A DNA stretch of 64,000 bases, taken from assembly GCF_003853705.1 (NCBI RefSeq), contig NZ_QTQI01000001.1, positions 186,001-250,000 on the forward strand, in the 5' to 3' direction. The notes under the pieces are model-generated. The model saw only the letters and a program-made list of their open reading frames with translations. It was not told the DNA's origin and made no database searches. The DNA is from Burkholderia sp. Bp8992. Its GTDB lineage: Bacteria > Pseudomonadota > Gammaproteobacteria > Burkholderiales > Burkholderiaceae. Position numbers and translations under genes: made by a program. Shown piece after piece: positions 1 to 64,000 of the stretch; the first letter of the stretch is position 1; each line of letters begins with the position of its first letter.

Positions 1-614
1 CCGGCTGGGCCGATTTCTGGAACGTGAAGAAATTCCCCGGCAAGCGCGGGATGCGCAAGGGCGCGCGCTACAACCTCGAATTCGCGCTGATGGCCGACGG
101 CGTCGCGACGAAGGACGTGTACAAGGTGCTCGGCACGAAGGCCGGCCAGGACCGCGCGTTCAAGAAGCTCGACGAGCTGAAGCCGTACATCCAGTGGTGG
201 GAAGCGGGCGCGCAGCCGCCGCAGTTCCTCGTCGCCGGCGACGTCGTGATGTCGACCGCGTACAACGGCCGCATCGATGCCGCGCAGAAGGAAGGCAAGA
301 ACCTGAAGGTGGTGTGGAACGGCAGCATCTACGACCTCGACTACTGGGCGATTCCGAAGGGCTCGCCGAACAAGGCGCTGGCCGAGCAGTACATCGCGTA
401 TTCGCTGACGCCGAAGCCGCAGCAGGCGTATGCGCAGCACATCGCGTACGGCCCGGCGAACATCGCGGCGATCAAGTCGCTCGATGCGAAGACGCTCGCG
501 AACCTGCCGAACTCGCCGGCGAACGGCAAGAACGCGGTGCTGGAGGACATCGGTTTCTGGACCGATCACAGCGACGAGCTCGAGCAGCGCTTCGCCGCGT
601 GGGCGACGAAGTAA
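1..614 (+). CDS. ABC transporter substrate-binding protein, polyamine type (5' end missing)
   Basis: The reading frame is already open at the left edge (first whole codon at base 3) and ends in TAA at 612-614, so only the C-terminal ~203 residues are present. The visible part has the look of a PotD/PotF-type periplasmic spermidine/putrescine-binding protein: a GDVVMSTAYNGR stretch followed by NGSIYDLDYWAIPKGSPN, typical of the C-terminal lobe. It would capture a polyamine-like ligand in the periplasm and deliver it to the two permeases encoded directly downstream. The ATPase gene is not in the window and is presumably upstream. The exact ligand cannot be told from this fragment. Confidence 0.85.
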   Translation, partial: GWADFWNVKKFPGKRGMRKGARYNLEFALMADGVATKDVYKVLGTKAGQDRAFKKLDELKPYIQWWEAGAQPPQFLVAGDVVMSTAYNGRIDAAQKEGKNLKVVWNGSIYDLDYWAIPKGSPNKALAEQYIAYSLTPKPQQAYAQHIAYGPANIAAIKSLDAKTLANLPNSPANGKNAVLEDIGFWTDHSDELEQRFAAWATK

Positions 615-707
615 CCGCCGTTCAGGTGTCCTGATGCAACCGGCCGCGCGACGCCTTATTCGCGTCGCGCGGCATTCCGCCGGAACGTGCCTGGCCGGAG
701 AGAACCG

Positions 708-1973
708 TTGAATACGTTGACGATCGCGCCTTCCTCGCCGTCGAACGCCGCGCTCAAGCGCGAGCTGAAGGCTGCCGAGGCCCGCAAGCGCACGATGGCG
801 CTGCTGCTGGTCGCGCCGCTCGCGATTTTCCTGCTGCTGATTTTCGTCGTGCCGATCGGCACGCTGCTCACGCGTGCGGTGCAGAACCCGGAGATCGCGA
901 CCGCATTGCCGAACACGGTCGCGGCGCTGTCGGGCTGGGACCGCAAGGCGCCGCCGGCCGACGCCGCGTATGTCGCGCTCGCGGCCGACATGACGAAGGT
1001 GGCCGACAGCGAGGCGATGGGGGCGCTCGCGCGGCGCCTGAATACTGAGATTCCCGGCTATCGCTCGCTCGTCGCGAAGACGGCGCGCGCGATGCCGCTG
1101 AAGGGCGACAACGATGCGGCGCTGACGCCCGCGCAGACGCGCGCGAAATTCATCGACCTCGACTCGCGCTGGGGTGACGCCGCGTACTGGCAGGCGATCG
1201 CGAAGAACGGCAGCCAGGTGTCGCCGTTCTACCTGCTCGCCGCGCTCGACCACAAGCAGGACGGCTTCGGCCATATCGTGCAGGCCGATCCCGACCAGTC
1301 GATCTACTTGGCAATCTTCGGCCGCACGTTCGTGATCGGCATCGCCGTCACGCTCTTTGCGCTGCTGCTCGGCTATCCGCTCGCGTACTGGATCTCGACG
1401 CTGTCGGAGCGGCGCGCGAACCTCGTGATGATCCTCGTGCTGATTCCGTTCTGGACCTCGGTGCTCGTGCGCGTCGCCGCGTGGATCGTGCTGCTGCAGA
1501 GCGAAGGGCTCATCAACACGGCGCTGATCGGCAGCGGGCTGATCTCGCATCCGCTGACGCTGCTGTTCAACCGCGTCGGCGTGTACATCTCGATGACGCA
1601 CATCCTGTTGCCGTTCATGATCCTGCCGCTCTACAGCGTGATGAAGTCGATCCCGCCCACGTACCAGCGCGCGGCCGTGTCGCTCGGCAGCCATCCGTTC
1701 GCCGCGTTCTGGCGCGTGTACGTGCCGCAGACCTATCCGGGCGTCGGCGCGGGCGCGTTGCTCGTGTTCATCCTCGCGATCGGCTACTACATCACGCCCG
1801 CGCTGCTCGGCGGGCCGAACGACCAGATGGTCAGCTACTACGTCGCGTACTTCACGAACGTGACCATCAACTGGGGCATGGCGTGCGCACTCGGCGGGCT
1901 GCTGCTCGCGGCGACGCTCGTGCTGTATGCGGTGTACGGGCGCTTCACGCGCACCAACGTGAGCCTCGGCTGA
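708..1973 (+). CDS. ABC transporter permease (PotB-like)
   Basis: Inner-membrane permease of the same importer. One transmembrane helix lies near residues 28-52. After it comes an unusually long hydrophilic segment of roughly 140 residues (about 55-200). A normal permease core with five more helices follows, including the EAA-like cytoplasmic loop around SLGSHPFAAFWRVYVPQT. At 421 residues it is over 100 longer than typical PotB proteins, and the extra segment accounts for this. I chose the TTG at 708 because GGAGAG lies 5 bases upstream; an in-frame GTG at 687 has no comparable ribosome site. It follows the binding-protein gene by 93 bases. Confidence 0.82.
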   Translation: MNTLTIAPSSPSNAALKRELKAAEARKRTMALLLVAPLAIFLLLIFVVPIGTLLTRAVQNPEIATALPNTVAALSGWDRKAPPADAAYVALAADMTKVADSEAMGALARRLNTEIPGYRSLVAKTARAMPLKGDNDAALTPAQTRAKFIDLDSRWGDAAYWQAIAKNGSQVSPFYLLAALDHKQDGFGHIVQADPDQSIYLAIFGRTFVIGIAVTLFALLLGYPLAYWISTLSERRANLVMILVLIPFWTSVLVRVAAWIVLLQSEGLINTALIGSGLISHPLTLLFNRVGVYISMTHILLPFMILPLYSVMKSIPPTYQRAAVSLGSHPFAAFWRVYVPQTYPGVGAGALLVFILAIGYYITPALLGGPNDQMVSYYVAYFTNVTINWGMACALGGLLLAATLVLYAVYGRFTRTNVSLG

Positions 1974-2011
1974 GCGCCGCGTACTACGAAACGGAAAAGG
2001 GGATGCCGACC

Positions 2012-2848
2012 ATGAAACTCGCCAGGCCGCTGTTCGCGCCGCACATGTCGTTCGTCGAGCGCGCGTGGTACGTCGCGTTGCGCGTGCTCGTCGTGCTGAC
2101 GCTGCTGTACCTGATCCTGCCGGTGCTTGCGATCGTGCCGCTGTCGTTTTCGTCGAGCACGTTCCTCGTCTATCCGATTCCGGGTTTCTCGATGCGCTGG
2201 TACGAGAACCTGATCGCATCGGACGAGTGGCGGATGGCCGCGAAGAACAGCTTCATCGTCGCGCCGTCGGCGACCGTCGTCGCGACCGTGCTCGGCACGC
2301 TCGCCGCGATCGGGCTCACGAAGGCCGACTTCCGCGGCAAGGGGCTGCTGATGGCCGTGCTGCTGTCGCCGATGATCGTGCCCGTTGTCGTCGTGGGCGT
2401 CGGCATGTACCTGTTCTTCGCGCCGCTCGGGCTCGCGAACACGTACACGGGGCTGATCGCCGCGCACGCGGCGCTCGGCGTGCCGTTCGTCGTGACGACG
2501 GTTGCCGCGACGCTGCAGGGCTTCAACCAGAACCTGGTGCGCGCGAGCCTGTCGCTCGGCGCGAACCCGGTGTCGACCTTCTTTCGCGTGACGCTGCCGG
2601 TGATCGCGCCGGGCGTGATGTCGGGCGCGCTGTTCGCGTTCGCGACGTCGTTCGACGAAGTGGTCGTCACGCTGTTCCTCGCCGGAGCAGACCAGACGAC
2701 GCTGCCGCGCCAGATGTTCACGGGCATCCGCGAGAACATCAGCCCGACGATCGCTGCGCTCGCAACGATCCTGATCGTATTCTCGACGAGCCTGCTGCTC
2801 GCGCTCGAATGGCTGCGCGGACGCAATGCGCGGCGCGCGGTGAGCTGA
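2012..2848 (+). CDS. ABC transporter permease (PotC-like)
   Basis: Second permease subunit, 278 residues, with about six membrane helices and the EAA loop (SLGANPVSTFFRVTLPVIAPG) that contacts the ATPase. It would pair with the preceding permease to form the transmembrane channel of a polyamine-type importer. Two in-frame ATGs occur at 2003 and 2012; AAAAGGGG ends at 2002, which gives the later ATG a proper spacing. A hairpin with a T-rich tail just after the gene suggests the transcript ends here. Confidence 0.84.
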   Translation: MKLARPLFAPHMSFVERAWYVALRVLVVLTLLYLILPVLAIVPLSFSSSTFLVYPIPGFSMRWYENLIASDEWRMAAKNSFIVAPSATVVATVLGTLAAIGLTKADFRGKGLLMAVLLSPMIVPVVVVGVGMYLFFAPLGLANTYTGLIAAHAALGVPFVVTTVAATLQGFNQNLVRASLSLGANPVSTFFRVTLPVIAPGVMSGALFAFATSFDEVVVTLFLAGADQTTLPRQMFTGIRENISPTIAALATILIVFSTSLLLALEWLRGRNARRAVS

Positions 2849-2866
2849 CCCATCACGCACGGTACG

Positions 2867-2905
2867 ATGCGCCGCCGCGCATGGGGCACGCGGCGCATTT
2901 TCTTT
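2867..2905 (+). terminator. Rho-independent terminator after the ABC importer
   Basis: Nine-base perfect stem (ATGCGCCGC at 2867-2875 with GCGGCGCAT at 2890-2898), 14-base loop, then TTTCTTT. It lies 18 bases after the second permease. Confidence 0.65.
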
Positions 2906-3057
2906 CATTCGGCTGACTGACGAGGCGGTTGCCTGCACGTTCGGTGCGGCTCTGCAACAATACGGGCGCGGCGGCGCGCGTTCCGTGCGGTGCGACCGGA
3001 ACGCCGCCGCGAGTCCAATCCGCGGCGCAACGCGTCGCTCGTCAGCCGAGCCTCATC

Positions 3058-4476
3058 TTGTCCGAATTCGCTTCTCCCGCCGGCGCCCAGGAGCCGGCCG
3101 TCAACTGGCGCGCGATGTCCGCCGTGCTGCTGGCCGTCGCGCTCGCGACGCTCGACACCGCGATCGCGAACACCGCGCTGCCCGCGATCGCCGCCGACCT
3201 GCACGCGTCGCCGGCCGCTTCCGTGTGGATCATCAACGCCTATCAGCTCGCGATGGTCGCGACGCTGCTGCCGTTCGCGTCGCTCGGCGACATCGTCGGC
3301 CACAAGCGCGTGTATATCGCCGGGCTTGCGGTGTTCACGCTCGCCTCGCTCGGCTGTTCGCTCGCGTCGACGCTGCCGATGCTGACGGCCGCGCGGATCG
3401 TGCAGGGCTTCGGCGCGAGCGCGATCATGAGCGTCAACGTCGCGCTGATCCGCGGCCTGTTTCCCGCGCACCGGCTCGGCCGTGGCGTCGGCTTCAACGC
3501 GCTCGTCGTCGGCGTGTCGTTCGCGGTGGGGCCGACGATCGCGTCGCTGATCCTGTCGGTTGCCGCATGGCCGTGGCTGTTCGCCGTGAACGTGCCGCTC
3601 GGTGTGTTTGCGCTTGCCGTGGCGATTCCGTCGCTGCCGCAGATGGCGCGCGGCAAGCATGTATTCGATCCGGTCGCCGCGCTGTTCAACGTGATCACGT
3701 TTGCGGCGCTGATCTTCGCGCTCGGCGAATTCGCGCAGCGTGGGCCGCTTTCCGTCGTGTTCGCGTCGGCCGCGGTTGCACTCGCGTTCGGCTGGCTGCT
3801 GATCCGCCGCCAGGCCGGGCATCCGGCGCCGATGCTGCCGGTCGACCTGTTCCGCCGGCCCGTGTTCACGCTGTCCGCACTGACCGCCGTGTGCGCATTC
3901 GCCGCGCAGGGGCTCGCGTTCGTGTCGCTGCCGTTCTATTTCGAAACCGTCCTGCATCGCAGCGCGGTCGAGACGGGCTTCCTGATGACGCCGTGGTCGG
4001 CGGTCGTCGCGTTCGCCGCGCCGATCGCGGGCCGCCTGTCGGATCGTTATCCGCCCGGCCTGCTCGGCGCGATCGGGCTTGCGTTGCTGAGCGCGGGCAT
4101 GGTGTCGCTCGCGGCGCTGCCGGTGTCGCCGGGTGTCGTCGACATCGGCTGGCGGATGATGCTGTGCGGCGCGGGTTTCGGTTTCTTCCAGTCGCCGAAC
4201 CTGAAGGCGCTGATGTCGAGTGCGCCGCACGAGCGCAGCGGCGGCGCGAGCGGGATCATCGCGACCGCGCGGCTGATCGGGCAGGCGACGGGTGCGGCGC
4301 TCGTCGCATTGTCGTTCGGGATCGCGGGGCGCCACGGGCCGACGCTCGCGTTGATGCTCGGTGCAGGGTTCGCCGGGGCGGCGAGCGTCGCGAGCGGGTT
4401 GAGGCTCTTTGCGCCGTCGCATCGCGCGGGCGTGCCGGCCGCGCCGGAGCGCGTGAAGGAGCCGGCGGCGGAGTAG
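3058..4476 (+). CDS. MFS drug/solute transporter, DHA2-like
   Basis: A 472-residue, strongly hydrophobic inner-membrane protein of the major facilitator superfamily. The first helix carries LDTAIANTALPAIAADL, the signature of the DHA2 (14-helix H+ antiporter) group. It is followed by INAYQLAMVATLLPFASLGD and, in the next loop, GDIVGHKRVYIAG (motif A-like). It probably exports a small molecule by proton exchange, but no substrate can be inferred. The start is uncertain: the frame is open from 2929, and I prefer TTG at 3058 because the protein then begins just before the first helix. It converges on the sedolisin gene. Confidence 0.78.
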   Translation: MSEFASPAGAQEPAVNWRAMSAVLLAVALATLDTAIANTALPAIAADLHASPAASVWIINAYQLAMVATLLPFASLGDIVGHKRVYIAGLAVFTLASLGCSLASTLPMLTAARIVQGFGASAIMSVNVALIRGLFPAHRLGRGVGFNALVVGVSFAVGPTIASLILSVAAWPWLFAVNVPLGVFALAVAIPSLPQMARGKHVFDPVAALFNVITFAALIFALGEFAQRGPLSVVFASAAVALAFGWLLIRRQAGHPAPMLPVDLFRRPVFTLSALTAVCAFAAQGLAFVSLPFYFETVLHRSAVETGFLMTPWSAVVAFAAPIAGRLSDRYPPGLLGAIGLALLSAGMVSLAALPVSPGVVDIGWRMMLCGAGFGFFQSPNLKALMSSAPHERSGGASGIIATARLIGQATGAALVALSFGIAGRHGPTLALMLGAGFAGAASVASGLRLFAPSHRAGVPAAPERVKEPAAE

Positions 4477-4491
4477 GAAAGACAAACCGGC

Positions 4492-4509
4492 GCGCGGCAA
4501 ACACCGCGC
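4492..4509. terminator. Hairpin between convergent MFS and sedolisin genes
   Basis: GCGCGG (4492-4497) and CCGCGC (4504-4509) can pair around a 6-base loop, and outer CCGG/CCGG bases can extend the stem. There is no T-run, so terminator function is only suggested by the convergent position. Confidence 0.3.
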
Positions 4510-4533
4510 CGCACGCCGGCCTTCACGCTTCGC

Positions 4534-6267
4534 TCAGAACCCGCCCGACTTGATCAGCTGGTTGAGGTTCGCGATGTTCAGGCTGCCGAAGCCGGTCGTC
4601 AGGTCCCAACCGGTGCCGGCGGTATAGCCATACCCCTGGTAGCCGTTGTTGCCCGACACGACGTCATAGCGCACGAGCGACGGATGCGACGGAATGTCCG
4701 CGTAGAAGTTGCCGGCCGGGAAACCGAGGCCCGTGCCGCTAGCCGCGAGCAGGCGCGCCCAGAAGCCCGTGAAGATCGGTGCGGCGAGGCTCGTGCCGCC
4801 GATCTGCTGCAACTGGCCGTAGTTGTAGATGTACGCGCCCGTGCTTTGCGCGGCATCGAACGAGACGTCCGGCAACTGGCGGTTGCTGCCTGACTGCCAC
4901 GACGGTGCGGGCAGGATCGTGCTGACACCGCCGCCCGTCGCCCACAGCTTGCCGTTGCTGTCGAGCCCTTCGTTCCACACCGTCTCGTTCGAGAACGCGC
5001 CTGACGACGTCGTGTAGAGCGTCGTGCCGCCGATCGCGAGCACGTGCGGCGATGCAGCCGGCCACGACACCGTGTAGTTCGCGCCGTCCGGATAGCCGCG
5101 GTTGTTGCACTCGTACACGCCTTCGTCGCCCGACGATACCGAGAACGTCTGGCCTTGTGCCGCCGCCGTCGTGAAGATCTGCTCCTCGGCGTCGATCGTG
5201 CCGTCCGCGTTTGCATCGGTTTCGCACCAGCCGAGCGACACGTTGATCACCTTCGCGGTGTTGTCCGACACGGCGCGGTTGAACGCCTGTGTGAGGCCCG
5301 TGTTGCCGGCGGCGTTGAGGTCCGCCATGTAGAACACGAGCTTGCCGACCTGGCCGCCGGCCGAGCCGACGATCGACTGGCTGTCGAGATCCCATTCGCC
5401 CTGGCCGTCCTGGTCGTCGGTGTAGCTGCCGCCCGAGCCGTTGGTCTTGACGGTCTGCGTCGTGACCGCGCCGTAACCGTTGCTCGACGTGAACTGCTTC
5501 AGGTCCTGCAGCGTCTGCGACACGCCGCCGATCGTGATGATGCCGACGGTCACGCCGGCCGCGGTCGGCACGCCGGTCGCGTTGTAGAGGCCGGGGAATT
5601 CCTTCGGATAGTGGCCCGTCGCCGTGCCGGCCGCGAGTGCCTGCGGCTTCGCGACGTTGCCGATGCGCAGCAGCGGCCGCGCCCGTGCAACGCTCTGCAG
5701 CCCGAGCACGGAGCCGACAACGTCGCCGAGCGCACGCGGCACTTGCGCGGTCGACGCATTGGCGAAGCCCGAGCGGCCTGCGTACTCGAAGTGCACGAGC
5801 GACGTGTTGAACGCCGTCTTCACCGTGGCGGCCGTGCCGCTGGCGGAGACCAGCAGGCGGTTCGGCGCAACCTCGACGTTCACGAAGCCGCTCTTGTGCA
5901 GATAGTCGACGACCGACTTGACCTGCGCATCGGTCGGCGCGTAGTTGGCGAGGAACTGCTCGTGCGTGAGGTACTGGCGGTAATGCGCGCTGCCGGGCCG
6001 GTTCACGTCGCGCGCCAGCTGCTTGAGCTGCGCGGCGTTGCGCAGCTTCAGGCTGACGACGACGTTGGTCGTTTCACCGCCTGCCAGTTCGAGCGACGGC
6101 GCCGCACTGCGCGCCATCAACTGCGGGCCGGTCAGAAAGGCCTTCGTATGCGTATCGACCCAATCCGTCGTCGCATGCGCCGCGGCGGCGGCGAACACGA
6201 ACGGTGCCACGCACGCGAGGCGGCGGGGCGACGGAAGGGGAAGGGCAAACCAGGTGTTCCTTTTCAT
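4534..6267 (-). CDS. Sedolisin (S53, pro-kumamolisin) family secreted peptidase
   Basis: A 577-residue secreted acid-active serine-carboxyl protease. Residues 1-32 form a signal peptide ending AHA. Residues ~40-190 are the pro-kumamolisin activation domain, which is cleaved off. The catalytic domain follows, with Glu291 and Asp295 (GEWDLD), oxyanion Asp381 (SSGDEG) and nucleophile Ser493 (GGTSLAAP), and the C-terminal calcium site region (YDVVSGNNGY, GTGWDLTTGFG). All catalytic residues are present, so it should be active. Residues 351-362 (DANADGTIDAEE) match an EF-hand calcium loop, which I do not expect in this family. The ATG at 6265-6267 has AAGGA just upstream; the frame stays open 79 codons further without a ribosome site. 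Confidence 0.9.
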   Translation of the reverse strand: MKRNTWFALPLPSPRRLACVAPFVFAAAAAHATTDWVDTHTKAFLTGPQLMARSAAPSLELAGGETTNVVVSLKLRNAAQLKQLARDVNRPGSAHYRQYLTHEQFLANYAPTDAQVKSVVDYLHKSGFVNVEVAPNRLLVSASGTAATVKTAFNTSLVHFEYAGRSGFANASTAQVPRALGDVVGSVLGLQSVARARPLLRIGNVAKPQALAAGTATGHYPKEFPGLYNATGVPTAAGVTVGIITIGGVSQTLQDLKQFTSSNGYGAVTTQTVKTNGSGGSYTDDQDGQGEWDLDSQSIVGSAGGQVGKLVFYMADLNAAGNTGLTQAFNRAVSDNTAKVINVSLGWCETDANADGTIDAEEQIFTTAAAQGQTFSVSSGDEGVYECNNRGYPDGANYTVSWPAASPHVLAIGGTTLYTTSSGAFSNETVWNEGLDSNGKLWATGGGVSTILPAPSWQSGSNRQLPDVSFDAAQSTGAYIYNYGQLQQIGGTSLAAPIFTGFWARLLAASGTGLGFPAGNFYADIPSHPSLVRYDVVSGNNGYQGYGYTAGTGWDLTTGFGSLNIANLNQLIKSGGF

Positions 6268-6850
6268 CGGGAGTCCTTTTTTAGGAGAGGCGACGTTACT
6301 GGAACCCCCGGCCCTTGTGGGGCCGCGAGCGGTGACGAGCGTAGGGCGTCGGTGTCGTTCGGGTAGCTGCCATTTTCCACAGCTGTCAGTTCTGACAACG
6401 GGGCGTGCCGATGCAGGCGTGGTGCCGGAAGCGCGTGCAATGGTGAGCACGGCGAACGGAACCGGTTCGCGGCACGACAGCGCGGCCACGTGCGACGTTC
6501 GCACGCACGAGTTGCTCGTCGCGGCATCGAAACGTGCGTGATCGCGGAATGGATCGACGCGCGAATGCGTGGCGTTTGCGTGTCCGTCGCCGCGCGCCGA
6601 GTCGCACTATGTGGTCAGGCGAAGCGATGCGGAAGGAGCGAATGCACGCATGCACAAAAACGGGGCCGGTTGAGCGCGAACGTTTCCCGAACTGTGGAAC
6701 AGCGCGCCGGGCAGTCTTGCAGGCGGCTTTCGGATCGCACGTCGCGATTGCGAATTAGAGGAAACGCTCGAATCCGGCGACGGGCGCGAGCCGGCGCGCC
6801 GTAGACGTCACCCGCTCGGGATCGACAGACATCGCCCGCGAAATTCCGCC
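6268..6850. other. Intergenic region between sedolisin and arsR
   Basis: 583 bases separating divergent genes; it must hold the sedolisin promoter. I see no convincing gene. A 38-codon ORF at 6642-6758 has GGAAGGAG only three bases before its ATG but no protein-like features. Confidence 0.5.
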
Positions 6851-6902
6851 TTGACGCACGACGATCAGCGGATATCCTTCAATTCATAACCATTTGGTTA
6901 TG
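6851..6902 (+). promoter_or_regulatory. arsR-operon promoter with ArsR-type operator
   Basis: TTGACG (6851-6856), a 16-base spacer and TATCCT (6873-6878) form a good sigma-70 promoter. At the predicted start site lies the perfect dyad CATAACCATTTGGTTATG (6885-6902), two 8-base arms around TT. This fits operators known for ArsR repressors linked to SRPBCC genes, so autorepression is likely (inference). Confidence 0.65.
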
Positions 6903-6915
6903 GATTTTGGACGAT

Positions 6916-7239
6916 ATGCAGAACACCTACGACATGCTGTTCCGGACACTCGCCGATCCGACGCGCCGCGCGCTTTTCGAGCGGCTCTGCGCGGAGGGCG
7001 AGCTGACGGTTGCCGCACTGACCGCCCATGCGGGCGTGTCGCAGCCGGCCGTGTCGAAGCACCTCGGTGTACTGAAGCAGGCCGGGCTCGTGAACGACCG
7101 TCACGAAGGCCGGCAGACGCACTACAGCGCGCAGCCGCAAGCGCTGGCCCCGCTGATCGACTGGACGAGCCAGATGGCAGGTTTCTGGCAGAGCCGGTTC
7201 GATGCGCTCGAAGATGTCCTTAAAAGGATGGATCAGTAA
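6916..7239 (+). CDS. ArsR-family transcriptional repressor
   Basis: A 107-residue winged-helix protein: residues ~5-80 contain the ArsR fold, with recognition helix VSQPAVSKHLGVLKQAGLV. It lacks the cysteine pairs of metal sensors and belongs to the non-metal group that usually sits beside SRPBCC (AHSA1-like) genes, as here. The ATG at 6916 is used; a TTG at 6907 is in frame but close to the operator. Its stop overlaps the next start by one base, so the three genes 6916-8107 are one translationally coupled operon, probably repressed by this protein through the dyad 14 bases upstream. Confidence 0.87.
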   Translation: MQNTYDMLFRTLADPTRRALFERLCAEGELTVAALTAHAGVSQPAVSKHLGVLKQAGLVNDRHEGRQTHYSAQPQALAPLIDWTSQMAGFWQSRFDALEDVLKRMDQ

Positions 7240-7670
7240 TGAACCAAGCCACTACCGAAACGCGCTCCGTCGTCGTCGACCGGGAGCTGCCTCATCCGCC
7301 GGAGAAGATCTGGCGTGCGCTCACGCAGCCGCACCTGATCGAGGCGTGGCTGATGAAGAGCGACTTCGAGCCCGTCGCGGGCCGCGCCTTCAGCTTCCGT
7401 GCGGACTGGGGCTCGGTCGACTGCACGGTGCTGACGATCGAGCCGCCGCGCACGCTGTCCTACACGTGGGCCGCGTACGGCCTCGAAAGCGTCGTCACGT
7501 GGACGCTCACGCCGACGGCGGCCGGCACGCACCTGCGCATGGAGCAGGTCGGTTTCCGCGCGGATCAGGAGCAGGCGTATCGCGGCGCGCAGCATGGCTG
7601 GGTGCGGTTCTTCGAGTCGCTCGAACAGGTGCTGGCGCGCCGTGACGAAGGCACGGAGGCTCGCGCATGA
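7239..7670 (+). CDS. SRPBCC (AHSA1-like) domain protein
   Basis: A 143-residue single-domain protein of the START/Bet v1-like superfamily. The N-terminal strand and helix (VVVDRELPHPPEKIWRALTQ), the sheet region ending in LSYTWAAYG, and the long C-terminal helix (GWVRFFESLEQVLA) are all recognisable. Members have a hydrophobic cavity and are of unclear role. The ATG overlaps the arsR stop (TAATG) and the ATGA at the end overlaps the next gene. Confidence 0.85.
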   Translation: MNQATTETRSVVVDRELPHPPEKIWRALTQPHLIEAWLMKSDFEPVAGRAFSFRADWGSVDCTVLTIEPPRTLSYTWAAYGLESVVTWTLTPTAAGTHLRMEQVGFRADQEQAYRGAQHGWVRFFESLEQVLARRDEGTEARA

Positions 7671-8107
7671 GTTCAACGGACCTCACACCGTCGGCGCGCA
7701 TCGATGCGCTGATTGCCGGCATCGCCGACTGGCGCGGCAAGACCTTCGCCGATCTCCGCCAGACGATCCTCGCTGCGCAGGCGGGCATCGTCGAGGAATG
7801 GAAATGGATGGGCAGCCCGGTCTGGTCATGCGACGGGATGATCGCGGTTGCGAACGCGCACAAGGGCAAGGTGAAGGTGACCTTCATGCACGGCGCGCAG
7901 CTCCCCGATCCCGACAAGCTGTTCAACGACGGCCTCGAAGGCAATGCGCGGCGCGCGATCGATTTCTTCGAAGGCGACAAGATCGACAAGCGGGCGTTGA
8001 AGCACCTCGTGCGCGCGGCGATCGAATACAACCGCACGCATCTGAAGAAGAACGCGCGCTCGGGTTCCTCCGCGGGCGCGAAGGTGCGAAGCAGCAAGGC
8101 GGCGTGA
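7667..8107 (+). CDS. DUF1801 domain protein
   Basis: A 146-residue cytoplasmic protein of the DUF1801 family (YdhG-like fold). Typical are EEWKWMGSPVWSCDGMIAVANAHKGKVKVTFMHGA and the Lys/Ser-rich tail. Function is unknown; the family is often carried with ArsR and SRPBCC genes, as here. It overlaps the preceding gene by four bases (ATGA). The basic tail (KKNARSGSSAGAKVRSSKAA) is low complexity and may be disordered. Confidence 0.8.
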   Translation: MSSTDLTPSARIDALIAGIADWRGKTFADLRQTILAAQAGIVEEWKWMGSPVWSCDGMIAVANAHKGKVKVTFMHGAQLPDPDKLFNDGLEGNARRAIDFFEGDKIDKRALKHLVRAAIEYNRTHLKKNARSGSSAGAKVRSSKAA

Positions 8108-8196
8108 CGCGGGAGCCGAATGCCGGCCGGTGACATTCGGCGAAAGCGGGGTGCCGCCGTGCGGTCGGCGCTACGACGCCGGCCGGCGCGCAGGCG

Positions 8197-8222
8197 AAAA
8201 AAAGCCCGACACGAGGTCGGGC
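8197..8222 (-). terminator. Rho-independent terminator of acnA
   Basis: Read on the minus strand: GCCCGAC, 5-base loop, GTCGGGC, then seven T. It lies 57 bases beyond the aconitase stop. Confidence 0.8.
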
Positions 8223-8278
8223 ATCCAAATCGGCCGCAACCGCCCGCGAGGCGGCTGCGGCACCTGCAACAGCCGCGC

Positions 8279-10996
8279 TTACGCTGCGAGCAGCGAGCGC
8301 AGCACGAACGGCAGGATACCGCCGTGCTTGTAGTAGTCGACTTCGATCGGCGTATCGATGCGCAGCAGTACCGGCACGCGCTGCGTTTCGCCGTTCTTGC
8401 GGTTGATCACGAGCGTGACGTCCTGCTGCGGCTTGAAGTCGTCGCCGAGGCCTTCGATGTCGTACGTTTCTTCACCGGTGATGCCGAGCGACTGGACGCT
8501 GTCCGCACCCTTGAACTGCAGCGGCAGCACGCCCATGCCGACCAGGTTCGAGCGGTGGATCCGCTCGAAGCTGCGTGCGATCACGGCCTTCACGCCGAGC
8601 AGTTGCGTGCCCTTCGCGGCCCAGTCGCGCGACGAGCCCGTGCCGTATTCTTCGCCCGCGAACACGACGGTCGGCGTATCGGCTGCGACGTACTGCATCG
8701 CCGCGTCGTAGATCGACTGCTGTTCGCCGCTCGGCTGGTGGATCGTCAGGCCGCCTTCGACACGCGTGCCGTCTGCCTTCGCCGGGATCATCAGGTTCTT
8801 GATCCGGACGTTCGCGAACGTGCCGCGCATCATCACGTCGTGGTTGCCGCGGCGCGAGCCGTAGCTGTTGAAATCGGCCTTCTGCACGCCGTTTTCCTTC
8901 AGCCACTTGCCTGCCGGCGAGTCTTCCTTGATCGAGCCTGCCGGGCTGATGTGGTCGGTCGTGACCGAGTCGCCGAAGATGCCCAGCGCACGCGCGCCCT
9001 TGACCGTCGGGATCGATGCGGCCGGTTCCATCGAGAAGTCGTTGCCGAAGAACGGCGGCTCGGCGATGTAGGTCGACTTCGGCCAGTCGTAGACCTGGCC
9101 CGATTCGCCCTCGATCTTGCTCCAGAGGTCGCCCTTCTTGGTCAGCTTCGAGTAGTTGTCCTCGAACTTCTTCGGATCGAGCGCGAACTTGAGCAGCGCG
9201 TGGATTTCTTCGCTCGTCGGCCAGATGTCGCCGAGGTAGATGTCGCGGCCGCCCTTGCCCTTGCCGACCGGCTCGGTCATCAGGTCGCGCGTGATGTTGC
9301 CGGCGATTGCGTACGCGACGACCAGCGGCGGCGACGCGAGGAAGTTCGCGCGGATGTTCGGGTGGATACGCGCTTCGAAGTTACGGTTGCCGGACAGCAC
9401 GGCTGCCGCGACGATGTCGTTCTTCGTGATCGCTTCGTTCAGTTCCGGCGTGAGGTCGCCCGCGTTGCCGATACAGGTCGTGCAGCCATACGCCGCGACT
9501 TCGAAGCCGAGCTTCGACAGGTAGGGCAGCAGGCCCGTCTTCGTCAGGTACTCGGTGACGATGCGCGATCCAGGCGCGAGCGAGGTCTTGATCTTCGGAT
9601 CGACCGTGAGGCCGGCCTCGACCGCCTTCTTCGCGAGCAGGCCGGCGGCCAGCAGCACGCTCGGGTTCGACGTGTTCGTGCACGACGTGATCGCGGCGAT
9701 CAGGATGTCGCCGTTCTTCACGTCGACGCCGTTGCTCGTCGTGTACTGCGTGCCCAGGTCGTCTGCCTTTTTCGCGAAGCCGTTTTCCGCGACCGGCTTC
9801 GAGAACAGGTCGGTGAACGTCGACTTGACGTTGCCGATCTCGATGCGGTCCTGCGGGCGCTTCGGGCCGGCGAGCGACGGGGCGACCGTCGTCAGATCCA
9901 GCGTCACGACCTTCGTGTAGTCGATGTCGCCGGCCTTCGGGATGCCGAACAGCTTCTGCGCCTTGAAGTAGTTTTCGAACGCGGCGATTTCCGCCTTCGT
10001 GCGGCCCGTGCCTTCGAAGTAGTCGATCGTCTTTTCGTCGACCGGGAAGAAGCCCATCGTCGCGCCGTATTCCGGCGCCATGTTGCCGATCGTCGCGCGA
10101 TCCGGCAGCGACAGCGACTTCGTGCCTTCGCCGAAGAATTCGACGAACTTGCCGACGACCTTCTCCTTGCGCAGCATTTCGGTGATGGTCAGCACCAGGT
10201 CGGTGGCCGTCACGCCTTCGCGCAGCTTGCCCTTCAGCTCGACGCCGACGACGTCCGGCGTCAGGAAGTACACCGGCTGGCCGAGCATGCCGGCTTCCGC
10301 CTCGATGCCGCCCACGCCCCAGCCGACCACGCCGATGCCGTTGATCATCGTCGTGTGGCTGTCCGTGCCGACGAGGGTGTCCGGGTAGTACACGGTGTCG
10401 CCGCCGTCCACCTTCTTGTGGACGCCGCGCGCGAGGTATTCGAGGTTCACCTGGTGGACGATGCCCACGCCCGGCGGCACGACCTTGAACGTGTCGAATG
10501 CCTGCATGCCCCACTTCATGAACTGGTAGCGCTCGTTGTTGCGCTGGAATTCCAGCTTCATGTTCAGGTCGAGCGCGTCCTTCTGGCGGAAGTAGTCGAT
10601 CTGGACCGAGTGGTCGACGACGAGATCGACCGGGACCAGCGGCTCGATCTTCTTCGGGTTCTTGCCCGTGCGCTCGGCGACGCCGCGCATGGCCGCGATG
10701 TCGGCGAGCAGCGGCACGCCCGTGAAGTCCTGCAGCACGACGCGCGACACGACGAACGGAATCTCGTCGACACGCTTCGCGGTCGGCTTCCAGTTCGCGA
10801 GCTGCTCGATGTGCTCTTCGGTGATTTTCTTGCCGTCGTAGTTGCGCAGCACGGACTCGAGCACGATACGGATCGACACCGGCAGGCGTTCGATCTTCGT
10901 CTTCAGTTCCTTGCCGAGTTGCGGCAGCGAGTAGAACTTGCCTTTGCCGGAACCGCTGTCGAATTCCTTGAGGGTCTTGTGGAGATTGTGGGCCAT
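8279..10996 (-). CDS. acnA: Aconitate hydratase A
   Basis: A 905-residue monomeric aconitase of the AcnA/IRP type, interconverting citrate and isocitrate in the TCA cycle. The [4Fe-4S] ligands are Cys439 (TSCTNTSNP), Cys505 and Cys508 (GCTTCIGN), within a few residues of the E. coli AcnA numbering. The C-terminal swivel domain includes [16 protein letters not shown] and the Arg-rich [11 protein letters not shown] segment. The ATG at 10996 has AGGAAAA 7 bases upstream; a longer reading from 11029 has no ribosome site. It is the last gene of a minus-strand run with prpD 52 bases upstream, and a terminator follows. Confidence 0.96.
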
Positions 10997-11048
10997 GGTG
11001 ATTTTCCTGGGTTTAAGGCTAGGAAACAAAGAGTCCTGTATCTGACGG

Positions 11049-12500
11049 CTATATCACATACAAGTCGACGTACTCATCGACCGGCATCGCTTCGAGCTTT
11101 GCCTGGTCCAGCGACACGTCGAGAATCGCTTGTTGCTGCTTTGCCGGGAAGCGGCGCGCGAGGTTGGTCCGGAACTTGTCGACCAGGAGCGGGATGCCGT
11201 CGGTGCGGCGCCGCCGATGGCCGAGCGGGTATTCGACCGCCACTTCGGCAAGCTTCGAGCCGTCCGTGAACTCGATCGTCAGCGCATTCGCGATCGATCG
11301 CTTGTCCGGATCGTGATAATCCTTCGTGAACTGCGGATCCTCGACGCAGACGGTCTTCGCGCGCAGCGCGTCGATGCGGGGATCGGCGGCGGCCGAGTCT
11401 TCATAGTCGGCCGCGGTCAGCCGGCCGAACAGCAGCGGCACGGCGACCATGTACTGGATGCAGTGGTCGCGGTCGGCCGGATTGGCGAGCGGGCCCTGCT
11501 TGTCGATGATGCGGATCGCGGCCGCATGCGTGCGGATCGTGATCTTGCCGATGTCGTCGGTCGTGCGGCCCGCGGCGGCGAGTTGCGCGTGCAGCTGCAG
11601 CGCGGCCTCGGCGGCCGTCTGCGCATGGAATTCGGCGGGAAAGGCGATCTTGAACAGCACGTTTTCCATCACGTACGTGCCGTACGGGCGCTGGAAGCGG
11701 AACGGCTTGCCGTCGAACAGCACGTCGTAGAAGCCCCAGGTCTTCGCGGTGAGCGCCGACGGGTAGCCCATTTCGCCCGTTCTCGCGATCAGCGCGAGGC
11801 GCACCGCGCGGGACGTGGCGTCGCCGGCCGCCCACGACTTGCGCGAACCGGTGTTCGGCGCGTGGCGGTAGGTGCGCAGCGCGTGGCCGTCGACGAACGC
11901 GTTGGATACCGCGTTGATCAGCTCGTCGCGCGTGAGCCCGAGCAGCCGGCCGACGACGGCGGTCGACGCGACCTTCACGAGCAGCACGTGGTCGAGCCCG
12001 ACCGCGTTGAACGAATTCTCGAGTGCGAGACAGCCCTGGATTTCGTGGGCCTGGATCATCGCGACGAGTACGTCGCGCATCAGGAGCGGCTTCCGGCCGG
12101 CCGCGCGGGCCGTGCGGGAAAGCCAGTCGGCCGTCGCCAGGATCCCGCCGAGGTTGTCGGACGGATGACCCCATTCGGCGGCGAGCCAGGTGTCGTTGAA
12201 GTCCAGCCAGCGGATCATCGCGCCGATGCCGAACGCGGCCTGGACGGGATCGAGCTGGAAGGACGTGCCGGGCACCTTCGCGCCGTTCGGCACGATCGTG
12301 CCGGGCACGACGGGGCCGAGCAGCTTGGTGCAGGCAGGGTAGGACAGCGCCTCGAGTCCGCATCCGAGCGTGTCGATCAGGCAATGACGCGCCGTCTCCA
12401 GCGCGAGCGCGCTGTCGATGCCGGTGTTCAGCACGTAGTCGACGATATCGACGAGTACCGTATCCGGAGCAGGGCGGACGTTGGAGACCGGGGCGGACAT
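11049..12500 (-). CDS. prpD: 2-methylcitrate dehydratase (MmgE/PrpD family)
   Basis: A 483-residue PrpD-like protein that dehydrates 2-methylcitrate to 2-methyl-cis-aconitate in propionate catabolism, with some activity on citrate. Family hallmarks are [16 protein letters not shown] near the N terminus, [25 protein letters not shown], and the C-terminal lid region. It lies directly before acnA, whose product could rehydrate the intermediate, so the pair can complete citrate/methylcitrate isomerisation. The companion genes prpB and prpC are not in this window. A clear ribosome site is lacking before the ATG. Confidence 0.9.
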
Positions 12501-12522
12501 CGAGGGGCCGAGGGGAACGCGC

Positions 12523-13038
12523 TTAGTTCGTTGCCGGCTTCAGCTCGTTCGATTGCGTCGGCGCCGCCGAGCCTTGTGCCATTTCCGGCGTCACGCATTC
12601 GTCCGCGAGGCGTTCGCCGCCGTTTGCGTCCGAGAACAGCATCGCCTTGGTCGGGATCACGACCAGCTTGAAGCCTGCTGCCGGATCGTAGAACGTGTCG
12701 GCGCCCGTCGTCGTGGCTTGACGCGGCAGCTTGTAGTTCTTCTTCGCCCAGTGAACCGTGACGACCTGGTCGCGCTTCATGTCGCCGGCGAGGTCGAACG
12801 ACAGGCCTTCCTTACAGGCCCACTTGACCGCGCCGTCCGGTACCGGATCGACCTTGGCTGCGGCACGCGCCTGCGCCTTCTTGCTGCGCGGGATGATGCG
12901 CTTGGCCGGTGCCGGGCGCTTGGCCGTTGCCTTCTTCGCGGTCGTCGTGGCCGTACCCTGGGCAAACGCGCTCGGAGCCGACACCAGCATCGTGGCGGAC
13001 AAGGCGCCGATGGCGGTAGCGATCAGGAGTTTCTTCAT
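12523..13038 (-). CDS. Secreted protein with MliC-like (lysozyme-inhibitor-like) domain
   Basis: A 171-residue exported protein. A signal peptide covers residues 1-27 (ending AFA-Q). A Lys/Ala/Pro-rich linker follows (~28-65), then a ~75-residue domain with two cysteines (WACKEGL and ADECV). The order Cys-x-x-G, V-x-W, Y-x-L, SG/TG-x-x-x-Y and a late Ala-x-Leu recalls MliC/PliC periplasmic lysozyme inhibitors, but the similarity is weak and by eye. AAAGG precedes the ATG. It is 22 bases upstream of prpD and may share its transcript, although no metabolic link is evident. Confidence 0.7.
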
Positions 13039-13201
13039 GGAGTCAGAACCTTTCGATAATCAGTTGACAAGGGCCGGCAATCGAAACTGCCGGCCGGTTT
13101 GAAACTGCACGCGCCCCGAAAGCGCGCAGCGGCCGCTATTTTCACCTATTTGGCCGCGCGCATATCAGGTTTTCGGGCTCCGTTACGTTTTTTGTCGTTT
13201 C

Positions 13202-13222
13202 GCAAACCTCTGTCCGGTTTGC
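13202..13222. repeat. Perfect 7-bp inverted repeat upstream of the MliC-like gene
   Basis: GCAAACC (13202-13208) and GGTTTGC (13216-13222) flank 7 bases, in the 239-base gap between the CitE-like gene and the MliC-like gene. No T-run is adjacent; it may be an operator or a stabilising hairpin. Confidence 0.35.
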
Positions 13223-13277
13223 GCATCGGCGAATGCATGAGATTCGTGTATCCGGCGTAGCGGCCGGCGGCGCACAC

Positions 13278-14285
13278 TTACGGCGCGGCGCCCGCGGCGG
13301 TCGGGCCGAACAGCGGCGCGGCCTCGGCCGGTACGGGCTGGCCGGTGGCGCGCGCACGGCGCAATACCGACCAGTAATAGCGATAACTCGCGCGATCGTG
13401 CAGCGTATCACCGTGGCGCGTCGGGCCCCAGTCGGCGGCCTGCGCGGCGAGCAGGATCTCGGCGGCCAGCGCGACCTCGTCGGTGCGCGGCGCGAACGCG
13501 TCGACGATCGGGCGGATCTGCGCGGGATGGATGCTCCACATCCGCGTGAACGCGAATTCGTCGCGCGCGCGGCGCGCGTCGCCGGCCACGACGCTCATGT
13601 CGCGCACTTCGGTCGTCACGTTGTGCGACGGCGTCTTGCCGTGCGCGTGGCAGGCCGCGGCGATTTCGAGCTTCGCGCGGCGCACGAGCGGATGGTCGAA
13701 CTGGCCGGGCGAGCGCATCGCGGAATCGGGAATTGCACCATGGTGCGCGGAGACGAAATCCATCAGCCCGAAGCTCAGCGTGCCGACCGTCGGCAGCGCG
13801 GCCAGCGCGGCCGCCTGCGCCAGCGCGCCGTGTGTCTCGACCAGCACGTCGACCGGAATCGGCTGCGCGATGCCGAGCTCGCGGCGCGTGCCTTCGATGA
13901 ACGCGGTCATTTCGGCGGCGTCGGCCGCGCTGGCGATCTTCGGGAGCGTGATGTAGGCCGGTGCACGCGCGGCGCGCAGCACGATGCGGACGTCGTCGCG
14001 CCAGTGCGGGTGGGAAAAGTCGTGGATCCGGACGCCGACGCGGCCGAAGCGGTTCTCGTCGCTGCCGAGCAGGTCGGCGACGAGGGCCGCATGCGCGGCT
14101 TCCTGGCCGACGGCGGCGCCGTCCTCGCAGTCGAACGTGATGTCGAACACGGGGCCCAGCTCGGCCTGCAGCGCGAGCGACTTGCGCATCAGCTTTTCGC
14201 TGCCCGCGTAATGATCGCAGCAGGGCAGGATCGCGGGCGGGGACGCCCCGTCGTACAGCACTTGTGCAGGAGTGAGCGCGGCCAT
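13278..14285 (-). CDS. HpcH/HpaI aldolase/citrate lyase family protein (CitE-like)
   Basis: A 335-residue TIM-barrel protein of the CitE-like CoA-ester lyase family (malyl-, citramalyl- or beta-methylmalyl-CoA lyases). The metal-binding acidic motif is FDCEDGAAVG, and the substrate-binding stretch LVETHGALAQ plus SFGLMDFVSAHHG are conserved features. Stand-alone CitE-like proteins split or cleave acyl-CoA esters rather than act in the citrate lyase complex, since citD/citF are absent here. Its position between mdh and the prpD-acnA group suggests work on TCA or propionate-side intermediates. The exact substrate is unknown. Confidence 0.82.
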   Translation of the reverse strand: MAALTPAQVLYDGASPPAILPCCDHYAGSEKLMRKSLALQAELGPVFDITFDCEDGAAVGQEAAHAALVADLLGSDENRFGRVGVRIHDFSHPHWRDDVRIVLRAARAPAYITLPKIASAADAAEMTAFIEGTRRELGIAQPIPVDVLVETHGALAQAAALAALPTVGTLSFGLMDFVSAHHGAIPDSAMRSPGQFDHPLVRRAKLEIAAACHAHGKTPSHNVTTEVRDMSVVAGDARRARDEFAFTRMWSIHPAQIRPIVDAFAPRTDEVALAAEILLAAQAADWGPTRHGDTLHDRASYRYYWSVLRRARATGQPVPAEAAPLFGPTAAGAAP

Positions 14286-14468
14286 CTCTTCGACGTCAGG
14301 GGAGCGTGCAACGTGGAGAAAATCGGATTCGGGCAGGTTCTGGGCCCGTGCGCGGCGGCGCGGGGCGGCAAAACATGCGCGGATCGGATCGTTCGGCAGG
14401 GCCGGCGGGTGGCCGGCCCGGACCGAAACCGGGTGGCCCGAGGGCCGCCCGGCAAAGGCGCGTGATAC

Positions 14469-15455
14469 TCAGTTCTTCAGCAGGTGGGCGACGCCATCGC
14501 GCTCTTCGAGCAGCTCGGCCAGCGTGCCGTCCATCTTCTCGCGCGAGAACGCGTCGATTTCCAGGCCTTCGACGCGCTTGTACTCGCCGTTTTCGCAGGT
14601 GACCGGCACGCCGTAGATGATGTCTTCGGGGATGCCGTACGAGCCGTCCGACGGGATGCCCATCGTGACCCACTTGCCGTTCGTGCCGAGCACCCAGTCA
14701 CGGACGTGGTCGATCGCCGCGTTGGCTGCCGACGCTGCCGACGACAGGCCGCGCGCTTCGATGATCGCCGCGCCGCGCTTGCCGACGGTCGGGATGAACG
14801 TGTCGCGGTTCCACACGTCGTCGTTGATCAGCTTCAGCAGCGATTCGCCTTCGGCGGTCGCGAAGCGGAAATCCGGGTACATCGTCGGCGAGTGGTTGCC
14901 CCACACGGCGAGCTTCTCGATCGACGCGACCGGCTTGCCCGACTTGGCGGCGAGCTGCGACAGCGCGCGATTGTGGTCGAGGCGCAGCATCGCCGTGAAG
15001 TTCTTCTTCGGCAGATCCGGTGCCGACTTCATCGCGATGTATGCGTTCGTGTTCGCCGGGTTGCCGACGACCAGCACCTTGACGTCGCGGCTCGCGACTT
15101 CGTTCAGCGCAGCGCCCTGGACCGTGAAGATTTCGGCGTTGGCCGACAGCAGGTCCTTGCGTTCCATGCCCTTCGAGCGCGGACGTGCACCGACCAGCAG
15201 CGCGACGTCTGCATCCTTGAATGCAACCTTCGGATCGTCGGTGATCACGACGCCCGCGAGCAGCGGGAACGCGCAATCGTCGAGTTCCATCACGACGCCC
15301 TTGACGGCGCCTTGGGCTTGCGGGAGGTCGAGCAGTTGCAGGATGACCGGCTGATCCTTGCCGAGCAGGTCGCCGTTCGCGATGCGGAACAGCAGGGAGT
15401 AAGCGATTTGACCTGCGGCGCCGGTGACGGCAACGCGCTTTGCGGGCTTAGCCAT
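14469..15455 (-). CDS. mdh: Malate dehydrogenase (NAD)
   Basis: A 328-residue malate dehydrogenase of the cytosolic-like (MDH group 2) type common in beta-proteobacteria; oxidises malate to oxaloacetate with NAD. The dinucleotide motif is [12 protein letters not shown] (residues 10-21). The substrate loop [15 protein letters not shown] carries the three arginines, and the catalytic pair is Asp160 (LDHNRA) and His188 ([11 protein letters not shown]). Its promoter is readable ~185 bases upstream, next to a GntR-type palindrome shared with the divergent regulator gene. Confidence 0.97.
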
Positions 15456-15639
15456 TGAAAATCTCCAGGACGGGTGAAGCGTTGGACGCTAGCGAAAACG
15501 CCATTCTATGCGCGTTGTGCGTAGCGTTGCATTGAAGCAGGGCGGAGGACTCGCGATGGCAGACGCGGTGAACCTGGAGACGGCCGTGGCACGTAGCCGG
15601 GGACGCGCTGTTGCACCCGCGAACCCTTGCTCGACCGGG

Positions 15640-15668
15640 AGTGTAGGAGCCGTCACGCGCAAAGTCAA
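15640..15668 (-). promoter_or_regulatory. mdh promoter
   Basis: On the minus strand TTGACT (plus-strand 15668-15663), a 17-base spacer and TACACT (15645-15640) make a good sigma-70 promoter pointing at mdh. The -35 box lies 11 bases from the gntR palindrome, so a regulator bound there would sit just upstream of the polymerase. Confidence 0.6.
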
Positions 15669-15679
15669 ACGGTATCATA

Positions 15680-15695
15680 TGTCTTATATAAGACA
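15680..15695. promoter_or_regulatory. Perfect 16-bp palindrome, likely GntR operator
   Basis: TGTCTTATATAAGACA is its own reverse complement. It lies 48 bases before the gntR ATG and just upstream of the mdh -35 box, in a short AT-rich patch. TATCAT at 15673-15678 or TATAAG inside it could serve as the gntR -10 box, which would make the site autoregulatory. No second copy was seen upstream of sdhC or gltA. Confidence 0.65.
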
Positions 15696-15743
15696 GATGT
15701 TTTGCGGAAATTGAGTGGACGAAAAAGTGCGGTTTGTGATGAA

Positions 15744-16568
15744 ATGCGCGCCATGACATCGAACCAGGCGAATACCGCGAATCAGACCGGCGCAGGCAGC
15801 CCAGGGCAGCCGGGCGCGGGCGATCCCGCACCTTCGCCTGCAGCGCCGCCGTCGCCGACGTTCAGTCCGTTATACCAGCAGATTAAGTCATTGATCACGC
15901 AAAGTCTCGAAACCGGTGAATGGAAGCCGGGCGAGATCATCCCGAGCGAAGTGGAGCTCGCGGCCCGCTACAAGGTCAGCCAGGGCACCGTGCGCAAGGC
16001 GATCGACGAGCTGGCCGCCGAAAACCTCGTGGTCCGGCGCCAGGGCAAGGGCACTTTTGTTGCAACGCACAATGAAGACCGCGCGCAGTTCCGCTTCCTG
16101 CGCCTGCTGGCCGACGACGGGGCCGAACACCCGCACGTGAGCCGCCTGCTCGAATGCCGCCGCCTGCGTGCGCCGGCCGAGATTGCGCGGCAGCTCGACC
16201 TGAAGCCGGCCGATCCGGTCGTCCAGGTGCGCCGCCTGCTGGAGTTCGAGAACGAAGTGACGGTGCTCGACGAGATCTGGCTGCCGGGCGCGATGTTCCG
16301 CGGGCTCACGTTCGAGCGGCTGAGCGAGTACAAGGGGCCGCTCTACGCGATGTTCGAGACGGAGTTCGGCACGCGGATGATCCGCGCGACGGAGAAGATC
16401 CGCGCAGTCGCGGCCGAGCCGTCGGTGGCCGACCTGCTGCATGTCCCGGCGGGTTTTCCTTTGCTGTCGGTCGAGCGCGTGTCCTATACATACGGAGACC
16501 GACCGGTGGAGGTGCGTCGCGGCTGGTATGTCACAACCGGGTACTACTATCAGAATGACTTGAGTTGA
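15744..16568 (+). CDS. GntR-family (HutC subgroup) transcriptional regulator
   Basis: A 274-residue regulator. A Pro/Ala/Gly-rich N-terminal tail (~1-40) is followed by a winged helix (~45-115: PLYQQIKSLITQSL, IIPSEVELAARYKVSQGTVRKAIDEL) and a UTRA ligand-binding domain (~125-265), which defines the HutC subgroup. It lies between mdh and sdhCDAB, so it probably senses a TCA-related metabolite and controls one or both. The palindrome 48 bases upstream is the obvious binding site. ATGs at 15744 and 15753 are both possible; neither has a strong ribosome site. Confidence 0.9.
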   Translation: MRAMTSNQANTANQTGAGSPGQPGAGDPAPSPAAPPSPTFSPLYQQIKSLITQSLETGEWKPGEIIPSEVELAARYKVSQGTVRKAIDELAAENLVVRRQGKGTFVATHNEDRAQFRFLRLLADDGAEHPHVSRLLECRRLRAPAEIARQLDLKPADPVVQVRRLLEFENEVTVLDEIWLPGAMFRGLTFERLSEYKGPLYAMFETEFGTRMIRATEKIRAVAAEPSVADLLHVPAGFPLLSVERVSYTYGDRPVEVRRGWYVTTGYYYQNDLS

Positions 16569-16589
16569 CGGTGTATCGGCTCAAGCCGA

Positions 16590-16626
16590 GTGCTTCGCGA
16601 TCCCCATGCTCGCGAAGCACGTTTCG
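16590..16626 (+). terminator. Terminator after gntR
   Basis: Eleven-base perfect stem GTGCTTCGCGA/TCGCGAAGCAC with a 9-base loop, followed by GTTTCG. It separates gntR from the sdh operon, implying that sdhC has its own promoter in the ~110 AT-richer bases that follow. Confidence 0.55.
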
Positions 16627-16737
16627 GGCCGCCTTTGTTCTTGTTCGCGCAACTATCCAGAGCAGACTTTCGCTGCAGCGCGATATAAAAAGGCGCTAAA
16701 ATCGCGGATTAGTGTGACAACATAGTAGGGGTCTAGC

Positions 16738-17154
16738 ATGACTGATGCAGTAAGAAAGCCGAGGCCGGAATACCGGAACATCGGACTCGCCGATATCACG
16801 ATGAAATATCGCATGCCGCTGGCAGCGACTTTGTCGATCCTCCATCGAGTCAGCGGCGCGCTGCTGTTCTTGTTCCTGCCGTTCCTGCTGTTCCTCTTCG
16901 ACCAGAGTCTCACCTCCGAGATCAGTTTCGAAGTCTTCAAGGCTTTCCTCTCCAACATCATCGTCAAGCTGATCGTCCTCGCACTGTCGTGGGCCTTCTT
17001 CCACCATTTCTGCGCCGGCATTCGCCACCTGCTGATGGACGTCAACCACGACGCCGTCACGAAGGAAGGCGGCAAGCGGACGGCAGTCGTCGTCTTTGTC
17101 GTCTCGATCGCGCTGACGATCGCCATGGCACTCAAACTGTTCGGAGCATTCTAA
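16738..17154 (+). CDS. sdhC: Succinate dehydrogenase cytochrome b556 subunit
   Basis: A 138-residue membrane anchor with three helices (~29-54, 68-92, 112-135). His90 in HHFCAGIRHLLMD matches the haem-ligand histidine of E. coli SdhC, and SILHRVSG is the quinone-site stretch. It holds haem b with SdhD and passes electrons to ubiquinone in complex II. It is the first gene of sdhCDAB, four bases before sdhD. Confidence 0.96.
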   Translation: MTDAVRKPRPEYRNIGLADITMKYRMPLAATLSILHRVSGALLFLFLPFLLFLFDQSLTSEISFEVFKAFLSNIIVKLIVLALSWAFFHHFCAGIRHLLMDVNHDAVTKEGGKRTAVVVFVVSIALTIAMALKLFGAF

Positions 17155-17158
17155 GAAA

Positions 17159-17527
17159 ATGGCAGCCAATAACCGAATCGGCTCGAAGCGCCTCGTCGTC
17201 GGCGCTCACTACGGCCTGCGCGACTGGCTCGCGCAGCGCATCACCGCCACGATCATGGCGGTCTACACGGTCATTCTGCTCGTCCTGTTCTTCGGCGCGC
17301 ACGATTTCTCGTACGAAGGCTGGGCATCGATCTTCGCCGCGCAATGGATGAAGCTCGCGACCTTCGTGATGCTGCTCTCCCTCTTCTACCACGCATGGGT
17401 CGGCGTGCGCGACATCTGGATGGACTACGTGAAGCCCGTCGGTGTGCGCCTGCTGCTGCAATCGCTGACCATCGTCTGGCTGCTCGCATGTGCGGGCTAC
17501 GCCGCGCAGATTCTCTGGAGAGTGTAA
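17159..17527 (+). CDS. sdhD: Succinate dehydrogenase hydrophobic membrane anchor subunit
   Basis: A 122-residue, three-helix anchor of complex II. The HAWVGVRDIWMDYV segment matches the SdhD haem/quinone motif (E. coli HAWIG..DYV), including the Asp-Tyr pair at the ubiquinone site. The stop is three bases from the sdhA ATG, so the subunits are translationally coupled. Confidence 0.95.
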   Translation: MAANNRIGSKRLVVGAHYGLRDWLAQRITATIMAVYTVILLVLFFGAHDFSYEGWASIFAAQWMKLATFVMLLSLFYHAWVGVRDIWMDYVKPVGVRLLLQSLTIVWLLACAGYAAQILWRV

Positions 17528-17530
17528 AGA

Positions 17531-19306
17531 ATGGCTGCAATCAAAACTAATCTCCCGCGCCGCAAGTTCGATGTGGTGATCGTCGGCGCGGGCGGCTCCG
17601 GCTTGCGCGCGGCGCTGCAACTGTCGCGCGCGGGCCTGTCGGTCGGCGTGCTGTCGAAGGTGTTCCCGACGCGTTCGCACACGGTGGCCGCGCAGGGCGG
17701 TATCGGTGCGTCGCTCGGCAACATGAGCGAAGACAACTGGCACTTCCATTTCTACGACACGATCAAGGGCTCCGACTGGCTCGGCGACCAGGACGCGATC
17801 GAATTCATGTGCCGTGAAGCGCCGAACGTCGTGTACGAACTCGAGCACTTCGGCATGCCGTTCGACCGCAACGCGGACGGCACGATCTACCAGCGCCCGT
17901 TCGGCGGCCACACCGCGAACTACGGCGAGAAGCCGGTCCAGCGCGCTTGCGCGGCCGCCGACCGTACCGGTCACGCGCTGCTGCACACGCTGTACCAGCA
18001 GAACGTCGAAGCGAAGACGCAGTTCTTCGTCGAATGGATGGCGCTCGACCTGATCCGCGACGCGGACGGCGACGTGCTCGGCGTGACGGCCCTCGAGATG
18101 GAGACGGGCGACGTCTACATCATGGAAGGCAAGACGACGCTGTTCGCGACGGGCGGCGCAGGCCGGATCTTCGCGGCATCGACCAACGCGTTCATCAACA
18201 CCGGCGACGGCCTCGGCATGGCTGCGCGTTCGGGCATCGCGCTGCAGGACATGGAGTTCTGGCAGTTCCACCCGACCGGCGTGGCCGGCGCGGGCGTGCT
18301 GATCACCGAAGGCGTGCGCGGCGAAGGCGGTATCCTGCGCAACGCGAACGGCGAGCGTTTCATGGAGCGCTACGCACCGACGCTGAAGGATCTGGCGCCG
18401 CGTGACTTCGTGTCGCGTTCGATGGACCAGGAAATCAAGGAAGGTCGCGGCGTCGGTCCGAACAAGGATCACGTGCTGCTCGACCTGTCGCACATCGGCG
18501 CCGAGACGATCATGAAGCGTCTGCCGTCGATCCGCGAAATCGCGCTGAAGTTCGCGAACGTCGACGCGATCAAGGAACCGATCCCGGTCGTCCCGACGAT
18601 CCACTACCAGATGGGCGGCATCCCGACCAACATCCACGGTCAGGTCGTCGGCACGTCGCGCGGCCACAAGGATCCGGTCAACGGCTTCTACGCAGTGGGC
18701 GAGTGCTCGTGCGTGTCCGTGCACGGCGCGAACCGCCTCGGCACGAACTCGCTGCTGGACCTCGTGGTGTTCGGCCGTGCGGCCGGCAACCACATCGTCG
18801 AGCACGTGAAGAACCAGAAGGAACACAAGCCGCTGCCGGCCGACGCAGGCGAATTCTCGCTGGCGCGCCTCGCGAAGCTCGACAAGTCGACGTCGGGCGA
18901 GTACACGCAAGATGTCGCGAACGACATCCGCGCGACGATGCAGAAGCACGCCGGCGTGTTCCGCACGTCGAAGCTGCTGAAGGAAGGCGTCGAGCAGATG
19001 GCCGGCCTGGCGGCACGCGTGGAAAACATCCACCTGAAGGACAAGTCGAAGGTGTTCAACACCGCGCGCGTCGAAGCGCTCGAGTTGGAGAACCTGATCG
19101 AAGTGGCTCGCGCCACGATGGTGTCGGCCGAAGCACGCAAGGAAAGCCGTGGCGCGCACGCTCACAGCGACTACGAGCATCGCGACGACGACAACTGGCT
19201 GCGCCACACGCTGTGGTACAGCGAAGGCGATCGCCTCGACTACAAGCCGGTTCAAATGAAGCCGCTGACGGTCGAATCCGTGCCGCCGAAGCCGCGCACG
19301 TTCTAA
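17531..19306 (+). CDS. sdhA: Succinate dehydrogenase flavoprotein subunit
   Basis: A 591-residue catalytic subunit carrying covalent FAD and oxidising succinate to fumarate. The FAD site is [17 protein letters not shown], followed by [17 protein letters not shown] with the histidine that binds flavin covalently. Other landmarks are [10 protein letters not shown] and [23 protein letters not shown], with substrate-binding residues, and [15 protein letters not shown] near the C terminus. Length and order are normal. Flavinylation is likely helped by SdhE, encoded at 20036. Confidence 0.98.
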
Positions 19307-19327
19307 GCCGAGTCAAAGGAATCCGAA

Positions 19328-20029
19328 ATGGCAAAACGCATTTTTGAAGTCTACCGCTACGATCCGGACAAGGACGCAGCGCCGCGCATGCAGACGTACG
19401 AGCTCGACATCCAGCATGAGCGCATGCTGCTCGACGCACTGGTGAAGCTGAAGGCACTGGACGAGACGCTGTCGTTCCGCCGTTCGTGCCGCGAAGGCGT
19501 GTGCGGTTCGGACGCGATGAACATCAACGGCAAGAACGGTCTCGCGTGCCTGACGAACCTGAACGAACTGCCGCAGAAGATCGTGCTGCGTCCGCTGCCG
19601 GGCCTGCCCGTCGTGCGCGACCTGATCGTCGACATGACGCACTTCTTCAACCAGTACCACTCGATCAAGCCGTACCTGATCAACGACGCGCCGCCGCCGG
19701 AGAAGGAACGCCTCCAGTCGCCGGAAGAACGCGACGAGCTCGACGGCGTGTACGAGTGCATTCTGTGTGCGAGCTGCTCGACGTCGTGCCCGAGCTTCTG
19801 GTGGAACCCGGACAAGTTCGTTGGCCCGGCCGGCCTGCTGCAGGCTTACCGCTTCATCGCGGACAGCCGCGACACCGCCACCGGCGAGCGTCTCGACAAC
19901 CTGGAAGACCCGTACCGTCTGTTCCGTTGCCACACGATCATGAACTGCGTCGACGTTTGCCCGAAGGGCCTGAACCCGACGAAGGCGATCGGCAAGATCA
20001 AGGAACTGATGGTTCGCCGCGCGGTTTAA
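19328..20029 (+). CDS. sdhB: Succinate dehydrogenase iron-sulfur subunit
   Basis: A 233-residue electron-transfer subunit. The [2Fe-2S] centre ligands are Cys54, Cys59, Asp62 and Cys74 ([11 protein letters not shown]...LAC; the Asp in place of a fourth Cys is as in E. coli). [12 protein letters not shown] and [17 protein letters not shown] hold the [4Fe-4S] and [3Fe-4S] centres. It links SdhA to the SdhCD anchors. AAAGGAA lies before the ATG. Confidence 0.97.
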
Positions 20030-20035
20030 AGTTTG

Positions 20036-20308
20036 ATGAGCGACGATTCGCATCAATCCGACCCGCACCGTCGCGCGCGCCTCCGCTGGCGCGCGCGGCG
20101 GGGTCTGCTGGAAAACGACATCATCTTCGAGCGTTTCTTCAGCAGATACGAGCATGACCTCACCGATGCAGACGTAGGCGCGTTGTCGCGCCTGCTCGAT
20201 CTGAGCGACAACGACCTGATGGACTTGCTCCTCGCGCGCAAGGAACCAGAGGGCGACCTAGACAGCCCGGACATTCACCGGCTGTTGGAGATGCTGCGCA
20301 ACGTGTAA
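20036..20308 (+). CDS. sdhE: FAD assembly factor SdhE (YgfY/Sdh5 family)
   Basis: A 90-residue helical protein that promotes covalent FAD attachment to SdhA. The hallmark RGxxE motif is RRGLLENDIIFERFF. It starts six bases after sdhB, completing an sdhCDABE unit. A TTG three bases earlier could be read instead of the ATG used here. Confidence 0.93.
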   Translation: MSDDSHQSDPHRRARLRWRARRGLLENDIIFERFFSRYEHDLTDADVGALSRLLDLSDNDLMDLLLARKEPEGDLDSPDIHRLLEMLRNV

Positions 20309-20374
20309 CGCCAATGTGTCACGCGTTGTGCCCGTTATCGAATCCCGTTTCTTTATTTCGATTGAGGATGTGCC

Positions 20375-21676
20375 ATGACTCCGTCTGATGTTAAAGCCAC
20401 GCTATCGTTCAGCGACAACTCGCCGAGCGTCGAACTGCCGATCTACAAGGGCACGATGGGCCCGGACGTAATCGACATCCGCAAGCTGTACGGCCAGACC
20501 GGCAAGTTCACGTACGACCCGGGCTTCATGTCGACGGCAGCCTGTAATTCGGCGATCACGTACATCGACGGCGACAAGGGCGAGCTGCTGTACCGCGGCT
20601 ACCCGATCGACAACCTCGCGCAAAACGCCGACTTCCTCGAAAGCTGCTACCTGCTGCTGAAGGGCGAGCTGCCGAACGCGGCGCAGAAGAAGGAATTCGT
20701 CGACACCGTCACGAAGCACACGATGGTGCACGAGCAGATGCACTTCTTCTTCCGTGGCTTCCGCCGCGACGCGCACCCGATGGCGATCCTGGTCGCCGCA
20801 GTCGGCGCGCTGTCGGCGTTCTACCACGACTCGCTCGACATCAACGACCCGCGTCACCGTGAAGTGTCGGCGATCCGCATGATCGCGAAGCTGCCGACGC
20901 TCGTCGCGATGGCGTACAAGTACAGCATCGGCCAGCCGTTCGTGTATCCGAAGAACTCGCTGTCGTACAGCGCGAACTTCATGCACATGATGTTCTCGAA
21001 CCCGTGCGAAGAGTACAAGGTCAACGACGTGCTCGTCCGCGCGCTCGACCGTATCCTGATCCTGCACGCCGACCACGAGCAGAACGCATCGACGTCGACG
21101 GTCCGCCTGGCCGGTTCGTCGGGCGCGAACCCGTTCGCGTGTATCGCAGCCGGTATCGCGTGTCTGTGGGGCCCGGCGCACGGTGGTGCGAACGAAGCCG
21201 CGCTGAACATGCTCGAGCAGATCGGTTCGCCGGACAACATCCCCGAATTCATCAAGCAGGTGAAGGACAAGAATTCGGGCGTGAAGCTGATGGGCTTCGG
21301 CCACCGCGTGTACAAGAACTACGATCCGCGTGCGAAGCTGATGCGCGAAACGTGCTACGAAGTGCTGAACGAACTGGGCCTGCACGACGACCCGCTGTTC
21401 AAGCTCGCGATGCAGCTCGAGAAGATCGCGCTGGAAGACGAATACTTCGTGTCGCGCAAGCTGTACCCGAACGTCGACTTCTACTCGGGCATCGTCCAGC
21501 GCGCGCTGGGCATCCCGACGTCGATGTTCACGTGTATCTTCGCGATGGCACGTACGGTCGGCTGGATCGCACAGTGGAACGAAATGATCGGCGATCCGGA
21601 GCAAAAGATCGGCCGTCCGCGCCAGCTGTTCATCGGCGATACGCCGCGCGAAGCGAAGCCGCTCAACGCACGTTAA
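20375..21676 (+). CDS. gltA: Citrate synthase (type II)
   Basis: A 433-residue citrate synthase condensing acetyl-CoA and oxaloacetate, of the hexameric, NADH-inhibited gram-negative type by length and N-terminal domain. Catalytic residues are visible in [10 protein letters not shown] (His), [14 protein letters not shown] (His) and [10 protein letters not shown] (Asp). It follows sdhE by 66 bases and ends at a strong terminator, so it may be read both from sdhC and from its own promoter. Confidence 0.98.
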
Positions 21677-21734
21677 GTCGTGTGCGGCGCGACCGGCCGG
21701 CAGGCCGCTCGCGTCGGGCAATCGCAACGCCACG

Positions 21735-21768
21735 ACACCCCGACGGGTCCGCCCGTCGGGGTGTTTTT
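21735..21768 (+). terminator. Rho-independent terminator of sdhCDABE-gltA
   Basis: Thirteen-base perfect stem ACACCCCGACGGG/CCCGTCGGGGTGT with a TCCG loop, running into five T. The T-run touches the stop codon of the convergent araC-type gene. Confidence 0.9.
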
Positions 21769-22745
21769 CATTTGCGCGGCCGACGCTGGCCCGGTCCGGC
21801 GCGGCGCTCCAGCGACGGCGGGCGTATGTCGAGCGCCGGTGCGTCGCCGTCGGGCGCGCGGCCGTGCTGCTTGAAGAACTGCCGATATGCGCCCGGCGTC
21901 ATCCCGCGGGCGGCGAGGAACTGGCGGTTGAAGTTCGCGGCATTCGGAATGCCGCAGCGCGCGGCCACCGTCGCGATCGGCCAGTCGGTGCCGACCAGGT
22001 GGCGGCACGCGTGTGCGAGCCGCAGCCGCTGCACGTAACGGCCGACACTTTCACCGAGATGCCGGACGAACAGGCGCTGCAGCGTGCGTTCGGACAGGTG
22101 CGCGGCAGCCGCGAGCGCGTCGACGCGCAGCGGTTCGTGGAAGCGCCGGTCGATCGCGTCGAGCACCCGGTCGAGGCGTTCGGCTTCGGGCGCGGCCGCA
22201 TCGACGGACGGGGCCGTGCCGTCGGCCCGGTCATACGCATGAGCGGTGGCGAGCGGCTCGCCACCGGCTTGCGCGAGATCGGCGAGCGTGTCGAGCGTGG
22301 CCGCGAGCCGTGCGCGCGGCGACGGATCGAGCAGTTGCGGCAGCCGCGCGCGCATCGCGCGGGCGGCCTCCGCGTCGAAATGCAGGCCCGGCGCGGCACG
22401 CCGCAGCAGCGAGCGCAGCGGCGCGTATTCGGGACAGCAATCGGCCAGCCGCCGCACCCAGTCGCCGTCGAACCAGACGACGAGCGCGACTTCGGGCGCC
22501 TCGCGATCGATCCGCGCGTTCGACGACCACGTATGCGGCAGGTTGGGCGGTACCAGCACGAGGTCGTCGTCCGCGTAGCGTGCGACGTGGTCGCCGATGA
22601 AGCGCTGGCCGCGGCTGTTGAGCGTCAGCGTCAGTTCGTACTCGGGGTGACGATGCCATTCGAACGGGATGCGCGCGAGCTGGCGGTGATACACGCGGAT
22701 CGAACAGCCGGGGGCGAACGTCACATGCTCGTACTGCGGCTTCAT
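21768..22745 (-). CDS. AraC-family transcriptional regulator
   Basis: A 325-residue regulator. The N-terminal cupin-like sensor (~5-120) has HRHPEYELTLTLNSRGQRFIGDH. The C-terminal double helix-turn-helix (~200-300) ends in ATVAARCGIPNAANFNRQFLAARGMTPGAYRQ, the AraC signature. GGAGG six bases before the ATG at 22743-22745 decides the start; a reading from 22796 is longer but has no ribosome site. It is divergent from the VOC gene and may regulate it. Confidence 0.9.
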   Translation of the reverse strand: MKPQYEHVTFAPGCSIRVYHRQLARIPFEWHRHPEYELTLTLNSRGQRFIGDHVARYADDDLVLVPPNLPHTWSSNARIDREAPEVALVVWFDGDWVRRLADCCPEYAPLRSLLRRAAPGLHFDAEAARAMRARLPQLLDPSPRARLAATLDTLADLAQAGGEPLATAHAYDRADGTAPSVDAAAPEAERLDRVLDAIDRRFHEPLRVDALAAAAHLSERTLQRLFVRHLGESVGRYVQRLRLAHACRHLVGTDWPIATVAARCGIPNAANFNRQFLAARGMTPGAYRQFFKQHGRAPDGDAPALDIRPPSLERRAGPGQRRPRK

Positions 22746-22817
22746 CGCGGCCTCCGGGCGAGGGCGGGCACCGCGCCGTGGCATGATCGTGAGCATTCGT
22801 CATGACGGAGCGATGCG

Positions 22818-23207
22818 ATGTTTTCACATGTCTGCGTGGGCGTCAGCGACACCGCACGCGCGTACGATTTCTACGCGCCGCTGTTCGCGGAACTCGGGTT
22901 GCGCCTGAAATTCCGCGAGCCGGATGGCTGGTCGGGCTGGATGCCGGCCGACACGGACCGGCCGCTGTTCTTCTTCGGCCGGCCGCTCGACGGCCGCGCG
23001 CCCGAACCGGGCAATGGCCACACGATCGCGTTCGCTGCACCGACCCGCGCGCACGTCGATCGCTGCCACGCGCTCGCGCTGCGGCATGGCGGCACCTCCG
23101 AAGGGCCGCCGGGCCTGCGGCCGGACTATCACCGCGACTACTACGGCGCCTATTTCCGCGATCCGGACGGCAACAAGCTCTGCGTGGTCTGTCATCGTCC
23201 GGCATGA
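22818..23207 (+). CDS. VOC superfamily (glyoxalase-like) protein
   Basis: A 129-residue protein of the vicinal-oxygen-chelate fold made of two beta-alpha-beta-beta-beta units. The start (HVCVGVSDTARAYDFYAPLFAELG) and end (YYGAYFRDPDGNKLCVVCH) are typical. His4 and the late Asp/Glu region could bind a metal. No substrate can be named. It shares a 72-base divergent promoter region with the AraC-type regulator. Confidence 0.82.
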   Translation: MFSHVCVGVSDTARAYDFYAPLFAELGLRLKFREPDGWSGWMPADTDRPLFFFGRPLDGRAPEPGNGHTIAFAAPTRAHVDRCHALALRHGGTSEGPPGLRPDYHRDYYGAYFRDPDGNKLCVVCHRPA

Positions 23208-23316
23208 CGCACTGTTGTCAGAATTGTATCGATAGTTGACCGGATAGTGTCGATGACGACGTCGTGCCGGCCGTACGCTGGCAGCACATCACGACACGTT
23301 CAGCGAGGAGACCACG

Positions 23317-24567
23317 ATGCAACTGACGATTGACGATCTGCCGGCCGCGATCCGCGCGGCGAAACGGGCGCTGCGCGCCGACCTGCCCGGTTACGCGGCG
23401 TCGTTCCGCGAGCTGGAGGGCGACATCGCGCGGCAGGTCGATGCGATCCGCCGCGCGCACGCACACGGCGATGACGTGATTCCGGTCGTACCGTTCGCGG
23501 ATATCGCGGGCGGAACCGTCGATCCTCGCGCGCTTGCCGCGATCCGTACGCATGGTGCGGTCGTGATTCGCGGCGTGTTCGATGCACGGCAGGCGCGCGA
23601 CTGGAACGACGAGATCGGCGCGTATCTGGACGCGAACCGCTTCGCCGACCGGTTGAACGCGCGTGCGGAAGACCGCTATTTCGGCAATCTCGCCTCGGGC
23701 AAGCCGCAGATCTACGGCGTCTACTGGTCGAAGCCGCAGGTCGCCGCGCGCCAGTCGCCGGCCCTGACGCAGGCGCGTGTGTTCCTGAACCGTCTGTGGC
23801 GGCACGCGGATGGCGCACGCATGCATTTCGATCCCGACCAGGTGCCTGCCTATGCGGACCGGATTCGCCGCCGGCCGCCCGGTTCGACGTCGCTCGGACT
23901 GTCGCCGCACGTCGACGGCGGGTCCGTCGAGCGCTGGCTCGGTGCGAACTTCCGGCAGGTCTACCGCCACGTGCTGGCCGGGCGCTGGCGCGACTACGAT
24001 CCGTTCGATGCCGCATTCCGTCCCGACGTCGAGGAGATTCCGTCGCCGGCCGTCTGTTCGATGTTCCGCACGTTCCAGGGCTGGACCGCGCTGACGCCGC
24101 AAGGGCCAGGCGACGGCACGCTGCAGTTGATCCCGGTCGCGAACGCGATGGCCTACGTCGTGCTGCGCGCGCTGCAGGACGATGTCGCGGACGACGATCT
24201 GTGCGGCGCGCGTCCCGGCCGCGCACTGTCCATCCGGCCCGAATGGCACGCGCTGCTGCTCGACGCGCTGGTGCCGATTCCGCACATGGCGCCGGGCGAC
24301 GCGGTGTTCTGGCATGGCGACGTCGTGCATGCGGTCGAGGATGCGCATCGCGGCAACGGCGACAGCAACGTGATGTACATCGCCGCCGCACCGGGCTGCG
24401 CGAAGAACGATGCGTACCTGCAGCGCCAGCGGTCCGCGTTCCTGCGCGGCGAGAGCCCGCCCGATTTCCCGGCCGACCATTTCGAGATCGGCTTCGACGG
24501 GCGAAGCGGGGAGGGCGACCTGACGGCGCTGGGCCGCACGCAGATGGGGTTCGGGCCCGGCGCATAA
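23317..24567 (+). CDS. DUF1479 family protein, probable Fe(II)/2-oxoglutarate oxygenase fold
   Basis: A 416-residue protein of the DUF1479 (YbiU-like) family. His198 and Asp200 (SPHVDGG) with His338 (or His333; FWHGDVVHAVED) fit an H-x-D...H iron-binding triad of cupin-type dioxygenases, and FRTFQGWTALTPQGPGDGTLQLIP is a conserved core. Most members are uncharacterised; oxygenase activity is inferred from the motif. AGGAG precedes the ATG. It lies alone between the VOC gene and the dimethylargininase. Confidence 0.8.
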   Translation: MQLTIDDLPAAIRAAKRALRADLPGYAASFRELEGDIARQVDAIRRAHAHGDDVIPVVPFADIAGGTVDPRALAAIRTHGAVVIRGVFDARQARDWNDEIGAYLDANRFADRLNARAEDRYFGNLASGKPQIYGVYWSKPQVAARQSPALTQARVFLNRLWRHADGARMHFDPDQVPAYADRIRRRPPGSTSLGLSPHVDGGSVERWLGANFRQVYRHVLAGRWRDYDPFDAAFRPDVEEIPSPAVCSMFRTFQGWTALTPQGPGDGTLQLIPVANAMAYVVLRALQDDVADDDLCGARPGRALSIRPEWHALLLDALVPIPHMAPGDAVFWHGDVVHAVEDAHRGNGDSNVMYIAAAPGCAKNDAYLQRQRSAFLRGESPPDFPADHFEIGFDGRSGEGDLTALGRTQMGFGPGA

Positions 24568-24597
24568 CGGCCGTCTGCCGAATCCGCTGCGTGCCGC

Positions 24598-24651
24598 GCG
24601 CAATTCGACGCAATCGGCTGTCGGTGCAGCCGAAATCGACACGAATTGCGC
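24598..24651. promoter_or_regulatory. Nested dyad upstream of the dimethylargininase gene
   Basis: Ten-base arms GCGCAATTCG (24598-24607) and CGAATTGCGC (24642-24651) enclose a second dyad CGGCTG/CAGCCG (24615-24632). GATAAT at 24664-24669 may be the -10 box, putting the right arm at about -35. It is a candidate operator, perhaps for the AsnC-type regulator encoded downstream. Confidence 0.45.
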
Positions 24652-24733
24652 AATTTGGCTTCCGATAATGGTCCGGACACAACGCCGCTGGCCCTCGCTC
24701 CGCAAGGGTGCGGCGCAGACCATGGAGGAGTCG

Positions 24734-25492
24734 ATGCAATTCACGCAAGCGATCGTTCGCCGTCCCGCACCGTCCTGCGGCGCGGGCCTGACCACCGCCG
24801 AACTCGGCGCACCCGACTACGACAAGACGCTCACGCAGTTCCATGCATATTGCGACGCGCTGCGCACGCTCGGCGTCGCGCTGACCGAGCTGCCGCCGCT
24901 GGACGCGTTCCCCGATTCGCATTTCGTCGAGGACGTTGCGGTCGTGACGCCGGAATTCGCGGTGATCACGCGCCCCGGCGCGCCCGCGCGGCGCGGAGAG
25001 ACGGTGCACATCGAAGCGGCGCTCGCCGCGCATCGCGACCTGCTGCCGATGCAGGACGGCCGTCTCGACGGCGGCGACGTGATGCTGGTCGGCAAGCGCT
25101 TCTTCATCGGCCTGACGGGCCGCACCGATGCCGAAGGCATCGCCGCATTCGAATCGCTGGTGTCGCGCTACGGGTACTCGGTCGTCGCGGTGCCGGTCGG
25201 CGCCGGCCTGCACCTGAAGTCGGTCGTCAACGCGCTCGGCGACGACACGCTGCTCGTGACCGAGGCACTGGCCGCGCATCCGGCGTTCGCCGGCTATCGC
25301 CGGATCGCGATCTCCGCTGCCGACGAATACGCGGGCAACACGCTGCGCGTGAACGGCACGCTGATCACGCCGGCCGGCTATCCGCGCGTCCATGACGCGA
25401 TCGCGCCGCTCGGGCTGCCGCTGCACGTGATCGACACGAGCGAGTTCCGCAAGATGGACGGCGGCCTGACCTGCCTGTCGCTGCGGTTCTAG
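24734..25492 (+). CDS. N(G),N(G)-dimethylarginine dimethylaminohydrolase (DDAH)
   Basis: A 252-residue amidinotransferase-fold enzyme that would hydrolyse methylated arginine to citrulline and an amine. The five-fold propeller motifs are present: FVEDVAVV (Glu-Asp), LDGGDVML, HLKSVVNALG (catalytic His) and a C-terminal nucleophile Cys in GGLTCLSLRF. GGAGGAG sits just before the ATG at 24734. Next to an AsnC-type regulator and an amino-acid permease it suggests a small arginine or methylarginine scavenging cluster. Confidence 0.88.
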   Translation: MQFTQAIVRRPAPSCGAGLTTAELGAPDYDKTLTQFHAYCDALRTLGVALTELPPLDAFPDSHFVEDVAVVTPEFAVITRPGAPARRGETVHIEAALAAHRDLLPMQDGRLDGGDVMLVGKRFFIGLTGRTDAEGIAAFESLVSRYGYSVVAVPVGAGLHLKSVVNALGDDTLLVTEALAAHPAFAGYRRIAISAADEYAGNTLRVNGTLITPAGYPRVHDAIAPLGLPLHVIDTSEFRKMDGGLTCLSLRF

Positions 25493-25590
25493 CCGATTGG
25501 CGCGCGGCCGCTTCGGCCGGATAATGTGGCCCCCGCGCGGACAAGGAAACGCTCCGCGCACCAGCCACGATCCGATCGGAGCGAACGCGG

Positions 25591-26055
25591 ATGACCGACA
25601 AGAAGATGCAGCTCGACAAGATCGATCTCCGGATCCTCGACATCCTGCGTACCGACGGACGGATTTCCTACCGGAAACTGTCGGAGCTCGTGAACCTCAC
25701 GCCGCGGCCTTGCCAGGCGCGCGTGGAGCGGCTCGAGGCGCTCGGCGTGATCGAAGGCTATCGCGCGGTGATCAAGGCGCCGCGCGCGACCAAGCCGATC
25801 GTCGTGATCGCGCAGATCGTGCTGGCCGACCACGGGCGTTCGCAGGCGCCGTTCGAGGATGAAATGCGCGCGAATCCGGCCGTGCTCGATTGCTGGCTTG
25901 TCAGCGGCACGTTCGATTTTCTCGTGCGGCTCGCGTGCGAGGATCTCGACGAGTACCGGCGGATCGCGAACGCGTGGCTGGAAAGCCCGCGGTTCCGGAT
26001 CGAGAAGATCGTCACGACGGCCGAACTGCAGGCGATCAAGCGCAGCGTCGTGTGA
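25591..26055 (+). CDS. Lrp/AsnC-family transcriptional regulator
   Basis: A 154-residue regulator: helix-turn-helix at ~8-58 (LDKIDLRILDILRTDGRISYRKLSELVNLTPRPCQARVERL, shown here by its ends LDKIDL and ARVERL) and a RAM/AsnC effector domain at ~70-145 with LDCWLVSGTFDFLVRL. Such proteins sense an amino acid and control nearby catabolic or transport genes. It sits between the dimethylargininase and the permease, both plausible targets. Confidence 0.91.
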   Translation: MTDKKMQLDKIDLRILDILRTDGRISYRKLSELVNLTPRPCQARVERLEALGVIEGYRAVIKAPRATKPIVVIAQIVLADHGRSQAPFEDEMRANPAVLDCWLVSGTFDFLVRLACEDLDEYRRIANAWLESPRFRIEKIVTTAELQAIKRSVV

Positions 26056-26103
26056 GGCGACCGGGCCGGGCAGGGCCGGTTGCGAGGCGAATGACCAGGT
26101 CAA

Positions 26104-26129
26104 TCGATTTGCATTCCGAATCAAATCGA
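26104..26129. promoter_or_regulatory. Dyad upstream of the amino-acid permease
   Basis: Perfect 8-base arms TCGATTTG (26104-26111) and CAAATCGA (26122-26129) around 10 bases, ending 29 bases before the permease ATG, in an AT-richer patch. It is a possible site for the adjacent AsnC-type regulator. Confidence 0.5.
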
Positions 26130-26158
26130 CTGGCTGGATCACAATCAGGGTGAACACT

Positions 26159-27691
26159 ATGGATGCTATGCAAGCGGCAGCGCAGACGGCCGCGCCGTCC
26201 GGGACGACGCTCAGGCGCCGCCTGCAGGGCCGTCACATCGCGATGATCGCGATCGGCGGCTCGATCGGCACGGGGCTGTTCGTCGCGTCAGGCGCGTCGG
26301 TCGCGCAGGCGGGGCCGGGCGGGGCGATCGCCGCGTATCTCGCGATCGGGATCATGGTCTACTTCGTCGTCACCGGGCTCGGCGAGATGGCGGCGCTGAT
26401 GCCCGTGTCGGGCTCGTTCGCGATCTACGGCGAGAAGTACGTCGACGAAGGTTTCGGCGTCGCGCTTGGCTGGACCTACTGGTACAGCTGGGCCGTGACG
26501 ATCGCGATCGAGCTGGTCGCCGCGCAGATCGTGATGCGCTACTGGTTTCCGGCGGTGCCGGGCGTATGGTGGGGCGCGGGCTTCCTCGTGCTGATCTTCC
26601 TGCTCAATACGCTGTCGGTGCGCGGCTTTGGCGAATCGGAATACTGGTTCTCGCTGATCAAGGTTGTCACCGTGATCGCGTTCATCGCGGCGGGGCTGCT
26701 GATCGCGGCCGGCGTGCTCGGCAACGGTCATCCGGTCGGCTGGCACAACTTCACGACGGGCGACGCGCCGTTCGTCGGCGGCGTGCACGCGATGATGAGC
26801 GTCGCGCTGATCGCGGGCTTCTCGTTTCTCGGCACCGAGCTGGTCGGGATCACGGCCGGCGAATCGGAAAATCCGCGCAAGACGATTCCGCGCGCGGTGA
26901 AGCAGATCTTCTGGCGGATCATGCTGTTCTACGTGCTCGCGATCTTCGTGATCGGCCTGCTCGTGCCGTACACCGACCCGAACCTGCTGAAGAGCGACGT
27001 GACCGACATCGGCGTGAGCCCGTTCACGCTGGTGTTCAGCCATGCGGGCTTCCCGCTCGCCGCCGGTGCGATGAACCTGGTGATCCTGACGGCCGTGCTG
27101 TCGGCCGGCAATTCCGGCACCTATGCGGCGACGCGGATGCTGTACAACCTCGCAGCGGAAGGGCGCGCGCCGGCGATGTTCGCGACGCTGTCGCCGGGCG
27201 GCGTGCCGCGCAACGCGCTGTACGCGACGATGGCCGTCGGCGGCCTGTGCTTCCTCACGTCGCTGACCAACAATCAGGGCATCTATCTGTGGCTGCTGAA
27301 TACGGTCGGCATCACGGGCTTCATCGCGTGGCTCGGTATCGCGGTCTGCCATTACCGGTTCCGCAAGGGCTTCCTGAAGCAGGGCTACCGGCTCGACCAG
27401 CTGCCGTACCGCGCAAAGTGGTTCCCGTTCGGGCCGCTGTTCGCGATCGCGATCTGCATCGTGATTTCGCTCGGGCAGGATTACCAGGCGTTCTTCGCGG
27501 CACGCATCGACTGGATGGAAGTGCTGTCGATCTATGTGTGGATTCCGCTGTTCGTCGCGATCTGGTGGGCGTATCGCCGCGCGCGCAAGAGCCGGCTCGT
27601 GCGCTACGAGGAGATGGAGATCGGGCCGTGGCTGACGCGCTCGGTCGAGGCCGTCGACGCAGCGGCCGGGCAGCACGGGCAGCCGCACTGA
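26159..27691 (+). CDS. Amino-acid permease, APC family (LysP-like)
   Basis: A 510-residue inner-membrane transporter with 12 predicted helices. The APC signature IAMIAIGGSIGTGLFVASG opens helix 1, and GFSFLGTELVGITAGESENPRKTIPRA is the conserved helix 6-7 region of the AAT/LysP group. It imports a basic or related amino acid by proton symport; the partner genes make arginine-type or lysine substrates likely. The ATG at 26159 has AGGG about 8 bases upstream. Confidence 0.88.
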   Translation: MDAMQAAAQTAAPSGTTLRRRLQGRHIAMIAIGGSIGTGLFVASGASVAQAGPGGAIAAYLAIGIMVYFVVTGLGEMAALMPVSGSFAIYGEKYVDEGFGVALGWTYWYSWAVTIAIELVAAQIVMRYWFPAVPGVWWGAGFLVLIFLLNTLSVRGFGESEYWFSLIKVVTVIAFIAAGLLIAAGVLGNGHPVGWHNFTTGDAPFVGGVHAMMSVALIAGFSFLGTELVGITAGESENPRKTIPRAVKQIFWRIMLFYVLAIFVIGLLVPYTDPNLLKSDVTDIGVSPFTLVFSHAGFPLAAGAMNLVILTAVLSAGNSGTYAATRMLYNLAAEGRAPAMFATLSPGGVPRNALYATMAVGGLCFLTSLTNNQGIYLWLLNTVGITGFIAWLGIAVCHYRFRKGFLKQGYRLDQLPYRAKWFPFGPLFAIAICIVISLGQDYQAFFAARIDWMEVLSIYVWIPLFVAIWWAYRRARKSRLVRYEEMEIGPWLTRSVEAVDAAAGQHGQPH

Positions 27692-27785
27692 TCGTGCGCC
27701 GGCGACAGCGCTGTAACGGGAGCCGGCCGCATTGCGCGGCCGGCTTTGCTTCGAGCCGCTGAGCGACGATGCGCGAATGGCGCGC

Positions 27786-27863
27786 TCAGCGCGCGTGCTC
27801 CAAATGCGCTTTCATGAAATCGACCCGCGCGCGCACTTTCTGCGGCAGGTGCCGCGCTGCTAG
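27786..27863 (-). pseudogene. Remnant: last ~24 codons of a LysR-type regulator
   Basis: Minus-strand translation reads AARHLPQKVRARVDFMKAHL and then ends EHAR-stop (TGA at 27786-27788). This is the very end of a LysR-type regulator (the xxLPxKVRxFVDF motif). Similarity stops at the glutathione transferase stop codon, where the frame runs on into that gene with no LysR features. The rest of the regulator is gone, so a deletion or replacement must have joined the two. Confidence 0.7.
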
Positions 27864-28585
27864 GCGTCCAGCTCCGGATAGTGCCGGAAGATTCCCATGT
27901 CGTTGAACGGGATGCGGCGTTCCGATGCGAGATAGCGCGCGACGGGTGGATGCTGCGCGACGCGGTCATGCAGCGCGACGAGCGCCGGGATTTTCCGCTC
28001 GGCGCGCTTCATCGCTTTCGGAAACGCATAGCGCAGGCCCTCGACGATCTGGAATATCGACAGGTCTGCATAGCTCAGCGCATTGCCCGCGAGATAGCCG
28101 CTCTTGTGCGGATTCTGTCCGAGCACGCGGTCGAAGTAGCCGAGGAATTTCGGCAGCCGGTTCTCGAGGAAATCGGCCGCGCGCTCGGCCGCTTCCGCCT
28201 TCTGGTCCTCGTAATAGAGGCAACTGGCGATCGGGTGATGCGTATCGTGGATCTCGGTGACGAAATCGGCGACGGTCAGCTGGAGCTGGTGTACCCACAG
28301 CCGGCCGGCTTCGTCGTCGGGTGCGAGCCCGAGCCGCGCGCCGAGAAACAGCAGGATGTTCGCCGTCTGCCCGACGACCGCGTCGCCTGCCTTCAGGAAC
28401 GGCGGTGCGAACGGCACGCATTCGGCCTTCGTGCTGTCCATCATGCGCATCATCGCCGACACGCCCATCCCGCGCCCCGATTCGCGCGCCACATCGACAT
28501 AGTCTGCTTCGGCTGCCTCGAGCGCGAGCCGTACGTATTCGCCGCGGCCCTGGATCTCGGGCCAGTAATAGAGTTCATATCGCAT
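27860..28585 (-). CDS. Glutathione S-transferase family protein
   Basis: A 241-residue cytosolic protein: thioredoxin-like N-terminal domain (~1-85; YELYYWPEIQGRGEYVRLALE with an early Tyr, and VGQTANILLFLG for glutathione binding) and an all-helical C-terminal domain with NALSYADLSIFQ, the N-capping motif. The order resembles sigma/Mu-like transferases. The ATG at 28585 is preceded by AGGAC; an upstream in-frame ATG at 28786 lacks one. A LysR stump lies immediately beyond its stop codon. Confidence 0.88.
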   Translation of the reverse strand: MRYELYYWPEIQGRGEYVRLALEAAEADYVDVARESGRGMGVSAMMRMMDSTKAECVPFAPPFLKAGDAVVGQTANILLFLGARLGLAPDDEAGRLWVHQLQLTVADFVTEIHDTHHPIASCLYYEDQKAEAAERAADFLENRLPKFLGYFDRVLGQNPHKSGYLAGNALSYADLSIFQIVEGLRYAFPKAMKRAERKIPALVALHDRVAQHPPVARYLASERRIPFNDMGIFRHYPELDA

Positions 28586-29000
28586 GCTGTTGTCCTGTTC
28601 GTTGAACCGGATGCTGCCGGCATCGTGACGACCGGGCGGCCGCGCGCCGCCCGTTGCGAACAGACAGTCTAGGCGATTGCAGGAAAAGCGCCGCGCGCAA
28701 CGTGTGCCACGCGCGCCAGCAGCGATCGCGCCACCGGCGAAACAGGCATGCGATTCGCTTGCCGCCTGTGAAACAGGGTCGTCCACCGGCGAAACGGCGC
28801 GGCGATCGAGCGGATTCGACCGGCGATTTCACCGCAATTTAACCAACGCCGCCTAGGATCGCGCTTCGTCGATCGGCGACGCGTCGCGATTCCGGTTCGC
28901 GCGTGCTTGCTCGATTGCCTTTCCCCTTGACCCCGCGAATTTCGTTGGCGCTGCCTGTGGTCAGGCGCGGTCGGCATTCGCATCATTGCGTATCGTGCTC
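28586..29000. other. Intergenic region between GST and the Tat protein pair
   Basis: 415 bases between divergent genes, with no credible ORF. A 13-base direct repeat CCACCGGCGAAAC occurs at 28731-28743 and 28783-28795, 52 bases (about five helical turns) apart. Confidence 0.5.
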
Positions 29001-29822
29001 ATGAGTCAGCATTCCCCGGCTTCGTCCCGAAGAAAATTCCTCGCCGCCGCGCCAGCCGTCGCGGCTTCGTCGCTGCTGAGCGCATGCGGTGGCGACGATG
29101 TCACGTCGGCACCGATCGCCGACAGCGCGCTCGCCGCGCAGATGTCCGCGAAGCTGAATGCACAGCTCGGCGATGCGGCGACGGTCAATGCGATCGTCCC
29201 GGCGATGACCGACGTTGGCTTTACGTGGGACCTGCCGACCGTGCCGGCCGCGCAGATCGACGCGATCGTCGCGTACAGCTTCGGCAACCGTCCGAACGCG
29301 GCGAGCGGCAATACGTCGAGCACCGGCGGCAACCAGTCCGCGCTGCCCGATCCGGGGCCCGTGAACGAAGCGCTCGCGGACGCCGTGTACCGCATCCGCC
29401 AGCTGAAGCCCGTCAAGGTCTATGCGCAGTGGGAAATCGCGCGTTTCCTCGTGTCGAAATACGGGATGGGCGCCGACGTGCTGTCGTCGGTCGAGCCGGT
29501 GATCGCGAGCGACGGCTCGATCGTGTACCTGAGCACGGCGGGCGTCGCGGCCGTGGCCGTGTCGCGCGCGGGCGGGGCGGCGGCGATGGGCACCGTCGCG
29601 GTGGTCGGCCATCGCGATCACGCGAAGCGCTGCATCCAGACGTCGCGGCAGGCGGGCATGAAGGCGGCTGCCGTCGCCGAGGTGCCGTTGCCGACCACGT
29701 ACGACGCGCAGTCGGGCCAGCCGTGGACACGCAATCGCAGCCTCTACCTCGTGCACGACATGTATGCGCAGATGCTGACGCGCGCGATGACCGCGACGAT
29801 GCAGGCGTTCCCGAAGGGCTGA
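29001..29822 (+). CDS. Tat-exported putative lipoprotein of unrecognised family (paralogue A)
   Basis: A 273-residue protein I cannot assign. Arg10-Arg11 (SSRRKFLAAAP) gives a twin-arginine-type signal, and LLSACGGD with Cys29 is a lipobox, so a Tat-exported lipoprotein is likely. The mature part has GPVNEALADAVYRIRQL, ARFLVSKYGM and RNRSLYLVHDMY. The next gene encodes the same pattern, so the two arose by tandem duplication. No metal, haem or catalytic motif is evident. The ATG at 29001 was chosen over a TTG at 28986. Confidence 0.72.
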   Translation: MSQHSPASSRRKFLAAAPAVAASSLLSACGGDDVTSAPIADSALAAQMSAKLNAQLGDAATVNAIVPAMTDVGFTWDLPTVPAAQIDAIVAYSFGNRPNAASGNTSSTGGNQSALPDPGPVNEALADAVYRIRQLKPVKVYAQWEIARFLVSKYGMGADVLSSVEPVIASDGSIVYLSTAGVAAVAVSRAGGAAAMGTVAVVGHRDHAKRCIQTSRQAGMKAAAVAEVPLPTTYDAQSGQPWTRNRSLYLVHDMYAQMLTRAMTATMQAFPKG

Positions 29823-29848
29823 CGTCCTTCGCTCCCCATTCGACTCTC

Positions 29849-30613
29849 ATGACCATGACTACCCGCCGCCATTTCCTGGCTTCCACTTCCGTCCTCGCCG
29901 CCTCGTGCGCGGCTGCCGCGCCCGTATTCGCGAGCGACGCGCCGGCCACCGATGCCGAACTGCAGCGCCAGATGCTCGGCAAGCTGACGAACGAACTGAA
30001 CGATCGCGCGACCGCCACCGACGCAACCGGTTATCTGCTCGACACGTTTTTCTCGTGGGCACCGCCGACCTTCACTGTGGCCGCCATCAATACGGTCGCC
30101 GCATTCAGCTTCGGCACCCGCGCCGGTGGATCGGCCGCGGCACCCGTACCGGGCCCCGTCAACGAGGCGATTGCCGACGCCGTGTTCCAGCTTCGGCAGA
30201 AGGTCGCGGCGCCGATCTTCGCGCAGCAGGAGATCGCGAGCGTGCTCGCGTCGAAATACGGTCTGACGGCCGGCGTGACGTCGATCGCGACGCCTGCGTT
30301 GGCCGCTGGCAGCCCGATCCCGACGCCCGACGGTGTCGTGGCCGCGATCGTCAAGCAGGCCGGCTCCGCCGCGGCGCTCGGCAAGGTCGGCGTCGTCACG
30401 CATTCGGACCAGGCGTCGCTCGCCGTGCGCGTGTCGAATGCGGCGGGGATGCAGGCGGCGGTGCCGGCAGGCCTCGCGCTGCCGCCGCTCTACGATGCGT
30501 CCGCGCAGATGCCGGCCATGCGGCGGCGCGACCTCTACCTGCTGAACAACGCCGGCATGCAGCTCGCGATGCTGCGGCTCGACCTGATCAACCGCGAGTA
30601 CCCGAACGGCTGA
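29849..30613 (+). CDS. Tat-exported protein of unrecognised family (paralogue B)
   Basis: A 254-residue paralogue of the preceding product, 26 bases downstream and probably in one operon. The signal has TTRRHFLAST with two arginines and likely cleavage near FAS-D (residue 29); the lipobox of paralogue A is not clearly kept (AASC at 17-20). Shared blocks are GPVNEAIADAVFQLRQ, ASVLASKYGL and RRDLYLLNNAG. The two proteins may form a heteromer in the periplasm. Start alternatives at 29849 and 29855 differ by two codons. Confidence 0.72.
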   Translation: MTMTTRRHFLASTSVLAASCAAAAPVFASDAPATDAELQRQMLGKLTNELNDRATATDATGYLLDTFFSWAPPTFTVAAINTVAAFSFGTRAGGSAAAPVPGPVNEAIADAVFQLRQKVAAPIFAQQEIASVLASKYGLTAGVTSIATPALAAGSPIPTPDGVVAAIVKQAGSAAALGKVGVVTHSDQASLAVRVSNAAGMQAAVPAGLALPPLYDASAQMPAMRRRDLYLLNNAGMQLAMLRLDLINREYPNG

Positions 30614-30705
30614 CGCCGCCGGCGCAGGGGCACGGCGCAACGAGATCCGCGCGACGCGTCTGCGCGTTTGTCGCTCGCACGGATCGTGCGTGCCGCGGTT
30701 GCCGG

Positions 30706-30733
30706 GTAATGCCGATACAGGTATTGGCACTAC
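30706..30733. promoter_or_regulatory. 28-bp imperfect palindrome upstream of leuC
   Basis: Two 13-base arms, GTAATGCCGATAC and GTATTGGCACTAC, match at 11 of 13 positions around AG. The site lies ~67 bases upstream of a CATAAT -10-like box (30800-30805) that has a poor -35. This arrangement suits an activator such as a LysR-type protein. No T-run follows, so it is not a terminator. Confidence 0.5.
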
Positions 30734-30850
30734 CAGCCAAACCACTGTTTTTAATGGGTTTTTTCGCGTCCGGCCTGCGCCGCGACGCGCGCTGCGTGGC
30801 ATAATCGACCACATCCGCAAGGCTTGTAGTCACAACGACCCCGCATACCC

Positions 30851-32260
30851 ATGGCACAGACTCTCTACGACAAACTGTGGAACACCCACGTGGTCCACAC
30901 CGAGGAAGACGGCACGACCCTGCTCTATATCGACCGTCAGCTGCTGCACGAAGTCACGAGCCCGCAGGCGTTCGAAGGGCTGAAGATGGCGCAGCGTCCG
31001 GTGTGGCGCATCAGCGCGAACCTGGCCGTGTCGGACCACAACGTGCCGACGACGGACCGCAGCCACGGCATCGCCGATCCCGTCTCGAAGCTGCAGGTCG
31101 ACACGCTCGACGCGAACTGCGATGCGTTCGGCATCACGCAGTTCAAGATGAACGACGTGCGCCAGGGCATCGTGCACATCATCGGGCCGGAGCAGGGCGC
31201 GACGCTGCCGGGCATGACGATCGTGTGCGGCGATTCGCACACGTCGACGCACGGCGCGTTCGGCGCGCTCGCGCACGGCATCGGCACGTCGGAAGTCGAG
31301 CACGTGCTCGCGACGCAAACCCTGCTGCAGAAAAAGAGCAAGAACATGCTCGTGAAGGTCGAGGGCGCACTGCCGCGCGGCTGTACCGCGAAGGACATCG
31401 TGCTCGCGATCATCGGCAAGATCGGTACGGCAGGCGGCACGGGCTACGCAATCGAATTCGGCGGCTCGACGATCCGCGCGCTGACGATGGAAGGCCGCAT
31501 GACCGTCTGCAACATGGCGATCGAAGCCGGTGCGCGCGCGGGCATGGTCGCGGTGGACGACACGACGATCGAATACCTGAAGGGCCGTCCGTTCGTGCCG
31601 ACCGGCGCGGAATGGGATCAGGCCGTCGAATACTGGCGCCAGTTCAAGTCGGACGACGGCGCGCAGTTCGACCGCGTGGTCGAGCTGAACGCGGCCGAGA
31701 TCGTCCCGCAGGTCACGTGGGGCACGTCGCCGGAAATGGTCACGTCGATCGACGGTCGCGTGCCCGATCCCGAGCGCGAGAAGGATCCGGTCAAGCGCGA
31801 CGCGATGGAGCGCGCGCTGGCATACATGGCGCTCGAGCCGAACACGCCGATCGCATCGATCAAGGTCGACAAGATCTTCATCGGCTCGTGCACGAACGCA
31901 CGGATCGAGGATATCCGCGCGGCCGCGTATGTCGTGAAGAAGCTGAACCGTCGTGTCGCGTCGAACGTGCGGCTCGCGATGGTCGTGCCGGGCTCGGGCC
32001 TCGTGAAGGCACAGGCCGAGCGCGAAGGGCTCGACAAGGTGTTCACGGATGCCGGCTTCGAATGGCGCGAGCCGGGCTGCTCGATGTGCCTCGCGATGAA
32101 CGCCGACCGGCTCGATCCGGGCGAGCGCTGCGCGTCGACGTCGAACCGCAACTTCGAGGGCCGGCAGGGCGCGGGCGGTCGCACGCACCTCGTGAGCCCC
32201 GCGATGGCGGCAGCCGCGGCGATCGAAGGTCACTTCGTCGATATTCGCCAGCTGGGGTAA
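30851..32260 (+). CDS. leuC: 3-isopropylmalate dehydratase large subunit
   Basis: A 469-residue subunit of isopropylmalate isomerase (leucine pathway). The [4Fe-4S] ligands are Cys347 (IGSCTNAR), Cys410 and Cys413 (GCSMCLAMN), matching the E. coli LeuC positions closely. [31 protein letters not shown], seen here from [10 protein letters not shown] onward, is the substrate-site block. It works as a heterodimer with LeuD, encoded 217 bases downstream after a small lipoprotein gene. A ribosome site is not obvious. Confidence 0.97.
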
Positions 32261-32263
32261 CGC

Positions 32264-32410
32264 GTGACGGTATCGAAGGTCATCGCGCGGCTGGTTGCCG
32301 CGCTGGCGCTGGCGGGGCTGGGCTTCGGCCTCGCGGGCTGCAATACCGTCCGAGGCTTCGGCGAGGACGTCAACGCCGCGGGCAACGCGCTCAAGCGCGC
32401 CGCGGACTGA
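32264..32410 (+). CDS. Entericidin EcnA/B-like small lipoprotein
   Basis: A 48-residue protein starting with GTG four bases after the leuC stop, with GGGG seven bases upstream. Residues 1-23 are a lipoprotein signal ending LAGC; the mature part [20 protein letters not shown] is the entericidin signature. Such proteins are small outer-membrane lipoproteins, originally described as toxin/antidote pairs. Here one copy sits inside the leucine operon, translationally close to leuC. Its cellular role here is unknown. Confidence 0.8.
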
Positions 32411-32477
32411 CACCGCCACCGAGAATTTGTCGATGTGTGCCGGCCGCGTGCCGGCCCTTCAACCGGATAGACGGATC

Positions 32478-33128
32478 ATGGAAAAATTCACTGTACATAC
32501 CGGCGTCGTGGCGCCGCTCGATCGCGAAAACGTCGACACTGACGCGATCATCCCGAAGCAGTTCCTGAAGTCGATCAAGCGCACGGGCTTCGGTCCGAAC
32601 GCGTTCGACGAATGGCGTTACCTCGATCACGGCGAGCCGGGCCAGGACAACTCGAAGCGTCCGCTGAATCCCGACTTCGTGCTGAACCAGCCGCGCTACC
32701 AGGGCGCGTCGGTGCTGCTCGCGCGCAAGAACTTCGGCTGCGGCAGCTCGCGCGAGCACGCGCCGTGGGCACTGCAGCAGTACGGCTTCCGCGCGATCAT
32801 CGCGCCGAGCTTCGCGGACATCTTCTTCAACAACTGCTACAAGAACGGCCTGCTGCCGATCGTGCTGACCGAGCAGCAGGTCGATCACCTGTTCAACGAG
32901 ACGGTCGCGTTCAACGGCTTTCAACTGACGATCGACCTCGACGCACAGGTCGTGCGCGCGGGCGACGGCCGCGAATATCCGTTCGAGATCGCCGCGTTCC
33001 GCAAGTACTGCCTGCTGAACGGCTTCGACGACATCGGCCTCACGCTGCGCCACGCGGACAAGATCCGCCAGTTCGAAGCCGAGCGGCTCGTGAAGCAGCC
33101 GTGGCTCAACACCAAGCTGGTCGGCTGA
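32478..33128 (+). CDS. leuD: 3-isopropylmalate dehydratase small subunit
   Basis: A 216-residue swivel-domain subunit that completes isopropylmalate isomerase with Leu[17 protein letters not shown] near the start and [18 protein letters not shown] in the middle are the substrate-recognition motifs of this family. The ATG at 32478 has GGATC just ahead. It is co-oriented with leuC and leuB. Confidence 0.96.
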
Positions 33129-33205
33129 TCGTGCCTTTCGGGCGAGCGCGCCGGCGGCGCGTTCGCCGGCCTGCCTCATAAAACCTACCCAGTCAGGAAT
33201 TTCGC

Positions 33206-34273
33206 ATGAAGATTGCAGTGCTGCCCGGCGACGGCATCGGTCCGGAAATCGTCAATGAAGCCGTGAAGGTGCTGAACGCACTCGACGAGACGTTCGATCT
33301 CGAACAGGCGCCGGTCGGCGGCGCGGGCTACGAGGCGAGCGGTCATCCGCTGCCCGACGCGACGCTGAAGCTCGCGAAGGAAGCCGACGCGATCCTGTTC
33401 GGCGCGGTCGGCGACTGGAAGTACGACTCGCTCGAGCGCGCGCTGCGCCCCGAGCAGGCGATCCTCGGGCTGCGCAAGCATCTCGAGCTGTTCGCGAACT
33501 TCCGCCCGGCGATCTGCTATCCGCAGCTCGTCGATGCGTCGCCGCTCAAAGCCGAGCTCGTCGCGGGCCTCGACATCCTGATCGTGCGCGAACTGAACGG
33601 CGACATCTACTTCGGCCAGCCGCGCGGCGTGCGCGCTGCACCGGACGGCCCGTTCGCCGGCGAGCGCGAAGGCTTCGACACGATGCGCTACTCGGAACCG
33701 GAAGTGCGCCGCATCGCGCACGTCGCGTTCCAGGCCGCCCGCAAGCGCGCGAAGAAGCTGCTGTCGGTCGACAAGGCGAACGTGCTCGAAACGTCGCAGT
33801 TCTGGCGCGACGTGATGATCGACGTGTCGAAGGAATACGCGGACGTCGAGCTGTCGCACATGTACGTCGACAACGCGGCGATGCAGCTCGCGAAGGCGCC
33901 GAAGCAGTTCGACGTGATCGTCACGGGCAACATGTTCGGCGACATCCTGTCGGATGAAGCGTCGATGCTGACGGGTTCGATCGGCATGCTGCCGTCGGCG
34001 TCGCTCGACAAGAACAACAAGGGCCTGTACGAGCCGTCGCACGGTTCGGCGCCGGACATCGCGGGCAAGGGCATTGCCAACCCGCTCGCGACGATCCTGT
34101 CGGCCGCGATGATGCTGCGCTACTCGCTGAATCGGGCGGAGCAGGCCGATCGCATCGAGCGCGCGGTGAAAACGGTGCTCGAACAGGGTTACCGTACGGG
34201 CGACATCGCAACGCCGGGCTGCAAGCAGGTCGGCACGACGGCGATGGGCGACGCGGTGGTCGCGGCGCTGTAA
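33206..34273 (+). CDS. leuB: 3-isopropylmalate dehydrogenase
   Basis: A 355-residue NAD-dependent beta-decarboxylating dehydrogenase giving 2-oxoisocaproate. [14 protein letters not shown] opens the fold. The substrate loop has [14 protein letters not shown], the catalytic Tyr/Lys lie near [10 protein letters not shown] and [16 protein letters not shown], and [26 protein letters not shown] carries the Mg-binding aspartates (seen as [14 protein letters not shown]). An AGGAA site precedes the ATG. Confidence 0.97.
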
Positions 34274-34300
34274 CGCGATGCGGCACCGATAACGTAGAAA

Positions 34301-34337
34301 GGGCGCGAACGGGCCGTGAAAATCGGCCGGTTCGCCC
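34301..34337. repeat. Hairpin after leuB
   Basis: GGGCG-CG-AACGGGCCG and CGGCCGGTTCGCCC can form a ~13-bp stem with a TGAAAAT loop, one mismatch and one two-base bulge. There is no T-run; it may stabilise the leu transcript end or aid Rho-dependent termination. Confidence 0.4.
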
Positions 34338-34348
34338 GCGGTTGGCCG

Positions 34349-34377
34349 TTGTGCGGGCCACCGGCTTTGTGTAGACT
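34349..34377 (+). promoter_or_regulatory. Putative promoter of the asd leader transcript
   Basis: TTGTGC (34349-34354), a 17-base spacer and TAGACT (34372-34377). The expected start site, seven bases past the -10 box, falls on the A of the leader ORF ATG at 34384, implying a leaderless message. Confidence 0.45.
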
Positions 34378-34383
34378 CGAACG

Positions 34384-34503
34384 ATGGCGCTGATTTCCCT
34401 GATCTCCCCGGTCCTGAAACTCCACGGCAACACTGCCCGTGTGGGTGCGCGCGCCATCGTCATCACGAAAACCATTACCACGAAAACGATCATTAAACGC
34501 TGA
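34384..34503 (+). CDS. Putative Thr/Ile/Lys-rich leader peptide upstream of asd
   Basis: A 39-codon ORF, ATG to TGA. Its last 14 residues, [14 protein letters not shown], contain 5 Thr, 4 Ile and 3 Lys. These are end products of the aspartate pathway, in which Asd, encoded 85 bases downstream, is a shared step. The codons (ACG/ACC, ATC/ATT, AAA) form an AT-rich island with ACGAAAAC twice. The composition recalls thrL-type attenuation peptides. No ribosome site is present, but the predicted start site coincides with the ATG. Translation and a regulatory role are inferred, not proven. Confidence 0.5.
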
Positions 34504-34514
34504 TCGCCGTCGTG

Positions 34515-34559
34515 CCCGCCTGTTTCCCCGCGCGGTCACGCGGGGACGGAAATGGCGGG
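34515..34559 (+). promoter_or_regulatory. Long hairpin between leader ORF and asd
   Basis: An inner stem CCCCGCG/CGCGGGG (34526-34545, loop CGGTCA) and an outer stem CCCGCC/GGCGGG (34515-34520 with 34554-34559) stack into one structure, 12 bases after the leader stop. No U-run follows, so any attenuation would have to be Rho-dependent or translational. Confidence 0.45.
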
Positions 34560-34588
34560 GAAGCTCCATTCAAAGCAAAGGGTTAGTC

Positions 34589-35710
34589 ATGAACGTAGGT
34601 CTCGTAGGTTGGCGCGGCATGGTCGGCAGCGTCCTGATGCAGCGCATGCAGGAAGAAGGCGATTTCGACCTGATCGAACCGGTGTTTTTCAGCACCAGCA
34701 ACACGGGCGGCAAGGCGCCGTCGTTCGCGAAAAACGAGACTACGCTCAAGGACGCGACCAACGTCGACGAGCTGAAGAAGTGCGACGTGATCATCACGTG
34801 CCAGGGCGGCGACTACACGAACGACGTGTTCCCGAAGCTGCGCGCGGCCGGCTGGAACGGCTACTGGATCGACGCGGCATCGTCGCTGCGGATGCAGGAC
34901 GACGCGGTCATCATCCTCGATCCGGTCAACCTCGACGTGATCAAGGACGCGCTCGTCAAGGGCACGAAGAACTTCATCGGCGGCAACTGCACGGTCAGCC
35001 TGATGCTGATGGCGCTCGGCGGCCTGTTCCGCGAGAACCTCGTCGACTGGATCACCGCGATGACCTACCAGGCCGCATCGGGCGCGGGCGCGCAGAACAT
35101 GCGCGAGCTGCTGTCGCAGATGGGCACGCTGAACGGCGCGGTGCAGGAACAGCTCGCCGATCCGGCTTCCGCGATCCTCGACATCGACCGCCGCGTGCTG
35201 GCCGCGATGAACAGCGATGCGATGCCGACGAGCCACTTCGGCGTGCCGCTGGCCGGCTCGCTGATCCCGTGGATCGACAAGGATCTCGGCAACGGGATGT
35301 CGAAGGAAGAGTGGAAGGGCGGCGCTGAAACCAACAAGATCCTCGGCAAGCCGGCCATGGGCGAGCCCGGTTCGATCCCGGTCGACGGCCTGTGCGTGCG
35401 GATCGGCGCGATGCGTTGCCATTCGCAGGCGCTGACGATCAAGCTGAAGAAGGACGTGCCGCTCGACGAGATCAACGGCATCCTGGCGTCGGCGAACGAC
35501 TGGGTGAAGGTCGTGCCGAACGAGCGCGAAGCGTCGATGCGCGACCTGTCGCCGGCGAAGATCACGGGCACGCTGACGGTGCCGGTCGGCCGCCTGCGCA
35601 AGCTCGCGATGGGCGGCGAATACCTGTCGGCGTTCACGGTCGGCGACCAGCTGCTGTGGGGCGCGGCCGAGCCGCTGCGCCGCATGCTGCGCATCCTGCT
35701 CGACAAGTAA
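34589..35710 (+). CDS. asd: Aspartate-semialdehyde dehydrogenase
   Basis: A 373-residue enzyme reducing aspartyl phosphate to the semialdehyde, the branch-point precursor of Lys, Met, Thr, Ile and diaminopimelate. [18 protein letters not shown] is the NADP site, [15 protein letters not shown] carries the catalytic Cys, and [16 protein letters not shown] and [15 protein letters not shown] follow the gram-negative Asd pattern (catalytic His in the latter). AAGGG six bases before the ATG fixes the start. A strong terminator follows, so asd ends its transcript. Confidence 0.97.
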
Positions 35711-35752
35711 ATCCGCTGCATGTCCGGCCCGCGGGCCGAACCGCATACGATG

Positions 35753-35799
35753 ACGCGCCGCGTCGGCCCTGGGTCCAGGGCTGGCGCGGCGCGTTTTTT
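35753..35799 (+). terminator. Rho-independent terminator of asd
   Basis: ACGCGCCGCG pairs with CGCGGCGCGT, and the inner GCCCTGG pairs with CCAGGGC; six T follow. It separates asd from the convergent flgE-like gene. Confidence 0.88.
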
Positions 35800-35809
35800 C
35801 ATGGGCCGA

Positions 35810-37054
35810 TCAGCGCATGCTCAGCAGCGTCTGGTCGACGGCCTGCTGCGTCTTGATCGTCTGCGCGTTCGCCTGGTAATTGCGCTGCGCGGTGATCAGG
35901 TTCACGAGCTCGGTCGTCAGGTCGACGTTCGAGTTTTCCAGCGCGCTGCCCTGCAGCGTGCCGTGGTTCGTGCTGCCCGGCGCTGAGACCTGTGGCACGC
36001 CCGAAGCGGCGGATTCGACATACTGGTTGCCGCCGACGTTCACGAGCCCGTTCGGGTTGTTGAAGTTCGCGAGCGCGATCAGGCCGAGCACCGCGCTCTG
36101 GCCGTTCGAGTAGTTGCCGGTCAGCTTGCCGTCGGTACCGATCGAGAACGTCGTCAGCGTGCCGCTCGCGAAGCCGTCCTGCGCGAGATTGGTCACGCCG
36201 TCCTTGCCGCCGTACTGCGTCGTGCCGCCCAGGTCGAGCGTCAGGTTCTGCGGGTTGGCTCCGCCCGTCGTGTTGGGAATCGAGAACGCGAACTGGCCGA
36301 GACTCGGCGTCGGCTGGCCGGTCGCGGCCGACGTCGTCGAGCTGATCCGGCCCGATGCGTCGAACGTGACGGTGCCGAGATTCGTCGGCGCCTGGCCCTG
36401 CACGCCCGCGTATGCCTGCCACGTGCCGGCCGCGCTCTTCGCGAAGTACATCGCGACCTGCTGCGAGCCGCCGAGCGTGTCGTAGACCTGGATCGACGTG
36501 TTGTAGTTGTACGTGGTGCTGTCGCTCGCATTGAACGGCGTCCTGGCCGGCACCTTGTCCTGCGCGTTCAGGTTGAACTGGCCGGTAATCGTGTTCGTCG
36601 CGCGCGGCGCGATGTTGCTGGTCGGCGCCTGCAGCGCCACGGTCTGCGCGGTGTTGATCACGCTGCCCGCGCCCGCCGCGTAGCCCATCAGGTTGCGGCC
36701 TTGCGAGTCGACGATGGCGCCGTTCTTGTCGCGATGGAACGTGCCGTCGCGCGAGTACGTGGTCACGCCGTTGCTCGACATCTGGAAGAAGCCGTTGCCG
36801 TTGATCGCGACGTCGAGCGACGACTTCGTCGTATTGATCGTCCCCTGGCCGAAATTCCGCTGCACCGACGCGAGCTGCGTGCCGATGCCGATCTGCGTGT
36901 TGACCGACGTCGCGACCGAATTCGCGTACATGTCGGCGAAGTTTGCGCGCCCCTGCTTGAAGCCGACCGTGTTCGCGTTCGCGATGTTGTTGCCGATCAC
37001 GTCGAGATTGCTCGATGCGCCGGCCAACCCGCTCAAACCCTGCTGATAGCCCAT
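35810..37054 (-). CDS. flgE: Flagellar hook protein FlgE (orphan copy)
   Basis: A 414-residue hook-type flagellar rod/hook protein. The N-terminal block GLSGLAGASSNLDVIGNNIANANTVGFKQGRA, seen here from SNLDVIGNNIANANTVGFK, and the C-terminal ELVNLITAQRNYQANAQTIKT are the paired coiled-coil regions that polymerise. The central domain holds the FlgE D2 region (PARTPFNASDSTTYNYN). The hook normally lies within a large flg operon, but here no other flagellar gene is within 36 kb on the left or 27 kb on the right. GGGGA precedes the ATG at 37054; a reading from 37162 is longer without a site. Confidence 0.88.
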   Translation of the reverse strand: MGYQQGLSGLAGASSNLDVIGNNIANANTVGFKQGRANFADMYANSVATSVNTQIGIGTQLASVQRNFGQGTINTTKSSLDVAINGNGFFQMSSNGVTTYSRDGTFHRDKNGAIVDSQGRNLMGYAAGAGSVINTAQTVALQAPTSNIAPRATNTITGQFNLNAQDKVPARTPFNASDSTTYNYNTSIQVYDTLGGSQQVAMYFAKSAAGTWQAYAGVQGQAPTNLGTVTFDASGRISSTTSAATGQPTPSLGQFAFSIPNTTGGANPQNLTLDLGGTTQYGGKDGVTNLAQDGFASGTLTTFSIGTDGKLTGNYSNGQSAVLGLIALANFNNPNGLVNVGGNQYVESAASGVPQVSAPGSTNHGTLQGSALENSNVDLTTELVNLITAQRNYQANAQTIKTQQAVDQTLLSMR

Positions 37055-37890
37055 GTTCGATCCCCGTAACGAGCTGTTGAGTAAATGCAGTCTTGCGACT
37101 GCGCCGACTTCCGGCACTGCACGGCGCCAGCCCGGCCGGTCGCACCCCCGCCTTTCCGGCATGGGAGAGTGCGAGGACCGAATTGCGCCGATTCCTGTTC
37201 GAAGGCGATCGTAGCGACGGCGATTATCTGGTCTGTGTAATTTTGTGTAATGTAATTGAATTGTTGTCGAAATGAATGATTTTGTATGAACAATGGATCG
37301 TGGGTTGCGAGTCGAAAGCCTTGTGGGGCGTGGCTTTGGCGGGAGGTGTTTTCAATTGATCGATAAGAGTGGGGAATTGCCTTCTTATCGATCAATTGAA
37401 ATTCATTCGGATGAAACTGGCTGGCCGATGGGATTTGTTTTGATTATCAGCGGCTGATTCATTAACGGCATGCAGCACGAATTGTTGAGCGGACACGCGT
37501 GATTGAGCCGTCGGGATCCTGCGTTGGACGACCGGGCGGGCAAGGCCGCCCGGAGCGTACGTGACAGCCGCGCCATGCGTTCCGGATGCGGGGTGCCGTG
37601 ACGACTTCCAGTCATCGCTGGGGCTCGTTTGATCGATCCGGTATGTCGGCTGCAGCGTGCGGACCCGACGAGGCTACGGCCCCCGATCGCCGGGCGGCAG
37701 CGCACGGTTGCACCGGCCGGAGACGAATTCGGCCCGAACATGATCGCGTGAAGTAAACTACGCGTTTACGACGCACAGACCAGCCGAAAGCGTCGCGTTC
37801 CGCGCGACGCTTTTGCATTTCTGCGGCAACTTTACTGACGCCTTCAACCGCGAATCCGAGCCGCGCCCGCGCGCGGCGATAGAGCCAACG
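37055..37890. other. AT-rich intergenic region between flgE and fimV
   Basis: 836 bases, AT-rich at about 37200-37470 against a GC-rich background. It contains the 19-bp inverted repeat below and must hold both divergent promoters. Short ORFs here (including one at 37033-37395 on the minus strand) show no protein-like composition. Confidence 0.5.
37350..37401. repeat. Perfect 19-bp inverted repeat
   Basis: TTTCAATTGATCGATAAGA at 37350-37368 is repeated exactly in reverse complement at 37383-37401, around a 14-base loop. It lies ~300 bases upstream of flgE and ~490 bases upstream of fimV. No T-run follows on either strand and no transposase is nearby. Confidence 0.85.
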
Positions 37891-39963
37891 ATGTCCCGAA
37901 TTTCCTTGTTTCCGCGCCAGTCCCGTCTGTCGCGCGCCGTGCGTGGCGCGCTGGCGATCCTGGCGCTCGGCGCAGCCGCATCGGCCTGGGCTGCCGGCAC
38001 CGTCGAACTGCCGGCGTCCGCTGCCGGCGGCGACGCACCGCTTACCGTGACCGTCCAGCCGGGCCAGTCGCTGAACGACATCGCGAAAGCGGCCACGCAA
38101 TCGCACGATCCCGCCGTGCTTGCACGCGCCGGCCGCGCGCTGTTCGACGCCAATCCGCAGGCGTTCATGAAGCGCGACGCGAGCCGCCTGAAAGTCGGCG
38201 CGACGCTGACCGTGCCCGCGCTCGACGCAACCGGCGCGGCACTCGTGCCGGCCGGTGCCTCCGCGGCATCGGGAACGACGGCGGCGTCCGCGCCTGCCGC
38301 CGCATCGGGCGGTACCGCGGAAGCGCAGCATGGCGCGTCCGCGCCGCATCCCGGGGCGGCCGCGCAAGCCGCGCCGGTGACGCCGGCCGTCCATGCGGCT
38401 CCCGTGAGCGGCGCGAGCGTTGCGACGGCAGCGGGGACGTCGGCTTCGGTCGGCGCTTCGGCGGCGCACGGCGCGTCGGCGGTCGACAGCCTGCAGCCGG
38501 CGGCACCTGCCGCAGGCGCAAGCGGCCCGCATGTATGGAGCGGTGCGATCCAGTCGGCCCCGTCGTCCGCGAGCGAGGCTGCGGTCCAGCCGGTGCCGGG
38601 CAGCCCGGTTTCGGGCTCGCACGAGCCGGCAGGTGCGACGCCCGCTACGGGCGCGTCGCAGCCGCGGCCGTCGAGCCTGCAGCAGTTGCTGGCGCTGAAG
38701 AACCGCGTGCTGATGGAGTTGCAGAAGCACGGCATCGGCAAGCCGGGCACGACCAACGGCGTTGCGCCAGTGCCTGCACCGGCGCCTGCCGCGCCGCGTC
38801 CGGCCGCGAACGACGCCGGTGCGTCGGCAGCCGCGCCGGCGGCAAGCGAGGCCGCGTCCGGCGTCGCCGCCAGCGCGGCGCAGCCGGCATCGGTGCCGGA
38901 GCAACCGGTCGCGCCTGTCGCGACACCGGCGCGCCGCACCGAGCAGATGGACTGGCGCCCGGCCGCGGTGGCCGGCGCTGCCGTGATCGTGCTCGCGGCC
39001 GGTTTTGCGTGGCGCAAGCGCAGGAAAGGCCGCGGGACGGGCGATGCCGGCGCGGCTGCCACTGCCGCAGGTGCGGCCGCGGCGCCGGAAGCCGAAGCCC
39101 CGCCGTCGATCGACCACACGTTGCCGATTCAGCCCGAGATGCCGGTTGCGCGCGACGCGGCGTCCGATCAGTCCCTTGCTGCGGCGACTGCTGCTGCGGC
39201 CGAAACAGTCGAGCCGACTGTCGCTGACGTGCCGTCGGCGCCGGAAGTCGCGAAGCTGCATGACGAGCAGCCCGAATTGCCGGCTGCTCGAGCGGCGGTA
39301 CCGCCCGCGAGCGAGACAGCGCCGGCTCCGCACGATGCAGAACCGGCGGAACCGGCCGCTGCCGCCGCCACGTCGGCCGACACGCCCGCTTCACCTTCGA
39401 CGACCGACGCGCAACACGCGACGCTGATGCAGAACGCGATCAGCGCGCTCAACAGTCTCGACATGCCGTTGCCGCCGCGGACGTCGGATGAAGCGCCGCT
39501 GACGCCGGACGAATTGTCCGCGCGGGCAGGGCAGTCCGGCACCGGCGGAATTGCAACTAACGGTCAAGCCGCATCGCCCCCGCCGATTGGCGCGGGCCAT
39601 CCGACCCCCGAACATCCGGCCGATCAGGACAACGAATACGACTGGGATCCGGACGCGGCGACGCCCGCCGGCCACGCGGGCAGCACACCCGCGCTGTCGC
39701 CGCTCGGCGGCGCGCAGTTCGGTGCGCTGAAGCTCGATTTCGATCTCGACCTGCCGTCAGCACCGGGCGCCGCGCTGCCCGCACTGACTGCGGACGAGCT
39801 TGCCCGCATCGCGCGCAACAAGCTCGATCTCGCGTCGGAGTACGTCGAACTGGGCGACCTGTCCGGCGCACGAACGCTGCTGCAGGAAGTGGTCGACGCG
39901 AACGACGCCGCGACGCGCGACGATGCGCGCGCGCTGCTCGCGAAGCTGGCGGACGAGGCGTGA
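37891..39963 (+). CDS. fimV: FimV-like peptidoglycan-associated inner-membrane protein
   Basis: A 690-residue protein with a signal peptide (~1-34, ending AWAA), a LysM-like N-terminal domain (~45-115: [19 protein letters not shown]), a long Ala/Pro-rich periplasmic stretch, one membrane helix (~357-376), and an acidic Ala/Pro-rich cytoplasmic region. It ends in the FimV C-terminal domain [21 protein letters not shown]-type TPR motif (visible as [20 protein letters not shown]). FimV proteins scaffold polar assemblies such as type IV pili. It overlaps truA by one base, as in many proteobacteria. The extreme bias and repeats make its middle unreliable for alignment. Confidence 0.87.
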
Positions 39964-40775
39964 TGCGGATCGCACTGGGCGTTCAGTACGACGGCGCGGC
40001 GTTCTGCGGCTGGCAGGCGCAGCCGCACGGCAAGACCGTGCAGGACCGGCTCGAGCACGCGCTGGCCGAGTTCGCGCGGGTGCCGCTGCATACGACGGTC
40101 GCCGGCCGGACCGACACCGGCGTGCACGGGCTCGGGCAGGTCGTGCATTTCGATACCGACCTCGAACGCGAGGTGTTCTCGTGGGTGCGCGGGACCAACG
40201 CGTTCCTGCCGTCGACCGTGTCGGTGCAGTGGGCGAAGCCGATGCCGGACACTTTCCACGCGCGTTTCTCGGCGTTCGAGCGCACCTATTACTACGCGCT
40301 GTACGTGCATCCCGTGCGGTCGCCGATGCTGGCCGAGCGCGCGGGCTGGATCCACACGCCGCTCGACGACGACGCGATGCGCGCCGCCGCCGCGCACCTG
40401 ATCGGCGAGCACGATTTCTCGTCGTTCCGGTCGTCGGAATGCCAGTCGAAGACGCCGGTCAAGCACCTGTATCAGATCGACGTGCGGCGCGCGGGGCATT
40501 TCATCCATTTCCGCTTCCGTGCGAACGCGTTCCTGCATCACATGGTGCGCAACCTGATGGGCTGCCTCGTCGCGGTCGGGCGCGGCCGCTATCCGGCCGA
40601 CTGGCTCGCCGACGTACTGGCCGGGCGCGACCGCAATCTCGCGGCGCCCACGTTCATGGCCGACGGGCTGTACCTCGCCCACGTCGGCTACCCGGCGGAA
40701 TTCGCCGTCCCGCCCGCGCAGCTCGGCAGCGTGCCGTGGAGCAGCGTCTGGGCCGATCTGGACCCTCAATCATGA
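39963..40775 (+). CDS. truA: tRNA pseudouridine(38-40) synthase TruA
   Basis: A 270-residue enzyme isomerising U38-U40 in the tRNA anticodon arm. The catalytic Asp51 lies in [18 protein letters not shown], and [21 protein letters not shown] is the C-terminal core. Its ATG overlaps the fimV stop (TGATG), and its stop overlaps the trpF start (ATGA). Co-translation of fimV, truA and trpF is therefore likely. Confidence 0.96.
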
Positions 40776-41473
40776 CGGATCACGCCGTGTCCTCCCCGAC
40801 TCCCGCCGCAACCGGCCTGCCGCCGCGCACGCGCATCAAGCTGTGCGGGCTGTCGCGCCCCGAGGACGTGCTGCACGCGGCGGCGCTCGGCGCCGACGCG
40901 ATCGGCCTCGTGTTCTATCCGAAGAGCCCGCGCGCGGTGACCATCGCGCAGGCGGCCGAGCTGGCGAGCCTCGCGCCGCCGTTCGTGTCGGTGGTCGGGC
41001 TGTTCGTGAACGCGACCGAAGCCGAGATCGAGGCCGTCGTGCGCGACGTGCCGCTCACGTTGCTGCAGCTCCACGGCGACGAGACGCCCGAGCAGTGCGA
41101 CGCGCTCGGCCGCGCGGCACGCCTGCCGTGGCTGCGTGCGGTGCGCGTCGGCCCCTCGACGCAGCGTGCCGATTTGGTAGAATCGGCTCTTCATTATTCG
41201 AAAGCGCGCGGCCTCCTGTTCGACACCCTGGTGCCGGATTACGGTGGTAGCGGCAAGGTCTTCGATTGGTCTCTTATTCCCGCAGAGCTCGCGCATCGGG
41301 CCGTTTTGAGTGGTGGCTTGAGCGCGCAAAACGTCGGTGATGCGATCCGCCAGCTGCGTCCGTTTGCTGTCGATGTCTCGAGTGGCATCGAAGTAGAGGG
41401 CGCAAAGGGCGTGAAGGATCACGCCCGGATGGCGGCGTTCGTACGCGCGGTGCGCGAAGCGGACGCCCGGTGA
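40772..41473 (+). CDS. trpF: Phosphoribosylanthranilate isomerase
   Basis: A 233-residue TIM-barrel enzyme of tryptophan synthesis. The general base Cys25 is in [12 protein letters not shown], and [13 protein letters not shown] and [17 protein letters not shown] supply the phosphate-binding loops. A ~17-residue N-terminal extension precedes the barrel. It starts within the truA stop (ATGA) and is followed by trpB after 54 bases. Confidence 0.95.
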
Positions 41474-41527
41474 TGCAAGCGGTGCGGCCTGGCAAGCGGG
41501 GCGCGCCGACCGATCGAGAGAGACACC

Positions 41528-42721
41528 ATGTACAACCTTCCTGATGATCGCGGCCATTTCGGCCCGTATGGCGGCGTGTTCGTCGCCGAGACGCTGATTC
41601 ACGCGCTGGACGAACTGCGCGCGGCGTATGAAAAATTCCGGAACGATCCCGACTTCGTCGCCGAATACGAGCGCGAGCTGAAGTATTTCGTCGGCCGTCC
41701 GTCGCCGATCTACCACGCGCAGCGCTGGAGCGAGATGCTCGGCGGCGCGCAGGTCTACCTGAAGCGCGAAGACCTGAACCACACGGGCGCGCACAAGATC
41801 AACAACGTGATCGGCCAGGCGCTGCTCGCGAAGCGCATGGGCAAGAAGCGCGTGATCGCCGAAACCGGTGCCGGCCAGCACGGCGTCGCAACCGCGACGA
41901 TCTGCGCGCGCTTCGGCATGGAGTGCATCGTCTACATGGGCGCCGAGGACGTGCGCCGGCAGGCGGCGAACGTGTACCGGATGAAGCTGCTTGGTGCTAC
42001 GGTCGTGCCGGTCGAATCGGGTTCGCGCACGCTGAAGGACGCGCTGAACGAAGCGATGCGCGACTGGGTCACGAACATCGAGAGCACGTTCTACATCATC
42101 GGCACGGTCGCGGGCCCGCACCCGTACCCGATGATGGTGCGCGACTTCCAGCGCGTGATCGGCGACGAGTGCAAGGTGCAGATGCCCGAACTCGCGGGCC
42201 GGCAGCCCGATGCGGTAATTGCCTGCGTCGGCGGCGGCTCGAACGCGATGGGCATCTTCTATCCGTACATCGACGACGAATCGGTGCAGCTGATCGGCGT
42301 CGAAGCGGCCGGCGACGGCCTTGACACGGGCCATCATGCGGCCTCGCTGATCGCCGGCAGCCCGGGCGTGCTGCACGGCAACCGCACGTACCTGCTGCAG
42401 GACGACAACGGCCAGATCATCGAGACGCATTCGGTGTCGGCGGGCCTCGACTATCCGGGCGTCGGCCCCGAACACGCGTGGCTGAAGGACAGCGGCCGCG
42501 CGCAGTACGTGCCGATCACCGACGACGAAGCGCTGAAGGCATTCCACGACTGCTGCCGGATCGAGGGGATCATTCCCGCGCTCGAGTCGAGCCACGCGAT
42601 CGCGTATGGCGTGAAGCTCGCACCGACGTTGCCGAAGGACAAGATCCTGCTCGTCAACCTGTCGGGCCGCGGTGACAAGGACATGCACACGGTCGCCGAG
42701 CGATCGGGCATCGACCTCTGA
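41528..42721 (+). CDS. trpB: Tryptophan synthase beta chain
   Basis: A 397-residue PLP enzyme joining indole and serine. The PLP lysine is Lys90 in [23 protein letters not shown] is the phosphate-binding loop and [12 protein letters not shown] the Glu-containing catalytic segment. It partners TrpA, but the two genes are split here by a methyltransferase gene (42730-43581). AGAGAGA precedes the ATG. Confidence 0.98.
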
Positions 42722-42729
42722 CCCGACCG

Positions 42730-43581
42730 ATGCGTGACCTGATCGAAGAGCCGGGCGGCGGTGCCGCGAGCGAGGCGGAGGCGGTTCAGCCCGTCGCCGC
42801 GGCGCCGCGCGCGCTGCCGTCCGGTATCGAACTGCATAACCGCGATTTCCTGACCGATGCCGCGCACCTGCCGGATGCGTCGATCGACCTGATCGTCGCC
42901 GATCCGCCGTACGGGCTCGGCAAGGACTACGGCAACGACTCGGACAAGCGTTCGGGCGACGATTTCCTCGCGTGGACGCGCGAGTGGCTCGAGCTCGCGA
43001 TTCCGAAGCTGAAGCCGAGCGGGTCGATGTACATCTTCTGCACGTGGCAGTACGCGCCGGAAATCTTCAGTTTCCTGAAGACGAAGCTCACGATGGTCAA
43101 CGAGATTATCTGGGACCGGCGCGTGCCGAGCATGGGCGGCACGACGCGCCGTTTCACGTCGGTGCACGACAACATCGGCTTTTTCGCGGTTTCCAAGGCG
43201 TATTACTTCGATCTCGATCCGGTCCGCATCCCGTACGACGCCGATACGAAGAAGGCCCGCTCGCGCAAGCTGTTCGAAGGCAGCAAGTGGCTGGAGATGG
43301 GCTACAACCCGAAGGACGTCTGGTCGGTCTCGCGCCTGCACCGGCAGCACGCGGAGCGCGTCGATCATCCGACCCAGAAGCCGCTGGAAATCATCGAGCG
43401 GATGGTGCTCGCAAGCTGCCCGCCGGGCGGCCGCGTGCTCGATCCGTTCATGGGCAGCGGCACGACCGCGGTGGCCTGCGCACGGCAGGGGCGCGACTTC
43501 GTCGGCTACGAGATCAACGAAAGCTATTGTGCGATCGCGCACGAGCGCGTGAACGCGCTCGCGGCGCCGGCGTGCGCGTGA
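42730..43581 (+). CDS. Orphan site-specific DNA methyltransferase, beta class
   Basis: A 283-residue DNA methyltransferase. Motif order is DPPY (residues 58-61) before FMGSGTT (240-246), the beta-class arrangement for N6-adenine or N4-cytosine methylation; the central region (~100-210) would recognise DNA. No restriction enzyme gene is adjacent. It lies between trpB (8 bases) and trpA (46 bases), so it is probably expressed with the trp operon. From memory, the Bcc homologue is BCAM0992, reported to methylate CACAG and affect motility and biofilm; I could not check this here. Confidence 0.9.
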
Positions 43582-43627
43582 ATCGCGCCGCCGCATCGCC
43601 GATCGCAATGCATCCAGGAAAATTGCC

Positions 43628-44443
43628 ATGTCCCGTATTCAGCAGACCTTCGCCGCGCTCGCCGAACAAGGCCGTAAGGGCCTGATCCCGTTCATCACGG
43701 CCGGCGACCCCGATCCCGCGAAAACCGTCGAATTCATGCACGCGCTCGCCGCAGGCGGCGCGGACGTGATCGAGCTCGGCGTGCCGTTCTCGGACCCGAT
43801 GGCCGACGGCCCCGTGATCCAGCGCTCGTCGGAACGCGCGCTGGCGCGCGGCGTCACGTTGAAGAGCGTGCTCGCCGACGTGAAGCGTTTCCGCGAAACC
43901 GACCCCAAAACGCCTGTCGTGCTGATGGGCTATGCGAACCCGATCGAACGGATGGGCGTCGACGCGTTCGCGGCCGAAGCGCACGCGGCCGGCGTTGACG
44001 GCGTGCTGGTGGTCGACTATCCGCCGGAAGAGGCGGGCGTATTCGCCGAAAAGATGCGTGCCGCGCAGATCGATCCGATCTTCCTGCTCGCGCCCACGTC
44101 GACCGACGAACGCATCGCCGACGTCGGCAAGATCGCGAGCGGCTACGTCTATTACGTGTCGCTCAAGGGCGTGACCGGCGCAGGAAATCTGGATGTTTCG
44201 AGCATTGCGGGTAAAATCCCGGCCATCAAGTCGCGCGTGCCGGTTCCGGTGGGTGTCGGCTTCGGCATCCGCGACGCCGAAACGGCGCGCGCGGTGGCCG
44301 AAGTGTCGGACGCCGTCGTGATCGGCAGCCGCCTCGTGCAGCTGCTCGAAAGCGCCGAACCGGACGCTGCCGCCGCCGCGCTGAAGACTTTCATCGCCGA
44401 GCTGCGTGCCGCCCTGGACGGCGCGGGCAAGACGGCGCGATAA
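43628..44443 (+). CDS. trpA: Tryptophan synthase alpha chain
   Basis: A 271-residue TIM-barrel subunit cleaving indole-3-glycerol phosphate to indole for TrpB. The catalytic pair is Glu49 ([10 protein letters not shown]) and Asp60 (DPMADGP), and [16 protein letters not shown] is the phosphate-binding end. AGGAAAATT precedes the ATG. Its separation from trpB by a methyltransferase gene is unusual for this gene pair. Confidence 0.97.
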
Positions 44444-44503
44444 ACACAACAGGAAGCGGGCGGGCCTTGCGGCTCGTCCCGCCACGGAACAGGAAACCAT
44501 ACG

Positions 44504-45376
<873 letters not shown>

Positions 45377-45398
45377 CCGGCGCAAGGTTGTGAACTCC

Positions 45399-45442
45399 GC
45401 GCGTCGCCTGGCTGCAGCGTCAGGCGGCGCGCTTCGTTTTTT
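45399..45442 (+). terminator. Rho-independent terminator of accD
   Basis: GCGCGTCGCCTG pairs with CAGGCGGCGCGC (11 of 12), loop of 10, then TTCGTTTTTT. It implies that folC has its own promoter in the 34 bases that follow, or is reached by read-through. Confidence 0.85.
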
Positions 45443-45476
45443 GGCGTAGTGGCGGTACCGATCCAGATTTGATCCG

Positions 45477-46787
45477 ATGAGCACTTTTCCCACTCTCGAC
45501 GCGTGGCTTTCGCATCTCGAACGCGCGCACCCGGTCGGCATCGACATGGGCCTGACCCGCATCGGGCAGGTCAAGGCGGCGCTGCAGCTCGAATTCGCAT
45601 GCCCCGTCATCACCGTCGGCGGCACGAACGGCAAGGGCTCGACCTGCGCGTTCCTCGAGACGATCCTCGTGCGCGCGGGCTACAAGGTCGGCTGCCATAC
45701 GTCGCCGCACCTGCTCGAATTCAACGAGCGCGCGCGCGTGAACGGGCAGAACGTCACCGACGACGAACTGCTGCCGCATTTCGAGGCCGTCGAAGCCGCG
45801 CGCACGTCGCTGGCCGAACCGGTGTCGCTCACGTATTTCGAATTCACGACGCTCGCAATCCTGCACCTGTTCGCGTCGCGCGGGCTCGACGCGGTGATCC
45901 TCGAAGTCGGCCTCGGCGGCCGGCTCGATGCGGTCAACATCATCGACACCGATTGCGCGATCGTCACGAGCATCGACATCGACCACACCGAATACCTCGG
46001 TGACACGCGCGAGAAGATCGCGTTCGAGAAGGCCGGGATCTTCCGCGCGGGCAAGCCGGCGATCTGCGGCGATCCGGCCGCGCCGCAAACGCTGATCGAC
46101 CACGCCGAGGCGATCGGCGCCGACCTGTGGCTCGTCGGGCGCGACTTCCGCTACGAGGCGCAGGCAGGCGCGGAGCGCCAGCAGTGGAGCTACCTCGGCC
46201 GCGAGAAGCGCTATCCGGCGCTGGCGTATCCGGCGCTGCGCGGCGCGAATCAGCTGATCAATGCGTCGGCCGCGCTCGCCGCGCTCGAGGCGCTGCGCCC
46301 GGTGCTGCCGGTGTCCGCGCAGGACATCCGGCTCGGGCTCGCGAACGTCGAGCTGCCGGGGCGCTTCCAGGTGCTGCCCGGCAAGCCCGCAATCGTGCTC
46401 GACGTCGCGCACAACCCGCATGCGTCGGCCGTGCTCGAGCAGAACCTCGGCAACATGGGGTTCTTCCCGTACACGTACGCGGTGTTCGGCGCGATGCACG
46501 ACAAGGACATCGGCGGCGTGCTGCAGCACCTGAAGGGCGAGATCGACCACTGGTGCGTGACCGACCTGCCGCTGCCGCGCGCGGCCTCCGCGGAGCAGCT
46601 CGAAGCCGCGCTGCGCAAGGCCGGCGTGGAGGAGGGGCCCGATTCGAGCGTGACGCGTTACGCGTCGCCTGCAGAAGCGTTTCGCGATGCACTAAAAAGA
46701 GCATCCGAGAATGATAGAATCGTGGTTTTCGGCAGTTTCCATACGGTTGCCGGCGTGCTGGCCTACCGTAAATCGCAGCAACACTGA
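45477..46787 (+). CDS. folC: Bifunctional dihydrofolate/folylpolyglutamate synthase
   Basis: A 436-residue Mur-ligase-like enzyme joining dihydropteroate to glutamate and adding further glutamates to folate. The P-loop is VGGTNGKGSTCAF (~42-54); IDHTEYLGDTREKIAFEKAGI and LGLANVELPGRFQVL follow, as does the substrate loop KPAIVLDVAHNPHAS. It lies downstream of accD, an order common in gamma- and beta-proteobacteria. Confidence 0.96.
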   Translation: MSTFPTLDAWLSHLERAHPVGIDMGLTRIGQVKAALQLEFACPVITVGGTNGKGSTCAFLETILVRAGYKVGCHTSPHLLEFNERARVNGQNVTDDELLPHFEAVEAARTSLAEPVSLTYFEFTTLAILHLFASRGLDAVILEVGLGGRLDAVNIIDTDCAIVTSIDIDHTEYLGDTREKIAFEKAGIFRAGKPAICGDPAAPQTLIDHAEAIGADLWLVGRDFRYEAQAGAERQQWSYLGREKRYPALAYPALRGANQLINASAALAALEALRPVLPVSAQDIRLGLANVELPGRFQVLPGKPAIVLDVAHNPHASAVLEQNLGNMGFFPYTYAVFGAMHDKDIGGVLQHLKGEIDHWCVTDLPLPRAASAEQLEAALRKAGVEEGPDSSVTRYASPAEAFRDALKRASENDRIVVFGSFHTVAGVLAYRKSQQH

Positions 46788-46816
46788 CTGACGGGCAGTT
46801 TCGGACTCAGCCATTC

Positions 46817-47650
46817 ATGGGCATTTTCTCGTTCGGCAAAAAAGACGACGACGCGCCGCCGCGGCGCGGCGGTCGTACCGGGACCTCCCGGAACGTGCGC
46901 ACGGAGCGCACCACTGAACGCGTCGAGCGCCGCTCGCGCCGCACCGAGCGTCCGGAATCGGACGCGCTGCTCCTCGATCCGACCCTTCCAGAAAAGCAAC
47001 GCGCACGCCGTCGCCTCGTCGGCGCGATCGCGCTCGTCGTGGCAGCGGTGATCGTGCTGCCGATGGTGCTCGATTCGCACCCGAAGCCGGTCACGGACGA
47101 CATCGCGATCGACATCCCGAACCGGCCCGCGCACCAGGCGGTCGCGCCGCGTGACGACGATGCGGCCGATGTGCAGGCAGGCGTCGCGCACGACGAACCG
47201 CCGGCGTCCGACACGGCCGTTGCGGCTGCACCGGCACCTGTGCCGGCGCCCGCAGCCAAGCCGGCCGCGCAACCCGATACGACGGCCACGGCGAGCGTGA
47301 CGCCGCCCAAGCCCACGCCGAAGCCGGCCGCGCCCGCACCGAAACCGGCCGCGCCGAAGCCCGCGACCGTCGCGAATGCCGACGCCGCGAGCCCAGACAG
47401 CAGCGACGCATCGTCGCCGGCATCGCCGGCCGGTGCGCGTTTCGCGGTGCAGCTCGGTTCGTTCAAGGATGATGCGACGGCCCGTTCGTGGGCAACCAAA
47501 TTGAAATCGGCGGGTGTGCCCGCATATGTCGAGCATCGCAAGCAGGCAGACGGCAGCACGGCTACACTGTTGCGTGCAGGCCCGTTCGCGGATCGCTCGG
47601 CGGCATCCGCCGCGATCGCGAAGGTGCGCGAAGCCGGTCTGACGCAGTAA
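46817..47650 (+). CDS. dedD: SPOR-domain protein (DedD-like)
   Basis: A 277-residue bitopic inner-membrane protein: short basic cytoplasmic N terminus, membrane helix at ~67-86, Ala/Pro-rich periplasmic linker, and a C-terminal SPOR domain (~205-275; RFAVQLGSFKDDATARSWA to GPFADRSAA). SPOR domains bind glycan strands lacking side chains at division sites, so a role in septation is likely. It lies 29 bases after folC and 6 before cvpA, the order seen in E. coli. Confidence 0.9.
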   Translation: MGIFSFGKKDDDAPPRRGGRTGTSRNVRTERTTERVERRSRRTERPESDALLLDPTLPEKQRARRRLVGAIALVVAAVIVLPMVLDSHPKPVTDDIAIDIPNRPAHQAVAPRDDDAADVQAGVAHDEPPASDTAVAAAPAPVPAPAAKPAAQPDTTATASVTPPKPTPKPAAPAPKPAAPKPATVANADAASPDSSDASSPASPAGARFAVQLGSFKDDATARSWATKLKSAGVPAYVEHRKQADGSTATLLRAGPFADRSAASAAIAKVREAGLTQ

Positions 47651-47656
47651 CGCGCG

Positions 47657-48151
47657 ATGCTGACGGCTTTCGACTACGCTGTATTGGCGGTGATCGTGTT
47701 GTCGGCGCTGCGCGGTGCGTGGCGCGGCTTCGTGTCGGAGATATTCGGGCTGATCGGCTGGATTGCGGCGATCGTGATCGCGGGCCGCTACGTCGGGCTG
47801 GTCGTGCCGTATATCCCGGCGAACTGGCCGGGCGGTGCGCTGACGCAATGGGTGATCGCCTTCGCGGTGCTCGTGATCGGCGTCGTGCTGGTCGCCGGTG
47901 TCGCAAACGCGCTGCTGTCGCGGATCGCGCAGGCGAGTGGCCTGGGCGGCGTCGACCGCTCGCTGGGCATGATGTTCGGGCTCGTCCGCGGCTGTGTGCT
48001 GGTGGTGCTGCTGGTCGCGGCGGCCGGGCTGACCGAACTGCCCAAACAGGATTTCTGGCGCAATGCGCTATTGCGTCCCTTTGCCGAACAGGGCGTGCAC
48101 GAGCTGAAGCAGCTCCTGCCCGACGGCATGGCCCAGTACGTACGCGTGTGA
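47657..48151 (+). CDS. cvpA: CvpA family membrane protein
   Basis: A 164-residue protein with four membrane helices (~5-25, 30-48, 62-85, 102-122) and the family pattern (MLTAFDYAVLAVIVLSALRG, GFVSEIFGLIGWIAA). CvpA was named for colicin V production and affects envelope integrity in E. coli; its molecular activity is not known. It lies between dedD and purF, as in E. coli, and starts six bases after dedD. Confidence 0.92.
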   Translation: MLTAFDYAVLAVIVLSALRGAWRGFVSEIFGLIGWIAAIVIAGRYVGLVVPYIPANWPGGALTQWVIAFAVLVIGVVLVAGVANALLSRIAQASGLGGVDRSLGMMFGLVRGCVLVVLLVAAAGLTELPKQDFWRNALLRPFAEQGVHELKQLLPDGMAQYVRV

Positions 48152-48202
48152 CGACGCGGCCGGGCAGGACGGAACCGATTTTGTCATTCTGAAGGACATG
48201 CC

Positions 48203-49735
48203 ATGTGCGGCATCGTAGGCGTTATCTCCCAATCCCCGGTCAATCAGCTGATCTATGACAGCCTGCTGCTCCTGCAGCATCGCGGTCAGGACGCGGCGGG
48301 CATCGCGACGGCGGACGGCAGCAATTTCCACATGTACAAGGCGAACGGCATGGTGCGCGACGTGTTCCGCACGCGCAACATGCGCAGCCTGCCCGGCACC
48401 TACGGCATCGGCCAGGTGCGCTACCCGACGGCCGGTTCGGCGTCGAGCGAAGCCGAAGCGCAGCCGTTCTACGTGAACGCGCCGTTCGGGATCATCCTCG
48501 CGCACAACGGCAACCTGACGAACTGGCAGCAACTGAAGGACGAGATGTTCCGGATCGACCGCCGGCACATCAACACCAATTCCGACAGCGAAGTGCTGCT
48601 CAACGTGTTCGCGCACGAGCTGCAACTGTCGACCACCGGCCTCGAGCTCGATCCGGCGTCCGTGTTCAAGGCAGTCTCGGGCGTGCATCGCCGCCTGCAG
48701 GGTTCGTATGCGATCGTGTCGCTGATCGCCGGCTACGGCCTGCTCGCGTTCCGCGATCCGTTCGGCATCCGTCCGCTGTGCATCGGCAAGCTCGAGACCG
48801 AGCACGGCACCGAATGGATGGTCGCGTCGGAGTCGGTGGCGGTCGAAGGCATCGGTTTCGAATTCGTGCGTGACCTGGAGCCGGGCGAAGCGATCTTCAT
48901 CGACAAGGCCGGCAACTTCCACAGCCAGCAGTGCGCGGTGAACCCGACGCTGAATCCGTGCATGTTCGAATACGTGTATCTGGCCCGTCCGGATTCGTGC
49001 CTCGACGGCGTGCCGGTCTACAACGTGCGCCTGCGCATGGGCGACTATCTCGCCGAGAAGATCAAGCGCGAACTGCCGAACGTGCCGATCGACGTCGTGA
49101 TGCCGATTCCCGATTCGTCGCGCCCGGCTGCGATGCAGGTCGCCGCGAAGCTCGGCGTCGAGTATCGCGAAGGCTTCTTCAAGAACCGCTACGTCGGCCG
49201 TACGTTCATCATGCCGGGGCAGGCCGTGCGCAAGAAGTCGGTGCGCCAGAAGCTCAACGCGATGAGCATCGAGTTCAAGGACAAGAACGTGCTGATCGTC
49301 GACGACTCGATCGTGCGCGGCACGACCTCGCATGAAATCGTGCAGATGGCGCGCGATGCGGGCGCGAAGTCGGTGATCTTCGCGTCGGCCGCGCCGCCCG
49401 TGAAGTTCCCGAACGTGTACGGCATCGACATGCCGACGCGCGGCGAGCTCGTCGCACACGGCCGCTCCGACGAAGAAGTCGCGAAGATGATCGGCGCCGA
49501 CCACCTGATCTACCAGGACGTCGACGACCTGCGCCGCGCGGTGCGCGACATCAACCCGAAGCTCGAGCGCTTCGAGGCATCGTGCTTCGACGGCAACTAC
49601 ATCACCGGCGACGTGACGCCCGAGTATCTCGATGCGATCGAGCGCGCGCGTCTCGCACCGGCGTCGCAGGCCGATCGCGACACGGCCGGCGACACCGAGC
49701 GTTCGCAGATGAACCTGCAACTGTCGGTCGAGTGA
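48203..49735 (+). CDS. purF: Amidophosphoribosyltransferase
   Basis: A 510-residue enzyme starting purine synthesis: it makes phosphoribosylamine from PRPP and glutamine. Cys2 (MCGIVGVISQ) becomes the N-terminal nucleophile after Met removal, and there is no propeptide. The PRPP site is VLIVDDSIVRGTTSHE. GQVRYPTAGSASSEAEAQPF and AHNGNLTN belong to the glutaminase half. AAGGACA precedes the ATG. Confidence 0.97.
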   Translation: MCGIVGVISQSPVNQLIYDSLLLLQHRGQDAAGIATADGSNFHMYKANGMVRDVFRTRNMRSLPGTYGIGQVRYPTAGSASSEAEAQPFYVNAPFGIILAHNGNLTNWQQLKDEMFRIDRRHINTNSDSEVLLNVFAHELQLSTTGLELDPASVFKAVSGVHRRLQGSYAIVSLIAGYGLLAFRDPFGIRPLCIGKLETEHGTEWMVASESVAVEGIGFEFVRDLEPGEAIFIDKAGNFHSQQCAVNPTLNPCMFEYVYLARPDSCLDGVPVYNVRLRMGDYLAEKIKRELPNVPIDVVMPIPDSSRPAAMQVAAKLGVEYREGFFKNRYVGRTFIMPGQAVRKKSVRQKLNAMSIEFKDKNVLIVDDSIVRGTTSHEIVQMARDAGAKSVIFASAAPPVKFPNVYGIDMPTRGELVAHGRSDEEVAKMIGADHLIYQDVDDLRRAVRDINPKLERFEASCFDGNYITGDVTPEYLDAIERARLAPASQADRDTAGDTERSQMNLQLSVE

Positions 49736-49743
49736 CACCGGCG

Positions 49744-49763
49744 CACGCTTGCGGAGAAGCGTG
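49744..49763 (+). repeat. Hairpin just after purF
   Basis: CACGCTT (49744-49750) and AAGCGTG (49757-49763) with a 6-base loop, nine bases after the purF stop. No T-run; it may end the purF message or stand at the 5' end of the metZ leader. Confidence 0.4.
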
Positions 49764-49774
49764 ATAGGATGTGG

Positions 49775-49840
49775 CCTTGCGTCGATTTGATATCAGCTTG
49801 CGGACGCGGGGCGACTTCCCAAAACAGCTAAAGCGAAGGC
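49775..49840 (+). ncRNA. SAM-II-like riboswitch aptamer upstream of metZ
   Basis: The order of elements matches the SAM-II (metA/SAM-alpha) pseudoknot as I remember it. A P1 stem GCGTC (49779-49783) pairs with GACGC (49803-49807) across a loop holding GATTTGAT and GCTTGCG. An extra small hairpin GGGG...CCC and the 3' strand ACAGCTAAAGCGAAGG (49824-49839) follow. GATTTGA, GCTTGC and GCTAAA are the conserved boxes. It lies before a methionine gene and a terminator, so S-adenosylmethionine would turn metZ off. Confidence 0.65.
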
Positions 49841-49882
49841 CGGCGACAGCCGGCCCGAGTCGATCGCTGTCGTACCGCACCG

Positions 49883-49923
49883 AAGCCCGCTGATGCAGAC
49901 GCATAGCGGGCTTTTTGTTTTTT
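49883..49923 (+). terminator. Attenuator terminator in the metZ leader
   Basis: AAGCCCGCT pairs with AGCGGGCTT (13-base loop), followed by TTTTGTTTTTT. It lies 43 bases after the aptamer and 60 before the metZ ATG, so it must be bypassed for metZ to be transcribed. A GGCCGGC/GCCGGCC hairpin (49838-49855) overlaps the 3' end of the aptamer and could be the switching element. Confidence 0.8.
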
Positions 49924-49982
49924 GGCCTGGTTTTGATCTGGCCTGCGCGATGCGCGTGGCCATCGGATACGGAAAACGGAAC

Positions 49983-51173
49983 ATGGACGACTCCCTCAAC
50001 TTCGACACGCTTGCCGTGCGCGCAGGCACGCTGCGCAGCGACTTCAACGAGCACTCGGAAGCGCTGTTCCTCACGTCGAGCTTCTGCTTCTCCAGCGCGG
50101 CCGACGCGGCCGAGCGCTTCGCGAACTCGGAAGACTACTTCACCTATTCGCGCTTCACGAACCCGACCGTCACCATGTTCCAGGAGCGTCTCGCGGCGCT
50201 CGAGGGCGGCGAGGCGTGCATCGCGACGGCGTCGGGGATGGCCGCGATCATGTCGGTCGTGATGTCCGCACTGCAGGCCGGCGACCACCTCGTCAGCTCG
50301 CGCAGCCTGTTCGGTTCGACGCTCGGGATGTTCTCGCAGATCTTCAGCAAGTTCGGGATCACGACGACCTTCGTCGACCCGACCGACCTGAACGCATGGC
50401 AGGAAGCCGTGCGGCCGGAAACGAAGATGTTCTTCCTCGAGACGCCGTCGAACCCGCTGACCGAACTCGCCGACATCGAGGCGATCGGCAAGATCGCGAA
50501 GGCCGCGAATGCGCTGTTCGTCGTCGACAACTGTTTCTGCAGCCCGGTGCTGCAGCAGCCGTTGAAGCTCGGCGCGGATGTCGTGATGCACTCGGCCACG
50601 AAATTTCTCGACGGGCAAGGCCGCGTGCTCGGCGGTGCGCTGGTCGGCTCGAAGGAATTCATCATGGGCAAGGTGTTCCCGTTCGTGCGCAGCGCGGGCC
50701 CGACGCTGTCGGCCTTCAACGCGTGGGTGCTGCTGAAGGGGATGGAAACGCTGTCGCTGCGCGTCGAGAAGCAATCGGCGAACGCGCTGGAAATCGCGCG
50801 CTGGCTCGATTCGCATCCGGCCGTGGCGCGCGTGTTCTATCCGAGCCTCGAATCGCATCCGCAGCATGAACTCGCGAAGCGCCAGCAGAAGGCGGGCGGC
50901 GCAATCGTGTCGTTCGAGCTGAAGGGCGACACGCCAGAGCAGCAGCGCGCGAACGCGTGGCGCGTGATCGACAACACGAAGCTCGTGTCGATTACCGGCA
51001 ACCTCGGCGACACGCGCACGACGATCACGCATCCGGCCACCACGACGCACGGCCGCATCACGCCGGAAGCGCGTGCGGCAGCCGGGATCACCGAAGGGCT
51101 GATCCGCCTGGCGGTCGGCCTCGAGCACGCAGCCGACGTTCGCGCCGATCTCGCGCGCGGTCTCGAAGGCTGA
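49983..51173 (+). CDS. metZ: O-succinylhomoserine sulfhydrylase
   Basis: A 396-residue PLP enzyme of the Cys/Met-metabolism family that makes homocysteine directly from O-succinylhomoserine and sulfide. The PLP lysine is in MHSATKFLDGQGRVLGG, and SGMAAIMSVVMSALQAGDH binds the cofactor phosphate. The family also contains cystathionine synthases; the naming rests on synteny behind purF and overall pattern. Control is probably through the riboswitch and terminator in its 247-base leader. Confidence 0.88.
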   Translation: MDDSLNFDTLAVRAGTLRSDFNEHSEALFLTSSFCFSSAADAAERFANSEDYFTYSRFTNPTVTMFQERLAALEGGEACIATASGMAAIMSVVMSALQAGDHLVSSRSLFGSTLGMFSQIFSKFGITTTFVDPTDLNAWQEAVRPETKMFFLETPSNPLTELADIEAIGKIAKAANALFVVDNCFCSPVLQQPLKLGADVVMHSATKFLDGQGRVLGGALVGSKEFIMGKVFPFVRSAGPTLSAFNAWVLLKGMETLSLRVEKQSANALEIARWLDSHPAVARVFYPSLESHPQHELAKRQQKAGGAIVSFELKGDTPEQQRANAWRVIDNTKLVSITGNLGDTRTTITHPATTTHGRITPEARAAAGITEGLIRLAVGLEHAADVRADLARGLEG

Positions 51174-51208
51174 GTCGCGCCGCCGGGCTCCGGGCCGGCA
51201 TGAATGAA

Positions 51209-51243
51209 GCGGGCCGCTCGAAAGACCGGCCCGCTGTCGTTTC
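51209..51243 (+). terminator. Probable terminator after metZ
   Basis: AGCGGGCCG pairs with CGGCCCGCT around a 10-base loop, followed by a weak GTCGTTT tail. It lies between metZ and the convergent bceM. Confidence 0.55.
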
Positions 51244-51279
51244 CGTGCACGCCGTTACACGTGCGTGGCGTCGCCCGGT

Positions 51280-54378
<3,099 letters not shown>

Positions 54379-54846
54379 CGCGCCGCTCCTTTGCGACGCA
54401 CGGCCGGGGCCGCGCCGTGTCGCACATCCGATGCGTGAACGTAATGCATGCCTTTGAATGAAATATCGAGTCGAAATCGATTCTAGGGAAAAGAAATCGG
54501 CAAAAAAACGCACGTCGTTTATCCGACGGAAAACATTCGAATGCCGATTAATCCGGTCGAAAGATGAAAGGTTGGCGCCCGGACCGCCTTGATAGGCGGC
54601 GCGGAGCGGCATTTTCTACGTGGTGGCGTGCGCAATGCGGTCGTTATTGCCGTTTCCAGATGCAATTTATCGCCTGTTCCGGCTCGATATTTCAGGCAGA
54701 AACATCCCCAAATATTTCCAAATTTCTTGTGATTATTTTTGCTTGTAACCTGCATCGCGACGTTTGAAACCCATTTAGCGACAGGGTGCGCCGGCGGCAG
54801 TCCGCGGCAGCGCCGGTCGCTGCTGCATCAAGTCTGGAGAAGCGCA
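54379..54846. other. Divergent promoter region between bceO and bceP
   Basis: 468 bases, clearly more AT-rich than its surroundings. It must drive both the leftward bceO-N-M and the rightward bceP-Q-R operons. I could not pick a confident -35/-10 pair. ATCGA and TCGAT at 54462-54482 form a weak dyad. Confidence 0.45.
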
Positions 54847-57063
54847 TTGCGACGTCTGATTTTGGTAGGCATGACGGTAAGCGCGGCGCTGCTGGCGAGC
54901 GCAGCGCCGGCCGAAACGGTGTTGCCCGCGACGACGTCGTGGATCGGCAACACGTTCGGCTATGGCGACGGCAGCTGGACGCAGATCGACATCCGCGCGA
55001 TTGCGGTGACGCCTGAAGGCAAGGTGTATACGAACGCGCCGTGGGACGAGAGCGGGGCCGAGGCGAGCGTCTACCAGGACGGGAAGATGCTCGGCTTCGC
55101 TGGCGGCACGCACGGCTGGGGCAACCTCGGCGGCAACGCGATCGCCGTGAACAGCAAGTACGCGTATGTCGCGATCGGCGTCGGCAACGAGCGCGGCCAC
55201 CTGCAATCGCCCGGCATCTGGCCGGACAAGGGCAAGCAGTGGTTCGGCATCTCGCGGCGCACGATCGGCGACATGAAGCAGCCCGCGCCGTTTCGCGCGT
55301 CGCCGCAGGTCGCGCCGGGCGGGCGCGCCGATGCCGGCCGCGCGCGGATGGCCGCGAGCTTCATGATGATGAACGAGGTGCCGGCCCCCGCGCGCTCGGA
55401 AGTGGGCGAGGCGAAGGCGGAAGTGGGCGGTCTCGCGGTGGATGACAAGACGCTGTTCGCGACGAATCCGTCGCACGACGTCGTGAATGTCTACGACGCC
55501 GAGACGATGCAGCAGAAGGGCACGTGGAGCGCGCACGAGCCGGGCCGCATCGCGCTCGCCGGCGACGGCACGCTGTGGCTGCTGACCGATACGCTGAGCG
55601 GGCCCGCGCATCTCGTGCACGTGCGTGCCGACGGCCGCAAGCTCGACGATGCGCCCGCGCTGCCGGAAGGCACCGACGCGGTGGACGTGGCCGTCGACAC
55701 GAAAGGGCGCGTGCTCGTCGCGGACAACGGGCCGCGCCAGCAGATCCTGATTTTCTCGAAAGGCGGCAAGGGCTATGCGCAGTCGGGCACGTTCGGCGAG
55801 CGCGGCGGCATCTTCGCGGGCCCCGTGCCGGGGCGTCCCGGGCCGCAGCGCTTCAACGGGCTGACGGGCGTCGGCGTCGACCGCGCGGGCAACATCTATG
55901 TGTCGATGAACGGCATCGGGCCGCGCCACGACACGATCGGCGCCGGGCTCGGCGCGGTGCTCGAAAGCTACACGCCGGACGGCAAGCCGCGCTGGCAGGT
56001 GCAGGGGCTGCTGTTCGTCGACGGCGCATGGCTCGACCCGGCACGGCCGAACAGCGTGTACACGGGCAACAAGCGCTTCGAGCTCGACTTGTCGAAGCCG
56101 CCGGGCCAGGACTGGAAATACGTCGGCTTCCTGTCGAATCGCTTCAAGTATCCGGACGATCCCGTGTTCCACACGGACCAGTATCCGGGCATGCCGATCG
56201 CGCGGCGCGTCGACGGCCGCACGTTCCTGTACCTGACCGACATGTACGCCGATCACCTGAAGATCTACCGCTTCGACGCGAAGCGCGACGGCGAGGTCGC
56301 GATTCCGTCGGGCCTGATCGCGGGCCGCGCGCGGCCGGTCGACAAGGTGCCGAACAAGCCGCCTGGCGGCGACTGGCTGTGGCGCGACGCGAACGGCAAC
56401 GGCCGCATCGATGCCGACGAATCCGAGATCAACACGACGGGCAAGGCGAAGGCGGGCGGCTGGGGCTGGTGGGTCGACACGAAGGGCGACATCTGGCGTA
56501 CCAGCGACGTGCGCGGCATCCACCGCTTCCAGTACGGCGGCGTCGACAAGGCCGGCAACCCGATCTACTCGTACGACAAGGTCACGACCTATCCGATGCC
56601 GCAGCCGTTCACGCAGCTGCGCCGTTCGATCTACGAGCCGCAGACCGACACGCTGTACGTGACCGGCTACACGGCCGACGCGCCGCCGCAGCCGGGCATC
56701 AACAAGGAAGTGGGGCGCGTGCTGATCCGCTTCGACAAGTGGTCGACGGGCTCGCCGGTCGTGCGCTACCAGGTGGCGCTGCCGTGGCAGCTCGATGCGA
56801 AGCCGATCCTGGACCTGATCGGGATCACGGTCGAGGGCCGCTACATCTTCACCGTGGAGCCGGTCGGCAAGATCCACGTGTACGACAAGGACACCGGCAA
56901 GGAAGTGGGCGTGATGAGCCCGGGCACCGAGGTCGGCAAGGCATCCGGCTGGGTCGACGTGCCGTTCGGCATCAGCGCATTCCGGCGCGAGAACGGCGAA
57001 TACCTCGTGTTCGTCGAGGAAGACGCGCGCGGCAAGGTGCTGATGTATCGCTGGAAACCGTGA
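54847..57063 (+). CDS. bceP: Secreted beta-propeller-like protein of the bce-II cluster
   Basis: A 738-residue protein of unknown function. A signal peptide spans ~1-23 (ending APAE). The mature part has repeated GVGVDRAGNIYV and DVAVDTKGRVLVADNGPRQQ-type strands like NHL/SMP-30 six-bladed propellers (to ~residue 430). Residues 514-525, DANGNGRIDADE, form a perfect EF-hand calcium loop. The TTG at 54847 has GGAG seven bases upstream and gives a complete signal peptide; the ATG at 54871 would truncate it. It stands where bceP lies in the bce-II cluster. I do not know an experimentally proven activity. Confidence 0.8.
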   Translation: MRRLILVGMTVSAALLASAAPAETVLPATTSWIGNTFGYGDGSWTQIDIRAIAVTPEGKVYTNAPWDESGAEASVYQDGKMLGFAGGTHGWGNLGGNAIAVNSKYAYVAIGVGNERGHLQSPGIWPDKGKQWFGISRRTIGDMKQPAPFRASPQVAPGGRADAGRARMAASFMMMNEVPAPARSEVGEAKAEVGGLAVDDKTLFATNPSHDVVNVYDAETMQQKGTWSAHEPGRIALAGDGTLWLLTDTLSGPAHLVHVRADGRKLDDAPALPEGTDAVDVAVDTKGRVLVADNGPRQQILIFSKGGKGYAQSGTFGERGGIFAGPVPGRPGPQRFNGLTGVGVDRAGNIYVSMNGIGPRHDTIGAGLGAVLESYTPDGKPRWQVQGLLFVDGAWLDPARPNSVYTGNKRFELDLSKPPGQDWKYVGFLSNRFKYPDDPVFHTDQYPGMPIARRVDGRTFLYLTDMYADHLKIYRFDAKRDGEVAIPSGLIAGRARPVDKVPNKPPGGDWLWRDANGNGRIDADESEINTTGKAKAGGWGWWVDTKGDIWRTSDVRGIHRFQYGGVDKAGNPIYSYDKVTTYPMPQPFTQLRRSIYEPQTDTLYVTGYTADAPPQPGINKEVGRVLIRFDKWSTGSPVVRYQVALPWQLDAKPILDLIGITVEGRYIFTVEPVGKIHVYDKDTGKEVGVMSPGTEVGKASGWVDVPFGISAFRRENGEYLVFVEEDARGKVLMYRWKP

Positions 57064-57103
57064 CGGGCGGCGCGCCGTCGTCGCTGTCACTCAAGGCATG
57101 AGC

Positions 57104-58570
57104 ATGGACAAAGGCATTCTAAAGAACGTTTCGATCAACTTCATCGGGCTGATCCTGCCGACCTTCGTGTCGCTGGTGACGGTGCCCGCCTACATCCACG
57201 CGCTCGGCGTCGAGCGTTATGGCGTCGTCAGCCTCGTGTGGACGCTGATCGGCTATTTCGGGATCCTCGATCTCGGGATGAGCATGGCCGCGCAGAACCA
57301 CATCTCGAAGGCGCTCGCGAGCGGCAACGCCGACGAAAGCGCGCGCGTGTTCTGGAGCGCGTTCTGGCTGAATCTCGGCACCGGCATCGTCGGCGGGCTG
57401 CTGATCTATTTCGGCGCGTTCGTCTACACCGCGTACTTCACGAAGGTCTCGGCCGCGATGCAGCACGAGGTGTATCTCGCGCTGCCGTGGCTCGCGCTCG
57501 CGATTCCGCTCGCGAACGTGTCGTGGGTGTTCGCCGGCGCGATCAACGGCGCCGAACGGTTCGGCGTGTTCAACACGAACCAGACGATCGGTACGTTCCT
57601 GTTCCAGCTGCTGCCGCTCGGCGCCGCGTGGTGGATCGCGCCGAACCTGCAGACGGTGCTCGCGGCGGCCGTCGTCGCGCGCCTGATCGCGGCGGTGATG
57701 CTCGGCCAGGCCAGCATCAAGGTGCTCGGGATCCGGCGCATCGATCCGCCGCAGTGGGGCACCGCGAAAGGGCTGTTCAACTTCGGCGGCTGGATGCTGA
57801 TCGCGAGCACGACGAGCATGATCGCCGACACGCTCGATCGCGTGATGCTCGGCGCCGGCATGGGCGCGAAGTTCGTCACCTACTACACGGTGCCGCAGAA
57901 CCTCGTCACGCGCCTGAACATGCTGCCGAACGCGCTCGTGCGCACGCTGTTTCCGCGCCTGTCGGCGGTGGGTCGCGATCACGCCGACACGCTCGCGCGG
58001 CAGTCGCTCGAATTCCTGAACGGCGTGTTCACGCCGGTCGGCATCGTCGCGATCTTCGCGCTCGCGCCGTTCCTCACGCTGTGGGTCGGCGCCGATCTCG
58101 CCGCGCATTCGGCGCCGGTCGGCCGCGTGCTGGTGATCAGCGTGTGGCTCGTCGGCCAGGCGAGCGTGACGCGGATCCTGATCCAGTCGCAGGTCAATCC
58201 GGCCCGCGCGGCATTCGCCGGGCTCGTCGAGATGCCGTTCTTCGTCGGCGGCCTGTGGTTCGGCATTCATCACTTCGGGCTGATCGGCGCGGCGGTGGTC
58301 GTCGCGGCGCGCGCGCTCGTCGACTACGGCGTGCTGCTGTACCTGTCGGCGATCCGGATGCGCGCGATCGTGCTCGACATGCTCGCGCACCTCGCGTTCC
58401 TGCTGGCGAGCCTGTTCCTGGCGCAGGCCTGGCCGGGGCTCGGCGAGTCGATCGGCATGTGCGCGGTCGTGCTGGTGCTGAACGTCGCGTGGTCGCTCAC
58501 GATGACGCCGGGGCTGCGCGCACTCGTGCGCGACCTGTTTGTCCGTCTCAATGCGAGGAAAACCGTATGA
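57104..58570 (+). CDS. bceQ: Wzx-type repeat-unit flippase (bce-II)
   Basis: A 488-residue inner-membrane protein with 12-14 helices, polysaccharide-specific transport (PST/MOP) family. The N terminus (KNVSINFIGLILPTFVSLV) and LGMSMAAQNHISKALASGN are typical. It would flip the undecaprenyl-linked cepacian repeat unit to the periplasm. AAGG lies seven bases before the ATG at 57104; an ATG six bases earlier is also possible. Its stop overlaps the start of bceR (ATGA). Confidence 0.88.
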   Translation: MDKGILKNVSINFIGLILPTFVSLVTVPAYIHALGVERYGVVSLVWTLIGYFGILDLGMSMAAQNHISKALASGNADESARVFWSAFWLNLGTGIVGGLLIYFGAFVYTAYFTKVSAAMQHEVYLALPWLALAIPLANVSWVFAGAINGAERFGVFNTNQTIGTFLFQLLPLGAAWWIAPNLQTVLAAAVVARLIAAVMLGQASIKVLGIRRIDPPQWGTAKGLFNFGGWMLIASTTSMIADTLDRVMLGAGMGAKFVTYYTVPQNLVTRLNMLPNALVRTLFPRLSAVGRDHADTLARQSLEFLNGVFTPVGIVAIFALAPFLTLWVGADLAAHSAPVGRVLVISVWLVGQASVTRILIQSQVNPARAAFAGLVEMPFFVGGLWFGIHHFGLIGAAVVVAARALVDYGVLLYLSAIRMRAIVLDMLAHLAFLLASLFLAQAWPGLGESIGMCAVVLVLNVAWSLTMTPGLRALVRDLFVRLNARKTV

Positions 58571-61032
58571 ATCGCGATCTGGCGGAACACGCCGTCCTGA
58601 ATCTCGCCACGGCCGATGCCGCCGTGGCCCACCCGGGCGACGCCGCCGCGCTGCACCGCGCGGTGCCGGCCGAGCGCGCCAGCGCGCGGCAGCCGTCCCG
58701 CGCGCTGCGCGTGGCGATCGTCCACGACTGGCTCGTCACCTATGCGGGCGCCGAGCGCGTGCTCGAACAGATCGTCGCGTGCTTTCCCGACGCCGATTTG
58801 TTCAGCCTCGTCGATTTCCTCGACGACCGCGCGTTCGTGCGCGGCAAGCCGGTGACGACGTCGTTCATCCAGAAGCTGCCGTTCGCGCGCACCAAATACC
58901 GCAGCTACCTGCCGCTGATGCCGCTCGCGATCGAGCAGCTCGACGTGTCCGAGTACGACCTCGTGATCTCGAGCAGCCACGCGGTCGCGAAGGGCGTACT
59001 GACGGGGCCGGACCAGGTGCACATCAGCTACGTGCATTCGCCGATCCGCTATGCGTGGGACCTGCAGCACCAGTATCTGGAACAGTCGAACCTCACGCAC
59101 GGGCCGAAATCGCTGCTCGCGCGGATGATCCTGCATTACATCCGCAACTGGGACACGCGCACCGCGAACGCGGTGGACGGCTTCGTTGCCAACTCCGCGT
59201 TCATCGCGCGGCGCATCAAGAAGGTCTACCACCGCGACGCGGCGGTGATCTTCCCGCCGGTCGACGTCGACGCATTTTCGCTGAACGCCGAGAAGGACGA
59301 TTTCTACCTGACCGCGTCGCGGATGGTGCCGTACAAGAAGATCGACCTGATCGTCGAAGCCTTCTCGCGCACGCCCGAGCGCAAGCTCGTCGTGATCGGC
59401 GACGGCCCGGAGATGCAGAAGATCCGCGCGAAGGCCGGCCCGAACGTCGAGATCATGGGCTACCAGCCGTTCGCGGTGCTGCACGACCGGATGCGGCGCG
59501 CGAAGGCGTTCGTGTTTGCGGCCGAGGAGGATTTCGGGATCTCGGTCGTCGAGGCGCAGGCGTGCGGCACGCCGGTGATCGCGTACGGCAAGGGCGGCGC
59601 GCTCGAAACCGTGCTCGACCCGCAATCGGACCTGAACCCGACCGGGCTGTTCTTCGACGAACAGACGCCGCACGCGATCGTCGCGGCCGTCGACGATTTC
59701 GAGCGCGCGCCGCAGCGCTTCACGCCGGCCGCCTGCCGCACGAACGCGGAGCGGTTTTCCGCCGATACGTTCCGGCGGCGCTTCCTCGACTATGTAGAGG
59801 AAGCGCTGCCCGGCTCGACGGCGCAGCGCGGCACGGCGATCGCGCCGATGCCGGCCGCGCGCGGCCCGGCGACGCTCGTGCTCGACCAGAGCGGCGTGCT
59901 CGGCGGCGCCGAGCTGTCGCTGCTCGAGATCATGAAGCACATGCGCGCGAACGCCGACGTGCTGCTGTTCGACGACGGCCCGTTCCGCGCGGCGCTCGAC
60001 GAGATCGGCGCGCGCGTCGACGTGGTCGACCAGGGTGCGCTCGCGGGCGTGCGCAAGCAGGGCGGCGTGTCGCTCGGCGCGGTGAAGCAGATCGTGCGGC
60101 TGGTGCGCGATGTCGCGCGCCGCGCACGCCGTGCCGAAGTAATCTACGCGAACACGCAGCGCGCGATGGTGGTCGCCGCGCTGGCCGGACGGCTCGCGCG
60201 CAAGCCGGTGGTCTGGCACCTGCGCGACATCGTCAGCACCGACCATTTCGGCAGCAAGCAGTTGCTGGCGATTAAGTACTGCTCGCGGCTCGGCGTCACG
60301 CGCGTGATCGCGAACTCCGACGCATCCGCGCAGGCGTTCCGCACGCTGACGGGCTTCACGCCGCAGCACGTCGACGTCGTGTTCAACGGGATTTCGGCCG
60401 AGCCGTTCGACGCGCTGGAAGGCGTCAGCCAGGCCGCGCTGCGCACGCGCCTCGGGTTGCCCGAGAACGCATGGCTCGTCGGTTCGTTCAGCCGGCTCGC
60501 GCGCTGGAAGGGGCAGCACGTGCTGCTGGAAGCCGCCGCACGGCATCCCGACATGCACGTGGTGCTGGTCGGCGCGCCGTTGTTCGGCGAGGACGAATAC
60601 GCGGCGCAGCTGCACGAATACGTCGCGCGGCACGGGATGGACGAGCGCGTGCATTTCCTCGGCTTCCAGCGCGACGTGGCCGCCTGCATGACGGCGGTCG
60701 ACGTCGTCGCGCATACGTCGATCACGCCGGAGCCGTTCGGGCGCGTGATCGTCGAAGGGATGCTCGCGCGCCGGCCGGTCGTCGCGGCCCGCGCGGGCGG
60801 CGTCGTCGAGATCATCGAGGACGGCGACAACGGGCTGCTCTGCGAGCCGGGCGACGCGACCGCGCTGGCCGGCGCGCTCGACAGGCTGAAGCGTGACGGT
60901 GCGCTGCGCGCGCGGCTCGTCGCGAGCGGACGCGCGACGGCGGTGCGCCGGTTCGGCACCGAGACCTATGTGGAGCGCGTCGAGAAGATCCTCTCGGATA
61001 CGGCGAAAGCCGCGAAGGCGAAGAAGCGGTAG
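58567..61032 (+). CDS. bceR: Bifunctional glycosyltransferase with two GT4-like domains (bce-II)
   Basis: An 821-residue fusion of two GT-B domains. Domain 1 (~45-415) starts VAIVHDWLVTYAGAERVLEQ and ends in its nucleotide-sugar site EEDFGISVVEAQACGTPVIAYGKGG, seen here as FGISVVEAQACGTPVIAYG. Domain 2 (~437-810) starts LDQSGVLGGAELSLLEIM and has EPFGRVIVEGMLARRPVVAA. Each has a Glu-x7-Glu-type donor motif, so it may add two sugars in order. It is translationally coupled to bceQ (ATGA overlap). The donor and acceptor sugars cannot be read from sequence. Confidence 0.9.
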   Translation: MNRDLAEHAVLNLATADAAVAHPGDAAALHRAVPAERASARQPSRALRVAIVHDWLVTYAGAERVLEQIVACFPDADLFSLVDFLDDRAFVRGKPVTTSFIQKLPFARTKYRSYLPLMPLAIEQLDVSEYDLVISSSHAVAKGVLTGPDQVHISYVHSPIRYAWDLQHQYLEQSNLTHGPKSLLARMILHYIRNWDTRTANAVDGFVANSAFIARRIKKVYHRDAAVIFPPVDVDAFSLNAEKDDFYLTASRMVPYKKIDLIVEAFSRTPERKLVVIGDGPEMQKIRAKAGPNVEIMGYQPFAVLHDRMRRAKAFVFAAEEDFGISVVEAQACGTPVIAYGKGGALETVLDPQSDLNPTGLFFDEQTPHAIVAAVDDFERAPQRFTPAACRTNAERFSADTFRRRFLDYVEEALPGSTAQRGTAIAPMPAARGPATLVLDQSGVLGGAELSLLEIMKHMRANADVLLFDDGPFRAALDEIGARVDVVDQGALAGVRKQGGVSLGAVKQIVRLVRDVARRARRAEVIYANTQRAMVVAALAGRLARKPVVWHLRDIVSTDHFGSKQLLAIKYCSRLGVTRVIANSDASAQAFRTLTGFTPQHVDVVFNGISAEPFDALEGVSQAALRTRLGLPENAWLVGSFSRLARWKGQHVLLEAAARHPDMHVVLVGAPLFGEDEYAAQLHEYVARHGMDERVHFLGFQRDVAACMTAVDVVAHTSITPEPFGRVIVEGMLARRPVVAARAGGVVEIIEDGDNGLLCEPGDATALAGALDRLKRDGALRARLVASGRATAVRRFGTETYVERVEKILSDTAKAAKAKKR

Positions 61033-61340
61033 CCGCAGCCGGCGTGCGCCGGCGGGAAACGGGCCCTCATGCGGCGTTGCGCTGCGTGGGGGCTTTGCTT
61101 TTCGGGGAGTCTGGTTCGGCGGACGCGTGGCGGGCGGGGGGCTTGCGAGGTGCGGGAGGGGGCGGGGTGCGAGATCGTCTGATCGCGTTTCGATGGCGAT
61201 CGTGAAGCGGCAACCCGCGCGGGGGCAGTCGCGTGGCGGAAACCGGCCGTGGACGGCCCAACACGTGCCGTGGCGCGGCCGGACGGCAGCGGGCTGCCCA
61301 TCCCCGTGCCATCCGGCATGCAACCGCGTGCCGGCCATGC
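61033..61340. other. Intergenic region between convergent bceR and bceS
   Basis: About 310 bases without a credible gene. A GCCGGCG-TG-CGCCGGC palindrome lies ~10 bases past the bceR stop, and G-rich runs follow. It may hold a weak terminator for bceR. Confidence 0.45.
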
Positions 61341-61377
61341 AAAAGCCCCCGCACGGCGACACGCCGCACGGGGGCTT
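61341..61377 (-). terminator. Terminator of bceS
   Basis: On the minus strand a long stem of two blocks (GCCCCCG/CGGGGGC and CGGCG/CGCCG, separated by a CA/CA mismatch) ends in TTTT. It lies 20 bases past the bceS stop. Confidence 0.7.
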
Positions 61378-61396
61378 CGACATCCTGCCAACCGCG

Positions 61397-62575
61397 TCAG
61401 GCGGCCTGTTCGGGCGCCGGCGCGACGACGCGGGCCGGGCGCGTCGGCTTGAAGCTGGCCGACCACATCATCGCCGGCCGTTCGAACATCCGGTAGAACA
61501 GGTACGCGACCGGGATCGCGACGGCCATGAACGCGAACGACGGCCAGATCGACAGTTGCAGTTCGGAGTGGAACAGCACCGAGCCGAGGCAGACGAACAG
61601 CGGCAGGTGGACGAGGTACAGCGAGTAGCTGAAGTCGCCGAACCAGCTCAGCACGCGCAGCGGCGGCGTCGGGCGCGGCGGGCGGGCGAGCGCGCGGTAC
61701 AGGAAGCACGCGAAGCCGGCCGACCACAGCTGGAATGCACCGTACTGGCCGAAATGGAACGCGCCGCAGCCGGCGGCCAGCAGCACGGCGGCCGCCACGT
61801 ACCACGCACGCGACGGCACGGGGGCGGCCGCGCCGCGCGCCTGCTGCGCACGCACGTCGGCGATCCACGCGCCGATCGTCCAGGACAGCCAGTACGACGT
61901 AAAGAACTGCAGGTCGTGTCGTTCGAGCAACCATGCCGACGCGACGTTGACGATCGCAATCGCGGCCACGACGGCCGGCATGCCGATGCGTCGGCGCAGC
62001 GCGAACAGCAGCGGGTAGATCGCGTAGAACTGCACCTCGAGCGACAGCGTCCACAGCGCGCCGTTCGACCCGTATGTATAGCCGGCCACGCCTTGGAGCG
62101 AGAACAGGTTCACGAGGAACGCGAGGACGCCGACGTCGCGGATCTTGTGGCTGACGGGCTCGATCTGCAGGCTGACGGAGTCGAGCGCGAGCGTGAACAG
62201 CAGCGCGGCGAGCAGCACCGGGTAGATGCGCGCGAACCGGCGTATCCAGAAGTTCGGCGCGTCGAGCCGGTACGCGGGGTTGGCCGCGAGCTTGAGCGCC
62301 GCGTTGCGATGGATGCAGTAGCCGCTGATCACGAAGAAGATCGGCACGCCGGCGGAGCCCCACGCGAACGGGAAGGTCAGGTAGCCGGCGATCACGCCCG
62401 GGTTCAGGGCATGGCCGTAAGCCTGATGGAAGCTCTGCATGCCGACCCAGACGACCTGCCGGCAGTGGAAGTAGGCGACGAGCAGCGCCGCGAAGCCGCG
62501 CATCGCGTCGATCACGTGTTCCTTGTGATCGGCGGCCGGCGGCGCGGTCAGAGACGATCCGCTGAAAGCTTGCAT
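61397..62575 (-). CDS. bceS: Acyltransferase 3 family membrane protein (bce-II)
   Basis: A 392-residue membrane acyltransferase with about ten helices, second of its type in the cluster. The start AMRGFAALLVAYFHCRQVVW holds the conserved Arg and His, and GSAGVPIFFVISGYCIHRNAAL and FARIYPVLLAALLF follow. It probably adds O-acetyl groups to cepacian. AAGGAA precedes the ATG by about 12 bases, rather far. It runs opposite to bceP-Q-R and bceT. Confidence 0.86.
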   Translation of the reverse strand: MQAFSGSSLTAPPAADHKEHVIDAMRGFAALLVAYFHCRQVVWVGMQSFHQAYGHALNPGVIAGYLTFPFAWGSAGVPIFFVISGYCIHRNAALKLAANPAYRLDAPNFWIRRFARIYPVLLAALLFTLALDSVSLQIEPVSHKIRDVGVLAFLVNLFSLQGVAGYTYGSNGALWTLSLEVQFYAIYPLLFALRRRIGMPAVVAAIAIVNVASAWLLERHDLQFFTSYWLSWTIGAWIADVRAQQARGAAAPVPSRAWYVAAAVLLAAGCGAFHFGQYGAFQLWSAGFACFLYRALARPPRPTPPLRVLSWFGDFSYSLYLVHLPLFVCLGSVLFHSELQLSIWPSFAFMAVAIPVAYLFYRMFERPAMMWSASFKPTRPARVVAPAPEQAA

Positions 62576-62792
62576 GCGATTCGATTCCTTGCGACGGATG
62601 GAGGGGAAGTTTCATCCAATCGTAATGCGCAAGAATTCGATCAATGAATAAAAAAATCTCGCCCGGAAATAACGGTATTCCACATGATGGTTGTGTCGCG
62701 GTCTGAAAGCGGTTCCGCCGGCGCTTCAATTATTTGCCGATTTTTTTCTGATAGTTTGAAGCTCCAGTTGATTGATGCAAAGGAGCGGCAAG
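62576..62792. promoter_or_regulatory. AT-rich divergent region between bceS and the 47-aa ORF
   Basis: 217 bases, AT-rich, including a weak dyad GGAAATA-ACGG-TATTCC (62665-62681). It must contain the bceS promoter and probably that of the small ORF; no convincing -35/-10 pair was found. Confidence 0.4.
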
Positions 62793-62936
62793 ATGGACAT
62801 GCATTGGATCGCGAGCGCAGCAGTACTGCTGGTCATGGCCGTGTTGTCGGCGTACCGCGAGGCGCTGAAGAACGAACCGATTCGCCCGGGTCTCGAACGG
62901 GGCGGCGTGCCCTATATCGAGGAATTCGAATCGTAA
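62793..62936 (+). CDS. Small (47-aa) membrane protein in the bce-II cluster
   Basis: An ATG-to-TAA ORF of 47 codons with AAGGAG nine bases upstream. It encodes a short N terminus, one hydrophobic helix (~5-20, WIASAAVLLVMAVLSAYR) and an acidic/basic tail (NEPIRPGLERGG...YIEEFES). The codon use is GC-rich at third positions like its neighbours, although it lies in AT-rich DNA. It resembles no family I know. Its position between bceS and bceT suggests co-expression with bceT or a regulatory or assembly role in exopolysaccharide synthesis. Confidence 0.65.
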   Translation: MDMHWIASAAVLLVMAVLSAYREALKNEPIRPGLERGGVPYIEEFES

Positions 62937-63165
62937 GAATTTGTATCCGGAAAATCGGTAATTTGTTTCTGCCTCGGCACTCGGTCCGGCAATATCGACC
63001 GAATGGAAGGGATTATATTTTTTTCGGAATAATTGGGCAATCGTCCATATCGATAATGAGCGGAGTGGAATTGGCAGTACCGTCGATTCTCGATATGCCG
63101 TTCGGAACACAATCGCGCCGGGTCGCTGGTCGACGCGGCGCAGTCAACGCAATCAGGATGCGAAC
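62937..63165. promoter_or_regulatory. AT-rich leader between the 47-aa ORF and bceT
   Basis: 229 bases, AT-rich, with a TATATT -10-like box at 63014-63019 lacking a good -35. It may hold a bceT promoter; nothing else is recognised. Confidence 0.35.
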
Positions 63166-64000
63166 ATGTTGAAAGTCACCAAGGCCGTGTTCCCCGTTGC
63201 CGGACTCGGCACGCGGTTCCTCCCGGCAACGAAGGCGAGCCCGAAGGAGATGTTGCCCGTCGTCGACAAGCCGCTGATTCAGTACGCGGTCGAGGAAGCG
63301 ATCAACGCCGGTATCACCGAGATGATCTTCGTCACCGGGCGCAGCAAGCGCGCGATCGAGGATCACTTCGACAAGTCGTACGAGATCGAGGCCGAACTCG
63401 AGGCGCGCGGCAAGGAAAAGCTGCTGGAACTCGTGCGCGGCATCAAGCCGAGCAACGTCAACTGCTTCTACGTGCGCCAGCCGGAAGCGCTCGGCCTCGG
63501 CCATGCGGTGCTGTGCGCGGAGAAGCTCGTGCACGGCGAGCCGTTCGCGGTGATCCTCGCCGACGACCTGTTGCACGGCGAACAGCCGGTGCTCAAGCAG
63601 CTCGTCGACGTGTTCGACCACTATCACAGCTCGGTGATCGGCGTCGAGACGATCGCGCGCGAGGACAGCCGCTCGTACGGCGTCGTCGAAGGCCGCGAAT
63701 GGGAAGAGGACGTCATCAAGCTGTCGGGCATCATCGAGAAGCCCGCGCCCGAGGATGCGCCGTCGAATCTCGGCGTGGTCGGCCGCTACGTGTTCATGCC
63801 GACGATCTTCGATCATCTGCGCAAGCTCAAGCCGGGCGCCGGCGGCGAGCTGCAGCTGACCGATGCGGTCCAGTCGCTGCTCGCGAACGAGCAGGTGCTC
63901 GCGTATCGCTACTTCGGCACGCGCTTCGACTGCGGCAGCAAGATCGGCTATCTCAAGGCAACTGTCGAACTCGCGCTCCAGCATCCGGAAGTGGCCCGCG
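63166..64000 (+). CDS. bceT: UTP-glucose-1-phosphate uridylyltransferase (3' end missing)
   Basis: The first 278 codons of a UDP-glucose pyrophosphorylase, running off the right edge. [30 protein letters not shown], visible from [20 protein letters not shown], is the GalU nucleotide-binding motif; ILADDLL gives the metal-binding Asp and [14 protein letters not shown] and [17 protein letters not shown] the sugar site. It makes UDP-glucose, precursor of UDP-glucuronic acid and UDP-galactose in cepacian. AGGA lies seven bases before the ATG. Synteny supports bceT, although by family it is a galU. Confidence 0.93.

Follow-up and report, generated by a model that had tools for sequence, protein, structure and literature searches.

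A conserved and putatively leaderless threonine-, isoleucine- and lysine-rich leader peptide ahead of asd in Burkholderia and related genera

We examined the region between leuB and asd, the gene for aspartate-semialdehyde dehydrogenase, in a stretch of 64,000 nucleotides from Burkholderia sp. Bp8992 (hereafter, the window; position 1 is its first letter). As described in the initial annotation, this region harbors an open reading frame (ORF) of 39 amino acids with an ATG start, the last 14 residues of which comprise five Thr, four Ile and three Lys, and the gene 3' of the ORF is indeed asd. The features of the locus, including those that we place there by inference or as candidates, are as follows.

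34273: end of leuB
34349-34354, + strand: -35-like hexamer TTGTGC, seen in the sequence and in part of the relatives
34370-34377, + strand: TG and -10 box TAGACT (TAGACT at 34372-34377), with conserved spacing to the ATG
34384, + strand: predicted transcription start, from the distance to the -10 box
34384-34503, + strand: leader peptide ORF of 39 codons with an ATG start, putatively leaderless, seen in the sequence and in relatives
34454-34531, + strand: 78 nt rich in C and poor in G (C/G 2.23), a candidate site of Rho loading
34459-34500, + strand: control codons, 12 of 14 for Thr, Ile or Lys, with the composition kept in relatives
34487-34492, + strand: 5' arm of helix H1, CGATCA, within the control codons
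34501-34506, + strand: 3' arm of helix H1, TGATCG, including the leader stop codon, with pairing in relatives
34507-34519, + strand: segment 2 (CCGTC, GTG, CCCGC), candidate partner of 34540-34549 in an antagonist helix
34524-34531, + strand: 5' arm of hairpin B, TTCCCCGC
34540-34549, + strand: middle segment GCGGGGACGG, which may pair with segment 2 and also with 34525-34531 (local hairpin)
34555-34562, + strand: 3' arm of hairpin B, GCGGGGAA, with no U-run after it and with pairing in relatives
34577-34582, + strand: Shine-Dalgarno (SD) sequence AAAGGG of asd
34589-35710, + strand: asd (TIGR01745, E 7e-196)

Directly 3' of asd, at 35739-35806, the window also contains a hairpin of high stability that ends in six T (-48.2 kcal/mol when this stretch is folded), which by its look is an intrinsic terminator.

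The Thr/Ile/Lys run is rare in its surroundings. Among the 1,331 open 14-codon stretches that precede a stop codon on both strands of the window, it is the only one with at least 12 of these residues, and none of the 43,037 such stretches in 20 mononucleotide shuffles of the window reaches this number, the maximum being 8. We compiled the control regions of 144 loci (including the window and excluding the divergent locus L061), which amount to 73 distinct control regions with many near duplicates. Over these 73, Thr, Ile and Lys account for 34%, 25.5% and 19% of the residues, respectively, with a median of 11 of the three per 14 residues (range 8-13), and every one of them contains at least two Thr, at least two Ile and at least one Lys. 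Asn and Met, the codons of which also begin with A, make up 0.2% each, and the AAN codons of the run encode Lys 193 times (180 AAA and 13 AAG) versus Asn twice (AAC), which argues that the peptide is selected and not an A-rich RNA alone. These counts are not independent, since the species are kin, yet they suggest that the amino acids of the control region are under selection. The N-terminal two thirds of the leader differ between genera, and 154 close pairs show 204 residue-changing codon differences (79 of them within the Thr/Ile/Lys set) and 137 silent ones. Judged from these comparisons, the tail is conserved in its composition more than in its exact sequence, as control codons would be.

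The frame and the run, on which the initial annotation had built its proposal of attenuation, are kept in relatives. We collected 131 asd loci, namely, those from the best 80 of 593 named genome contigs, those from 50 of 65 genus genomes (as 30 loci and 20 regions), and L001. A Thr/Ile/Lys-rich leader with an ATG start is present at the same position in 96 of the 100 loci that have at least 150 nt of DNA before asd, and Lys and Ile are retained besides Thr; the 31 loci with gaps shorter than 150 nt are outside this count and are mostly covered by the class-wide comparison of asd described below. In the symbiont L039 the leader has decayed, its start and tail no longer being in one frame, and in the reduced symbiont L047 there is no leader; asd remains in both. 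No leader is present in L055, and none was scored in L043, where the locus is at a contig edge, while a third symbiont (L038) has kept it. All of the 48 further loci in which a covariance model (see below) matched and asd was found also have such a leader. The named genera with the leader are Burkholderia, Paraburkholderia, Caballeronia, Trinickia and Cupriavidus. The length of the ORF varies between genera with the frame staying open, and its end lies 81-93 nt from asd (94 nt in L061). On the basis of this conservation in sequence, we regard the Thr/Ile/Lys ORF ahead of asd as a real leader peptide.

In Pandoraea, Massilia, Duganella, Zoogloea, Limnobacter and others, the gap before asd is 26-103 nt and contains no such ORF. 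For the class-wide comparison, we searched 143 genomes, 133 of which had an asd match, and took the 30 best loci, 29 of them outside the family; 28 of these 29 asd loci include enough DNA 5' of the gene to be read, and none of the 28 showed at least 8 Thr, Ile or Lys in 14 residues, whereas known leader loci, L046, L056, L063, L069 and L070 among them, were detected in the same search. The covariance model (R1) was built from the 3' half of the element in 35 sequences. With a threshold of E <= 0.1, it matches 270 of 398 genomes of the family and 10 of 25 genera, at one place in 266 genomes and at two in 4. The tenth genus, g22, has a single match with an E-value of 0.044 and no asd at the locus, so nine genera are solid, and by these searches the leader is common to at least nine genera of the family. 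Further matches without asd in the locus are L180-L182 and L184-L190, all weak, and L179 (E 1.9e-16; 1,612 bases); the matches in the plasmid collection carry no gene annotation. No similar leader was seen ahead of ilvB, hom or amino-acid-kinase genes at eight loci of two genomes, where gene starts could be placed only roughly and that of hom in G001 could not be placed.

As to asd itself, seven of the 65 genomes of the genus (G022, G027, G039, G043, G044, G050 and G058) have a second asd-like gene with 54-57% identity to the query; six of these seven have one place matched by the model each, except that G043 has a weak second one (E 0.07) elsewhere. In one draft genome (G025:C212:211-1328), the asd match falls into two overlapping pieces (residues 1-206 and 206-373), which is perhaps an assembly error.

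The initial annotation had read a promoter ahead of the ORF and predicted transcription to start on the ATG itself. Its letters are as described (TTGTGC, a spacer of 17 nt, TAGACT), and a start 7 nt past the -10 box falls at 34384, the A of the ATG. A consensus scan of 34200-34700 returned no promoter-like site at its thresholds, so the assignment rests on the comparison of relatives. In all of 145 loci but one, L061, a TG followed by TANNNT stands 6-9 nt 5' of an ATG that is in frame (144 loci). The interval from box to ATG is 6 nt in 110 loci, 7 nt in 17, 8 nt in 11 and 9 nt in 4; in two of the 144, an ATG at 3 nt precedes another at 6 nt. These loci present 52 distinct combinations of box and interval, and their -10 hexamers are TAGACT (97), TATATT (40) and four others. 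Of the 144 promoter loci, 59 carry TTGTGC/T at a distance of 17 nt upstream, every one of them Burkholderia, and the part of the promoter that is common beyond this genus is the box GTGTANNNT. The reported lack of a ribosome-binding site extends to relatives: AGGA, GGAG, GAGG and AAGG occur in no box-to-ATG interval of these 144 loci. Transcription starting about 7 nt past the box is thus predicted to begin on the leader ATG or no more than about 3 nt from it, and the leader ORF would itself be leaderless. A study of B. cenocepacia biofilms reports primary starts exactly at the start codon for 72 genes and within 10 nt of it for 42 more, 24 of these start-codon-proximal transcripts being tRNAs, which indicates that leaderless mRNAs exist in the genus Burkholderia; asd does not appear in the main text of that study (PMC4603805).

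A long hairpin was said to follow the leader stop codon. A hairpin does exist there, but the best fold of the spacer in the window uses a local hairpin, and its stability is ordinary: the 88-nt spacer has a z-score of -1.15, and 30 of 200 shuffles fold as well. When the spacer of the window is folded alone, the local hairpin of 34525-34531 with 34540-34546 is preferred over B; when the start of asd is included, the structure with B (-60.1) and the free ensemble (-61.0) are about 1 kcal/mol apart. Hairpin B is GC-rich, with 98.6% of the cells paired in 37 sequences, and almost invariant, and it lacks covariation because it hardly varies. In helix H1, CGATCA of the control codons pairs with TGATCG at the stop codon, with 92.8% of the cells paired and two pairs changed on both sides (4 cells) in the 37 sequences. 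L168 has exchanged an Ile codon jointly with the stop codon, from ATC/TGA to ATT/TAA. For H1 and B together, 96.1% of the cells are paired, versus 41-53% with the partner slid; neither this fraction nor the 4 cells changed on both sides are reached by any of 500 shuffles, and the covariation score is reached by one. Other counts discriminate less: two pairs are changed on both sides in the structure versus three in the +1 slide, 14 of 500 shuffles reaching two; the number of further pair types is reached by 476 of 500; and the swap test of the H1 duplex is weak, with 2,145 of 20,000 permutations doing as well. Taken as sequence evidence, the helix that joins the control codons to the RNA after the stop shows modest compensatory change.

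A helix between segment 2 and the G-rich middle segment (-18.4 kcal/mol as a duplex) would exclude hairpin B. It offers seemingly compensatory examples, namely, CCGUC/GACGG in the window, CGCUC/GAGCG in L018 and GCCUG/CAGGC in L036. However, over the collection its own partners are no better than swapped ones, 2,818 of 20,000 permutations doing as well. In 20 of 21 types, B is more stable than this antagonist helix by 3.6-20.8 kcal/mol, so that the latter could act only kinetically.

As to how transcription might be stopped before asd, the absence of a U-run after the post-stop hairpin, already remarked in the initial annotation, holds, and the scan of 34200-34700 detected no terminator-like site at its thresholds. 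Since there is no U-run, termination would most likely need the help of Rho. In the stretch 34454-34531, C exceeds G by 16, versus a 99th percentile of 12 for the window, and across the 144 loci the best stretch with C over G starts, by the median, 50 nt ahead of the leader's end, its median C/G being 2.21. This fits the involvement of Rho, a fit that falls short of proof because Thr and Ile codons are themselves C-rich and G-poor. From these features we infer attenuation by Rho or through translation, the two routes that the initial annotation had considered. Direct blocking of the asd SD sequence in Burkholderia is unsupported, there being no clear difference between the forced states in the 21 types: the mean unpaired fraction of the SD is 0.59 with B forced and 0.54 with the antagonist forced, and the region of the start codon is open at 0.46 and 0.37, respectively.

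The enzyme encoded by asd feeds the synthesis of lysine, threonine, methionine and isoleucine as well as of the cell-wall component diaminopimelate. We consider it probable, from the conserved features above, that the leader senses through the ribosome the charging of the corresponding tRNAs and tunes asd to how much Thr, Ile and Lys is available. The promoter at 34349-34377 would start transcription at or very near the leader ATG, and a ribosome would load on the bare 5' end with no SD sequence. When charged Thr-, Ile- or Lys-tRNA is scarce, the ribosome would stall in the last codons and cover the 5' arm of H1 (34487-34492); the free segment after the stop could then pair with the G-rich middle segment during RNA synthesis and so prevent hairpin B, the stalled ribosome would additionally cover C-rich RNA, and asd would be transcribed. 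When the amino acids are ample, the ribosome would leave at the stop codon, H1 and hairpin B would form, and transcription would end before asd, most likely with the help of Rho. It speaks against this model that read-through from leuCDB could be an additional feed of asd. A more specific version of this reading is put forward more tentatively, as somewhat less than an even prospect: across the family, a leaderless leader would sense Thr, Ile and Lys and control the branch-point enzyme asd with no intrinsic terminator, its stalled ribosome at once obstructing H1 and hiding a Rho site. To our knowledge, the sensing of Lys by a leader peptide is the least expected part of such a three-amino-acid sensor.

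Control at the level of translation, by which translation of the leader would alter access to the start of asd and not transcription, seems to us unlikely yet worth serious consideration. In Burkholderia, it would take the form of a long-range helix in which the post-stop segment pairs with codons 8-12 of asd and closes the start region. The RNAalifold consensus contains this helix, and 46 cells changed on one side still pair in it while 8 break, none being changed on both sides. At these asd codons, 88 leader-bearing sequences vary less than 31 leader-less ones; however, the leader-bearing species are closer kin, so this uniformity proves little, and most of these codons have the same commonest spelling in the leader-less species. 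The helix would also form during the stall, which is the wrong direction for control by end products. We put it aside because of these codon spellings and this direction. Moreover, forcing hairpin B or the antagonist helix leaves the SD sequence about equally open. In the free fold of the whole leader of L061, the SD of asd does pair with the post-stop segment, but a shorter piece of this locus folds otherwise.

The first codons of asd and the locus L061 each deserve a description of their own. Codons 2-8 of asd in the window (34592-34612) read AAC GTA GGT CTC GTA GGT TGG, and this spelling is near invariant in the 88 leader-bearing sequences; for GTA, GGT, GTA and GGT, the 31 leader-less sequences have the same commonest spelling, with 55-74% uniformity. 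Locus L061, from a MAG of the Burkholderiales, has an unlike version of the leader, MYHGNAIQTKLVSPFATSVAARAISIKTTTIKG, with TACAAT 8 nt before the ATG. Its last leader codons, CACGACGA, could form a helix with TCGTCGTG, which lies past the stop, and the CGCCCTT that follows TCGTCGTG pairs with the SD sequence AAGGGCG of asd in the fold of the whole leader only. As modelled, this locus might operate the same switch at the level of translation.

That hairpin B is an intrinsic terminator working without a U-run is improbable. Its high GC content, near invariance and position are those that a terminator would have, but the scan found nothing terminator-like in 34200-34700, and the hairpin with six T after asd indicates that the lineage does have terminators with U-runs. 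Still less credible is that the ORF encodes a functional small protein of which the Thr/Ile/Lys tail is a part, with no sensor involved: Burkholderia, Paraburkholderia and Trinickia have similar middle parts of the leader (around HGxTAR), but this part is unlike in Cupriavidus, g8 and g24 while the composition of the tail stays, and the peptide has no match in Pfam or NCBIfam. A chance ORF in an A/C-rich spacer, for which its short length would speak, can practically be dismissed, being contradicted by the conserved frame and codons, the rarity of the run and the spacing to the promoter.

Returning to the ribosome-sensing leader that we favor, a search of Rfam with 33100-35000 gave four matches, all far below the gathering score. 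The initial annotation knew of no such leader for asd in Burkholderia, and likewise we found no report of one in Burkholderiaceae in the open-access literature. The enterobacterial attenuator thrL-thrABC has Thr and Ile codons in a leader before genes of the aspartate pathway. However, thrL has an SD sequence and a U-run terminator, is not known to have a run of Lys codons, and controls thrABC, not asd. In tnaC, mgtL and corL, it depends on the translation of a short ORF whether Rho terminates transcription ahead of the gene, and a U-run is unnecessary; they differ in their signals from the asd leader, for which a role of Rho is putative. The trpL leader of Sinorhizobium meliloti has Trp codons and a U-run terminator and precedes trpE.

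Likened by its description, this trpL is also a leaderless leader ORF before a biosynthetic gene, the AUG being the 5' end of the mRNA (PMC10117765). The leuL1, trpL2, thrL and metL leaders of Streptomyces lividans are described as leaderless and as having no typical Rho-independent terminator or U-run, but they concern other genes and other codons in another phylum (PMC8079986). The nearest reported system is SEP5 of Sinorhizobium, a small ORF that was proposed to encode a leader peptide and whose 3' part contains six Thr codons and three for Lys. It lies in the 5'-UTR of a gene that its authors name aspartate dehydrogenase, which may or may not be asd, and it differs in that it is reported to be conserved in Sinorhizobium only and that Ile is unmentioned in its description, by which we liken it (PMC10117765).

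If the proposed mechanism is true, many genera of one family would set the branch point at asd by reading three tRNAs, and would do so with a sensing leader whose start is the extreme 5' end of its mRNA and which works without a textbook terminator. The asd leader would then offer a compact and testable case of leaderless translation coupled to, probably, Rho.
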